A DNA stretch of 39,065 nt from a virus: the IMG/VR virus record IMGVR_UViG_3300045454_000126, positions 1 to 39,065 of that record; one strand, written 5' to 3'. This document shows, piece by piece, positions 1 through 39,065 of the stretch. The notes under the pieces were generated by a model. That model was not told the origin of the DNA and searched no databases. It worked only from the letters and a program-made list of their open reading frames with translations. The position numbers were made by a program, and so were the translations under genes. Each line of letters opens with the position of its first letter. The stretch's first letter is position 1.

Positions 1-207
1 TCAGGCGGCCTTCTTGCCGCCGTCGCCGGAGAGGAGACCGATCACGCCGGCCGCGATGATGCCGAGGTCGTTGAGCAGCGAGCCGACCTGCATGTCGCCG
101 GTTGCGACCGAGGTGAGGATGTGCGCCAGCGCCAGCAGTATCGCGCTGGTTCCGGCCGTGGTGGTGGCCTTGTTGCCGGTGATGGCAGCGAGGATGGACT
201 TGAGCAT
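1..207 (-). CDS. Possible internal in-frame start: 68-residue holin-like membrane protein
   Basis: Inside the endolysin frame an ATG at 207 begins MLKSILAAITGNKATTTAG and runs to the same stop. A GGAG lies 8 bases upstream of this ATG, as expected for independent initiation. The 68-residue product has two hydrophobic segments and a Lys-rich end (GGKKAA), and small proteins of this form commonly occur as separate genes in phage lysis cassettes. It may therefore be an in-frame internal product acting as a holin, or a fusion of a formerly separate gene to the endolysin. The Shine-Dalgarno and the hydrophobicity are visible; separate translation is inferred. Confidence 0.35.
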   Translation of the reverse strand: MLKSILAAITGNKATTTAGTSAILLALAHILTSVATGDMQVGSLLNDLGIIAAGVIGLLSGDGGKKAA

Positions 208-1188
208 GAAACGATCTCCGGAGGAATGTCGCGCGTGCTGCACGAGCAGCACCAGGACGGCCGCGGCCGCGCCTGCCACGACGGGGAGGGGGAGGCCGGC
301 AAGCGCCGAGCCGATGACGACGGCGCCAGCTCCGGCGGCGGCGGGGAGGCTCTGCGGCGCCGAGCCCAGCGGGGTGACGAACTCCCAATCAACCAGGCCC
401 TTGCCCGGCAGGCCGATCGCCGCGGCGGCGGCCGGGGTGAGATCGATCCCGGCCCGGTTGGTGCGGCCGTCCCCCTCGGCGCGCGGCCGGGCGTCGGCGG
501 TCCAGTAGGGATCGGCCGCGCCGCGCCAGCTCGGATACCAGGGGCCGACGTCGACCACGTCGCAGACCACGGACCGGACGCCCCGGGTGACGCGGACCTT
601 CGGCCGCACGCCGGGCGGGAAGCGCCAGGGGAGCGCGACGCCGGGCCGGTCGGGGTCGACCCGGCCGCCATAGGCGCTCGCTTGCTCGTCGCCCGGCCCG
701 CCGAACACCGTGGCGGTGATGTCGCGCTGCCGGCCGGGCGGCGGTGCCGTCGCCGGCGGGGCGGTCGCCGCGGGGCGCGCACCGCCGAACGGCAGGTCCC
801 ATGGGCGGGCGTCGTCGTAGGCCGACGCATCCGGCATCACAGAGATGTGGACGTGCTTGTCGTGCCGGCTCGCCCCCGTGTAGGGCCGCCACGTCCACGG
901 CGAGATGGTCGACGAGACGATCCGGCCGGCGCTGATCACGTACTTGATGCGCGGGTCGCGCGAGCCGCGCAGGTGCTCGGCGAGCGCTGCGGTGTCGACG
1001 CCGCCGGCCGGGTCATGGGTGATGTCGATCGCCGTCACGACGCCCGCGCTGTTCGGGTTGTGGTCGCTCGCGCGCGCGGCGTGTGCGGCGTCACCGATCG
1101 TGCCGTCCCAATCGCGGCGGCGCGCCGGCCGGGCCGCGTCGATCTGCCGGCGCAGCGTGTCGAGCGACGCGGCCAGGCGCCATGTCAT
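1..1188 (-). CDS. Endolysin-like peptidoglycan hydrolase (M15-like peptidase plus RlpA-like barrel, C-terminal membrane segments)
   Basis: Predicted 395-residue lysis protein. The first ~120 residues carry an M15-type zinc carboxypeptidase signature: SDHNPN, then AIDITHD, then HVHISV, giving the usual His, Asp, His metal ligands, so it probably cuts peptide cross-links in peptidoglycan. A second domain (about 150-270) resembles an RlpA-like double-psi barrel, with VVDVGPW and a GRTNRAGIDL segment. It is followed by a hydrophobic stretch near 290-325 and a hydrophobic tail of ~68 residues. The start at 1188 (MTWRLAAS) was chosen over longer in-frame starts because the upstream gene's TGA overlaps this ATG as TGATG. 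The tail has its own ribosome site and start codon (see 1-207). The gene reaches the window edge but has its own stop. Confidence 0.8.
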   Translation of the reverse strand: MTWRLAASLDTLRRQIDAARPARRRDWDGTIGDAAHAARASDHNPNSAGVVTAIDITHDPAGGVDTAALAEHLRGSRDPRIKYVISAGRIVSSTISPWTWRPYTGASRHDKHVHISVMPDASAYDDARPWDLPFGGARPAATAPPATAPPPGRQRDITATVFGGPGDEQASAYGGRVDPDRPGVALPWRFPPGVRPKVRVTRGVRSVVCDVVDVGPWYPSWRGAADPYWTADARPRAEGDGRTNRAGIDLTPAAAAAIGLPGKGLVDWEFVTPLGSAPQSLPAAAGAGAVVIGSALAGLPLPVVAGAAAAVLVLLVQHARHSSGDRFMLKSILAAITGNKATTTAGTSAILLALAHILTSVATGDMQVGSLLNDLGIIAAGVIGLLSGDGGKKAA

Positions 1189-1433
1189 CAGCCGATCCCG
1201 CCCTTGGCCGGGTCGGGCGCCGGCGCGGTGCGCTTGTCGAGCAGGTCGGCCAGCTCGCGGAACGCCTGCTCCAGCGCCTCGATGCGCTCGTCGCGGGCCG
1301 TCTTGCTGGCCGCAGCCGCCCGCCAGCGCGCCACGAAAGTGCGGGCGATCTTCGCGCCGCCGTACAGCGTGGCGAAACCGCCGATCGCCGCGAACAGGTC
1401 CACGATCGACGGGAGGTAGGAGACGGCTTGCAT
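1188..1433 (-). CDS. Small membrane-anchored protein of the lysis cassette (holin or inner-spanin candidate)
   Basis: 81 residues. One hydrophobic segment near residues 10-32 (VDLFAAIGGFATLYGGAKIA) is followed by a charged helical stretch with heptad character (RDERIEALEQAFRELADLL) and a Pro-rich tail. This shape suits a holin or an inner-membrane spanin subunit. It is directly coupled to the endolysin by a TGATG overlap at 1188. An intrinsic terminator just upstream (1449-1473) separates it from the tail genes, so the lysis pair may depend on readthrough or on its own promoter, which was not found. No family was recognised with confidence. Confidence 0.65.
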   Translation of the reverse strand: MQAVSYLPSIVDLFAAIGGFATLYGGAKIARTFVARWRAAAASKTARDERIEALEQAFRELADLLDKRTAPAPDPAKGGIG

Positions 1434-1448
1434 GTGATGGCTCCAATG

Positions 1449-1473
1449 AAAAAGCCGCCCGGCGAGGGCGGCT
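1449..1473 (-). terminator. Intrinsic terminator between tail genes and lysis cassette
   Basis: On the minus strand an 8-bp stem (AGCCGCCC / GGGCGGCT) with a 5-base loop is followed by TTTTTC. It lies between the DUF4376 gene (ends 1498) and the 81-residue lysis gene (starts 1433), so it would stop late transcription before lysis genes unless RNA polymerase is antiterminated. Confidence 0.75.
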
Positions 1474-1497
1474 CGTACGGATCAAGGTGAGGTGAGA

Positions 1498-2094
1498 TCA
1501 GGCCACCGCGAAGGCGGCGTCGATCTCGGCCGGAGTCGTGATGGTGCCGGCGTCGATCGCGGCGACCACCTCGTCGTAGAGGCGGAACGCGGCATCGACA
1601 TGACCCAGCACCGCGGCCGAAATCGCGATGACCTGCGCGGCACTAACCGGGTGCCGTACGCCATCGGCGGCGGTCCACACGGTCGACCACGCGGGGTCGG
1701 CCTCCGCATGGGTGCGCGCGCCGGCGATCAGCAGCTTGGAGCGATCGTCTGTCGCAATCGTGATGCCGCCGACCACGATGCCGCCGACCTCGCGCCGCCA
1801 TCGTGCGTCGGCCGCATAGTCGACGAGGTCGACAGGTGTGATCGGCGCGGAGACCGGCGCCTCTGGCGCCTGCGGCGTGATGCCGGCTGACGCGCACTCG
1901 TCGAGCATCTCGTCCTCCGTGAGGCCGAGGCGCGAGAGCGTGTCGCCGACTGTGACCATTCGCCACTGCGGCGGTTCGCCGGCCTGTGCGTCATTGGCCC
2001 ACGTCGTGGTCGCGCCGAGGATCGCGCGCAGCGCCTCGGGGTAGGAGGCAGTGCCGCGGAGCGCGTCCAGGTCTGCTCGTGTATTGATGATCAT
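1498..2094 (-). CDS. DUF4376-like tail-associated protein
   Basis: 198 residues. The C-terminal ~110 residues match the DUF4376 pattern found in phage tail-fibre neighbours: ARWRREVGGIVVGG, TDDRSKLLIAGAR, DGVRHPVSAAQVIAIS, then a helical end. The N-terminal part has a Gln/Pro-rich linker and no recognised domain. The start MIINTRADLDALR at 2094 was chosen because GGGGGGA lies six bases upstream and the ATG overlaps the stop of the fibre gene (ATGA). Position directly after the receptor-binding fibre suggests a fibre-associated or fibre-assembly role, which is an inference. Confidence 0.72.
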   Translation of the reverse strand: MIINTRADLDALRGTASYPEALRAILGATTTWANDAQAGEPPQWRMVTVGDTLSRLGLTEDEMLDECASAGITPQAPEAPVSAPITPVDLVDYAADARWRREVGGIVVGGITIATDDRSKLLIAGARTHAEADPAWSTVWTAADGVRHPVSAAQVIAISAAVLGHVDAAFRLYDEVVAAIDAGTITTPAEIDAAFAVA

Positions 2095-3560
2095 TCGATC
2101 CCCCCGGACCAGACATGGCACAGGTGGTCACAGCGACCGCGGGCGCCGAAGGTGGCGCTTGAGACCGAAGGCGCGCTGTTCCAGACCGCCGCACGCGACC
2201 CGCCGTTCGCCGCGACGCCCCAGGCGCCCCCGAGGAGCACGGCGTTCTCTTGCTGATAGGTTTGGCCCCTGCCCCCGGTGTTGTTGACCCAGGCGGCTGG
2301 CTCCGCGCCGCCGCCGAAGTTGCGGCCCCAGACAAACATGTTTCCCGCTGCGAGCATGACGCCCCAGCGCGACGTGTAGGCTTGGCGCAGGATCGTCGAG
2401 ACCGGGTCGGTGCCTCCGGAGGTGTTCTCGGTCGTTCCGTAGGCCGCTGCGGCGAACTCATCGTAGCTCAGGAGCTGTTTTCCCGCGGCCGCGAGCACTT
2501 CCGCGGCCTCCCACCAGGTCAGGGTGGAATAGGTCGTCGACCCGTTGCCGCCGAATGCGGTCGGGATTTTCGGCGGGCTCGACCCATCGGCGATCGTCAC
2601 GTTGTAGCGGCTGGTGCCGTTGACGTGATGATCGACGCCCGTCAGGTAGATGTCGCACCAGAATCCGCCCGCCACCAGCGTCATGCCGCGCGGATCGTTA
2701 CAGGCCGGCCGGAACTTGATGTCCCAGACCGAATAGGGGTTGATCTGGGGCGTCGTATCGCCGCCCGACGTGCCTGTCGCGTTGCCGCCCGGTGCATAGT
2801 GGAAGCCGCCGATGCGGCGGCTGTTGGCGACCGTGAACCCGGTCGGAGCGCTGAACGACGCATCGGCCCGCAGCGTGCCGTCATTGCATATGTATATCGC
2901 GTAGTCGGTCCCGGCCGCGAGCGTCGGCATCTGCACCGCGGTGTCGACGGCAAACTGATAGAGCAAACCGGCAAGGCCGATGGTCGTGCCAGCCTTGAGG
3001 CTGACAGCTCCGGCTCCGGTCCTGAGAAACGCAACGCTGTACGGATCAGCCTTGTGAAATACGTCGCTGACCAGGTCGACGACCGCAGCCGAACCAACGA
3101 GCGCGCGGGCCGCGGCAGTGATGATGCCCTCGACAGCGATCCCAGCACCAGTAGAGTACTGATACCTGTCCGCAGCGCTCGGCACCCAGCCGTTTATTCC
3201 TGCCGGGCCCTGAGGGCCTGCGGGGCCGACGAGCGACGTCCCTGCGGGCCACACGCCGGACGCCTTCGGCCCATACAAGGTGTCGGTGTTGGTATTTATG
3301 TAGAAGTCGCCATCGACGCCGAGGCCAGAGGATGGCGCGCCGGCACCATATCGCATTCGCGGCACCGCCGCCGCGGACGCCGCAGCCGCCGCGGCCGATC
3401 CAGCCGCTTCATTGGCGCCCGCCAGCGCCGCCGCCGCGGACGCCGCAGCCGCCGCGGACGAGTCGCGAGCGGCCGCAACGGCCACGGCCGCGCCGTAAAC
3501 CGGCACGACACGGAGCCGCAGCGCCGAGCGGGTATGGAGTCGCAGGCGGAGCGCAGTCAT
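2091..3560 (-). CDS. Receptor-binding tail fibre with Mtd-like C-type-lectin C-terminus
   Basis: 489 residues, probably the distal adhesin of the virion. Order: a short N-terminus (1-30); an Ala/Ser/Glu-rich coiled segment (31-67); a fibre-stem motif DGDFYINTNTDTLYG (~83-97); a collagen-like GPAGPQGPAG (~112-121); a beta-rich middle; and a C-terminal domain from ~290 with WGRNFGGGAEPAAW, ENAVLLGGAWGV, GGSRAAVWNSAPS and FGARGRCDHLC. This ending closely resembles, from memory, the variable region of Mtd, the C-type-lectin-fold adhesin diversified by a retroelement in Bordetella phage BPP-1. No reverse transcriptase, template repeat or Avd-like gene is visible in the window. Its start overlaps the upstream stop (ATGA). 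Confidence 0.8.
   Translation of the reverse strand: MTALRLRLHTRSALRLRVVPVYGAAVAVAAARDSSAAAAASAAAALAGANEAAGSAAAAAASAAAVPRMRYGAGAPSSGLGVDGDFYINTNTDTLYGPKASGVWPAGTSLVGPAGPQGPAGINGWVPSAADRYQYSTGAGIAVEGIITAAARALVGSAAVVDLVSDVFHKADPYSVAFLRTGAGAVSLKAGTTIGLAGLLYQFAVDTAVQMPTLAAGTDYAIYICNDGTLRADASFSAPTGFTVANSRRIGGFHYAPGGNATGTSGGDTTPQINPYSVWDIKFRPACNDPRGMTLVAGGFWCDIYLTGVDHHVNGTSRYNVTIADGSSPPKIPTAFGGNGSTTYSTLTWWEAAEVLAAAGKQLLSYDEFAAAAYGTTENTSGGTDPVSTILRQAYTSRWGVMLAAGNMFVWGRNFGGGAEPAAWVNNTGGRGQTYQQENAVLLGGAWGVAANGGSRAAVWNSAPSVSSATFGARGRCDHLCHVWSGGIE
3365..3457. repeat. 30-bp direct repeat in the fibre gene (3365-3394 and 3428-3457)
   Basis: Two exact 30-base copies begin at 3365 and 3428, 63 bases (21 codons) apart. 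They encode the Ala/Ser-rich helical stem of the fibre. The in-frame spacing allows stem length to change by recombination or slippage without breaking the gene. Confidence 0.85.
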
Positions 3561-3904
3561 CGCGGACCGCCGTCGATCACCGGCAGATCGCCGGCAATCA
3601 GCTGTGTGACATCTCCGCTGGCCGTCACGATGCGCACGTACACGGGGTGGGAGCCGGGACAGAGCGCCGTCATCGCGTCGGCGCGCGCCCGCCAGGTGAA
3701 TGCGCCGAGGCCGGTGATCACGACACCTCCGTCATCGGTCGAGAGCGTCACGACGGCAGACTGCGTGTCCTCGGGTCGCGCCACCATGACGGTGATCGTC
3801 GCTCCGCTCAGGTCGATCGGCGCGCTCGTCTCAGGGTCGACGATCTCGCACGCAACCTCCCAGTCCGCGCGGTTCGACGCTGCACTCAGATTGCCCTGAT
3901 ACAT
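3557..3904 (-). CDS. Small beta-rich baseplate/fibre-region protein
   Basis: 115 residues starting MYQGNLSAASNRADWEVACE. The pattern WEVACEIVDPETSAPIDLSGATITVMVA, split by turns and alternating hydrophobic residues, suggests an immunoglobulin-like or BppU-like beta sandwich of the kind that joins fibres to a baseplate. No family can be named with certainty. It lies between the collar-type fibre (3914-5086) and the Mtd-like fibre, and its stop overlaps the start of the latter (ATGA), so the two are probably made together. Confidence 0.65.
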   Translation of the reverse strand: MYQGNLSAASNRADWEVACEIVDPETSAPIDLSGATITVMVARPEDTQSAVVTLSTDDGGVVITGLGAFTWRARADAMTALCPGSHPVYVRIVTASGDVTQLIAGDLPVIDGGPR

Positions 3905-3913
3905 GCCGCGCCC

Positions 3914-5086
3914 TTAGAGCTTAATGTAGATTGTCGCGAGGATAGTCGGCTGGACCGTACGAACCGGGTCAGAGGTCCCGCCTAGCGCCGCCGCCTGTCC
4001 GGCGAAGGTCGCGGAAGACACGGAGATGTTGGCGTTCGCCCCCTGGACACCGATGCCGGTACCGGCCGGGGATAGCCAGATTCCTGTGGTGGCCCATTGA
4101 ACTGAAACGTCAGAAGCCGTCATGCCCGGGTTAGGTCCGGCGCCGTAGTACCCGCCACCGCCTCCATGCAGCACCAACGTGCCGTTGTTGATCCCGTGTG
4201 CGTGGCCCGGATCGTTGACGGAGTGATTGTGGCCCGGATCGCTGACCCCGTGCGCGTGGGGTGTTTGAGCCAGCGACACCGAGACGGTGCCCGCTGGCGT
4301 GTAGCTGATCGGAGGAAGGTTCGTTGCGGCGAGCGAGCGGCTCTCTGCACCGCCAACCGCGCCAAGAACGGTCGCCGTGGCGCCGAAGAACGACGACGTC
4401 AGGCGGCCCGCCGCGGTCGAGCCCATGTCGTCGAGGCCGGCCAGCGCGCGACCACGCGCGTCGGGGAGAGCGATGGTCTTGTTCGCGAGCCAGTCGGCAT
4501 TAGCGCTCGCGCCGCGCCCGCCGGAGACGGCGAGGTTGGAGTCCGCGGACCACAAGTACTCGAACAGCGCCTGTGCGTCGGCATGCGCGCGCTCGGTGGC
4601 GCCGCTGGTCGCCGAGCCGATCGTGCGTCCGTTTGCGCGCACCCAGCCGCTGATTGGCCCGGTGCCGTAGCGGTGTTGGATCGAGCCGGTCGAGAAAACC
4701 GTCGTCGGGTCGACGGCGCTGCCGCCGCCGCTTCCCGACGAGGGGCCGATGACGAGCACGCCGTCTGCGGCGAGCATCTGCACACCGGCGCGGTCGGTGA
4801 GCCGAACCTTGATGCTGCCGTCCGCGAAGAACAGTTGCGGCAGCCGCCCGGCCGCGTCGCACACCACGGGCCAGGGGTGAGGGATGGTCAGCCCGCCATC
4901 CTGATAGGCGTTCCGCGGCGTCGTGGTGCCGGCCGCGTAGGTGTAGAGCAGGCACCCGGCAAGCGGCCGCCCCTGGGTGTCGACCTGCACCGACAGCGAG
5001 AGCGGGATGGAGCCGGCGGCAAGCGCCGGCCAGGCGCCGAGGATCAGCGCCGAGAGAGCCGCAGCGGCGGCGAGGAGTCGGGGCAT
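3914..5086 (-). CDS. Tail-collar-type fibre protein with an N-terminal signal-like sequence
   Basis: 390 residues. A mid-region GWVRANGRTIGSATSG plus LFEYLW and TIALPDARGRALAGLDDMG is typical of phage tail-collar domains. Further on is a His-rich string of HAHG, HNHS and HAHG units separated by DPG turns, the metal-binding type seen in trimeric fibres, and the end is beta-rich. The first 23 residues (MPRLLAAAAALSALILGAWPALA) look like a cleavable Sec signal, which is unusual for a virion protein. It starts 69 bases from the divergent plus-strand gene at 5156. Confidence 0.78.
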   Translation of the reverse strand: MPRLLAAAAALSALILGAWPALAAGSIPLSLSVQVDTQGRPLAGCLLYTYAAGTTTPRNAYQDGGLTIPHPWPVVCDAAGRLPQLFFADGSIKVRLTDRAGVQMLAADGVLVIGPSSGSGGGSAVDPTTVFSTGSIQHRYGTGPISGWVRANGRTIGSATSGATERAHADAQALFEYLWSADSNLAVSGGRGASANADWLANKTIALPDARGRALAGLDDMGSTAAGRLTSSFFGATATVLGAVGGAESRSLAATNLPPISYTPAGTVSVSLAQTPHAHGVSDPGHNHSVNDPGHAHGINNGTLVLHGGGGGYYGAGPNPGMTASDVSVQWATTGIWLSPAGTGIGVQGANANISVSSATFAGQAAALGGTSDPVRTVQPTILATIYIKL

Positions 5087-5155
5087 AGCTGTTACCGGAG
5101 GTTGAAACGAGCCGTCGGTTGTGCTCCGCTACCGGCACTTCGATAGGAGGGGCAC

Positions 5156-5302
5156 ATGCGCATGTTCGCGATGCTGATCGCGGTCATCTTCGTCGTCGGC
5201 ATGGTGGCTGAGGCCGAGGCAAAGGGCAGGAAGGGCAGCACGCGGGTCGGCGGCTACACCAGCCACGGCAAGGGAAGCCATTACATCGGTGGCCGGCGAT
5301 GA
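5156..5302 (+). CDS. 48-residue secreted Gly/Lys-rich peptide (moron candidate)
   Basis: The ATG at 5156 follows a strong AGGAGGGG. The product opens with a signal peptide (MRMFAMLIAVIFVVGMVAEA, cut probably after EAEA) and leaves a ~26-residue basic peptide rich in Gly, Ser, Lys and His (KGRKGSTRVGGYTSHGKGSH). Its stop overlaps the start of the lipoprotein gene (ATGA). It runs against the surrounding late genes, so it probably has its own expression in the lysogen. Function unknown; short exported basic peptides of this form recur in alphaproteobacteria. Confidence 0.6.
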   Translation: MRMFAMLIAVIFVVGMVAEAEAKGRKGSTRVGGYTSHGKGSHYIGGRR

Positions 5303-5826
5303 CAGCGAGAAGCGGCCGGCCGCTCTACATCGTCGGCCTGGTAATCCTGACGGCATCTCTTATTTCCTGCGCCTCAGATCGTAATCAAGAAGCCGAGCGC
5401 AATGCAGAGATTAAGCGCGCCTCTGAAGCGGAGATTGACCGATGCGCAGCGCGGTACTCTCCGGTCACCCGAGCGAACGCCATCGCATGGGCAGACTGCA
5501 AGATTGCGGCGACGGAAATGCTGCGTCCTATCGCACGATATCCTGATCTGATTAGCTTGATGATCGCCACCTACCGTCGGTCTGTTGAGCGGTTTGCAAG
5601 GGGGGAGATCACCATGGCGCAGGTCCAAGAGGATGTGGCCCGCGTAACCTCAGCCGCAACATCCGAAGAGCAAAGGCGTCGTTTGGCGGAGATAAACACG
5701 ATCCTGGCCGGGGAGGCGGTTTCGGCTGCCGAAAGACAGGCTGGCGCGGCGGAGCGGGCGGCTCGGCCAGTCATACAGCCTGCGCCAGATCCGAAGCCGT
5801 TCGTCATGCAGCCAATTGGCCGGTAG
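5299..5826 (+). CDS. Lipoprotein with helical periplasmic domain (moron candidate)
   Basis: 175 residues. A hydrophobic N-terminus ends in a lipobox (LISC, Cys at residue 24), predicting lipid attachment and export. The rest is charged and helical (NQEAERNAEIKRASEAEI, then SEEQRRRLAEINTIL) with a Pro-rich tail. It is translationally coupled to the 48-residue secreted peptide. A surface lipoprotein encoded against the late genes of a prophage fits a lysogenic-conversion or superinfection-exclusion role, but no known exclusion family was recognised. Its base composition is somewhat less GC-rich than its neighbours. Confidence 0.72.
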   Translation: MTARSGRPLYIVGLVILTASLISCASDRNQEAERNAEIKRASEAEIDRCAARYSPVTRANAIAWADCKIAATEMLRPIARYPDLISLMIATYRRSVERFARGEITMAQVQEDVARVTSAATSEEQRRRLAEINTILAGEAVSAAERQAGAAERAARPVIQPAPDPKPFVMQPIGR

Positions 5827-5909
5827 GAGTGTGACGTCTGGTTCGTATAGGTATCCTGATACTCGCCGTGGTGACGTGGACGCTCGTTCCGTTCCCTTGG
5901 TCGTTTTGG

Positions 5910-8042
5910 CTACTGGTCCTCGGCGCGGCCGCCCGCCACTCCACCGAGGCTTGCGCCCTGGTACGGGGCGACCTGGACGCTCCCGCGCGCCGCCGGCAGA
6001 TCGAGGTTCTGGAGTGCCTGGAGAAGTCGGCGGTTGCCAGAGACCATCTGGACGCCGCGGGCCAGCACCGCCGGGTCAGGTGACACCAGCATCTCGGCAA
6101 CGCGGCGTGCCACGCGCTCGTCGACACGGGCTCGGCCGCGCGCCAGTCCGTAGACCAGAGCGGCTTGGGTTAGCGCCCCGGCGTCCGGGTTCAGCACGTT
6201 GCCGCCCGTCCCCATCGTGTAGGCGCCGCCGGCCAGCCCGAGTTCAACGAGCTGGCGCGCGGTGGTCGAGTTGCCTTGCACCGCGCTGCGCAGCCGGTCC
6301 ATGGCGTGTTCGACGGTCAAGAACGCTTCGACGCGCCGCCATCCCTGTTCGCCGAGGGCGAGTCGGATCTTGTTCCGCGCCTCTGGGCTGGCCGCGATCT
6401 TGTTGAGCACGTTCACCCGATCGCGGGTGTTGTTGATGTCGTCGATCAACCGGGCCGCGAAACCCAGGCGAAACAGCTCGCGCACCTGCGGGCGCATCCG
6501 AGCGAGCGCGGCTGCGGCGTCGCGAGCCGGCATGGTCCGGCGCACGAACTCCTCACCGGCGGTCAGCGCGTCCTCGGCGCCGAAGAACCCGGCGGCGCCG
6601 GCGCGCGCCTCTGGATAGGTCCGCACCAGATCATCGAGCCTGCCGACCAGGGCGTTCCGGAGCTGGATTGCGTCCCGCGCCGCCGAGTTCTCGCCGACCC
6701 GCTGCAGCGCCGTGATACGATCATCGAGGTTGCGTTTGACCATGTCCCAGAATTGGAGGTTTGGGACGAGGCGCTGGCCGTCCGGGCCAACGGCCGGGCG
6801 CATGTAGCCGTCGGGGTCGAATGTGAATGGGTTGCGGAGCGGCGGGAACCCGTCGATGGCCGCTCTGTTTCCAGCTGTCCTGGCCGATGCCCGGATCGCG
6901 TCCTGCACGACCGGCGCGCTGGCGATCTGAGCAAACCCCTCGTCCCACAGGGCGGCGCCGCGCGGGTCGGAGAACGCCCGTTGATAGGCTGGCCGGTTGG
7001 CGGCGCGCGCCTCGGCCCTCAGCCCCTCGCGGATCGCGGTGCTGTCGACGTTGCCGCCGACCAGTCGCCGCAGGAAGGCCGAGGCGCGGTCGGCTTGCCC
7101 CTCGAAACGGTCATTCGCCAGTCGGTCGAGCGATGCCCGGCCCTCCGGCGAGGTGTTGGCGGCTGATCGGGCGAGCGCGCGCGTCGTCTCGCCGCCGAGG
7201 TCGGCGACAGCGACCGGGGCGCCACCGCGCTGCGCCGCTTGCCATTCGGCCATCGAGATCGGCGCAGAGCCGGCCCGGATGTCCCGATCAATCGCGCCGA
7301 CAACTCGGCGGGCCGCCTCGGCTTCCGGGTCGCGCCAACCGCGCACCGTGCTGGTGACCGGGCGTGCCGCCGCGGCGACGCCGCGTCCGGCCGCCTCGAT
7401 CCCGCGCATCACGACGGGAGCGGCGCCGCCGGCAGCGGCACCGAACGCCGCGCCGGTCGCGGCGCCAGTGGCTCGGCTCGCCATGTCCTCGCCCTCGCCA
7501 GCGCCTGCCGCAGCCCCATAGCCGGCGCCGACCACAGCAGATCGCCCGATGCGAGCCGGCAGCGTTGCCGCGCCCAGCGCACCACCCACGGGCAGGGCGA
7601 CGGCACCGGCGATCTCTCCGGCCAGCGTCGTGCCGGGGTACTGCTTCTCTGCCGCCTTCTGGACGCCGCGGATGCGGTCTCGGCCCTCCTCGTAGGCGGC
7701 GGTGGCGGCGCCGCGGCCGGCCAGTGCCTCGTAGGCGAGCCGCGCGGCGCCGACTGGGATGCGCAGGCCGCCGACCGGCTCTGGCATGCCGCTGGCTCGG
7801 GCCACACCGTACAGTTCGTCCCGAAAATTCGCGGTGGCGCCGCCAAGCAGGCCCTCGAACAACGCGCGCGCCCAACCGACGTCGGCCGTGGTCGGAAAAG
7901 CGGCCCACGGGTCTGCGTCGCCCTGGCCGGACTGCGGGGCCGGGCCGGGCGTCACGGTGATGCGCGTCGGGGCGGGCGAGGCAGGGGCGGTGGGCGGCTC
8001 CGGGCCGGCCGCGACCGCCGGGAAGGCGTCCCACTCGCTCAC
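5910..8042 (-). CDS. Large putative DNA-ejection (internal virion) protein
   Basis: 710 residues, GTG start overlapping the upstream stop (GTGA at 8039-8042). The N-terminus has two copies of a D-A/P-W-x-AFP motif (EWDAFPAV, DPWAAFPTT). Residues ~140-250 are a Gly/Ala-rich hydrophobic stretch that could enter membranes, and the second half is long helical sequence. It is the third of three large genes after the gp10-like tail gene, the place held by gp7, gp20 and gp16 in P22, and has gp16-like size (P22 gp16 is about 609). Assignment rests on position, size and composition, not on a motif match. Confidence 0.65.
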   Translation of the reverse strand: MSEWDAFPAVAAGPEPPTAPASPAPTRITVTPGPAPQSGQGDADPWAAFPTTADVGWARALFEGLLGGATANFRDELYGVARASGMPEPVGGLRIPVGAARLAYEALAGRGAATAAYEEGRDRIRGVQKAAEKQYPGTTLAGEIAGAVALPVGGALGAATLPARIGRSAVVGAGYGAAAGAGEGEDMASRATGAATGAAFGAAAGGAAPVVMRGIEAAGRGVAAAARPVTSTVRGWRDPEAEAARRVVGAIDRDIRAGSAPISMAEWQAAQRGGAPVAVADLGGETTRALARSAANTSPEGRASLDRLANDRFEGQADRASAFLRRLVGGNVDSTAIREGLRAEARAANRPAYQRAFSDPRGAALWDEGFAQIASAPVVQDAIRASARTAGNRAAIDGFPPLRNPFTFDPDGYMRPAVGPDGQRLVPNLQFWDMVKRNLDDRITALQRVGENSAARDAIQLRNALVGRLDDLVRTYPEARAGAAGFFGAEDALTAGEEFVRRTMPARDAAAALARMRPQVRELFRLGFAARLIDDINNTRDRVNVLNKIAASPEARNKIRLALGEQGWRRVEAFLTVEHAMDRLRSAVQGNSTTARQLVELGLAGGAYTMGTGGNVLNPDAGALTQAALVYGLARGRARVDERVARRVAEMLVSPDPAVLARGVQMVSGNRRLLQALQNLDLPAARGSVQVAPYQGASLGGVAGGRAEDQ

Positions 8043-9259
8043 GGCACGATCCTCTCGACGCCATTCGGATCGAGAAACCGGGTACCGCGCGGCAGGCGGC
8101 GGGCCTCGTCGGCAGTACGGACCTGGACGGGGCGCCCAGCGGTCTGCGGGCGCGGCTCGTAGATCCCGGCCGACTCGGCCTCACGGTCTCCCCACACCTT
8201 CGCCGACGGCCGGACTTCGGCGCGCGGCGGGCCGCCGGTGAACCGCTCGTCGAACGTCGCGGCAGGGGTGGCAGGCTGTGCCGGCGCCGCGCTGGCGGCC
8301 GGCCGATCCGGCTGCCGAGCCGTTCCGGGCGGAGGCGCTCTATCGAGGCTGCCGCCGCGACCGCGGCCGACCGTGTCCATCACATAGCGAAGCTCACGCT
8401 CCAACTGGTCGAGCTTGGCACCGGCAGTCTCGGCAGTGTCGGTTGGGCTGAACTGGTATCGCCGCACATACTGTGCCGCTTCGGTCTGCGACATTCCCGC
8501 GCCGGTGAGATTGCGCAGCAGCGCTTCCGCGCCGCTGTCGATCTGGCGGCGCAGCTCGCCGGGCGCCCCGGCTCCGAGATAGCCCATGGCGGCGTCGATC
8601 GGCCCCGTCATCTCCCCGCTCTTCACCCGCTGCCGGATCGCCGGCAGCTGATCGAGGAATGACCGGCCGAGGCCCAACCGGGCCGCCACCTCGGCGTCGA
8701 CCTTCTCCGCCGGTCCGCCCGCGATCGGAACGAGGCCGGCGTCCGGGTTGGACGGGTCGGCCCACTTGTAGCCGGCCGGAGCGTTCTGGCGGTTCGTCAC
8801 CTGCCGCTTGTAGACCGGGTCGGCCGGGCCGCCTGCAATCGGCCGCATTCCTCCTGTCGCGGGATCGCGCTCGAACCCGGCCGGAAGCCGCCCGCCCTCC
8901 AAGATGCGTTGGTCGAGCTCGTAGCGCCGATCCGCGTTGCGTTGTGCGCGAGCCGCCTCATCGCGCCGCCACGCGAAATCTCGCTCGTCGGTGACGCGCG
9001 CGTAGTCCCGCTGCGCCCGAGCATCGGCCAGCCGCGCGGCCGCCATGCCGGCATCGACCTCGCCACCAGACAGGTAGCTGGTGCCGAGCTTGTCGAGGTC
9101 GACGCGGCCGTCCGGCCCGGTGGCATCGGCCACCGCCTGCGCCATCATCTCCTTCCGCCGATACTCGCCGATGGCGTTGCCGATGCGCGCGAGGGGCGAC
9201 CAGTCGATTTGCGGGACGGTCTCCCATCTCGGGAGCTGGAGCGGGTTGATGCCGGCCAT
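8039..9259 (-). CDS. Putative DNA-ejection (internal virion) protein, gp20 position
   Basis: 406 residues. The N-terminus (PLQLPRWETVPQIDWSPLARIG) is followed by a highly charged helical region (about 80-125). Two short repeats, MRPIAGGPADPVYK and LVPIAGGPAEKVDA, lie near 150 and 190. A Pro-rich linker leads to a C-terminal segment DEARRLPRGTRFLDPNGVERIVP split over residues ~383-406, a motif common at the end of internal proteins in podovirus-like prophages. It sits between the 312- and 710-residue proteins and is coupled to the latter. The role in DNA delivery is inferred from position. Confidence 0.65.
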   Translation of the reverse strand: MAGINPLQLPRWETVPQIDWSPLARIGNAIGEYRRKEMMAQAVADATGPDGRVDLDKLGTSYLSGGEVDAGMAAARLADARAQRDYARVTDERDFAWRRDEAARAQRNADRRYELDQRILEGGRLPAGFERDPATGGMRPIAGGPADPVYKRQVTNRQNAPAGYKWADPSNPDAGLVPIAGGPAEKVDAEVAARLGLGRSFLDQLPAIRQRVKSGEMTGPIDAAMGYLGAGAPGELRRQIDSGAEALLRNLTGAGMSQTEAAQYVRRYQFSPTDTAETAGAKLDQLERELRYVMDTVGRGRGGSLDRAPPPGTARQPDRPAASAAPAQPATPAATFDERFTGGPPRAEVRPSAKVWGDREAESAGIYEPRPQTAGRPVQVRTADEARRLPRGTRFLDPNGVERIVP

Positions 9260-9260
9260 G

Positions 9261-10199
9261 TCATTTCTTCCCGCCGAACAGATTGCTGCCGAGGTTCATC
9301 AGCCCGCTCCAGAAATTCGAACTGGCATTCAGCTGCGCGTTGGCGGCGGCGGTGTTCGAGTTCGCCGTTCCGCTGGCGACGTTGCCGGCGACGTTCGATC
9401 GGTTGAGAGCCGTCTGGCCGTAGATGCCAGCCCGGCCCGTAGCGTCTCCGGTGTAGAGACCGCCCAGCGTGTTGCCTTCACCGCTGTAGAGTCCGGCGCG
9501 GGCTGTCGCGTCGCTCGAATAGGCGCCGGCCCGAGCCGCGGTGTCTGCCGCCGACGCGGCGGCCCGATTGCCATAGACGCCAGCGCGGCCGGTCGCGGCC
9601 GTCGTGCGCGCCGATAGCTCCGGGCTCAAAAACCCGCCGAGCCTGTCGAGATAGGAGCCCCACTCTTGGCTGGCGAGACCCTGCGCCCGGTCGCTGATCG
9701 CAGCCATCGTGTTGCCGCTGGCGGCCATGCCGAGGCTCGCCGCTTTGCGGGCCGCCGCCTCTGTCGCCTGATCGACGGCGAACTGATAGCCGGGTCCAGC
9801 CGTAAACGCGGTCTTCGCTCGCGCCGCACCGTCCGCGCCGTTGGCGCCCAACGCATCCAACAGCAGCGAGGTGGCTCCGCCGTACTTGGCGCCGAGCGCG
9901 TCGAGGCTCGCGTAGCTGCCGAGCGCAGCATCGTACTCGCCCATCGTCCGGCCGTAACCAGCATCGAGCGCGCCGATGGTCTGGCCGAGCCCTGCATCGA
10001 GCGCGCTGGCGGCACGGGTCGTGCCGCCTCGCACCGCGTCGGTTGAGCGGGTCAGTCCGGAGTCGAGCGCACTCAGCGCATTCTGTTCTCCACGATCGAG
10101 ATAGCCGGTCGCCTCGCGGCCGTACTGCGCGTAGAGCCGCGCATTCTGCTCGGCGGCCTTCTTGGCGCTGCCGCCAGTAAAGATGTCGAAAATACCCAT
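9261..10199 (-). CDS. Putative DNA-ejection protein with Ala/Gly repeats, gp7 position
   Basis: 312 residues beginning MGIFDIFTGGSAKKAAEQNA. The C-terminal half holds imperfect repeats of about ten residues of the type ATGRAGVYG, ATARAGLYS and ATGRAGIYG, giving a low-complexity helical or glycine-loop region, and ends NLFGGKK. The start at ATG 10199 was preferred to the adjacent GTG at 10202 because the preceding small gene ends in a TGATG overlap and GGAG lies eight bases upstream. First of the three large genes after the tail hub, so an ejection role like P22 gp7 is likely but unproven. Confidence 0.65.
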   Translation of the reverse strand: MGIFDIFTGGSAKKAAEQNARLYAQYGREATGYLDRGEQNALSALDSGLTRSTDAVRGGTTRAASALDAGLGQTIGALDAGYGRTMGEYDAALGSYASLDALGAKYGGATSLLLDALGANGADGAARAKTAFTAGPGYQFAVDQATEAAARKAASLGMAASGNTMAAISDRAQGLASQEWGSYLDRLGGFLSPELSARTTAATGRAGVYGNRAAASAADTAARAGAYSSDATARAGLYSGEGNTLGGLYTGDATGRAGIYGQTALNRSNVAGNVASGTANSNTAAANAQLNASSNFWSGLMNLGSNLFGGKK

Positions 10200-10348
10200 C
10201 ACGGGATCTCCGCTCGCAGCGCCGACACGAGGTCGTGCAGGTTGCGCAAGAGGTCATAGAAGGCGCGCGTCGGCCGGCCGGTGGCGGGATCGATCAGCAC
10301 CACGGTGGGCGGCGGCAGTGGCAGTGGCGGCTTGGTCGCGGTCGGCAT
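10199..10348 (-). CDS. 49-residue protein between tail hub and ejection genes
   Basis: Short gene starting one base after the gp10-like stop and ending in TGATG with the next start. The product has a Pro-rich N-terminus (PPLPLPPPTVVLIDPATG) and a helical C-terminus (RAFYDLLRNLHDLVSALRAE). Tight spacing on both sides supports real translation. The place corresponds to that of the tail needle gp26 in P22, but it is far too short to be one. The DPATGRPTRAF segment recalls phage tail attachment regions. Function unknown. Confidence 0.65.
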   Translation of the reverse strand: MPTATKPPLPLPPPTVVLIDPATGRPTRAFYDLLRNLHDLVSALRAEIP

Positions 10349-10349
10349 G

Positions 10350-11777
10350 TCATCCGCTCCGGGCTTCCGCGCTCATCGTCGCACCGAGGAAGCCGACATA
10401 GACCGGGTCGGCGATATCGATCCGCCAGCGGCGGCCGTACGGACCGGCGATCCCGGTGTTGAACAGCGTGACCCGCGTGTCTCCGCGCGCTTGGCGGCCG
10501 AGCGAACGGCGCAGCGGCGCCGACCACGACAGCCCGCCGTCGTCGCTCCATGCGATCTCGACGGTTGGATCGGTTTCGATCGGATCGAGCCCTGCCGCGA
10601 TGCCGACGCCGACCGCGAAGCGGAAATCGGCGCGCGCGATCCGCTGGCGGTTGGGGAAGCCCGACACCGGGCCGCTCTCAATCCGCATCGGCAGTGGCGC
10701 GGTGACGTCGCGGTGCGCTGCTGTCGTGATCTCGACGATGTTGCCAGACGCGGTGTCGCCGGCTAGCCAGCGCCCAAAGGCTGGCACGGCGCCAGCGATG
10801 CGGCTGCGCGTCGCCTGGTGGGCGCGCCGCTCGTGCCACTGGCCGGTGCCGAGATCAAGCGCCCAGGTCCAGGCCGGGCAGCTCAGCTCCCACATCGCGT
10901 GGCCACCCGCCATGTAGGCGGTGGCCTCCAGGGTGCTCTTGTCGGTGACCGCCTCGATCAGCCGATCGAGATCGGGCGGGCTGACCTTGTCGACCTGATA
11001 GCCCGTGAGCCGCACCACGGTGCTGTCGTGCGCGACCCACACGAGGCCCTTCGACATCTGGTCCTCGTGGCCGGCCACCGCATAGGGGCCGATCAGGCCG
11101 TAGTCTAGCACGGTCGAGCGCTGGAACGGAAACGGCGAGGTGCCAACATTGGTCCACACCTCGGACGTGTAGGTGCCCATCAGCACCAGGACGCTGCCGG
11201 AGGTGACGACCCGCACCAGTCCATCGGGGCGTGACTCGGCACGCGCGAACGACAGGGGGTTGACCGCCGTCGTGTTGAGGTCGGTCGCGAACACGCGGCC
11301 GTCGCCGATCCCAAACACCAGATAGCCGTCGATCGAGGTGACGCTGTTGGGAGACGGCAGGTCGGCGTCGGGATAGCCGTTGGTCACTGCCGACGAGGTA
11401 AACGTCGCGACATTGCCGTCAGGGTCGACGAAGACCTGATCCGGAGTCGTGGCGTTGTTGCGGGCAAAGAACCCGCGCCGCGTGCCGTTGAGCACGCCGA
11501 TGTCGGTCGCCGCGCCGCCCGCGGCGGCGTGCTTCACCAGCCGCCCGTTCCATGCGCTGTAGAGCGTGCCGTTGATCTCGGCGGCACCGCGGAAGCCGGT
11601 CCGTGTCGTGGTGCCGAAGGCGCGCAGGCCGGGCACCCGCCGGTAGACGCGATCCGACGCCGCGGTGTCGCCGAGCGGCTCGCCGAAGCCGTTGATCAGG
11701 CGCCCGGCGCTCTCCTGCGGGTGCCGGCCCGGCGCGCTCGACAGCGGGAAGGGGATCGGGACGACGCTAGCAGCCAT
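10350..11777 (-). CDS. P22 gp10-like tail/DNA-stabilisation protein
   Basis: 475 residues, close to P22 gp10 (about 472). It closes the portal channel after packaging and forms the tail hub. Features that fit are ESAGRLINGFGEPL near the N-terminus, a beta-propeller-like middle with GTLYSAWNGRL and GYLVFGIGDGRVFATDL, the segment RAESRPDGLVRV (compare YRAESQPDGI in P22 gp10), and a WSDDGGLSWS turn near the C-terminus. The gene directly follows the gp4-like adaptor and overlaps its 3' end by 11 bases, the same order as in P22. Confidence 0.82.
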   Translation of the reverse strand: MAASVVPIPFPLSSAPGRHPQESAGRLINGFGEPLGDTAASDRVYRRVPGLRAFGTTTRTGFRGAAEINGTLYSAWNGRLVKHAAAGGAATDIGVLNGTRRGFFARNNATTPDQVFVDPDGNVATFTSSAVTNGYPDADLPSPNSVTSIDGYLVFGIGDGRVFATDLNTTAVNPLSFARAESRPDGLVRVVTSGSVLVLMGTYTSEVWTNVGTSPFPFQRSTVLDYGLIGPYAVAGHEDQMSKGLVWVAHDSTVVRLTGYQVDKVSPPDLDRLIEAVTDKSTLEATAYMAGGHAMWELSCPAWTWALDLGTGQWHERRAHQATRSRIAGAVPAFGRWLAGDTASGNIVEITTAAHRDVTAPLPMRIESGPVSGFPNRQRIARADFRFAVGVGIAAGLDPIETDPTVEIAWSDDGGLSWSAPLRRSLGRQARGDTRVTLFNTGIAGPYGRRWRIDIADPVYVGFLGATMSAEARSG

Positions 11778-12180
11778 GGCGACTCCGCACGGCCCCCCGC
11801 CGCAGCATCGGGTCGGTACGCAACGTGCGGCGGGTCCGCGGCGGCCGGCCGAGCCGCCGCAACCGCTCCTCAGCCTGCGTCCTTAGCACGTAGAAGCTGG
11901 GATCGGACTGGAGTCCCCAGCCGCATTTCGCCTCGTCTGCCAGTACGGCGGCGAGCGCGAGAAACTGCGCTGGGTCGATCTCGCCGCCGCTCGCCACCGG
12001 CTCGCCGGGGGCGTCCACATAGGTGATCTCGTCGGCCGCCAGCATCGCCACCATCGGGTCGACCAGGGCGTCGACCTTGGCGACGTCGTCGGCGCTCGGC
12101 GTCTGGCCGGCGGCGAGCACGCCAAGATTGTCGAGGGCCTTGTCGATCAGGTCGCGGCGTGTGTAGTAGACCGCGGCCAT
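11767..12180 (-). CDS. P22 gp4-like head-tail adaptor
   Basis: 137 residues (P22 gp4 is about 166). The N-terminus YTRRDLIDKALDNLGVLA with QTPSADDVAKVDALVD is the typical all-helical start of gp4-like adaptors that bind beneath the portal after packaging. The middle has a YVDAPGEP loop and a helix LALAAVLADEAK. The C-terminus is unusually basic (RLRRLGRPPRTRRTLRTDP) and overlaps the gp10-like start by 11 bases. Placed between coat and gp10-like genes as expected. Confidence 0.75.
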   Translation of the reverse strand: MAAVYYTRRDLIDKALDNLGVLAAGQTPSADDVAKVDALVDPMVAMLAADEITYVDAPGEPVASGGEIDPAQFLALAAVLADEAKCGWGLQSDPSFYVLRTQAEERLRRLGRPPRTRRTLRTDPMLRRGAVRSRHGC

Positions 12181-12183
12181 TGC

Positions 12184-12417
12184 TCAGCCTTTCCGCTTCT
12201 TAGGCGGCGCGACGGTATCAGGCGCACCGGCGGTCGCCGGGAACTTGGCTGGAGTGTCGAACCAACCGGCGGGCAGCGCCTCTTCGGCCGCGAGGATGAA
12301 CAACGACGCGCCGTCGGCCGGATGAAAGCCCCAGCGCGCCACGGCGCCGGTCTCACGGCACAGCCCGTCGCGGCGAAGCGCCTCACGCAGCGCTGGCGAG
12401 GGATTGGTGATCGGCAT
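12184..12417 (-). CDS. Small head-region protein with Lys-rich tail
   Basis: 77 residues. Central WGFHPADGASLFILAAEEALPAGWFDTPAKFP and a C-terminal basic tail PPKKRKG. The GWFDTPAKFP element recurs in small proteins next to coat genes in head modules of many phages, often unannotated. It lies between the coat gene and the gp4-like gene, after a hairpin. Its role is unknown; decoration or head-completion help is only a guess. Confidence 0.65.
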   Translation of the reverse strand: MPITNPSPALREALRRDGLCRETGAVARWGFHPADGASLFILAAEEALPAGWFDTPAKFPATAGAPDTVAPPKKRKG

Positions 12418-12438
12418 GACAGCCTCCGAAATCGCGAA

Positions 12439-12458
12439 CGGGCGGCCCAGGCCGCCCG
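12439..12458 (-). terminator. GC-rich hairpin after the coat gene
   Basis: A perfect 7-bp stem (CGGGCGG / CCGCCCG) with a six-base loop falls in the 54-base gap after the coat stop. There is no uninterrupted T-run on the minus strand, so it may be a weak terminator or an RNA-stabilising 3' hairpin that raises coat expression over downstream tail genes. Confidence 0.45.
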
Positions 12459-12471
12459 CCGCGAGGTTGCG

Positions 12472-13722
12472 TTACGCCGTGCCGGACAGGCGCGTCGCCA
12501 GCCGCTCGTCCACGGTCTTCTTCCCGTACAGCACGTCGAGGCGGTACTTGCTGATGAAGTTGCCGCCGTCGAAGTACGGGGTCAGCATGACGCTCAGGCC
12601 CTTGTAGCTCTCGCGCGCCACGCCGACCGCGGCGGGCGGGACGACGAGCGGGACGACGGCGAGCGCGAAGGCGTTCTTGTGGAACACGAGGTTCTGCGCG
12701 TAGCCGGTGCTCGCCGCACCGACCACGGTGATCGGCGCGTCATCGGCCGGAGCGGCCGAGACGGTCTGAAACGCGCCCGACGTGATGATGGCCGGCGAGA
12801 TCGAGAGCGTGGTGGTGCCGCCCGAGGCGTGCGCCGTGACGGCGGTGCGAACCACGAACTGCTGGAGATGCGGCAGCACGGCCTTGGTCACGGGGTTGAC
12901 GGCGTAGACGCCGTCGATCGTGAAGACGCAGCCCTTCTCGATCGTGGCCGAGTTGTCCCAGCCGTCGGTGTCGAGACTCTGGATGCCAGCCGCGGCCTCG
13001 GTATCCTTCACCGCCGCCCATGTCGTGTTCTGCGCGGCGCCCTTGATCAGCGGCGTGGTGTTGTCGCGGGTCCCGCAGGTGTGGACCAGCACGTTCTGGC
13101 TCTTGTAGGTGTCGCACCCCGCGATCTCGCCGATGCTCCCGCGGCGATACGCACTCTGCGCCACGTTCTGCATGTAGAGGGCGGTCTGAGACCCGGCCAT
13201 CGCCCAGTGGTCGGTTGGCGACATCACGGCGGCACGCATGTCGCTCGGCACGGCGCCGAGGTCGAGACGCTCCGGGGCCTTCGCGAAGTCGGCGAAGCTG
13301 TTGACGGTCTGGCCGGGCGTCCCGACCCAGTTCGGCACGTCCTTGTACAACGACATGACATCCTGATCGATGTCGTTGGCCAGCCGGATCATGGCCGGGC
13401 GGATCACGCGCTCGGAGAGGTCCGAGATCTTGAGCGTGAGGTCCGGCACCGTGAACTCGAAGTCGATGCCCTTCACGGTATCGACCGTCATCGTCATCTT
13501 GCCTTCGGTCACATCCTGGCTGGACGCGGTAAGGCCGGTGCGGACGGTGAATTGCGGCGGCTTCTTGATCGAGATCGTCTCGCCGACCTCGTAGCCGCTC
13601 ACCTTCTTCGCGTACTCGGACTCATGGCCGCGGTAGACGAGACCGGCCATCACCAGCTCGTTTTCGAGGATGCGGACCGCCGCCTTCGCGATGATCGACG
13701 TGTTGAGGATCGTGTTGGCCAA
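12472..13722 (-). CDS. Major capsid (coat) protein, P22 gp5-like
   Basis: 416 residues, near the size of P22 coat (about 430), an HK97-fold shell protein. It has the long N-terminal helix (ILNTSIIAKAAVRILENE), then YEVGETISIKKPPQF, a spine-helix region rich in ISDLSERVIRPAMIRLANDID, the phrase VMSPTDHWAMAGSQ, and an inserted domain with repeated TTLSISPAI and TGYAQNLVFHKNAFALA. The initiation codon is TTG at 13722, not ATG, with AGGAGG five bases before it. Lies immediately downstream of the scaffold gene. Strong identification from context and sequence style. Confidence 0.85.
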   Translation of the reverse strand: MANTILNTSIIAKAAVRILENELVMAGLVYRGHESEYAKKVSGYEVGETISIKKPPQFTVRTGLTASSQDVTEGKMTMTVDTVKGIDFEFTVPDLTLKISDLSERVIRPAMIRLANDIDQDVMSLYKDVPNWVGTPGQTVNSFADFAKAPERLDLGAVPSDMRAAVMSPTDHWAMAGSQTALYMQNVAQSAYRRGSIGEIAGCDTYKSQNVLVHTCGTRDNTTPLIKGAAQNTTWAAVKDTEAAAGIQSLDTDGWDNSATIEKGCVFTIDGVYAVNPVTKAVLPHLQQFVVRTAVTAHASGGTTTLSISPAIITSGAFQTVSAAPADDAPITVVGAASTGYAQNLVFHKNAFALAVVPLVVPPAAVGVARESYKGLSVMLTPYFDGGNFISKYRLDVLYGKKTVDERLATRLSGTA

Positions 13723-13752
13723 TCTGGCCTCCTATCGTGTTGCCCGCAGCGC

Positions 13753-14616
13753 TCAGCGCTTGCCGTACGTCTTCTCCAACCACCCCGTGAGGTCGCTCTC
13801 GTGCGACCGGGGTGCGACGCCTCCCTTCGGCGGCGTCTTCGGCGGCGGGGCCTTGGTGGTGGTCTTCTGGTTGGGCAAGGTCAGACGCGCCTCGATGCGC
13901 CCGATCTCGCGGGTCGCCTCGCGCTCGCTCATCCGGTTGAGGCGGTCGAGCCGCTCCGGGTTCTTGGCGAGGTGGTAGAGGAGGTGCCCCGGATTGTCGG
14001 ACTCGATCACCAGACGCTCGACGATCGGCGACGCTTTGAGGCCATCGCGGGACGCCTTCTGGAGCGCCGACGCGAAGTCGGGGACCTTATCGGCGAACTC
14101 TTCGACACGCTCCTGGTACTCCTCGACCTGCTCGCGCAGCGCCGCGTGTTGAGCGTCGCGCGTCTCGACGGCGCGGCGTTGGAGCTGCCGGAAAGTCTGG
14201 CGGGCGTCGATCTCGTAGGCGGTTCGGGCGCGGTCGTAGGCGGCGTAGTCGGCGCCGAAATCCTCCTCGCGCGGCGGGTCGCCAACCTCGGCGCGTACGT
14301 CGGCCCACGTCACGCCGCCGTCGCTCGGAGCGCGACTGCGGAGCGTGGCGAGCTCAGCTTCCAGACGCGCGATGCGGCGCTTCTGCCTCTCGGAGCCGGA
14401 TGCCTTCTTGCGCTTGGGTTGCTCCTCGTCCTCATCGCCCTCGTGATCGTCCGCGTCGCCGGCGTCGTCGCCAGCGTCCTGGTCGCCCTCGGGCTCGTCC
14501 GTCCCTGTGTCGGCCGGGTCGGGCTCATCGCCTGTATCGGCCTGGGTGGACTCGTCGACCTGGTCGGCCAGCAGGGTTTCGTCCGCCGGCGCGGAACCGT
14601 CGCTCTCGATGTCCAT
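13753..14616 (-). CDS. Capsid scaffolding protein
   Basis: 287 residues, between portal and coat. The first ~65 residues are strongly acidic (repeated DEPDPADTGTDEPEGD-type sequence), then a basic KRKKASGSERQKRR patch and a long coiled region (RRIARLEAELATLRS; REQVEEYQERVEEFADKV). The C-terminus is basic and Pro-rich, ending TGWLEKTYGKR, suited to binding coat protein as in P22 gp8 (about 303 residues). It would direct procapsid assembly and leave before maturation. Confidence 0.82.
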   Translation of the reverse strand: MDIESDGSAPADETLLADQVDESTQADTGDEPDPADTGTDEPEGDQDAGDDAGDADDHEGDEDEEQPKRKKASGSERQKRRIARLEAELATLRSRAPSDGGVTWADVRAEVGDPPREEDFGADYAAYDRARTAYEIDARQTFRQLQRRAVETRDAQHAALREQVEEYQERVEEFADKVPDFASALQKASRDGLKASPIVERLVIESDNPGHLLYHLAKNPERLDRLNRMSEREATREIGRIEARLTLPNQKTTTKAPPPKTPPKGGVAPRSHESDLTGWLEKTYGKR

Positions 14617-14696
14617 GCGTCTCTCGTCGGTGGTGCCGCGCGGGGGCGGCGGTCATCACGCGGCCAGCACGTCGCGCGCCGGCCTGCGGAAGCTCG

Positions 14697-16907
14697 TCAC
14701 GCCGGCGGCGCGCCCTGGGGCGGCTCGGCGGGCGCGAAAAAGCCGCCCGGAGGCGGCTCGAAAACGGGGTTTGCGGCGTCCATCGGCGGCGGCACACCAC
14801 CCTGGACGGCATCGCCTGGCATCGGCGGCGGCTCGCCTGCCGGCTGCATCGCCTGCACGGCGTCGACGAGCTGCACCACCACGGCCGAGATTGCGTCCAC
14901 GGCGGCGGCGAGCTGGTCGACGCGCGGGTCGGTCGCACCCCCGGCGGGCGCCTGCTGCGCCGCGGCGCTCGCCGCCTCGATGCGCGCCTTCTCCAGCTCG
15001 GCCGCGATCCTCTCGCGCTCGACGTCGAGCTTCGCGGCTTCGAGCTGCATCTTCATCTGCTCGATCTGCGCCTTCTGCTGCTCGGCCTGCACCGCGGCCT
15101 GCTGCGTCGGATCGGGCGGCGGTGGGGGTGGGGGCTGCTCGCCGGACTCTGTCGCCTCGGCCTGCTGGATCGGCGGCGGTAGCATGGTCCTCAGCCGCTT
15201 GGCGATCTTGTCCGCCAAAGGAAAATCCTGCTGGCTGGCGAAGAGATCGGCGAGGATCACGGCCTGTGGCCCGAGCGCCTGCATCAGCGCCTGCATCCCG
15301 TCGCGCGCCTCGGCCCTCGCGGTCGCGAAGCTCGGCCCCATCTCGATCGAGAGGTCGTAGGCACCGATCGTCACGTCGTTTAGGACATGCGTCGCGATGC
15401 CGTCGCCGTTCGGGTCGATCCGTGTCTCGTTGATCTTCACCAGCGCGACCTTGCCGTCGTCGCCGACGATGCGGATCGTGCGCGCGGTGTCGTAGATGTG
15501 CGGGATCAGGTCGAGCAGAATGCGGCCGGTGTGGCGGAGCGCACGGGCGAAATTGTCGACATACACATAGGTGCCGGTGTCGCCCTCGCGCTGGCGCGCC
15601 ATGATGGCGCGGCCCGACGTCTCGTTGCTGGCGGCGCCGAGCGAGGCCGGGTAGATGCCGGTGACCGCCGACATGTCGCCGGTGGCGGTGGCGAGCAGCT
15701 CGCCGATGCCTTGGGACGAGACGGCCGGCTGCACCCGCTGCGGCGCTTGCCCGCCGTTCGCCGGATCGGGCTCGTACTCCAGGTATGGCCAGTTCTTCGC
15801 GTTGGCCGTCTCCCACTGGTCAACGAACTTCTCGAAATTCTTGCGGGTGCCGGTGAACGGTGCTTTGGGTTGCAGCGCGATCACCTCGGCCTGCGCCGAG
15901 ATCGAGTAGTTGTAGAGGCGCTGCGGGTCCCTGAGCGTGCGGATGACGCCGCGCCGCACCGTGCGGCCGCCGATCCTGATCTCTTCGCCGATGAGCGGCA
16001 CGATAGGGATGTGCCGGCCCGGCCACTCGTCCGGCCCCTCCAGGATCTCGCTCGCCGAGATCAGGCTACGCATCACCTTGTGGTCGTCGCGCGTCTCGAT
16101 CCTGGCGCCGAGCGCGACGGCGTCCGCCTCGGCGGCCGCGTCGTCGGTGACGTCGTCGACGCCGCCGTCGGGCATCAGTGCGAGACGGCGCTTGGCCGGC
16201 ACCTTCTCCCAGTATTCGGCGACCCTGATCCGATCGGTATCGACCCAGTCTGTCAGCACGACGCTGGCTTCGGCGCGGTCGAGTGCGTCGGCGCTGGCAT
16301 CCGGCCACCGCGCCTCGAAAGCGGCGCGCGACAGGTCCGCCGGAACGAAGCACCACGCCGCGTCCTCGCGGGTCGGCAGCGCCGCGTCGGGGTCCCAGAT
16401 CACCGAGACGCCGTCCTCGATCGGCGAGACACCGATCTCCTGCAAGAATGTGTCGGTGCCGGCGTACTCGGTGGTGATGCGCCAGTGGCCGATGCCGGCC
16501 GCGACCTGGCTGTCCACGGCGCCGTAGTAGGCGGCCTGCGCGTCGCTGCGCTGCTCGATGTAGCGGATCAGGCCGGGCAGGATCGTCGCTGCAACCTCGG
16601 CCGAGCCGCGATCGTCGACCGGCGTCACCTTGATGGCGGGCCTCATCTGCCGCATGTCGCCGGTGACCTGCCTGCAAAACTGCGAACTCTTGTCGACCAT
16701 CAGGCAGGGCCGGCCCTCGTCCTCGCGGCCGCGGCGCGCCACCTCGTCCCACTGACCCTCGCCGGCGCGAAACGCCAAGTCCTCATAGGCGCGCGTGATG
16801 TTCTCGCGCTCGCGCTCGTAACCGCGCTCGTAGCGGCGCAGCGCCTCGGCGTGCGGGTCGGTGTCGCCGGCCGCCGTGGTGGCGTCGGGCTTGGTCTGCT
16901 CGGCCAT
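14697..16907 (-). CDS. Portal protein, P22 gp1-like
   Basis: 736 residues (P22 portal about 725). It forms the dodecameric DNA channel. Diagnostic stretches: AYEDLAFRAGEGQWDE and RPCLMVDKSSQFCRQVTGD near the N-terminus, then HWRITTEYAGTDTFLQEI, PFPIVPLIGE-type crown sequence, RTLRDPQRLYNYSISAQAE, and ETSGRAIMARQREGDTGTY. The last ~160 residues form a coiled barrel region rich in Gln, Ala and Glu (QAEQQKAQIEQMKMQLEAAK) followed by a Pro-rich end. An intrinsic-terminator-like hairpin lies within the last codons. Confidence 0.88.
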   Translation of the reverse strand: MAEQTKPDATTAAGDTDPHAEALRRYERGYERERENITRAYEDLAFRAGEGQWDEVARRGREDEGRPCLMVDKSSQFCRQVTGDMRQMRPAIKVTPVDDRGSAEVAATILPGLIRYIEQRSDAQAAYYGAVDSQVAAGIGHWRITTEYAGTDTFLQEIGVSPIEDGVSVIWDPDAALPTREDAAWCFVPADLSRAAFEARWPDASADALDRAEASVVLTDWVDTDRIRVAEYWEKVPAKRRLALMPDGGVDDVTDDAAAEADAVALGARIETRDDHKVMRSLISASEILEGPDEWPGRHIPIVPLIGEEIRIGGRTVRRGVIRTLRDPQRLYNYSISAQAEVIALQPKAPFTGTRKNFEKFVDQWETANAKNWPYLEYEPDPANGGQAPQRVQPAVSSQGIGELLATATGDMSAVTGIYPASLGAASNETSGRAIMARQREGDTGTYVYVDNFARALRHTGRILLDLIPHIYDTARTIRIVGDDGKVALVKINETRIDPNGDGIATHVLNDVTIGAYDLSIEMGPSFATARAEARDGMQALMQALGPQAVILADLFASQQDFPLADKIAKRLRTMLPPPIQQAEATESGEQPPPPPPPDPTQQAAVQAEQQKAQIEQMKMQLEAAKLDVERERIAAELEKARIEAASAAAQQAPAGGATDPRVDQLAAAVDAISAVVVQLVDAVQAMQPAGEPPPMPGDAVQGGVPPPMDAANPVFEPPPGGFFAPAEPPQGAPPA
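14736..14758 (-). terminator. Terminator-like hairpin inside the 3' end of the portal gene
   Basis: Minus-strand stem AGCCGCC / GGCGGCT with a four-base loop followed by TTTTTC, all within codons for the portal's Pro/Gly/Phe tail, about 40 bases before its stop. The stem and T-run nearly match the terminator at 1449-1473. It could trim transcription between portal and scaffold. Confidence 0.4.
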
Positions 16908-16911
16908 GTGG

Positions 16912-16939
16912 TTGCGTTCCGCCCTGAAAGGGCTAGACT
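16912..16939 (+). promoter_or_regulatory. Candidate sigma-70-type promoter for the moron gene at 16960
   Basis: TTGCGT, a 16-base spacer and TAGACT precede the small plus-strand gene; the -10 end is 20 bases from its ATG. The -35 box is weak. Supported mainly by its place before a gene oriented against the late operon. Confidence 0.3.
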
Positions 16940-16959
16940 TTCCCGATCCGGAGGGACCG

Positions 16960-17250
16960 ATGGACAGGCTGGTGTCGGTGATAGGCGGGCTGCTGACGGC
17001 GACGGCTTGGGCCGCAGTCGCCTTCGCGACGGTGTGGACTGGGCTCTTCCCGCTGCTGTTCTTCGGCGCGGCGGACTGGCCAGGCTTTCTTGAGGTTCAC
17101 CTTGCGGTCGGCGTGATCAGCCTGGGGCTTGGCACGGCGACATGCTTCATTCTCGTCGCCGCTCTCCCGGTCCTGCGATTGATCTCTACTCTTCGGTTGG
17201 AGCGTCGGCCTTCGGCTCAGACTTCGTCTTCGGCTTCGCCTTCCGCTTGA
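16960..17250 (+). CDS. 96-residue membrane protein (moron candidate)
   Basis: The ATG at 16960 follows GGAGGGACCG, a good ribosome site. The product has three hydrophobic segments (LVSVIGGLLTATAWAAVAF; LFPLLFFGA; VGVISLGLGTATCFILVAAL) and a Ser/Arg-rich cytoplasmic tail. It lies on the strand opposite to the late genes, between portal and the 433-residue gene, and its 3' end overlaps the end of that gene by 65 bases in convergent fashion. Own ribosome site, probable own promoter and orientation suggest expression in the lysogen. No known family recognised. Confidence 0.55.
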   Translation: MDRLVSVIGGLLTATAWAAVAFATVWTGLFPLLFFGAADWPGFLEVHLAVGVISLGLGTATCFILVAALPVLRLISTLRLERRPSAQTSSSASPSA

Positions 17251-18487
17251 CCGCCGGCCGCGCGCGCTGCGCCACATAGGCGTCGGCGGCCTCGATCAGT
17301 CCCTTGGTCCTGGCGATCGGGGGCGGACGCTCCATCCACCCCATTGGGAACTCTGACCCGAGCTTGGCAAGCGGCACTCCGGCCAGGAGCCCGGTGGCGG
17401 CACGCTTCGCCAACTCGACCGGGTCCGTCAGGGTTGCGCGAGCCGCCTCGCGGTTCGGGTCGCCCGCCGGCAACATCAGAGCGTCATACTCCTGCGGGAT
17501 CAGACTGGCCTCGGCCGGTAGTGCTGCCGAGGCGCCCATGACGCCCCACCCTGGTTTCGCCCCGGGTGGCGGCCCCAGTTCATCGAAGGCCCGCATCTCT
17601 GCGGCGATGCCGCGAGCCGCCGGCTTCGACGCAGTGGGAAGCGCCTCGGCCGCTTGATCGACGGCGCTGTCCCATCGGCCGATGGCGCGGTTGTTGGCGA
17701 ACGTCTTGCCCGCCTTGACGGCGGCCGGCACGGCAAAGGCCGCGGCGGCTCCGACAAACGGCAGCGCCGATGCGAGGTTGGGATAGCGCTCGCGGAACGG
17801 CATGCGTGCCTCGGCGTCGCGAGACCGTGCCGCTGCAGCCTCGGCGTCGCGCTGGCGCTGTGCCTCCATCTGCCGTTGCAGTTCGGCGTCCTGGACGGCG
17901 CGCTGCCGCTGGAATTCCGCCTCGGCGCGCTGCCGTTCCATGTCGGTCTGCGCCCGCATCCGGGCCTCTGCCTCGGCGGCCTGGCGCTGCGCTTCCAGGC
18001 GCTGGCGCTCCACCTCGATCTGCTGGCGCTGCTCTCGCGTGAGGCGGGTGCCGGCGTCGGCCGGGGTCATCGTGGCCCCCAGCGCACCGGCCACGGCCGC
18101 CGTGGTCTTCGGGGCCGCGGCGATCACGCCGCGCACCAGCGGGGCCGCCAGCGGCGTCACAGCGGTCACGGCATTGGCCGCGGCGCGGGGGTCGTCGCCC
18201 TCGCGCAGTGCATCGTTGGCGCCGAGCGTGCCGCCGATCACCGGCAGGATGTCGGCAAGCGACAGGCCGGCGGTGTCGCGCCTCGCCGTGTTCGGCAACC
18301 CGGTCGAGCCGACCAGCCCGGCGACGAGGTCGCGCTTCGGCTGCCCGCCACCGTCACCCATCAGCCATGCGCCGATGCTCTCGCGCCACGTCGGGGTGTA
18401 GGCGCGCAGCTCCTGCGTCGGCTCATAGCGCGTGAGCCCGGCGCCGAGATCATCGAGCGCCGACCATCGCTCGTCGAATGTCGCCAT
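17186..18487 (-). CDS. 433-residue virion-associated protein between terminase and portal
   Basis: Order: a tail-like N-terminus (MATFDERWSALDDLGAG), then TPTWRESIGAWLMGDG, a segment about 65-135 of hydrophobic Gly/Ala/Val sequence, a ~95-residue Gln/Arg/Ala/Glu coiled coil (QQIEVERQRLEAQRQAAE), a second hydrophobic patch near 240-260, and a Lys-rich C-terminus (KRKAKPKTKSEPK). The layout (amphipathic plus coiled coil) resembles ejection proteins more than head proteins. P22 has no gene at this place, so this is an addition. Function not recognised. Confidence 0.6.
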   Translation of the reverse strand: MATFDERWSALDDLGAGLTRYEPTQELRAYTPTWRESIGAWLMGDGGGQPKRDLVAGLVGSTGLPNTARRDTAGLSLADILPVIGGTLGANDALREGDDPRAAANAVTAVTPLAAPLVRGVIAAAPKTTAAVAGALGATMTPADAGTRLTREQRQQIEVERQRLEAQRQAAEAEARMRAQTDMERQRAEAEFQRQRAVQDAELQRQMEAQRQRDAEAAAARSRDAEARMPFRERYPNLASALPFVGAAAAFAVPAAVKAGKTFANNRAIGRWDSAVDQAAEALPTASKPAARGIAAEMRAFDELGPPPGAKPGWGVMGASAALPAEASLIPQEYDALMLPAGDPNREAARATLTDPVELAKRAATGLLAGVPLAKLGSEFPMGWMERPPPIARTKGLIEAADAYVAQRARPAVKRKAKPKTKSEPKADAPTEE

Positions 18488-18489
18488 CG

Positions 18490-19743
18490 TCAGGCTCCCA
18501 TCCAGCCGCTGCCGCGCGAGGAGCGGCGGCGCTCGCGCTCACCCTGCGGCTCGGTGATCGCCATTGCCATCATTCGGAGGGCGTCAGCACCGTGGCTTGC
18601 CCAGTTGTGGAGAGGCTCTTTTGAACGCTGCCCCGTGCCGGGGTCCACCTTGAATTGATAGTGCCGTAGGGCGGTTAGCCCGTCGGCGCACTTCTCGGCG
18701 TCGAACCACAGCCGAGGGAACAAGGTCCTGGCGGCATTGATGCCGACAACAACGCTCGCCTGCGGGATCACCCTGACGTTGCGCCCGAGATCGCGAGCCT
18801 GTTGCTCGATCGACTTCTCGGCCGCCATCAGCTTCGCCGCGGCGTCATGCGGAAGCCAGTCCTCGCCGTAGACATATGGTCGAGACTGGAGTTCGCGCAG
18901 GTAATGACCCAGCGCGTGGCCGCAGTTCTCATAATAATCGATCACCCGGTGCTCGAACCCGACAGTCTGAACGAACCAGATCGCCGTCATGTCCGAGCGC
19001 CCCAAGTCCCACGCCGTGTTGACCGGCTTGCTCGGGTCGTAGGGTACCCGCGTAATCCGGCCGGCCGCGGTGGCCTCGCGGATCTCGGCTGCGTAGATCG
19101 CGCCGTCGAGCGTCTGTTTGCAGTGCCCTTCCCAGACGGTGAGGTAGTCGTCGTGGTTCTTCTCCATCAGGGCGCGGCGCTCGGCGTCGAGGACGGCCGG
19201 AAACCACGGATTGTCCCGCCAGTCGATCTTGACGACGACAGCGCCGGGCGGCGGCTTCGCGACGAACCGCTGATAGGTGTCGTCGCTCTCCAGTTCCGGG
19301 TTGAACGTCACCCAGATTTCCGAGCCGTCCTTGCGAATGGTCGGGATCAGCTTGTCCCACGAAGCCTTGCTGACGATTTGGGCTTCCTCGACCCAGACGA
19401 TATCGATTCCCTCTTTCGACTTGATCGAGTCGACGTTGTGCCGTAGCCCGGCAAACACGATCTCGGTGCCGTTGCGGCCTCGGATCTCGTCGTTGAACAC
19501 TTGATACTGCCCGGCGAGGCCGAGCGCGCCGATCTGATCGGACAGAAGCTTGTGCACGCTGTCCTTCATCGACTTCTGGATCTCGCGCGCGCAGAGAACG
19601 CGCAGCCGCTTGCTTGCTCCAAGGATCAGTAGCGCCCTGGCAACACCCCACGACTTCGCGCCGCCGCGGCCGCCGTACAGGACCTTGTACCGGGCAGGCT
19701 CGAACAGACAGGCGAGCTTGTCGGGGAATTCGGCATCAGGCAT
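18490..19743 (-). CDS. terL: Terminase large subunit
   Basis: 417 residues. DNA-packaging motor ATPase with a nuclease domain. Walker A GGRGGAKS lies near residue 25, Walker B IVWVEEA near 118, and a coupling-type TFNPE follows. Nuclease-domain acidic sites are visible in WDLGRSDMTAI, GEDWLPHDAAA and ASHGADALRM. The pattern fits the PBSX/Terminase_3-6 class of TerL. The start MPDAEFPDK at 19743 was chosen over an in-frame TTG at 19767, since it overlaps the small-subunit stop only slightly (ATG CC TGA). Ends two bases before the next gene. Confidence 0.88.
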   Translation of the reverse strand: MPDAEFPDKLACLFEPARYKVLYGGRGGAKSWGVARALLILGASKRLRVLCAREIQKSMKDSVHKLLSDQIGALGLAGQYQVFNDEIRGRNGTEIVFAGLRHNVDSIKSKEGIDIVWVEEAQIVSKASWDKLIPTIRKDGSEIWVTFNPELESDDTYQRFVAKPPPGAVVVKIDWRDNPWFPAVLDAERRALMEKNHDDYLTVWEGHCKQTLDGAIYAAEIREATAAGRITRVPYDPSKPVNTAWDLGRSDMTAIWFVQTVGFEHRVIDYYENCGHALGHYLRELQSRPYVYGEDWLPHDAAAKLMAAEKSIEQQARDLGRNVRVIPQASVVVGINAARTLFPRLWFDAEKCADGLTALRHYQFKVDPGTGQRSKEPLHNWASHGADALRMMAMAITEPQGERERRRSSRGSGWMGA

Positions 19744-20023
19744 CGGCTTTCGGGGCTGGGCGAACAAACGTGACCCGGATGTCAGCCAAGACCGGCCCTT
19801 CGCCGCCTTCTCCGGTGATTGCTTGCGGGGCCTTGCCCCAGCCGCGATCCAGCAGCGCCACGGCTGCGCTCACCCGCGCGGCCTCGCTCTCGCCGGCCGT
19901 CGCGATGTGCGCCAGGGCCTCGATCGCCTCGGCGGTCTTGGCTCTCGCCAGGTCGCGCACCTCGGCGATGGTCTTCGGCCTTCCGCCAGGATTGCCGGAC
20001 TGGCCGGGCTTGAACTTCGCCAT
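19736..20023 (-). CDS. Putative terminase small subunit (DUF5681-like)
   Basis: 95 residues. The N-terminus MAKFKPGQSGNPGGRPK is the typical DUF5681 opening, a Gly/Pro/Arg DNA-binding arm. The following helices (AEVRDLARAKTAEAIEALAHIAT; AARVSAAVALLDRGWGKAPQ) fit a small terminase that selects phage DNA. The start at 20023 was chosen because it begins two bases after the previous stop and gives the conserved N-terminus; upstream in-frame sequence overlaps the 60-residue gene. Directly precedes terL. Confidence 0.72.
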   Translation of the reverse strand: MAKFKPGQSGNPGGRPKTIAEVRDLARAKTAEAIEALAHIATAGESEAARVSAAVALLDRGWGKAPQAITGEGGEGPVLADIRVTFVRPAPKADA

Positions 20024-20024
20024 C

Positions 20025-20207
20025 TCAGCGCCAGAACCAGTGGACCGTACCGCCGCGGTGCGGGTCTCCCCACCAATGAAGTCGCCACAGCCTGATATAG
20101 ACGATGTGGCCGTGCCCGCTGCGCTGCGCCTCGAACCATGTCCCGATGCGCCAGATATGGCCGCCGAAGCCGTTGTCGCAGCGGTGCACAAACTTGACTT
20201 TCGCCAT
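20025..20207 (-). CDS. 60-residue His/Trp-rich protein
   Basis: Small protein MAKVKFVHRCDNGFGGHIW..., rich in Trp, His, Gly and Arg, with a C-terminal HWWGDPHRGGTVHWFWR. Real translation is supported by a GGATC site before ATG 20207 and a two-base gap to the small terminase. No family was recognised. The cluster of His and a single Cys could bind metal, but a full motif is not visible. Confidence 0.55.
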   Translation of the reverse strand: MAKVKFVHRCDNGFGGHIWRIGTWFEAQRSGHGHIVYIRLWRLHWWGDPHRGGTVHWFWR

Positions 20208-20315
20208 GGTGATCCGCCCTGTTACGGGTCTGTTCTCAGGACGAAGCAGGCGCCGTAGCGCCAGCCTCTTGTTCTGTGCGGCTGACGCGCTTCGTGCGCG
20301 GCAGCGGCGCTGCGA

Positions 20316-20348
20316 TCAGCACTTCTTGCCGCCCTTCTTCTTCGCCAT
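20316..20348 (-). CDS. Possible 10-residue Lys-rich micropeptide
   Basis: An ATG at 20348 preceded by GGAG opens a ten-codon frame, MAKKKGGKKC, then TGA. It fills part of the otherwise empty 20208-20371 gap between the Gp49-like gene and the 60-residue gene. A short GGCGC-CGTA-GCGCC hairpin (20249-20262) follows. Too short to be certain. Confidence 0.3.
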   Translation of the reverse strand: MAKKKGGKKC

Positions 20349-20371
20349 GTGGTTTCTCCGTTGGTTGATGA

Positions 20372-20713
20372 TTACGGTTGTCCACGCCAACGCCCACGCC
20401 CACGCGCACGGTCGGCGTGCATCAGAAAGCTGCGGAGCTGGTATCCCTCCAGCGCCCAAATCTGGCTCCGGGCGTTGTCGCGGGCGACCTTGCGTCCGAT
20501 GGCTTCGTCGAAGTTCTCGGGCGAGGCACACGCCGCGTGCCCGACGACCTGGAAACCATTGCGCAGCGTGAGCGCGCACACAGTCAAGGTGGTGCCCGGG
20601 AAGACGTGGTAGGTCTCACCGACGATCTGCGCGTCGACGTGCTCGGGCGTGACGCGCGGCGCGGTGAGGCCCTTTGCCTGGATCGCGTCGTCGATGGCCT
20701 GCTCGTCCCTCAT
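20372..20713 (-). CDS. Phage Gp49-family protein
   Basis: 113 residues. The pattern PRVTPEHVDAQIVGETYHVFPGTTLTVCAL (split by short loops), then NGFQVVGHAACASPENFDEAIGR and ARSQIWALEGYQLRSFL is characteristic of the phage Gp49 (gp49/66) family, found widely in temperate phages and of unknown function. The C-terminus is Arg/Gly rich. Its start overlaps the stop of the preceding 56-residue gene (ATGA), so the three genes 20372-21059 form a coupled series. Confidence 0.82.
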   Translation of the reverse strand: MRDEQAIDDAIQAKGLTAPRVTPEHVDAQIVGETYHVFPGTTLTVCALTLRNGFQVVGHAACASPENFDEAIGRKVARDNARSQIWALEGYQLRSFLMHADRARGRGRWRGQP

Positions 20714-20880
20714 TCGTCGTCCTCTCGATTGACCATGAAGTCGTGATGAAATCCGATGCGGTCGGGCAGGTCGGCGCGGCGGAGTCCCGGAGTCAACGGC
20801 TCGTCGTGCGGCTCGCGAGTGATCGGCAAACCGACGACGCGACGAAGCCGGATCGGCCGCCCGCTCGGGTGACGCTTCAC
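20710..20880 (-). CDS. 56-residue basic protein, GTG start
   Basis: Begins with GTG at 20880, overlapping the upstream TGA (GTGA), and ends overlapping the Gp49 start. Product: KRHPSGRPIRLRRVVGLPITREPHDE, then RRADLPDRIGFHHDFMVNR with an acidic end. The four-base overlaps on both sides are the main evidence for a gene. Unknown function; may be a small DNA-binding helper judged by charge. Confidence 0.6.
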   Translation of the reverse strand: MKRHPSGRPIRLRRVVGLPITREPHDEPLTPGLRRADLPDRIGFHHDFMVNREDDE

Positions 20881-21059
20881 GGCTGCGTCTCGATCGCCCG
20901 CATCACCCGCGCCGCGACGAAGACGGCGCGCTCGGCGGTGCAGCCGGTTCCGGCCCGCACGATGGCGGCAATCTGGTCCAGCCAAGCCGCCTCCGGCGAG
21001 CCTTCGTCGGGCAGTCTCATGCGGCCGGCCGGGAACGTGATCACATCGCCCATGCGCAT
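20877..21059 (-). CDS. 60-residue protein of unknown function
   Basis: Starts at ATG 21059 after AGAGGTGC. The product MRMGDVITFPAGRMRLPDEG leads into a helical C-terminal half (EAAWLDQIAAIVRAGTGCTAERAVFVAARVM). It is the first of three genes joined by GTGA and ATGA overlaps leading to the Gp49-family gene. It starts eight bases after the recombinase stop. The ITFPAGR opening recurs in small alphaproteobacterial phage proteins; no function known. Confidence 0.6.
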   Translation of the reverse strand: MRMGDVITFPAGRMRLPDEGSPEAAWLDQIAAIVRAGTGCTAERAVFVAARVMRAIETQP

Positions 21060-21066
21060 GCACCTC

Positions 21067-21999
21067 TCATAGAAACTTCCGGCCGGCGTGGTCGCGGAAT
21101 GCCTTGGCGCGTCGGTCATAGGCTTTCAGCGTGCGCACCTCACGATGGCGCGTCACGTCCATCACCTTGAGCAGATCGGCGCCGGACTCCAGAGCGCTGG
21201 TGACGAAGCCCGCGCGCAAGCTGTGGCCGCTGAACAGCGCTGGATTGAGCCCGGCCGCGGCCGCACGACGCTTCACAATCTCAGCGACTGCGTGCTCGGA
21301 CAGCCGTCCGGCGGCAACCCGGCCGCCGCGGTTGACCGCGCGGAACACCGGGCCTTCGGTGATTGCCGCGGCCGACAGCCAGGCATCGAGCGCCTGGACC
21401 GGCCGGAGCTTTCCGCCGGTCGGCACCGCGACTTGGTGGCCCTCGCCTTCCTGGTCGGTCTTGGACCTCCGGATGTGGAGGACCACGCCTTCCGGGGTCC
21501 GCTCCAGGTCGGCGACCGTGAGTGCGACGAGTTCTGAACGGCGGAGCGCTGCCGCGAAGCCGATCAGCAGGAGGGCGCGGTCGCGCCGCCCTTGCATGGT
21601 GTCCGGGATGCCCTTGAGCATCGCGGTGATGGCGCGCGCCGTCGCGGGAGCCTTTTGCTCGACCGCGACGCCGACCCGCCGCCGAATGCCTCTCAGCACC
21701 GCCTTGGTCGGCTCGGCGGCGGTCGGAGGGGACGACCCGGCCAGCCGATGCGCGTATGAGATCGCGGCGGTCCGCCGCATGATGGTGCTCGCCTTCAACC
21801 TGGCGTCGGCCAGAGAGGCGAGATAGGCCGCGACGGTCTCGACCGCGGCGGGCAGCGGCGCGACGGCGTGGGAGGAGCACCACGCCCGGAAGTGATCCCA
21901 GTCGCTCGCATAGGCCCGCCGGGTCGCGGCCGATTTCTCGGCCATCGCGTAGGCGCGGGCGGACGCTAGCGCGTCGACAAGGCCCTCTCCGCATCCCAT
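21067..21999 (-). CDS. Tyrosine recombinase (internal integrase)
   Basis: 310 residues. N-terminal SAM-like DNA-binding domain (SAATRRAYASDWDHFRAWC) and a catalytic domain with all expected residues: Arg in LRRSELVALT, Lys in RRSKTDQEG, HSLRAGFVTSA (HxxR), His in TRHREVRT, Tyr in LKAYDRR. It is distinct from the integrase at the right end. The start at 21999 (MGCGEGLVDA) is a best choice and overlaps the HNH gene end by 34 bases; a longer in-frame start exists at 22140. Lying within a late-oriented block, it could be a remnant of an earlier integrated element or a second recombination module. Confidence 0.82.
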   Translation of the reverse strand: MGCGEGLVDALASARAYAMAEKSAATRRAYASDWDHFRAWCSSHAVAPLPAAVETVAAYLASLADARLKASTIMRRTAAISYAHRLAGSSPPTAAEPTKAVLRGIRRRVGVAVEQKAPATARAITAMLKGIPDTMQGRRDRALLLIGFAAALRRSELVALTVADLERTPEGVVLHIRRSKTDQEGEGHQVAVPTGGKLRPVQALDAWLSAAAITEGPVFRAVNRGGRVAAGRLSEHAVAEIVKRRAAAAGLNPALFSGHSLRAGFVTSALESGADLLKVMDVTRHREVRTLKAYDRRAKAFRDHAGRKFL

Positions 22000-22643
22000 C
22001 CGCGCGAGAGCCGGTCGCCTATTTTCCGCGGGTCGACGCCCGAGATTTCGGATGCCTCCGCAAGCGTGATCTTCCGGCCTCGGTACCAGAGCAGCCGGTT
22101 GCGGCTGGTATTCCGGGCCTGTTCTGACCTCGTCGCCCAACGGCAGTTCCCCGGCTCATAATCGCCGCTATTGTCGATGCGATGGATCGAATGCGCCGGC
22201 GACGGCCGGGGACCGACATCCTCAAGGAACGCGGCGAAGGAGTTCTTCCACCGCTCGCAGATCCCTATTCCGCGAGCGCCGTACCTCTCAAATTCCGGAC
22301 GGCGCGGGTCCAGACAGCGGGTACGCATCCCGCGCCAGATCACGAATTCAGGGGTTTTTGTCTTTCCGTGCTTGAAGTTCGGGTTTTGAGCCCCCGACGG
22401 AGCGCCGCCACCCTTCCGGAGAGCTGCTCGTTTTCGGCACCCGCAGCTCCTGGAGTTACCGCTTTTGACGCTCGATGCTGTGGTGATGCTTTCCGCGCCA
22501 CAGTCGCACCGGAAACGCCACAGCCGCTTTCCACTGGTGGTGGTCCGGCCGATATACTCGATCGCGACAAGACGTCCGAATCGAGATCCTTCGACCATCT
22601 CCCTGGAGCGTGATGTGCTACGACTTTCGTCAGCTCGCGGCAT
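21966..22643 (-). CDS. HNH homing-endonuclease-like protein
   Basis: 225 residues. A metal-binding cluster (FRCDCGAE ... SCGCRKR) is followed by a core typical of phage HNH proteins: EFVIWRGMRTRCLDP, YGARGIGICERWKNSFAAFLEDVG, SIHRIDNSGDYEPGNCRWAT (H-N-type catalytic loop), and a C-terminal helix-turn-helix (TLAEASEISGVDPRKIGDRL) for DNA recognition. The start at 22643 was chosen because GGAGGAA stands five bases before it. It overlaps the tyrosine recombinase start by 34 bases. Such genes are often selfish insertions. Confidence 0.8.
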   Translation of the reverse strand: MPRADESRSTSRSREMVEGSRFGRLVAIEYIGRTTTSGKRLWRFRCDCGAESITTASSVKSGNSRSCGCRKRAALRKGGGAPSGAQNPNFKHGKTKTPEFVIWRGMRTRCLDPRRPEFERYGARGIGICERWKNSFAAFLEDVGPRPSPAHSIHRIDNSGDYEPGNCRWATRSEQARNTSRNRLLWYRGRKITLAEASEISGVDPRKIGDRLSRGWDAERALSTR

Positions 22644-22827
22644 GGCTTCCTCCATTCGCGGGTCAGGCCCTCGGTGGCGCGCCAACGCCTCCGGGGGCCG
22701 CTCATACTGGCCAAGTATACCTCAGTGCATCCGTGAGGTCACCCGGCCCGATGCCCGTTTCGAGCGCCGTCGTCCCGCCGATCGGGACCGGCAGAACATG
22801 TTGATCCATCGTGGTTTTTTGGACGTT

Positions 22828-22843
22828 TTAACAGAAGTGTTAA
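22828..22843. promoter_or_regulatory. Palindrome TTAACA-GAAG-TGTTAA upstream of the gene at 22904
   Basis: Exact 6-bp arms around a four-base centre in a locally A/T-rich stretch between the divergent HNH gene and the plus-strand gene. It could be an operator, or a stem in the leader RNA. A clear -35/-10 pair was not found. Confidence 0.35.
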
Positions 22844-22877
22844 CGCGGAAACATAGGCTCCGAGAAGGATGATTATC

Positions 22878-22903
22878 GGAGGTGATCGTGGTACGATCGA
22901 AAC
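22878..22903 (+). promoter_or_regulatory. Shine-Dalgarno with a hairpin spacer before ATG 22904
   Basis: A consensus-like GGAGGTGA at 22878-22885 is too far (about 20 bases) from the start codon, but an exact stem GATCGT-GGT-ACGATC (22884-22898) fills the gap. When folded it would leave about five bases between GGAGGT and ATG, an ideal spacing. Confidence 0.5.
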
Positions 22904-23119
22904 ATGTCGATCAACGCCGTAAAGAACCCGTCCGCCGAACAGATCGCTGCGATCGTCCGCGGCTCTAAGCACCAGGCTGCCCGGAGAATTGTGGACCCTC
23001 GGAATGGCGATGTCTGGGCTTGGCCTGCCGAGCATGCGACGCATCGCGAAGGAGCTGACGCACTCGGCGTCCCCTACGACCGACCTCCTGGAGCCGGTGA
23101 CATCGTGACGCTCGATTAG
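22904..23119 (+). CDS. Single-domain protein homologous to the C-terminus of the converging gene
   Basis: 71 residues: MSINAVKNPSAEQIAAIV, then KHQAARRIVDPRNGDVWAWP, then ADALGVPYD and a final IVTLD. It aligns along almost its whole length with the last ~63 residues of the 161-residue protein on the other strand (PSPQQSAGFLARTKYKAARRLVDP; AEKLGVKFD; final MIGLD). The two genes converge with overlapping stops. The motif A-x-R-x-L/I-V-D-P-x-x-G occurs in many phage structural and tail-linked proteins as a small add-on domain, of unknown role. Own ribosome site with hairpin, so it is likely expressed independently. Confidence 0.65.
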   Translation: MSINAVKNPSAEQIAAIVRGSKHQAARRIVDPRNGDVWAWPAEHATHREGADALGVPYDRPPGAGDIVTLD

Positions 23120-23601
23120 TCGAGACCGATCATATCGGCATGCTTGGGGTCGAACTTGACCCCAAGCTTCTCGGCGACCATCTTGTGCAACGCCGGGTCA
23201 GCGGCGTCCCAGATATACGATTTCCCGCTTTCTGGGTCGACCAGACGGCGCGCCGCCTTGTACTTGGTGCGCGCCAGAAATCCGGCACTCTGTTGAGGTG
23301 ACGGGCTTTCCAAGATCCGAACCGGCGTGCCGAAATAATCCAGCGTGAACCCAGCGCGCAGAGACCCTGCTGGTGCTCCGGCGCCTCCAAAACCAGTCGC
23401 GAGGCCGGCCAAGTCCGTAGCGCGGTCGTAATAGCGCGGGTCCTGCGGCGTCACCCGGCCGGCGTAGACGTCGCCCGGCAGAGTCACGGCATCGTAGGCC
23501 GAGCGCACGAGACGCGCCGGCCAGGTTTCGCCGAGACGGGACAGGATGGTGCCGTCGGTCCTTGGCTGACCGAGACGGTCAAGCGGAACATCTTCATCCA
23601 T
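23116..23601 (-). CDS. 161-residue phage protein with C-terminal DPxxG domain
   Basis: Starts MDEDVPLDRLGQPRTDG at 23601. A segment LGETWPARLVRSAYDAVTLPGDVYAGRV, followed by YDRATDLAGLATGFGGAGAP, is common in ejection-type proteins of rhizobial prophages. A short low-complexity hydrophobic area leads to a C-terminal domain (ARRLVDPESGKSYIWDA; AEKLGVKFD) shared with the plus-strand gene 22904-23119. It follows the 80-residue gene by four bases in the same operon. Its first half suggests a virion-linked protein; the exact role is not known. Confidence 0.65.
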   Translation of the reverse strand: MDEDVPLDRLGQPRTDGTILSRLGETWPARLVRSAYDAVTLPGDVYAGRVTPQDPRYYDRATDLAGLATGFGGAGAPAGSLRAGFTLDYFGTPVRILESPSPQQSAGFLARTKYKAARRLVDPESGKSYIWDAADPALHKMVAEKLGVKFDPKHADMIGLD

Positions 23602-23605
23602 CTTG

Positions 23606-23848
23606 TCACCCGAGCCCGAAGCCGGCCCTCCGGCGCTGCACCAGCACGGGCCTGCCGCGCACCCGGATGACGGTCGGCTGGCCACCGACGGGGAGCGCCG
23701 GCCGGGCGCCGGCCGCGCGGGCGATCGCCCGCAGCTCGGCCGCCAGCTCCGACTTCTGCTCGGTGAATCGATCGGGGCGTCGCCGGTCCGGCGGGGCCAG
23801 GCGGTCGACCCGCCGCGCAAGATCGTAGAGGCGGGACAAGTCAGCCAT
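23606..23848 (-). CDS. 80-residue helical phage protein
   Basis: Begins MADLSRLYDLARRVDRL. Helical first half with many Arg (PPDRRRPDRFTEQKSELAAEL), then a compact VGGQPTVIRVRGRPVLVQRRR element and a Gly-rich end. The last gene-like unit before the divergent region, and the first gene after the promoter-terminator pair 23861-23938. No strong Shine-Dalgarno before the ATG; an in-frame GTG lies four codons upstream. No family named. Confidence 0.6.
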   Translation of the reverse strand: MADLSRLYDLARRVDRLAPPDRRRPDRFTEQKSELAAELRAIARAAGARPALPVGGQPTVIRVRGRPVLVQRRRAGFGLG

Positions 23849-23860
23849 GGCGCCGGGCAC

Positions 23861-23891
23861 AAAAAACGCGCCGGCGGAGGACCGCGGCGCG
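23861..23891 (-). terminator. Intrinsic terminator in the leader of the leftward late operon
   Basis: Minus-strand stem CGCGCCG / CGGCGCG with an inner CGG-TCCT-CCG and a one-base bulge, followed by TTTTTT. It lies about 20 bases downstream of the candidate promoter at 23911-23938 and 13 bases before the start codon at 23848. Confidence 0.7.
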
Positions 23892-23910
23892 CATGAATTC
23901 GACGATGGTC

Positions 23911-23938
23911 ATTTTGCAGGTTTCGCCGGTCCGGTCAA
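23911..23938 (-). promoter_or_regulatory. Candidate leftward (late?) promoter TTGACC-N16-CAAAAT
   Basis: On the minus strand TTGACC (23933-23938), a 16-base spacer and CAAAAT (23911-23916). The TTGACC hexamer is the same one found at both repressor-controlled promoters. The next downstream element is an intrinsic terminator, so productive transcription would need readthrough. Confidence 0.42.
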
Positions 23939-23991
23939 GTCTGTAACCTAAGTAGTTCACCATATTGACGCACCATCAAAACATCGCCAAC

Positions 23992-24020
23992 GCGGGGGTT
24001 CCCACGGAGTGAACCCCCGC
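23992..24020 (+). promoter_or_regulatory. 10-bp hairpin with GGAG in its loop before ATG 24023
   Basis: Exact inverted repeat GCGGGGGTTC / GAACCCCCGC with a nine-base loop containing GGAG. The 3' arm ends two bases before the start codon. It could expose or hide the ribosome site, or be a protein-binding RNA. Confidence 0.45.
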
Positions 24021-24022
24021 TC

Positions 24023-24610
24023 ATGCCCCCGATCCGTCCCGCCCGCCCGACCGGCCGCTACGCCGATCGCCGATCGGTCCGCGCCCCCGCCCAAGGCCTC
24101 GCTCGTCCTCCGGCGGGCGCCGCCATCCGCACCGCGGTCGTCGCCGTTCTGGACCCGATGGAGCCCGGCGCGCGCCTGCTCGCCACCGTCAACACCAGGA
24201 CCGATATCCTGGAGGACGAGCGCAGCCACGGCCGCATCAGCGAGGCGGCCTATCAGGTCGGGCGCATGCTTCAGGAAGCGTTCGAGCGAGCCGCCCGGCT
24301 CGGCAGCTCGTCGAACTGGCTCGACGGTGGCCGCGTCGACATGGCCGAGCGCCATGAACTGGCCATCGGCTACGCGGTGCAGGACGCCAGGAGGGTGCAG
24401 GCGCTGATGCGCCGCGTCGAACACGCCGTTGGCGTCGTCGGCGCCCGGATGCTGCGAGCCGTGATCGGCGACCGGATAAACTTTGCGGCGATCGCGACGG
24501 CCCGCGGCCGCGCTGGCGACCGCGCGACGCGGCAAGTCGCGTCGCGCTTCCGCTGGCTCCTGGAGGAGACCGCCGAGCACTTCGCGGCGCGCGGGCCAAC
24601 GGACCGTTGA
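24023..24610 (+). CDS. 195-residue phage protein of unknown function
   Basis: N-terminus basic and disordered (RPARPTGRYADRRSVRAPAQG). The core is helical: TDILEDERSHGRISEAAYQVGRML, ERHELAIGYAVQDARRVQALMRR, GVVGARMLRAVIGDRINFAAIA, RQVASRFRWLLEETAEHF. This core recurs, by recollection, in rhizobial prophages near head genes, and the GVVGARMLR-type motif may be a DNA-binding helix pair. It could be a regulator, for example a late activator, since it sits divergently beside the candidate late promoter; that is inference only. Confidence 0.6.
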   Translation: MPPIRPARPTGRYADRRSVRAPAQGLARPPAGAAIRTAVVAVLDPMEPGARLLATVNTRTDILEDERSHGRISEAAYQVGRMLQEAFERAARLGSSSNWLDGGRVDMAERHELAIGYAVQDARRVQALMRRVEHAVGVVGARMLRAVIGDRINFAAIATARGRAGDRATRQVASRFRWLLEETAEHFAARGPTDR

Positions 24611-24616
24611 TGCCGA

Positions 24617-24832
24617 TCAGCGCGCGAGCACCGCACCACTCGGCCGCTGATCGAGGGCCGTTTCCAGCAGCTCGCGGACGGCCTCCGATCGCGTGATTTC
24701 GCGCTCGGCGGCATATCGGTCGACCCGCTCCCGCACCGCATCAGGCACGCGCGCAGAGAGCAGCGGGTCGCGTCCCGTCGCGGGCCTGCCTCGCCCTCGT
24801 TTTTTTTGGTGTACCGCTATTGACTGGTCCAT
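24617..24832 (-). CDS. Ribbon-helix-helix (CopG-like) regulator
   Basis: 71 residues: MDQSIAVHQKKRGRGRPATG, then a beta strand LLSARVPDAVRERVDRYAAERE and helix ITRSEAVRELLETAL, the standard RHH fold that binds DNA as a dimer. The start at 24832 was chosen because the ATG lies within the palindromic divergent promoter region, at about the expected transcript start, which suggests a leaderless message. The gene contains an eight-base A run (coding strand) that may be slip-prone. It ends six bases from the convergent gene at 24610. It may repress itself and the gene at 24907. Confidence 0.72.
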   Translation of the reverse strand: MDQSIAVHQKKRGRGRPATGRDPLLSARVPDAVRERVDRYAAEREITRSEAVRELLETALDQRPSGAVLAR

Positions 24833-24868
24833 GAATATATGTATACTCAAATTCATCGACGAGATCAA
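24820..24868. promoter_or_regulatory. Overlapping divergent promoters and palindromic operator of the RHH gene
   Basis: Rightward: TTGACT (24820-24825), 16-base spacer, TATACT (24842-24847). Leftward: TTGATC (24863-24868), 17-base spacer, TATACA (24840-24845). Both -10 boxes share GTATAC. Exact arms ATGAAT and ATTCAT (24831-24836, 24851-24856) surround this centre and suit a dimeric RHH repressor. The leftward start point would fall at or one base before the regulator's ATG. Confidence 0.55.
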
Positions 24869-24906
24869 GCCCGCGCCTCGGGGCACATCAGGGGCGGAGA
24901 AACACA

Positions 24907-25281
24907 ATGGCCAACCACCCAAACAGATCAAGGGCCACCCGGCGCGCCGCCGAAACAACACTCGCGGAGTGGTACTCCGCGGATGTCGGCCTGACGGAAC
25001 TGTCAGCCGAGGCTCAGATGGCCCAACTGGGCTTCCGGGATGCGCTCATCGCAATCCGAGATGGAGTCCGGCCCGAGCAACTGGACTCTCTGCGAGAGTT
25101 TCTGCGAGAGTTCCGCGAAAGCGGGTACCATCGCTCGGAATTAGATCTGGATGGTCAGCGCATGCTGACCACGGCCGCGGTCCTCATTGAGGGGAGGACC
25201 GTCATTTTTGATGCAGGCGCTCGGCGCCTGCGGTCGCTGAACCAAACCGAAATTATGAGGCGTCAGCACAATCAGCCTTGA
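24907..25281 (+). CDS. 124-residue protein controlled by the RHH promoter
   Basis: Starts MANHPNRSRATRRAAETTLA after GGAG. Mostly helical: AEWYSADVGLTELSAEAQMAQ, LGFRDALIAIRDGVRPEQ, then LREFLREFRESGYHR, where an 11-base repeat encodes LREF twice. No family was recognised. Transcribed away from the RHH gene from the shared promoter region. It could be the partner of a two-gene module, but a toxin fold is not evident. Slightly richer in A/T than its neighbours. Confidence 0.6.
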   Translation: MANHPNRSRATRRAAETTLAEWYSADVGLTELSAEAQMAQLGFRDALIAIRDGVRPEQLDSLREFLREFRESGYHRSELDLDGQRMLTTAAVLIEGRTVIFDAGARRLRSLNQTEIMRRQHNQP

Positions 25282-25292
25282 CCGAGCATGCA

Positions 25293-25355
25293 CCCGGGGC
25301 GCTGTCACGCCCCGGGCGTCTCAATCACCGCAGGAACACGGGGCATCACGCCCCG
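25293..25355 (+). repeat. Two tandem GC hairpins with a 41-base period
   Basis: First hairpin: CCCGGGGCG-CTGTCA-CGCCCCGGG (25293-25316). Second: CGGGGC-ATCAC-GCCCCG (25339-25355). The flanking 22-base units, beginning at 25306 and 25347, match at 20 positions. They lie after the 124-residue gene in a 161-base gap. Confidence 0.7.
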
Positions 25356-25370
25356 GGCATCTCAACCGGC

Positions 25371-25394
25371 GCCGCAGCGGCCCTGCGGCCTTTT
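25371..25394 (+). terminator. Intrinsic terminator after the 124-residue gene
   Basis: Stem GCCGCAG / CTGCGGC with a five-base loop, then C and TTTT. Third hairpin of the 25282-25442 gap; the only one followed by a T-run. A 15-codon frame (25403-25450, start after AGAGG) then overlaps the start of the next gene and may be a leader peptide. Confidence 0.65.
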
Positions 25395-25442
25395 ACAGAG
25401 GAATGCGCGTGAGTCCGGACGGAGTAAGCGCGCAACAACGAA

Positions 25443-26030
25443 ATGGCTAAGATCATCAAACGCCGCCAGTTCATCATCCTCCAGAAACTCGGCTGGGCTC
25501 ACACCGCCGACGGCGCACCCGTGCTGTGCCACCTTCTCACCGCTCGGGACAGCGACATGCTGATCCCCGGCGGGTCGCTCATCATCGGGGAGGTTGGGTA
25601 CGACGACGAGGAGAGCGGCGTCTATACCGAGATGTTCCAGGAGCTCCCCCGCGAGGCCCGGCGCGCGCTGCGCGCCGCTGTCGTTGCAAATAACGAGCAG
25701 GAGGAGAGCGTCCGTGCAGAGGGCGAGAGCCCTCAGGCTCTGGCATACATGCCGACATCGATCATTATCGATGCCGGAAAGGAAAGAGAGAAGGTCAATA
25801 CGCCGCGCATGTGGACTACCATCGACATGCGGGAAAGGTACGAATCCTACGCCTACATTGTAGCGTTCACGCAGGACGACGCCGCCGACGCCGCCATCGC
25901 GGCAGGGTTCGCAGGACAGACCAATGACTCGTCGGGCCAATACTCTGGCATGGTCTGGCGCCGACTCATCGAGCGCGCCGAATGGAGCGCCCGAATGAAG
26001 GAGATCGAGGCGGCTCAGCCTCAGGGCTGA
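25443..26030 (+). CDS. 195-residue protein of unknown function
   Basis: Starts MAKIIKRRQFIILQKLGWAH. Alternating short strands and helices, with SLIIGEVGYDDEESGVY, PTSIIIDAGKEREKV and ESYAYIVAFTQDDAADA. No recognised motif or signal peptide; cytoplasmic and acidic. The direct ribosome site is weak, but a 15-residue leader frame (starting 25403) stops inside its start codon region, so translation may be coupled to it. Separated from the previous gene by three hairpins and a terminator. Possibly a lysogenic accessory gene. Confidence 0.6.
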   Translation: MAKIIKRRQFIILQKLGWAHTADGAPVLCHLLTARDSDMLIPGGSLIIGEVGYDDEESGVYTEMFQELPREARRALRAAVVANNEQEESVRAEGESPQALAYMPTSIIIDAGKEREKVNTPRMWTTIDMRERYESYAYIVAFTQDDAADAAIAAGFAGQTNDSSGQYSGMVWRRLIERAEWSARMKEIEAAQPQG

Positions 26031-26134
26031 TCGCGCCACCCAAGACGGCTGCCGACAGGCGCGAGCTGCGCCAGGGCATCAATTGTCCGCTTGCCCTAGC
26101 TGCGGCCTTCCGTCCGGAGGGAGCGCCGGCATGG

Positions 26135-26821
26135 TCACGCTCCCGGTGCTGCGGCTTCATCCCGGGCCGCGCGCCTCGCGTCCATGTCGGCCATCACCCG
26201 AGCAACGTGGCCGCGCCGCGCCTCGACCGTCTCGCGCGGTCGCGACAGGCGGCGCGCCGCGGGCGGCTCGACCGGCGCCGCAAGCATGGCAGCGACGCGG
26301 GCGAGTGTGTCGCGGTACGGCTCGACGACTCTCGCGACGATGGCGTGCATCTCCGCGTCGTTTGGCGGCCAGCGCCGATCCAGCCCAGCCTCTCCGCGCG
26401 CGACCATCAGGCATGCGCGCTGAATTGCCCAGAGCGGGAAATCGGCGAGCACCCTGACCATGATCGCCACCGTCGCATGCGCTTCGTCGCCCTGCTGTCG
26501 CATCGATCGGTAGCCCGTCAGCATCGCCGACAGCGCGGCCTTGACCGCGTCGGCGTCGCCCGCCCCGAACGCGCCGAGCCCTGTGCGAAGCTCTGCGGAG
26601 CGGCGCTCCAGCCGTGACCGCTCGTCGGCGTCCAAGGCCCTGACCAGCGGCCGCGGCTGGCCGGTGATCGACACCGCGCTGAACAGGCGCGGCAGCTCGT
26701 AATCGGTGACCCGGTTGACCAGCGCCGGCGGCCCGCCGTCAACCGCCGCCGGTAGCGAGGGCGGCGTAGTGGGCGGCGAGCGCCGCAAAGCCGTCGCCGC
26801 GACCTTGCCGAGATGATTCAT
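26135..26821 (-). CDS. Replication-associated protein downstream of the DUF1376 gene
   Basis: 228 residues, start MNHLGKVAATALRR at 26821 with GGAG eight bases before it, overlapping the DUF1376 gene by 83 bases. N-terminal Pro-rich linker, then helices: PRPLVRALDADERSRLERRSAEL, AVKAALSAMLTGYRSMRQ, ATVAIMVRVLADFPLWAIQRACLMVARG, RWPPNDAEMHAIVARVVEPY. The last part resembles helical replication accessory proteins in temperate phages (a helicase loader or initiator partner). It follows a replication gene in the leftward early operon, which is the main basis for the role. Confidence 0.6.
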   Translation of the reverse strand: MNHLGKVAATALRRSPPTTPPSLPAAVDGGPPALVNRVTDYELPRLFSAVSITGQPRPLVRALDADERSRLERRSAELRTGLGAFGAGDADAVKAALSAMLTGYRSMRQQGDEAHATVAIMVRVLADFPLWAIQRACLMVARGEAGLDRRWPPNDAEMHAIVARVVEPYRDTLARVAAMLAAPVEPPAARRLSRPRETVEARRGHVARVMADMDARRAARDEAAAPGA

Positions 26822-27608
26822 GGGGATCTCCGTGAATGGTCTTGGCCGGGAGGGTGACGACCTCGGGGATCGGTTTTGCCTGTGCCGCGATCTCGCGGGC
26901 GATGGCGGGCTCGAAGTAGCCAACCGAGCCGGGCGGCCCGTCGCGCTTTCGCGCCATCGAGGCGCGGGCGCCGATCAGCACCACGTCGCGCGTCCAGCCG
27001 CGAGACAGCCACGCCTGCACCCGGTGGGCGGCCCCGCACCAGCCCGGCGGCGTGTCCTGCCCGGCGCCGACGCCGGCGATGGTCGCCAGCTCGTCGGCGA
27101 GGGCGTGAGCCTCCGGCGTGATCAGGCTGGCCGGCTGTGCGGGCAGGGATGGTTCCGGGGCTGGCTCGTGACGGCCGAGCGGATCTGGGTCGCGCGCCTG
27201 CGCGTCACCACCACCACCACCATTCTTTTCTGGATGTGGTTGTGGTTTTGGTGCTCCAAGCATGCTTGAAGCATGCTTATCGTCCTGCTTAGACCAGCGC
27301 TTAGATGCCGCTTTCTTCGCCCTCTCGGCATACTTGGAGGAGGTTTCATCCACCCTCGCTAGCTCGCGATCGATCCTCTTGTGCCGCCATCCCGGGTCGA
27401 AGAACGCGGCGATGGTTGGCCTTGCCCGGCGCCACTCAGCCGCCGTCATGCATGCGATCCGGGCAAGCTGCCGGTCGTCGCCCGGTAGCCCTCCGGTCGT
27501 CCAGTAATGCATGATCAGGAGCAGGTAGGCGCCGTGCTCCGCCGCATCGAGATGCGAGGTGTCGGCCCGGTAGTCGGCGATGTACAGGGGCATCCACGGG
27601 CGGGCCAT
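26739..27608 (-). CDS. DUF1376 (YdaU-like) replication-initiation-type protein
   Basis: 289 residues. The N-terminus PWMPLYIADYRADTSHLDAAEHGAYLLLIMHYW and LPGDDRQLARIACMTAAEWRR is the typical DUF1376 domain, a winged-helix fold found in phage replication initiators. The middle is a Pro/Gly/His linker, and the C-terminal part has PPGWCGAAHRVQAWLSRGW and PGSVGYFEPAIAREIAA, a pattern common after DUF1376. The start was set at 27608, where ATG overlaps the GcrA-like stop (TGATG). An earlier codon (27611) is equally readable. Confidence 0.78.
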   Translation of the reverse strand: MARPWMPLYIADYRADTSHLDAAEHGAYLLLIMHYWTTGGLPGDDRQLARIACMTAAEWRRARPTIAAFFDPGWRHKRIDRELARVDETSSKYAERAKKAASKRWSKQDDKHASSMLGAPKPQPHPEKNGGGGGDAQARDPDPLGRHEPAPEPSLPAQPASLITPEAHALADELATIAGVGAGQDTPPGWCGAAHRVQAWLSRGWTRDVVLIGARASMARKRDGPPGSVGYFEPAIAREIAAQAKPIPEVVTLPAKTIHGDPHESSRQGRGDGFAALAAHYAALATGGG

Positions 27609-28222
27609 CATCCCCTCCGCACGCGCTTCTCAGGCGGCACAAACGCCATGGCGCCGTGGCCCGAGCAGTAGTGGTCGAACGGATGGTCCGGATCGCGTCG
27701 TCGGGCGCCGCAGCAGCGGCGCTCGGACCACGCCGGGGCGTCGTCCGCCCACAGCGGCCAGCGGCAGTGTTCGCGTTGCAGGTCGAGCAGCGCCACGCCT
27801 CCGGGCGGCCCCGACGTGATCACTGGCGCTCCGCCCCGCTCGGGGAGGGAAGGGCGCGCCGGCAGCTTCGGCCTCGCACCGAACACGATCGCGCGCGGCG
27901 CCCGCGGCACGCATCGCACCTTGATCGTCTTGCCCTTGGCGACGGCGCGCATCCGCTCCGTGACCACCGTCACGCCATGTCGCTCGGAGCGCCGGACGCC
28001 GCGCCGGTGCATCAGGCCCTGCACAGCGCTGCGGGTGACGACGGCGCCGAACTCGGCGCGTATCGCAGCCATGATCGTCGTGGCCGAGGCGCCGTCGCGG
28101 TAGAGCGCGATCGCGCGCTCGGCGGCCGCCGGCCGCTGGGCCCACAGCGAGGACGGGGGAGGGCTGGCCCTCTCGGGCGGGGCGGCGGCATCGTGCAGCA
28201 CCACAGGTGCGAGATCGGTCAT
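27608..28222 (-). CDS. GcrA-like transcription regulator
   Basis: 204 residues (Caulobacter GcrA about 173). N-terminal helix-turn-helix region ERAIALYRDGASATTIMAAI ... VTRSAVQGLMHRRGV, like the DNA-binding start of GcrA. C-terminal signature LLDLQREHCRWPLW, RRCCGARRR and FDHYCSGHGAMAF corresponds to the Cys-rich sigma-70-binding domain of GcrA (CKWPIGDP ... FCG ... YC..H). GcrA family members act at promoters with m6A-modified GANTC. Placed between DUF1376 and a PPC-motif gene and coupled to both by overlaps (TGATG, ATGA). Phage use to redirect host RNA polymerase is an inference. Confidence 0.75.
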   Translation of the reverse strand: MTDLAPVVLHDAAAPPERASPPPSSLWAQRPAAAERAIALYRDGASATTIMAAIRAEFGAVVTRSAVQGLMHRRGVRRSERHGVTVVTERMRAVAKGKTIKVRCVPRAPRAIVFGARPKLPARPSLPERGGAPVITSGPPGGVALLDLQREHCRWPLWADDAPAWSERRCCGARRRDPDHPFDHYCSGHGAMAFVPPEKRVRRG

Positions 28223-28860
28223 GGTGTTTGCTCCGCCGCCTGCAATTTTTTCACCGCGGTCGATGCGATGCTGATCAGGAGGTCACGAAACTCGGGCGGA
28301 GCGGCAGCGCGGATCTTCGTCTTGTCCCGGCCGCCGACCATCGCCATGACGCCGATGCGGCGTGCCCGCTCGCGGCCGTGAAGCTCGACCGCGCGAGGGT
28401 GGAGACGCTGCGGCGATGGTCCCCAGATCAGGTCTGGGAGTTCAGTGCCGACCGCGTAGAGCCACGTCGCCTTGCGGGCGAAGTGTCCGTAGTGGCCTTG
28501 CTCAACCTGGCAGCTCCATCCGCCATGTCGATCAGCTACAACCCACCCGCCCTGTGCCGGCGGCGCAGAGAGGCCGAAGTAGGCCCATGCGTGCGAGTAC
28601 GCCGGGTGCTCCAGAACGCCGCCGAAGTTGCGGACCGCGGTAAGTGCAGCGGCGAAGCATCCTTGATCGGCACCCAGCTTGAATTGATGCGGCCGCGCCG
28701 GCGAGCCATGCCAGTATCGTCCCCACCGCTCGCATGGTGGGTGAGCAACCACCGGCCACGGCCCGGCGTATAGCCGCGCGTCGCGTTCGGCGGGCCACGG
28801 ATCGACGTTGTCGAGCCCGTAATACACACCGCCGCGCTGCACGAATAGGGCGGCAATCAT
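28219..28860 (-). CDS. PPC-motif phage protein (possible DNA-methyltransferase relative)
   Basis: 213 residues. N-terminal AALFVQRGGVYYGLDNVDPW, then WPVVAHPPCERWGRYWHG with a PPC motif as in cytosine-5 methyltransferase motif IV, and later GGVLEHPAYSHAWAYFG. A WSCQVEQGHYGHFARKATWLY segment is also conserved in related phage proteins as I recall them. The SAM-binding FxGxG motif is not clear, so true enzyme activity is doubtful. ATG start 28860 preferred over GTG 28863. Coupled by ATGA to the GcrA-like gene. Alternative: a nucleotide- or DNA-binding relative without catalysis. Confidence 0.6.
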   Translation of the reverse strand: MIAALFVQRGGVYYGLDNVDPWPAERDARLYAGPWPVVAHPPCERWGRYWHGSPARPHQFKLGADQGCFAAALTAVRNFGGVLEHPAYSHAWAYFGLSAPPAQGGWVVADRHGGWSCQVEQGHYGHFARKATWLYAVGTELPDLIWGPSPQRLHPRAVELHGRERARRIGVMAMVGGRDKTKIRAAAPPEFRDLLISIASTAVKKLQAAEQTP

Positions 28861-28870
28861 CACGCCGCCC

Positions 28871-29179
28871 TCACGCCACAGCGCGTTCGATGGCGGCGCG
28901 GCCGAGCGGCGTGTCGGCTAGCATGCCGAGGGCGTGCATGTAGGTCTCGACAATCGCCCCGTGCTCGGCCCGCTCGTCCTTGTCCTGCTTGCGCAGGCGG
29001 ATCACCGCGCGCAGCGCCTTGACGTCGTAGCCGTTGCCCTTGGCCTCGGCGAACACGTCCTTGATGTCGTCGGCCAGCGCCTTCTTCTCTTCTTCGAGTC
29101 GCTCGATGCGCTCGACGAGAGAGCGCAACTGATCACGCGACGCCAGGCCGGCGCCCGAGGCCCATTCGGTTGCCACCAT
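28871..29179 (-). CDS. GapR-like nucleoid protein (DUF2312)
   Basis: 102 residues. [58 protein letters not shown], seen in order across residues ~15-72, is the hallmark of DUF2312/GapR: a coiled dimer that binds overtwisted AT-rich DNA and aids replication and chromosome arrangement in alphaproteobacteria. Ribosome site AGGAG five to six bases before ATG 29179. Its 5' end overlaps the preceding gene by 47 bases. Being next to a GcrA-like gene in a phage early operon is notable. Confidence 0.88.
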
Positions 29180-29582
29180 CGTTGTCTCCTATCATCTGCG
29201 GCGGGCCATCCACCGCAAGACTCGCTTCGCGCGCTTGTGCTTCCATCGCGCGCAGAACCGGCCCCACCACAGCCTCAGCCGCAACCACGCTTGGTGCATC
29301 GGGTCCGGCAATTGCTCTGGTGATTTCGAGTTCATTTTTGAGCCGCTCGAACTGTCGCGCACACTCGGCCTGATAGGCGGCGCGGAGTTTCAGGTAGACA
29401 GATGCCCAGAGGTCTTTCGGCCGCCGGTAGCGAAGCGCCCAGAACGTGCGCGTCGGCACGCCGTATCGGCGCTCAAGCCGTTGCCAAGCGTTCGGGATAT
29501 CGCCCGGCCCCCGGCTCTCCATGCGTGTCAGCTCGGCCGCCCACCTACTCGCCTCGTCGACCGTGGCCGTGACGTCGCTCAT
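29133..29582 (-). CDS. 149-residue helical protein upstream of gapR-like gene
   Basis: Start [18 protein letters not shown] at 29582 with GAGGAG just before. Contains [20 protein letters not shown], a helix-turn-helix-like stretch, and [20 protein letters not shown] followed by a charged helix ([18 protein letters not shown]). The last residues overlap the GapR-like gene by 47 bases. A regulatory or DNA-binding role is plausible from the HTH-like segment, but no family was recognised. Confidence 0.6.
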
Positions 29583-29923
29583 TTGCTCCTCGCGCAAAGA
29601 ACTTTCGCGCATCCGTATCCGCCCCTCTGCGATGGTGACCATGACGAGGCGGTCACGCGCGCGCCTTGCCGGGCGCGGCGGAGGGACAAACGGATGGAGC
29701 CGAGCGAGAGCGACGGACGAGACGAGGAGACGGAGCCGAGCGGCATGGGGTCAGACGGCGAGAGCCGCCCGGCTCCCGTGCACGCGAAGGCAGAGCGGAA
29801 GACCATTCTGTTGGCCGCGCCAAAATGGTCGGCCCCGCGCCGAGGGGACGCCGCGGGGCCGCGCGCCGCGGTGGAGGCGGCGCAGTCACGCACGACCGCC
29901 GATATCGCGCGTGAGGAGATCAT
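29579..29923 (-). CDS. Possible 114-residue Ser/Arg-rich protein
   Basis: ATG 29923 lies one base after the stop of the 46-residue gene, and its TGA overlaps the next start (ATGA at 29579-29582). GC-rich third positions (about three quarters) support it, but the product is low-complexity, with many Ser, Arg and Ala (GSVSSSRPSLSLGSIRLSLR) and no visible fold. Without it, 29583-29920 would be an empty stretch in a tightly packed operon. Coding status uncertain. Confidence 0.4.
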   Translation of the reverse strand: MISSRAISAVVRDCAASTAARGPAASPRRGADHFGAANRMVFRSAFACTGAGRLSPSDPMPLGSVSSSRPSLSLGSIRLSLRRARQGARVTASSWSPSQRGGYGCAKVLCARSK

Positions 29924-29924
29924 G

Positions 29925-30065
29925 TCAGGGCGACTCCGGCTCGATGCTGACAAGCACCCACGGCATGCCTGGCGCCCTGACCCATGTGAGAACCGAAACG
30001 CCTGGCCACATCAACGCGCCATCCTTGTTGACGCCCGTCAGGCGCATGCGGGTACGCTTGATCAC
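29925..30065 (-). CDS. 46-residue protein, GTG start
   Basis: GTG at 30065 overlaps the preceding stop (GTGA). Product IKRTRMRLTGVNKDGALMWPG, then SVLTWVRAPGMPWVLVSIEPESP, looks like a compact beta structure. Both boundaries are tight, which is the main support. No known family. Part of the string of very short coupled genes between the Cro-like and GapR-like genes. Confidence 0.55.
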   Translation of the reverse strand: MIKRTRMRLTGVNKDGALMWPGVSVLTWVRAPGMPWVLVSIEPESP

Positions 30066-30193
30066 GCCGCGACCCACAGCACGGTGAGCGCGACGGCAAG
30101 CAGCACGCCGACCGCGAGCACACAGGCGGTGAGCGCGATCGTGGTGACGCGGTCCGGAGCGACATTGGACCAAGGGTTCGGGCCGACGGTCAT
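30062..30193 (-). CDS. 43-residue single-span membrane protein
   Basis: MTVGPNPWSNVAPDRVTTIA followed by a 23-residue hydrophobic helix ending WVAA. Begins at ATG 30193 just after the stop of the 53-residue gene region (overlapping frames) and ends overlapping the GTG of the next gene. Small membrane peptides like this occur in early operons of temperate phages and often affect host functions. Function unknown. Confidence 0.55.
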   Translation of the reverse strand: MTVGPNPWSNVAPDRVTTIALTACVLAVGVLLAVALTVLWVAA

Positions 30194-30351
30194 GTGGACA
30201 GGACCAGCAACAGGATGAAACCGACGAGGGCGGCTTCGGTCGCGGCGGCCGCGATCACCACGGCGGCGACGATGCGTTGGCGCCGCTCGGGCGTGATGAT
30301 CCGCCGCGCGGGCGGGAAAGCGAAGCCGCTGTAGGGGTCGAGGTCGGTCAC
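30190..30351 (-). CDS. 53-residue single-span membrane protein, GTG start
   Basis: GTG at 30351 overlaps the stop of the HTH gene (GTGA). TDLDPYSGFAFPPARRIITPE precedes a long hydrophobic C-terminal helix (IVAAVVIAAAATEAALVGFI). The stop overlaps the start of the 43-residue membrane gene (ATGA). Two adjacent tiny membrane proteins may form a complex, which is inference. Confidence 0.55.
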   Translation of the reverse strand: MTDLDPYSGFAFPPARRIITPERRQRIVAAVVIAAAATEAALVGFILLLVLST

Positions 30352-30539
30352 GACGCAACCTCGCGGCTCACGGTGAGACGCCTCGCCCCGCGGAGCGGCT
30401 GCCCTCTCCGCTTGGCGAGGTGGACCGGGTAGCTCGTATCCACCTTGTGACGGGCAGCAATCTCCCTCAGCAGCAGGCCGGCAAGATAGTCGCGCAGGAT
30501 CGCGCGACGCTGCTTTTCGGTCAGGCGGGGCGCACTCAT
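30348..30539 (-). CDS. 63-residue helix-turn-helix protein
   Basis: MSAPRLTEKQRRAILRDYLAG LLLREIAARHKV, in two parts, then SYPVHLAKRRGQPLRG: a compact helix-turn-helix as in small phage regulators (the second helix reads LREIAARHKVDTSY). Start ATG 30539 overlaps the stop of the Cro-like gene (ATGA). Likely a DNA-binding protein of the leftward operon, second gene after the promoter. Confidence 0.65.
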   Translation of the reverse strand: MSAPRLTEKQRRAILRDYLAGLLLREIAARHKVDTSYPVHLAKRRGQPLRGARRLTVSREVAS

Positions 30540-30766
30540 GACACAACCCTCTCGGTGACGGGGGAGGACGGATACAGGTCGGGCCGCAGCTTGTGGGGCG
30601 GGATGCCCGTCACTTCGGCGATCCCTATTACGCGCTCGGCGGGCACGCGCTCTTCCCACCGCATCGCCGTGCTCTTGTTGACGCCGAACATGGCGCCAAA
30701 CTGCTCAAGCGTCAGCGGTGGGTCGTGAGCCTCGCGATAGAGGCGCAGGGGGCTTTGTTCGCTCAT
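30536..30766 (-). CDS. Cro/YdaS-like DNA-binding protein
   Basis: 76 residues. Helix-turn-helix region LTLEQFGAMFGVNKSTAMRWE followed by RVPAERVIGIAEVTGIPPHKLRPDLYP, the usual ending of YdaS/Cro-type phage regulators (the PHxLRPDxYP motif). First gene of the leftward operon, starting 11 bases after the operator at 30777-30793 and divergent from the repressor gene 30861-31199. Probably acts as Cro, competing for the same operators. Confidence 0.78.
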   Translation of the reverse strand: MSEQSPLRLYREAHDPPLTLEQFGAMFGVNKSTAMRWEERVPAERVIGIAEVTGIPPHKLRPDLYPSSPVTERVVS

Positions 30767-30776
30767 GGGCGGCATA

Positions 30777-30802
30777 GTTGCGCAACACGCAACATTGGTC
30801 AA
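30777..30802 (-). promoter_or_regulatory. Leftward early promoter with operator GTTGC-N7-GCAAC
   Basis: The minus strand has TTGACC (30797-30802), three bases, then an operator with arms GTTGC and GCAAC (30777-30793) that covers the spacer and leads into AACTAT as a weak -10. A degenerate second copy begins at 30810 and a half-site at 30854. Matches the rightward promoter in design. Confidence 0.6.
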
Positions 30803-30860
30803 GGGCTTCGTTGCGAAACAGGCTAACGACGATCGTCTAGGGCCGCGCATAGAGTTGCGT

Positions 30861-31199
30861 ATGGCACTGACGAAACACGAGAAACCGGCGATAAGGCTGC
30901 ACTACATCGCAGAGTGGGCCGAACGGCGACATCTGCGGCAAGCGGACATCGTGCGCGAAATCGGCGTCGACAAAAGCAACGTCTCCCGATGGTTCAGCGG
31001 CGCTCTGCCTTCGGAAGAGAACATCCGAGCGCTCGCCGCGCTGTTCGAGCTGGACGAGCCGGCAGCGCTGTTTCGGCACCCCGACGAAGATTGGATGGCG
31101 CGGCTACTTCGCGGTCGGTCAACAGAGGAGCGCGAGCGCGCAAAGCAAATGCTCGAACTTGCGTTCCCCCCACGGGCCGCGATGAAGCGGCCGGCGTAA
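30861..31199 (+). CDS. XRE-family prophage repressor
   Basis: 112 residues. HTH region HLRQADIVREIGVDKSNVSRWFSG, then LPSEENIRALAALFELDEPAALFRHPDEDW, the standard small-repressor layout without a LexA-like cleavage domain. Starts MALTKHEKPA at 30861; no strong Shine-Dalgarno, and a half-operator GTTGCG ends one base before the ATG, so it may be leaderless and autoregulated. Divergent from the Cro-like gene. It is the best candidate for binding the GTTGC-N7-GCAAC sites. Size and composition leave open how induction occurs (an antirepressor may be needed). Confidence 0.78.
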   Translation: MALTKHEKPAIRLHYIAEWAERRHLRQADIVREIGVDKSNVSRWFSGALPSEENIRALAALFELDEPAALFRHPDEDWMARLLRGRSTEERERAKQMLELAFPPRAAMKRPA

Positions 31200-31213
31200 C
31201 GAGGAGCGGCGAG

Positions 31214-31426
31214 ATGTTCACCTTCGGCGCGCTCCTGCTCGGGGGCGGACTGGCTTGGCTCTCCTGGCGTGGGAGTGGCCAGGACCGGGCCTCCTACGAT
31301 CGGTCGAACCTCGATCCAGGTGTGTTTCTACTCCTGCTTCATCTTCGTCATGACCTGAGGCTCATCGCCTTCCTGCTCTTTGGCGTGATCGTCATGCTCG
31401 GTATCGTGGCCGATCGGATCGGCTGA
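31214..31426 (+). CDS. 70-residue membrane protein co-expressed with the repressor
   Basis: Starts MFTFGALLLGGGLAWLSWRG after GAGGAG, 14 bases downstream of the repressor stop. Two hydrophobic segments (residues ~2-18 and ~49-65, LIAFLLFGVIVMLGIVA). Same strand and spacing suggest one transcript with the repressor, thus made in the lysogen. A superinfection-exclusion role is plausible by position only. A strong hairpin follows at 31454. Confidence 0.6.
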   Translation: MFTFGALLLGGGLAWLSWRGSGQDRASYDRSNLDPGVFLLLLHLRHDLRLIAFLLFGVIVMLGIVADRIG

Positions 31427-31453
31427 CAATCGCTGCTGCCTCGGTCTGATAGG

Positions 31454-31479
31454 CGGGGGTCCGGGCGACCGGGCCCCCG
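31454..31479 (+). terminator. Strong hairpin ending the repressor operon
   Basis: 11-bp stem CGGGGGTCCGG / CCGGGCCCCCG containing one G-T pair, closed by the four-base loop GCGA (GNRA type). No T-run follows, so termination may be weak or factor-assisted. Confidence 0.5.
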
Positions 31480-31506
31480 TCGTCGATTCTGTCGTGCATT
31501 GGCGAC

Positions 31507-31559
31507 GTTGCGCTTAGTGCAACTTTTCAATTGACCGTCGTTGCGCAATATGCAACCAT
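31507..31559 (+). promoter_or_regulatory. Rightward early promoter with two operators GTTGC-N7-GCAAC
   Basis: Exact arms at 31507-31523 (GTTGC-GCTTAGT-GCAAC) and 31540-31556 (GTTGC-GCAATAT-GCAAC). TTGACC at 31531-31536 precedes the second operator by three bases; AACCAT (31554-31559) falls at 17-base spacing. The layout repeats that of the leftward promoter. A GATTC (CcrM-type site) lies at 31485-31489. Confidence 0.65.
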
Positions 31560-31584
31560 CTCTCCATCGCCGATGGAGAGCCCG

Positions 31585-31776
31585 ATGCCCGCCACCACCG
31601 AGACGCCCAAGCCCACAGAGACCCCGCAGGCCCTGCCGCGGGTCGCGTTCGCCAGCGCCGGGGCGATGACCCCGCAGGCCCGCCGCCGCGCCGCCGAGCT
31701 GGCGCGAGCCAAGCAGCCGAAGCTCTCTGCCGCCGGAGAGATCGTCCGCGGGCTGCGGCCCGCCGATCATGACTGA
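31585..31776 (+). CDS. 63-residue first gene of the rightward operon
   Basis: Starts MPATTETPKPTETPQALPRV at 31585, after GGAGAG. Thr/Pro-rich N-terminus, then a basic helix PQARRRAAELARAKQPKL. Another ATG lies at 31573. First gene after the repressor-controlled rightward promoter, so made early on induction; candidates are an antirepressor or a small antagonist, but no family is seen. Confidence 0.55.
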   Translation: MPATTETPKPTETPQALPRVAFASAGAMTPQARRRAAELARAKQPKLSAAGEIVRGLRPADHD

Positions 31777-31786
31777 GGGCAGCGCG

Positions 31787-32080
31787 ATGTTCACCTCGAC
31801 ATGCTCTCTGGTCGAGCGCGCCGTTCATCTTGGCGCTCGCCGGCCGACCACTAGAGTGGTCACCAATCCCGAGCGCTGGGCAGATTGGCGCGCCGCCGCC
31901 GATCAGCTTGTGGTTGCGTCGAGCATCATCGATCTGACCCAGGCTGAGATGGACGACCTGATCAGCGCATGCGACCGCGCCGCCGGCCTGACGCCTGAGC
32001 GGATCGGAGAGGCGATCGACACTGTCGCCAGCTTCATCGCCCTGATCGCCGCGCCGATCGCGGCTGTGTGCATCCTCTGA
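31787..32080 (+). CDS. 97-residue helical protein
   Basis: Start MFTSTCSLVERAVHLG at 31787 (GAGGG upstream); an earlier ATG at 31769 would overlap the previous gene. RWADWRAAADQLVVASSIIDLTQAEMDDLISACDRAAGLTP, in pieces across residues ~30-70, followed by a hydrophobic end (SFIALIAAPIAAVCIL). No family recognised. Confidence 0.55.
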   Translation: MFTSTCSLVERAVHLGARRPTTRVVTNPERWADWRAAADQLVVASSIIDLTQAEMDDLISACDRAAGLTPERIGEAIDTVASFIALIAAPIAAVCIL

Positions 32081-32087
32081 GGTCGTC

Positions 32088-32465
32088 ATGATCAGTGAGC
32101 GCCGCACCCCCAACGCGATCCTCGAATGCGCCATGACCGCCGCCGCACTGCGGCCGCGCCACCGGGAGACCCGCATGACGCCGATCAGCATCTGCAACGT
32201 CCATCGTGCCGCGGCGCGGCTTCAGCGCTCCGGCGTATCGCTTGGCCTTCCGCTTTGCGACGTCCATCTCGACATCGTCGGCCCGTGCGGCGAGCGGACC
32301 CCGATCGTGCTGCGGGTCGATCCGCGCCACGCGGCGTGGGCCGAGCGGTTCGTCCGCCTCACCAACCTCGCCAACCTGGAGCCCTCGGCGCTGCCGGCGG
32401 CCGACCGGGCTCGGCTTGCCGCGGAGTGTCACGATGTACCGACCCGAGATCGAGATCGAGTTTGA
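32088..32465 (+). CDS. 125-residue protein (alternative start gives 96)
   Basis: ATG 32088 follows GAGG; a second start at 32175 (MTPISICNVHRAAARLQ) follows GGGAGACC and may be the true one, because the first 29 residues look unstructured. The body holds VSLGLPLCDVHLDIVGPCGERTPIVLRVDP and a helical end. No family recognised. It overlaps the next gene by 32 bases. Confidence 0.5.
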   Translation: MISERRTPNAILECAMTAAALRPRHRETRMTPISICNVHRAAARLQRSGVSLGLPLCDVHLDIVGPCGERTPIVLRVDPRHAAWAERFVRLTNLANLEPSALPAADRARLAAECHDVPTRDRDRV

Positions 32466-32829
32466 GGACGTGCCGTTGATCGTCGCCGATCCGCGTGGAC
32501 GGGGCGTCCGCGGCATTCCGCCCGGTGCGGCGCTGTCGTGCATCACGGGGCGCGCCACCATCGCGCTCTGCAACGACGATCCCGTCGACGGCGAGCTGGT
32601 GTGCGTGCGCATCGATCCGCCCGGCGCCTCCGCAGTCGGGCCGTTCGCGCGCTGGCACATGGATCGGCCGCACTACCACGAATTTCTGGCGGCTGCGCTG
32701 TTTGATTGGATCGAGGCGAGCCTGTTCGCCGCGCTCGGCGACGAGATCCGTGGACGGCTCGCATGGGCCGCGAGCAAGGAGGCGGCCGAACTCTCCGCGG
32801 CCGACGACGCATGGAAGATGAGGGCATGA
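32434..32829 (+). CDS. 131-residue protein of unknown function
   Basis: Start MYRPEIEIEFEDVPLIV at 32434 with GGAG nine bases ahead. Beta-rich start (GAALSCITGRATIALCNDDP; ELVCVRIDPPG), then FARWHMDRPHYHEFLAAALFDWIEASLFAAL. The His-rich HMDRPHYHEF could bind metal. The gene continues to a TGA overlapping the next ATG. No family recognised. Confidence 0.55.
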   Translation: MYRPEIEIEFEDVPLIVADPRGRGVRGIPPGAALSCITGRATIALCNDDPVDGELVCVRIDPPGASAVGPFARWHMDRPHYHEFLAAALFDWIEASLFAALGDEIRGRLAWAASKEAAELSAADDAWKMRA

Positions 32830-33080
32830 CCATGAGCGATGACACCGTGACGGTGCAGAACCTGCGCGCCTTGATATCTGACCTGTTGGCACTACTAGAC
32901 CGCGTCGTGATCGCGGACGTCTACGGCACGCTGTACGTCGGGATCTCGGTCGAGAACGGCCGAGGCGGCTGGTCGGTGCGCGTCCCCGACGAGGCGCGGG
33001 GCCTCTTTTCAGACTGGGCCCGCGACCGCGGAGCCATGCTCGCCAACCAAATCGCCAAGTCCGAAGGCCGTACGCCATGA
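32826..33080 (+). CDS. 84-residue protein of unknown function
   Basis: ATG 32826 overlaps the previous stop (ATGA); a second ATG two codons later is equally possible. Helical start (QNLRALISDLLALLDRVVIAD), then GTLYVGISVENGRGGWSVRVPDE, a short beta section. Ends by overlapping the next gene start (ATGA). Unknown. Confidence 0.55.
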   Translation: MTMSDDTVTVQNLRALISDLLALLDRVVIADVYGTLYVGISVENGRGGWSVRVPDEARGLFSDWARDRGAMLANQIAKSEGRTP

Positions 33081-33214
33081 CCTCTACCTGGAAAGGCGGG
33101 TGGACGGGCCAGCCCGAAGACATGGAGCCGACAGTCGCGAATTGTCTCGCGACTGGGGAGTGCGGATGCAGCGTCGGCGCCGTTCTCGCTGGCCGCAAGA
33201 GGGAGGGCCGGTGA
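33077..33214 (+). CDS. 45-residue Cys-containing protein
   Basis: ATG 33077 overlaps the previous stop (ATGA), and its TGA overlaps the next ATG (TGATG). MTSTWKGGWTGQPED then NCLATGECGCSVGAVLAGRKRE: three Cys within nine residues. Coupled boundaries at both ends support translation. Possible zinc- or disulfide-linked small protein. Confidence 0.5.
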   Translation: MTSTWKGGWTGQPEDMEPTVANCLATGECGCSVGAVLAGRKREGR

Positions 33215-33420
33215 TGGAAACAACCACGTTAGCCCTGATGGACCGCCTGCGGGCGCGAGCTGATCAGATCGATCATCGGATCGGCCCAATCCCGGGCCGC
33301 GACGCTGATGCGATCGCGGTCGAACTGCGCGCGGCGGCGGATACCATCGGCGTGCTCGGCGAGGCCGTCGAAGTGCTTCGCGCGGTTCTTCAGACTGCCA
33401 AGGCGGAGGGCCGATCGTGA
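33214..33420 (+). CDS. 68-residue helical protein
   Basis: METTTLALMDRLRARADQID, then helices AVELRAAADTIGVLGEAVEVLRAVLQ. Coiled-coil-like. It starts at the TGATG overlap and ends overlapping the XF1762-like start (GTGA type). Unknown. Confidence 0.5.
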   Translation: METTTLALMDRLRARADQIDHRIGPIPGRDADAIAVELRAAADTIGVLGEAVEVLRAVLQTAKAEGRS

Positions 33421-33872
33421 TCGCTCCGTGCACGGTGAGTGAGGCCCGACGCCGCGTACGCGAGTGGCATCGTCACCTGCCAGAGGTGCGTGGTGGTCTG
33501 TTCGCGGTCCAGGTGCTTGGCACCGATGGCAGCCCCGTTGGTGTTGGCATTGCCGGCAATCCGCCGCGTGTCTGGCAGGGTATAGGCCGCATCGTGATCA
33601 CCAGGGTGGCAACCAACGGGACCGAGAACGCCTGCTCCGAGATCTACGGCGCTCTGTGCCGCGCCGCGAAGGCGCTCGGCTATCGCGAGGCCTGGACATA
33701 CACGCTGCCGCATGAACCGGGCACGTCGTTGCGCGCGGCCGGGTTCGTCGACGCGGGCATGACCGACGGCGGCGAGTGGGATCGGCCATCCCGCGCCCGG
33801 AAGCCAGCAACTCGGCCAGAGCGTAAACGACGATGGCGCCGGATGCTACGAGGAGGCCGCTTCGATGGCTGA
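33417..33872 (+). CDS. XF1762-like (GNAT-related) phage protein
   Basis: 151 residues. VSEARRRVREWHRHLPEVRGGLFAVQV, then GSPVGVGIAGNPP, a loop with RIVITRVATNGTENACSEIYGALCRAAKALGY and TYTLPHEPGTSLRAAGF, read in order. This is the pattern of the XF1762 family, small acetyltransferase-fold proteins common in temperate phages; the true activity is not known. The C-terminus is basic and Arg-rich. Coupled to the gene before and overlapping the next by eight bases. Confidence 0.78.
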   Translation: MIAPCTVSEARRRVREWHRHLPEVRGGLFAVQVLGTDGSPVGVGIAGNPPRVWQGIGRIVITRVATNGTENACSEIYGALCRAAKALGYREAWTYTLPHEPGTSLRAAGFVDAGMTDGGEWDRPSRARKPATRPERKRRWRRMLRGGRFDG

Positions 33873-34086
33873 CATCCATCTCATCACGTCGTCGATGCAC
33901 CGGCCGCCGCAGCGCCGGCCAGACGGCCACACCGCCGACGTCGTCTCTCTCGTCGAGAGGCGGCAGGTCGAGATCGTCCGACGGGCGGCCCGCCGCCGGC
34001 CACAGCCCGACCACGCCATGACCGAGGCCGGCATCGTGCGCCGCGCTCTCGGCCTCACCAGCCCCGAGCCGCCGAGCGCGGCGTGA
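33865..34086 (+). CDS. 73-residue basic protein
   Basis: Start MADIHLITSSMHRPPQRRPD at 33865 with AGGAGG nine bases upstream. Arg-rich middle (QVEIVRRAARRRPQPDHA). Possible small nucleic-acid binder in the rightward operon. No family recognised; stop at 34086. Confidence 0.5.
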   Translation: MADIHLITSSMHRPPQRRPDGHTADVVSLVERRQVEIVRRAARRRPQPDHAMTEAGIVRRALGLTSPEPPSAA

Positions 34087-34100
34087 CAGGAGGCATCACC

Positions 34101-34283
34101 ATGCTCGATCGTCCCCATATCGTCAGAGCGCTCTCTGACGGCAGGGCGCTGCCCAGCTTGCAACGCTGCGCCGCCGAGATCATCGGCCGGCAGGCCGAGG
34201 AGATCACCACCCTGCGCCGGACGCTGCGCCATCTGGAGGCATGGGCTGGCGTGCATGAGCCGACAGACGAGGAGGCCGCGTGA
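34101..34283 (+). CDS. 60-residue helical protein
   Basis: MLDRPHIVRALSDGRALPSL, then helix CAAEIIGRQAEEITTLRRTLRHLEAW. Ribosome site AGGAGG seven bases upstream of ATG 34101. Stop overlaps the next start. Unknown function. Confidence 0.5.
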   Translation: MLDRPHIVRALSDGRALPSLQRCAAEIIGRQAEEITTLRRTLRHLEAWAGVHEPTDEEAA

Positions 34284-35263
34284 TGGCGGACCCGTGGAAG
34301 TTCTGGCGTGACTGGCTCGCGCGCCTCGCTGATCCCAGCCTCCCGGAAATCGACGCGCATGCCGAGGCTCCTCAGTGGGGCTTCTATCGGATGTCCTCGC
34401 GGTCCCGAGAGGACAAGACGATCGTGCGGCAGGTCCCGGTGGCGATCTGGGGTGAGGATGGAGCGCTCTGGTGCAAGATCGAGGGAACGGTCTACAGCGG
34501 CGACCGCGTTGCGCTGGCGTGGCAACGCATCAACCTCCCGATCACCGAGGAGGTGTATCGCGCCGTCGCAGAGCGAGGCGAGCCGTGGCCCGACATCGAT
34601 CCGACTGTTGCGGATCAGATCCGCGCCGGCATCGGCGGCAACCAGCCGCCGCAGGACGAGGCCGAGATCTTGCGCGAGCAGATCAACGCGGCGCGGGCCG
34701 GCATCGCCGAGTACACCACCATCGGTGACGACGAGGCATGCAATCGGGCGCAGTCGCTGCGCGCCCGGCTGCTCGAACTCTCCGGCAAGGCGGACAAGAT
34801 CCGCGAGCGCGAGAAGCGGCCGCACTTCGACGCGGCGAAGGCGGTCGATGCTCGGTTCATGCCGCTGGTGAAAGACGCCAAGGACGGCGCGGACAGAGTG
34901 CGCCGCGCCATGGAAGCGTACCAGACCGCGAAGGCGAAGCGCGAGGCTGAGGCGCGACGCCGCGCCGAGGAGGAGGCCAGTCGTGCCGCGGCCTCCGTCG
35001 AGTCCACGCCCGCGGCGAGCCAAGCCGTCGAGGCCCCGTCCGCGGCGCGGGCCTCCGCGCCGATCAGGGGCGCGTACGGCCGGGCCGCGGCGTCCAAGCC
35101 GGTGATCGTCATCACCGATGTGACCGATTGGCCGGCGCTGATCGCCTACTACTCCGAGCACCCCGAGGTGCGCGCCCTGGTGCGCCGCCTCGCCGATCGT
35201 GCCGTCGCCGCTGGAGAGGTGGTGCCGGGTGTGGCCACCGAGGAACAGAGGAAAATCGCATGA
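34283..35263 (+). CDS. 326-residue coiled-coil protein preceding the RecT-like gene
   Basis: Start ATG 34283 (TGATG with previous stop). N-terminal ~100 residues contain FYRMSSRSREDKTIVRQVPVAIW and ALWCKIEGTVYSGDRVAL, then GIGGNQPPQDEAEILREQINAA, a helical array ending KRPHFDAAKAVDARFMPLVKDAKD, a 40-residue charged coil (KAKREAEARRRAEEEA), an Ala/Pro linker and a C-terminal WPALIAYYSEHPEVRALVRRLAD. It probably assists the recombinase in the same operon. No enzymatic motif identified. Confidence 0.6.
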   Translation: MADPWKFWRDWLARLADPSLPEIDAHAEAPQWGFYRMSSRSREDKTIVRQVPVAIWGEDGALWCKIEGTVYSGDRVALAWQRINLPITEEVYRAVAERGEPWPDIDPTVADQIRAGIGGNQPPQDEAEILREQINAARAGIAEYTTIGDDEACNRAQSLRARLLELSGKADKIREREKRPHFDAAKAVDARFMPLVKDAKDGADRVRRAMEAYQTAKAKREAEARRRAEEEASRAAASVESTPAASQAVEAPSAARASAPIRGAYGRAAASKPVIVITDVTDWPALIAYYSEHPEVRALVRRLADRAVAAGEVVPGVATEEQRKIA

Positions 35264-36204
35264 ACGAGCCCGCTCGCAATCTCCCGGCCGCCGCGTCCGA
35301 TACGGCGCCACGGCTGCCGAACATCGCGGCCGGCGGCGGCGTGCGCGCCATCGTCCCGCAGGATTTCGAGTCCGCGTGGCGCGTCGCCAACGTAATCGTC
35401 CGCTCCGGCATGGCCCCGCGCGGGCTCGACACGCCCGAGAAGGCCATGGTGGCGATCATGCACGGCCTGGAAATCGGCCTGACGCCGATGGCGGCGCTCC
35501 AGTCGATCGCCGTGGTGAACGGCCGGCCGACTGTGTGGGGTGACGGCGCCCTTGCGCTGGTGCGCGGTTCCGGGTTGCTCGCCTGGATGCAGGAGTATTT
35601 CGAGGGCGCCGAGGGCACGGACGGCCACACCGCCGTGTGTGTCATGCAGCGCGCGGGCGAGCCCGAGCCGGTCCGGCGGACGTTTTCGGTCGGCGACGCG
35701 AAGCGGGCCGGGCTGTTGGGCAAGGACGGTCCATGGAAGCAGTACCCGAAGCGGATGATGCAGATGCGCGCTCGTGCATTCGCTGTGCGGGACGGCTTCG
35801 CTGACGTGCTGCGCGGCGTTTCAATCCGCGAGGAGATGCACGACGTCGAGGCGTCCAACCGCGGACCGACGCCGCCCGGCCCGCCGTCTCCATCGGCGCC
35901 GCCATCGCCGCCGGCGATGCGCGACGTGAGCCCGCCGCGATCCACGGCTGCGCCAGGTCCGACGATCGTGGCTGCCGATGATGCTGCCACGAGCTCGATC
36001 GATACGCCGCCGGCCGACGGCGCGGCAGACCCGCTGCCGGGTCTCCAGTGGATCGAGCAGACGCTGAGCGCCGTCGACGATCCCGACACGCTGTCGGACG
36101 TCTGGTCCACCATGGTCGAGCCGAGACTGACGCAGGCGCCCAACGACTATTGGGAGCAGGCGATGGCGATCTATCGCCAGCACGAGCGGAGGCTGGCGCC
36201 GTGA
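35260..36204 (+). CDS. recT: RecT-family single-strand annealing protein
   Basis: 314 residues. The core DFESAWRVANVIVRSGMAPRG, EKAMVAIMHGLEIGLTPMAALQSIAVVNGRPTVWGDGALALVRG is a RecT signature (compare LSPMQALQGIAVINGKPAIYGD-type sequence in RecT relatives). Next come FSVGDAKRAGLLGKDGPWKQYPKRMMQMRARAFAVRDGFADVLRG and, after a Pro/Ser-rich linker, a helical tail. It would anneal complementary ssDNA during phage recombination. No exonuclease (RecE-type) gene is recognised nearby. ATG 35260 overlaps the previous stop (ATGA). Confidence 0.82.
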   Translation: MNEPARNLPAAASDTAPRLPNIAAGGGVRAIVPQDFESAWRVANVIVRSGMAPRGLDTPEKAMVAIMHGLEIGLTPMAALQSIAVVNGRPTVWGDGALALVRGSGLLAWMQEYFEGAEGTDGHTAVCVMQRAGEPEPVRRTFSVGDAKRAGLLGKDGPWKQYPKRMMQMRARAFAVRDGFADVLRGVSIREEMHDVEASNRGPTPPGPPSPSAPPSPPAMRDVSPPRSTAAPGPTIVAADDAATSSIDTPPADGAADPLPGLQWIEQTLSAVDDPDTLSDVWSTMVEPRLTQAPNDYWEQAMAIYRQHERRLAP

Positions 36205-36269
36205 TCACGCTCGATCAGCTTGAGGCGCGCCACCCGGCGCCGGCCGCACCAGAGGAGGTGCCGGCATGA
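36201..36269 (+). CDS. Possible 22-residue peptide, GTG start
   Basis: GTG at 36201 overlaps the recT stop (GTGA), and the frame runs to TGA at 36267-36269, overlapping the next ATG. Product ITLDQLEARHPAPAAPEEVPA. Tight spacing on both sides, but too short for certainty; may simply relay ribosomes. Confidence 0.35.
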   Translation: MITLDQLEARHPAPAAPEEVPA

Positions 36270-36520
36270 CGACTCCGCCCGTGTCGATCCACCGCCAGGC
36301 CGACGAGGTCGAGGTGGCCGCGCTGAACGAGCGTGGGCACCTGGAGAGGCTGCGCGCCCTCACGGGGCGCCATCGCCGGTCGGAGCACGAGATGGAGGCG
36401 GCCGAGCGCCGCATTCCGATCCTGGAGGCGGCGGCGCGGACGCTGCGCTGGGTGCAGCGGCACGAGGCCGAGCTGCGCGAGCGGTTCGGGCTGGGGCGAG
36501 GTGAAGAGGAGGCGGTGTGA
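36266..36520 (+). CDS. 84-residue helical protein
   Basis: MTTPPVSIHRQADEVEVAAL, then helices RSEHEMEAAERRIPILEAAART and QRHEAELRERFGLG. Coiled-coil character, highly charged. Boundaries coupled at both ends (ATGA at start; TGATG at end). Unknown function. Confidence 0.55.
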   Translation: MTTPPVSIHRQADEVEVAALNERGHLERLRALTGRHRRSEHEMEAAERRIPILEAAARTLRWVQRHEAELRERFGLGRGEEEAV

Positions 36521-36714
36521 TGGCATGGAGGGAGCGAGTCAAGAAATGGGATTGGAGGTCATTCCTCACCGCGGATGAGCGCAGGGTTGTGAGGGCGCTT
36601 GAACGAGCGCTCGCGCGGCATCGGAAGGAGGCCGCGGGCCTCGCCGCGGACCTCAGCCCGATCCGCAACCGGGCAATTCAGCGGGCGAAGTGCGCCGCTG
36701 CGAGGGGAGTGTGA
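36520..36714 (+). CDS. 64-residue basic helical protein
   Basis: MAWRERVKKWDWRSFLTADE, then VRALERALARHRKEAAGLAADL and a Lys/Arg-rich end. Start at ATG 36520 within TGATG. Probably nucleic-acid associated by charge; unknown. Stop overlaps the DUF5131 start. Confidence 0.5.
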   Translation: MAWRERVKKWDWRSFLTADERRVVRALERALARHRKEAAGLAADLSPIRNRAIQRAKCAAARGV

Positions 36715-37853
36715 TGGCCAGGACCAGCAAGATCGAGTGGACCGAGCGCAGCGACTGGAATCCAATCCGCGGCTGTACGCGTGTGTCGGAGGGGTGCCGC
36801 CACTGCTACGCCGAGCGGATGGCCGGGCGGTTTAGCAAGCCCGGCATGTGGGGCCACGGCATCGCCGAGCGCACGCCGGCCGGCGCTCGATGGACCGGGC
36901 GTGTCGAGCTGATAGAGGAGCGGCTGACGCTCCCTCTTCGATGGCGCAAGCCAGCCAAGGTATTTGTCAATTCGACCAGCGACCTATTTCACGAGTCGAT
37001 TCCCGACGAGTGGATTGATCGCGTGTTCGCCGTAATGGCGCTGTGCCCGCAGCACACATTCCAGGTGCTGACGAAGCGCAGTCAGCGGCTGCTCAATTAC
37101 GTGAGCGGAGCGCATGGCGTTCGGGCCGTCCGGTCATTCGTCGGCAGAAAGGCTCGCGCTATCGATCCGGCGTATCCGGTCATTAAATGGCCCCTCCCAA
37201 ACGTCTGGCTCGGTGTGTCGGCCGAGGATCAGCACCGCGCCGACGAGCGCATCCCGGACCTTCTCGCCACGCCGGCCGCCGTGCGGTTTGTGTCGTGCGA
37301 GCCGTTGCTGGGGCCGATCGACATGACTCACATCGACATCGATGGCGACAGCATGGTGACGCCGCTACGCGCACATACCGCCGCGGAACTTTCGGAGCAG
37401 TGGGGCGAGCCGGTGCACGAAGGGCAACCGTGCCTCGACTGGGTCATCGTCGGCGGCCTGAACGGCCCGCACGCGCGGCCGATGCATCCCGATTGGGCGC
37501 GCGGCCTTCGTGATCAGTGCGCCGGCGCCGGCGTGCCGTTCTTTTTCAAGCAATGGGGCGAGTGGGCGCCGACACATCCGAATTGGCCGCGTGCCGATCG
37601 CGTGATCGTCGCGGCGGATGGGACGATCTATCAGCCACAAGACCTCGCTTATCCGGATGGCGCTCGGTGCGGCGATGCCATCCGTGCGGGCCACGGGGCG
37701 GATCTCTGCACGATGTACCGCGTCGGCAAGTCCCGCTCCGGCCGGCTGCTCGACGGCCGCGAGCACAACGAGATGCCGCTGGCCCTGTGGACGCACGGTC
37801 CCGGGACGGACATCCGGGACCGGGCGCCGGCCTGCCGGCGGTGGGAAGCCTGA
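36714..37853 (+). CDS. DUF5131 (phage Gp37/Gp68) Cys-cluster protein
   Basis: 379 residues. KIEWTERSDWNPIRGCTRVSEGCRHCYAERMA contains a Cys triplet CxxxxxxCxxC (positions ~21-31) resembling radical-SAM metal sites. Later TWNPV-like DWVIVGGLNGP, SCEPLLGPID, PFFFKQWGEWAP and the H-rich PLALWTHGPG fit the DUF5131 family (Gp37/Gp68), common in phages and of unproved function. Near the right end before the integrase. Confidence 0.8.
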   Translation: MARTSKIEWTERSDWNPIRGCTRVSEGCRHCYAERMAGRFSKPGMWGHGIAERTPAGARWTGRVELIEERLTLPLRWRKPAKVFVNSTSDLFHESIPDEWIDRVFAVMALCPQHTFQVLTKRSQRLLNYVSGAHGVRAVRSFVGRKARAIDPAYPVIKWPLPNVWLGVSAEDQHRADERIPDLLATPAAVRFVSCEPLLGPIDMTHIDIDGDSMVTPLRAHTAAELSEQWGEPVHEGQPCLDWVIVGGLNGPHARPMHPDWARGLRDQCAGAGVPFFFKQWGEWAPTHPNWPRADRVIVAADGTIYQPQDLAYPDGARCGDAIRAGHGADLCTMYRVGKSRSGRLLDGREHNEMPLALWTHGPGTDIRDRAPACRRWEA

Positions 37854-37855
37854 CC

Positions 37856-38050
37856 ATGCCTCGCGCCGGTCCGACATTCCGTCAAGCCGACCTGACCCGC
37901 GCCCTGAGGGCGGCGGTTGCGGCTGGCGTGAAGGTCGCCAAGGTCGAGATCGAGGGCAGCAAGATCACGATCCATTCCGACACCGCGGCGCCGGCCGAGC
38001 CGGAGAGCGACCTGGACAGATGGATGGCGGGCCGTGCGCGTCAGGCTTAG
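37856..38050 (+). CDS. 64-residue phage protein next to integrase
   Basis: MPRAGPTFRQADLTRALRAAVAAGVKVAKVEIEG, in two parts, then SKITIHSDTAAPAEPESDLD. This small ferredoxin-like pattern (FRQADLTRALRAA, VEIEGSKI) is very common just before integrases in alphaproteobacterial prophages. Overlaps the integrase start by 17 bases. Function unknown. Confidence 0.72.
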   Translation: MPRAGPTFRQADLTRALRAAVAAGVKVAKVEIEGSKITIHSDTAAPAEPESDLDRWMAGRARQA

Positions 38051-39065
38051 GGGCATCAACCGCGTCACGAAGCGGCTCGCCGACGGCCGGACCGTCACCT
38101 ACTGGTATGCCTGGAAAGGCGGGCCGCGCCTGGACGGCGAGCCCGGCACGCCCGAGTTCTTCGCCAGCTACAACGCCGCGGTCGCCCGCAAGGTGTCGCC
38201 ACCGACGGGCGTGTTGCAGTCCGTCCTGCAGGGCTATCAGCTCAGCACCGATTTCACCGACCTCGCGGCTCGCACCCGGGCCGACTACGTGAAGCAGATC
38301 CGGATCGTCGAAGGCGAGTTCGGCGACTTTCCGTTGAGCGCGCTCGCCGACCGCCGCACCCGCGGCGTCTTCATGGCGTGGCGCGACCGGCTCGCCGCGA
38401 CGTCCCGCCGGCAGGCCGATTACGCCTGGCAGGTGCTCGCGCGGGTGCTGTCGTGGGCCAAGGGCCGGGGCCTCGTCGCCGCGAACCCGTGCGAGCGCGG
38501 CGGCCGCCTGTACGGCGAGACGCGGGCCGAGAAGGTGTGGACGGCGGACGACGAGGCCGCGTTCCTGCGGACGGCGCCGGCGCACCTGCACCTTGCGCTG
38601 ATGCTCGCGCTATGGACCGGCCAGCGGCAAGGCGACCTGCTGCGCCTCGGGTGGTCGGCCTACGACGGCAGGGTGATTCGGCTGCGGCAGTCCAAGACCG
38701 GGGCGAGGGTGACGATCCCGGCGGGCGCGCCGTTGAAGGCTGCGCTCGATGCGGCGCCGCGGAAGTCCACCGTGATCTTGACCAACAGCGACGGCCGGGC
38801 CTGGACCGCGGACGGCTTCCGTTCGTCGTGGCGCAAGGCGTCCGCGAAGGCCGGCATCACCGGCGTCACCTTCAACGATCTCCGCGGGACCGCCGTGACC
38901 CGGCTGGCGCTCGCCGAATGCACCGAGGCCGAGATCGCGACCATCACGGGGCACAGCCTTCGGGACGTGCGATCGATCCTCGATGCGCACTACCTCGCCC
39001 GCGATCCCGCCCTCGGCGAGAGCGCGATCAGGAAGCTCGAACGACGAACGGATTCGTCCAACTGA
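38034..39065 (+). CDS. int: Tyrosine-family phage integrase
   Basis: 343 residues, GTG start. N-terminal arm-binding part (GGPRLDGEPGTPEFFASYNAA), a core-binding helical domain, and a catalytic domain with Arg (LWTGQRQGDLLRL), Lys (RQSKTGARV), NDLRGTAVTRLAL, GHSLRD and Tyr (DAHYLARD). Box II has Asn in place of the common His of HxxR (NDLR), a variant often seen in this family. The stop codon is the last three bases of the window, so the attachment site would lie just outside. Likely drives prophage integration and excision. Confidence 0.88.
   Translation: MRVRLRGINRVTKRLADGRTVTYWYAWKGGPRLDGEPGTPEFFASYNAAVARKVSPPTGVLQSVLQGYQLSTDFTDLAARTRADYVKQIRIVEGEFGDFPLSALADRRTRGVFMAWRDRLAATSRRQADYAWQVLARVLSWAKGRGLVAANPCERGGRLYGETRAEKVWTADDEAAFLRTAPAHLHLALMLALWTGQRQGDLLRLGWSAYDGRVIRLRQSKTGARVTIPAGAPLKAALDAAPRKSTVILTNSDGRAWTADGFRSSWRKASAKAGITGVTFNDLRGTAVTRLALAECTEAEIATITGHSLRDVRSILDAHYLARDPALGESAIRKLERRTDSSN

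Follow-up and report, generated by a model that had tools for sequence, protein, structure and literature searches.

The closest described relative of the locus analysed here is Mtd, the adhesin of phage BPP-1 (PDB 1yu0–1yu4), the variable region (VR) of which is rewritten by a diversity-generating retroelement (DGR). An AAC codon that is copied with random replacement of its adenines becomes NNC, so that a rewritten VR carries C-ending codons at those sites. Guo et al. found that a hairpin after the VR is needed for efficient homing, and disruption of its stem in BPP-1 cut tropism switching more than 1000-fold (PMC3240598). Mtd and DGRs are well known, and Mtd genes without a reverse transcriptase (RT) are present in deposited genomes, such as those of phages S-CBS1, S-CBS3 and P12026. 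The open-access literature that we searched, with most subscription journals outside the reach of that search, yielded no account of Mtd loci losing their DGRs.

Here we describe an Mtd homologue in a window of 39,065 bases that constitutes a whole IMG/VR record. We consider it probable that this Mtd fibre has lost its DGR and that its VR is now fixed.

A prophage with an Mtd-family fibre

The window encodes a portal (PF16510), a terminase, a major head protein and two integrases, and is a P22-like podovirus prophage. Both ends of the record fall exactly on reading-frame ends, and the window was therefore probably trimmed, as a provirus, out of a host contig. The two tyrosine-recombinase genes lie at 21067–22140 (minus strand) and 38034–39065 (plus strand), the second stopping exactly at the record end. 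In a search of Alphaproteobacteria, relatives of the portal, with up to 55% identity, were most frequent among Rhizobiales genomes (24 of 398). No Rfam family matched positions 1–6000 of the window, and viral contigs scanned for its left-end sequence gave no match. The features around the fibre are as follows.

1–1485, minus strand: lysis-type gene region, downstream of the fibre; 127 bases at 1348–1474 are identical in sister phage L142/L149
1452–1474, minus strand: terminator-like hairpin just past the chaperone gene; one found against 1.0 expected in shuffles, and so notable by position only
1498–2094, minus strand: tail-fibre chaperone-like gene P0002 with DUF4376 (Pfam E 3e-21; phrog_10508), in the position of the Bbp4-like gene of DGR loci
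2091–3560, minus strand: mtd homologue, 489 aa, host-range fibre or receptor-binding protein (intact open reading frame, homology and fold)
2094–2111, minus strand: C-terminal extension WSGGIE, which runs into the start of the next gene; relatives have a stop codon and a DNA hairpin there
2094–3092, minus strand: Mtd second domain and C-type-lectin domain, residues 157–489 (AlphaFold, Foldseek)
2121–2237, minus strand: VR-equivalent LLGGAWGVAANGGSRAAVWNSAPSVSSATFGARGRCDHL, with 12 template-AAC sites, all NNC
3093–3560, minus strand: Ala-rich stretch and collagen-like linker, residues 1–156, with no match to the N-terminal domain of BPP-1 Mtd
3557–3904, minus strand: upstream neighbour of the fibre gene, shared with sister phages and flanking the swapped cassette

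The first-pass annotation had likened the last ~60 residues of the fibre to Mtd. The likeness is real, but that span is too narrow, as the homologous stretch covers ~325 residues. The open reading frame matches PHROG 11262, a tail protein, at E 9e-129, with similarity to Mtd over about residues 157–482, and Pfam mtd_2nd at E 4e-27; phmmer matches to the Mtd variants in the PDB span residues 159–480 (E 1e-110 to 3e-113), and identity to BPP-1 Mtd is 57% (tblastn). The N-terminal domain of BPP-1 Mtd found no match: at E ≤ 10 Pfam gave mtd_2nd only, and the PDB matches begin at residue 159. Residues ~70–125 match linkers in other fibres, and the extension WSGGIE occurs in no other Mtd homologue that we saw. 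The protein thus belongs to the Mtd family by its second and lectin domains and carries a replaced N-terminus.

An AlphaFold model of residues 157–489, built with 78 homologues, reached a mean pLDDT of 92 and a pTM of 0.90 (a whole-protein model with 12 sequences reached a pLDDT of only 36). The top five solved structures retrieved with this domain model by Foldseek are five Mtd variants (1yu2: TM 0.95, rmsd 1.0 Å, 56% identity), and formylglycine-generating enzymes, which also have a C-type-lectin-like fold, rank far below them. Prediction thus confirms a C-type-lectin fold, the absence of which had been named beforehand as counting against an Mtd-like fibre. The variable sites occupy the same places as in BPP-1 Mtd and, as in BPP-1, a homologue of the chaperone Bbp4 lies downstream, the resemblance being in the N-terminal part of P0002. 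By homology with Mtd, the fibre probably sits at the tail tip as the receptor-binding protein and would touch the receptor through the former VR.

The retroelement and the homing hairpin are absent

The first-pass annotation had noticed neither an RT, an Avd-like gene nor a template repeat (TR) in the window, and searches bear this out. No RT was found in the 39,065-base record by a search with positive controls; the best candidate for an Avd-like frame in the record had an E value of 3.1; and the best off-target matches to the VR within the record (33/60, 46/90 and 64/130) are at chance level for a TR. The window therefore differs from BPP-1 in having no avd, TR or brt, and the canonical place of the avd-TR-RT block is taken up by the chaperone gene, which begins at +39 past the mtd VR with its start overlapping the mtd stop (ATGA).

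The GC-rich stretch before the stop had been compared with the mutagenic-homing initiation site (IMH). This stretch and the TGTGACCACCTG that follows it do resemble BPP-1, and both also encode conserved residues; however, the hairpin with a GRNA loop that should come right after the VR is absent from the window. The IMH-like stretch is half a target site only. A terminal CTTG motif was dropped as a mark of the IMH, since the DGR-bearing loci L203 and G584 are without it.

Gene order in DGR-linked and RT-less Mtd loci

A profile scan found 386 relatives, 80 loci were fetched and, with phages and genomes included, 86 non-redundant loci were tabulated; a scan with P0002 gave one distant locus. 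An RT is present in 61 of the 86, and the gene order in these is mtd, avd, TR, RT and then the P0002/Bbp4 homologue. All 61 have their RT on the mtd strand, within a few kb downstream of that gene, and ahead of the chaperone gene wherever the latter was seen, the chaperone starting at +1359 to +1746 counted from the CDHL codons. A GRNA-loop hairpin stands just past the mtd stop in 57 of these loci, and the other four are without a recognisable strong hairpin. In the nine DGR-linked relatives that we studied closely (BPP-1 included), the TR is located about 430–470 bases beyond the VR and has AAC codons at the same sites, with mismatches mostly at template adenines.

Thirteen RT-less loci have at least 2 kb of downstream sequence. 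No RT occurs in the whole record where this was searched, nor anywhere in genome G777, which has an RT-less Mtd. A P0002-like gene was found in eight of the 13, at +36 to +94, with the avd-TR-RT block missing between its usual flanks. The hairpin is kept in three (L201, S-CBS1 and S-CBS3), compared with 57 of 61 RT-bearing loci (Fisher P = 3e-7).

TR/VR repeats can break metagenome assemblies, and one contig (L010) stops inside mtd just ahead of the VR; a DGR might accordingly have collapsed out of the assembly or been trimmed away. That the junction in the window is such an artefact is extremely improbable, given an open frame that runs with an ATGA overlap into the chaperone gene, the recurrence of this type of mtd-chaperone junction across the independent records L003, L201, L216, L222, L240, L242 and L245 and, on a short contig, in genome G752, and the RT-free genome G777.

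Some candidates were rejected during the survey. L004 does not count as RT-less, as its contig stops 433 bases past the VR, with the start of avd. The RT of genome G752 was rejected as a DGR acting in trans: it is on another contig without a matching TR, and the genes around it point to a retron- or defence-type RT. Nor does the RT of record G010 belong to a DGR of mtd, as it is accompanied by a separate TR and by two target genes other than mtd. This DGR (L134, 3081–6708) comprises the RT at 3081–4430, a TR near 4257 and tandem C-lectin targets at 4811–5692 and 5755–6708, and sits at the opposite end of the record from the Mtd gene, which is itself cut by the contig end. Elsewhere, an avd-like gene follows an Mtd homologue at L015:11416–11733 in a 50 kb record with no RT in its whole length. 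LR745708.1 (L278, in the phages collection) is listed as phage T7, with a gp17 annotated as an engineered BPP-1 Mtd fusion, and can mislead homology searches.

Codon pattern of the variable region

The 12 sites in the VR-equivalent are positions at which the templates of relatives read AAC or close to it. The window codons at these sites (GCC GGC GTC AAC GTC AAC AGC GTC AGC GCC ACC TTC) all end in C, 12 of 12, where the phage's codon usage for these amino acids would give 7.0 (P = 0.0012, in a test of one locus). At the other VR sites, C-ending codons number 10 of 25, against 13.7 expected. A second codon table gave P = 0.0005 for the window, the lowest among 14 RT-less loci. Half of these 14 keep P < 0.05 for NNC and the rest have lost it, and 89% of RT-bearing loci have P < 0.05; the mean number of NNC sites is 10.6 in RT-bearing and 8.5 in RT-less loci (P = 0.0015). 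Amino-acid agreement with eight clade members is 13/96 at the 12 sites, compared with 156/200 at other VR positions. The NNC pattern and the divergence at the 12 sites point to past adenine mutagenesis and, judged by its codons, the window VR appears to be a former DGR target.

A codon pattern as clean as that of DGR-linked loci could also mean that the VR is still being diversified, in trans, by a DGR past the edge of the trimmed record (on the far side of the lysis genes, the record stopping 2.1 kb from the mtd VR) or by one elsewhere in the host. The gene ends at both record ends, and with them the probable trimming, agree with this, as do the retained GC stretch and TGTGACCACCTG and the further DGR at the other end of the related mtd-bearing record G010. 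We nevertheless regard continued diversification as unlikely. In the 61 DGR-linked loci, the RT follows mtd on the same strand within a few kb, before the chaperone where that gene was seen; the homing hairpin, the stem of which matters so much for tropism switching in BPP-1 (PMC3240598), is missing; and the records of sister phages G018 and G019 contain no RT. It is very unlikely that the VR is rewritten by hairpin-independent homing from a DGR sited in another prophage or at some other place in the host.

Phylogeny and traces of deletion

In a maximum-likelihood tree of 86 Mtd domains, the RT-less loci are scattered, with 11 changes needed in the RT-less label, of which well-supported branches force at least 8. 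Some of these changes could instead reflect gain of a DGR, or mtd alleles swapped between loci with and without one. L003 and L201, both RT-less with the chaperone adjacent, and L204 form a group with the window; this group is sister to the DGR-bearing L001, L002, L203 and L254 and to L004, the contig of which ends inside avd.

L003 (IMG/VR 3300048577_000305), the tree partner of the window, likewise has mtd followed by the same chaperone and no RT, TR or hairpin, but it is otherwise a different phage and its codon scar is partly eroded (10/12). L204 (IMG/VR 3300048574_000090), of the same clade, also has neither RT nor TR but differs in keeping the hairpin. At L204:2044–2397, mtd is followed by the intact hairpin, about 63 residues of avd (half the gene) and, fused to these, the final dozen chaperone residues (ITTTAEIDATFA). 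This direct join of avd to the chaperone tail means that deletion has removed the TR, the RT and the greater part of the chaperone. Loss by deletion is thus shown for L204, which stands at an earlier stage of loss or at one reached independently; for the window, gene order and the tree suggest the same process. P12026 has a partial avd only.

Complete phages S-CBS1, S-CBS3 and P12026 have Mtd homologues without any RT, and RT-less loci are not rare, which would also suit an ordinary fixed C-lectin fibre that never had a DGR and that resembles Mtd through plain homology. Such an origin is quite unlikely for the window, in view of the NNC codon scar, its position nested among DGR-bearing relatives, the deletion scar in L204 and the partial avd in P12026. 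The Synechococcus phages S-CBS1 and S-CBS3 resemble the window in the missing RT, but are distant from it in the tree, keep the GRNA hairpin, show a weak or vanished codon scar and have no chaperone homologue that we found beside mtd. Their hairpin (cggcgcGACAgcgccg, after mtd in S-CBS3 (L154) and S-CBS1 (L156)) is perfect despite the missing RT, as if the target site were maintained, and they are possible candidates for diversification in trans or for recent loss.

The first-pass annotation had left the gene as a fossil, a fixed form or a target diversified in trans. The codon scar, the hypervariable sites, the missing block and hairpin and the deletion scar in L204 give good support to the fossil or fixed readings, and the missing hairpin makes diversification in trans unlikely.

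Cassette exchange and the probable course of loss

Sister phage L142 has a portal that is 92% identical to that of the window, and its DNA is 92% identical to window positions 4310–5933 and 100% identical to 1348–1474. Between these blocks it encodes a different fibre of 695 aa and no Mtd. In the close sister phage G018, an unrelated fibre of 695 aa (L149:356–2443) stands where the window has mtd and the chaperone. The different fibre between conserved flanks in L142 indicates that mtd and the chaperone travel as a cassette of ~2 kb, and such exchange gives an orphaned Mtd a way to spread unaccompanied by its DGR.

Under the reading that we favour, DGR loss followed by fixation of the VR, an ancestor of the window locus would have been diversified by a DGR. 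The avd-TR-RT block and the hairpin would then have been lost together, bringing mtd and the chaperone gene side by side, and the last VR written would now be inherited as a fixed sequence. The best reading is that this loss was recent relative to the other RT-less loci, because the codon scar is undamaged (12/12). Later change would come by ordinary point mutation or by a swap of the whole mtd-chaperone cassette between phages, and host change would follow the same routes.

Implications for Mtd-bearing phages

DGRs have mostly been described where they are active, and the window probably displays the aftermath of loss. Orphaning at a single locus is the less unexpected part; what a specialist may not expect is that DGR loss in Mtd loci appears recurrent and graded, the avd-TR-RT block going together with, mostly, the hairpin. 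After loss, the target remains, the mutator block is gone, as in most cases is the hairpin, and the codon scar fades unequally by lineage. The hairpin, the NNC score and the distance to the chaperone together would give a sequence-only way to distinguish active targets from those freshly orphaned and those orphaned long ago. With it, it becomes testable when a fixed receptor-binding protein pays a phage more than a diversified one.
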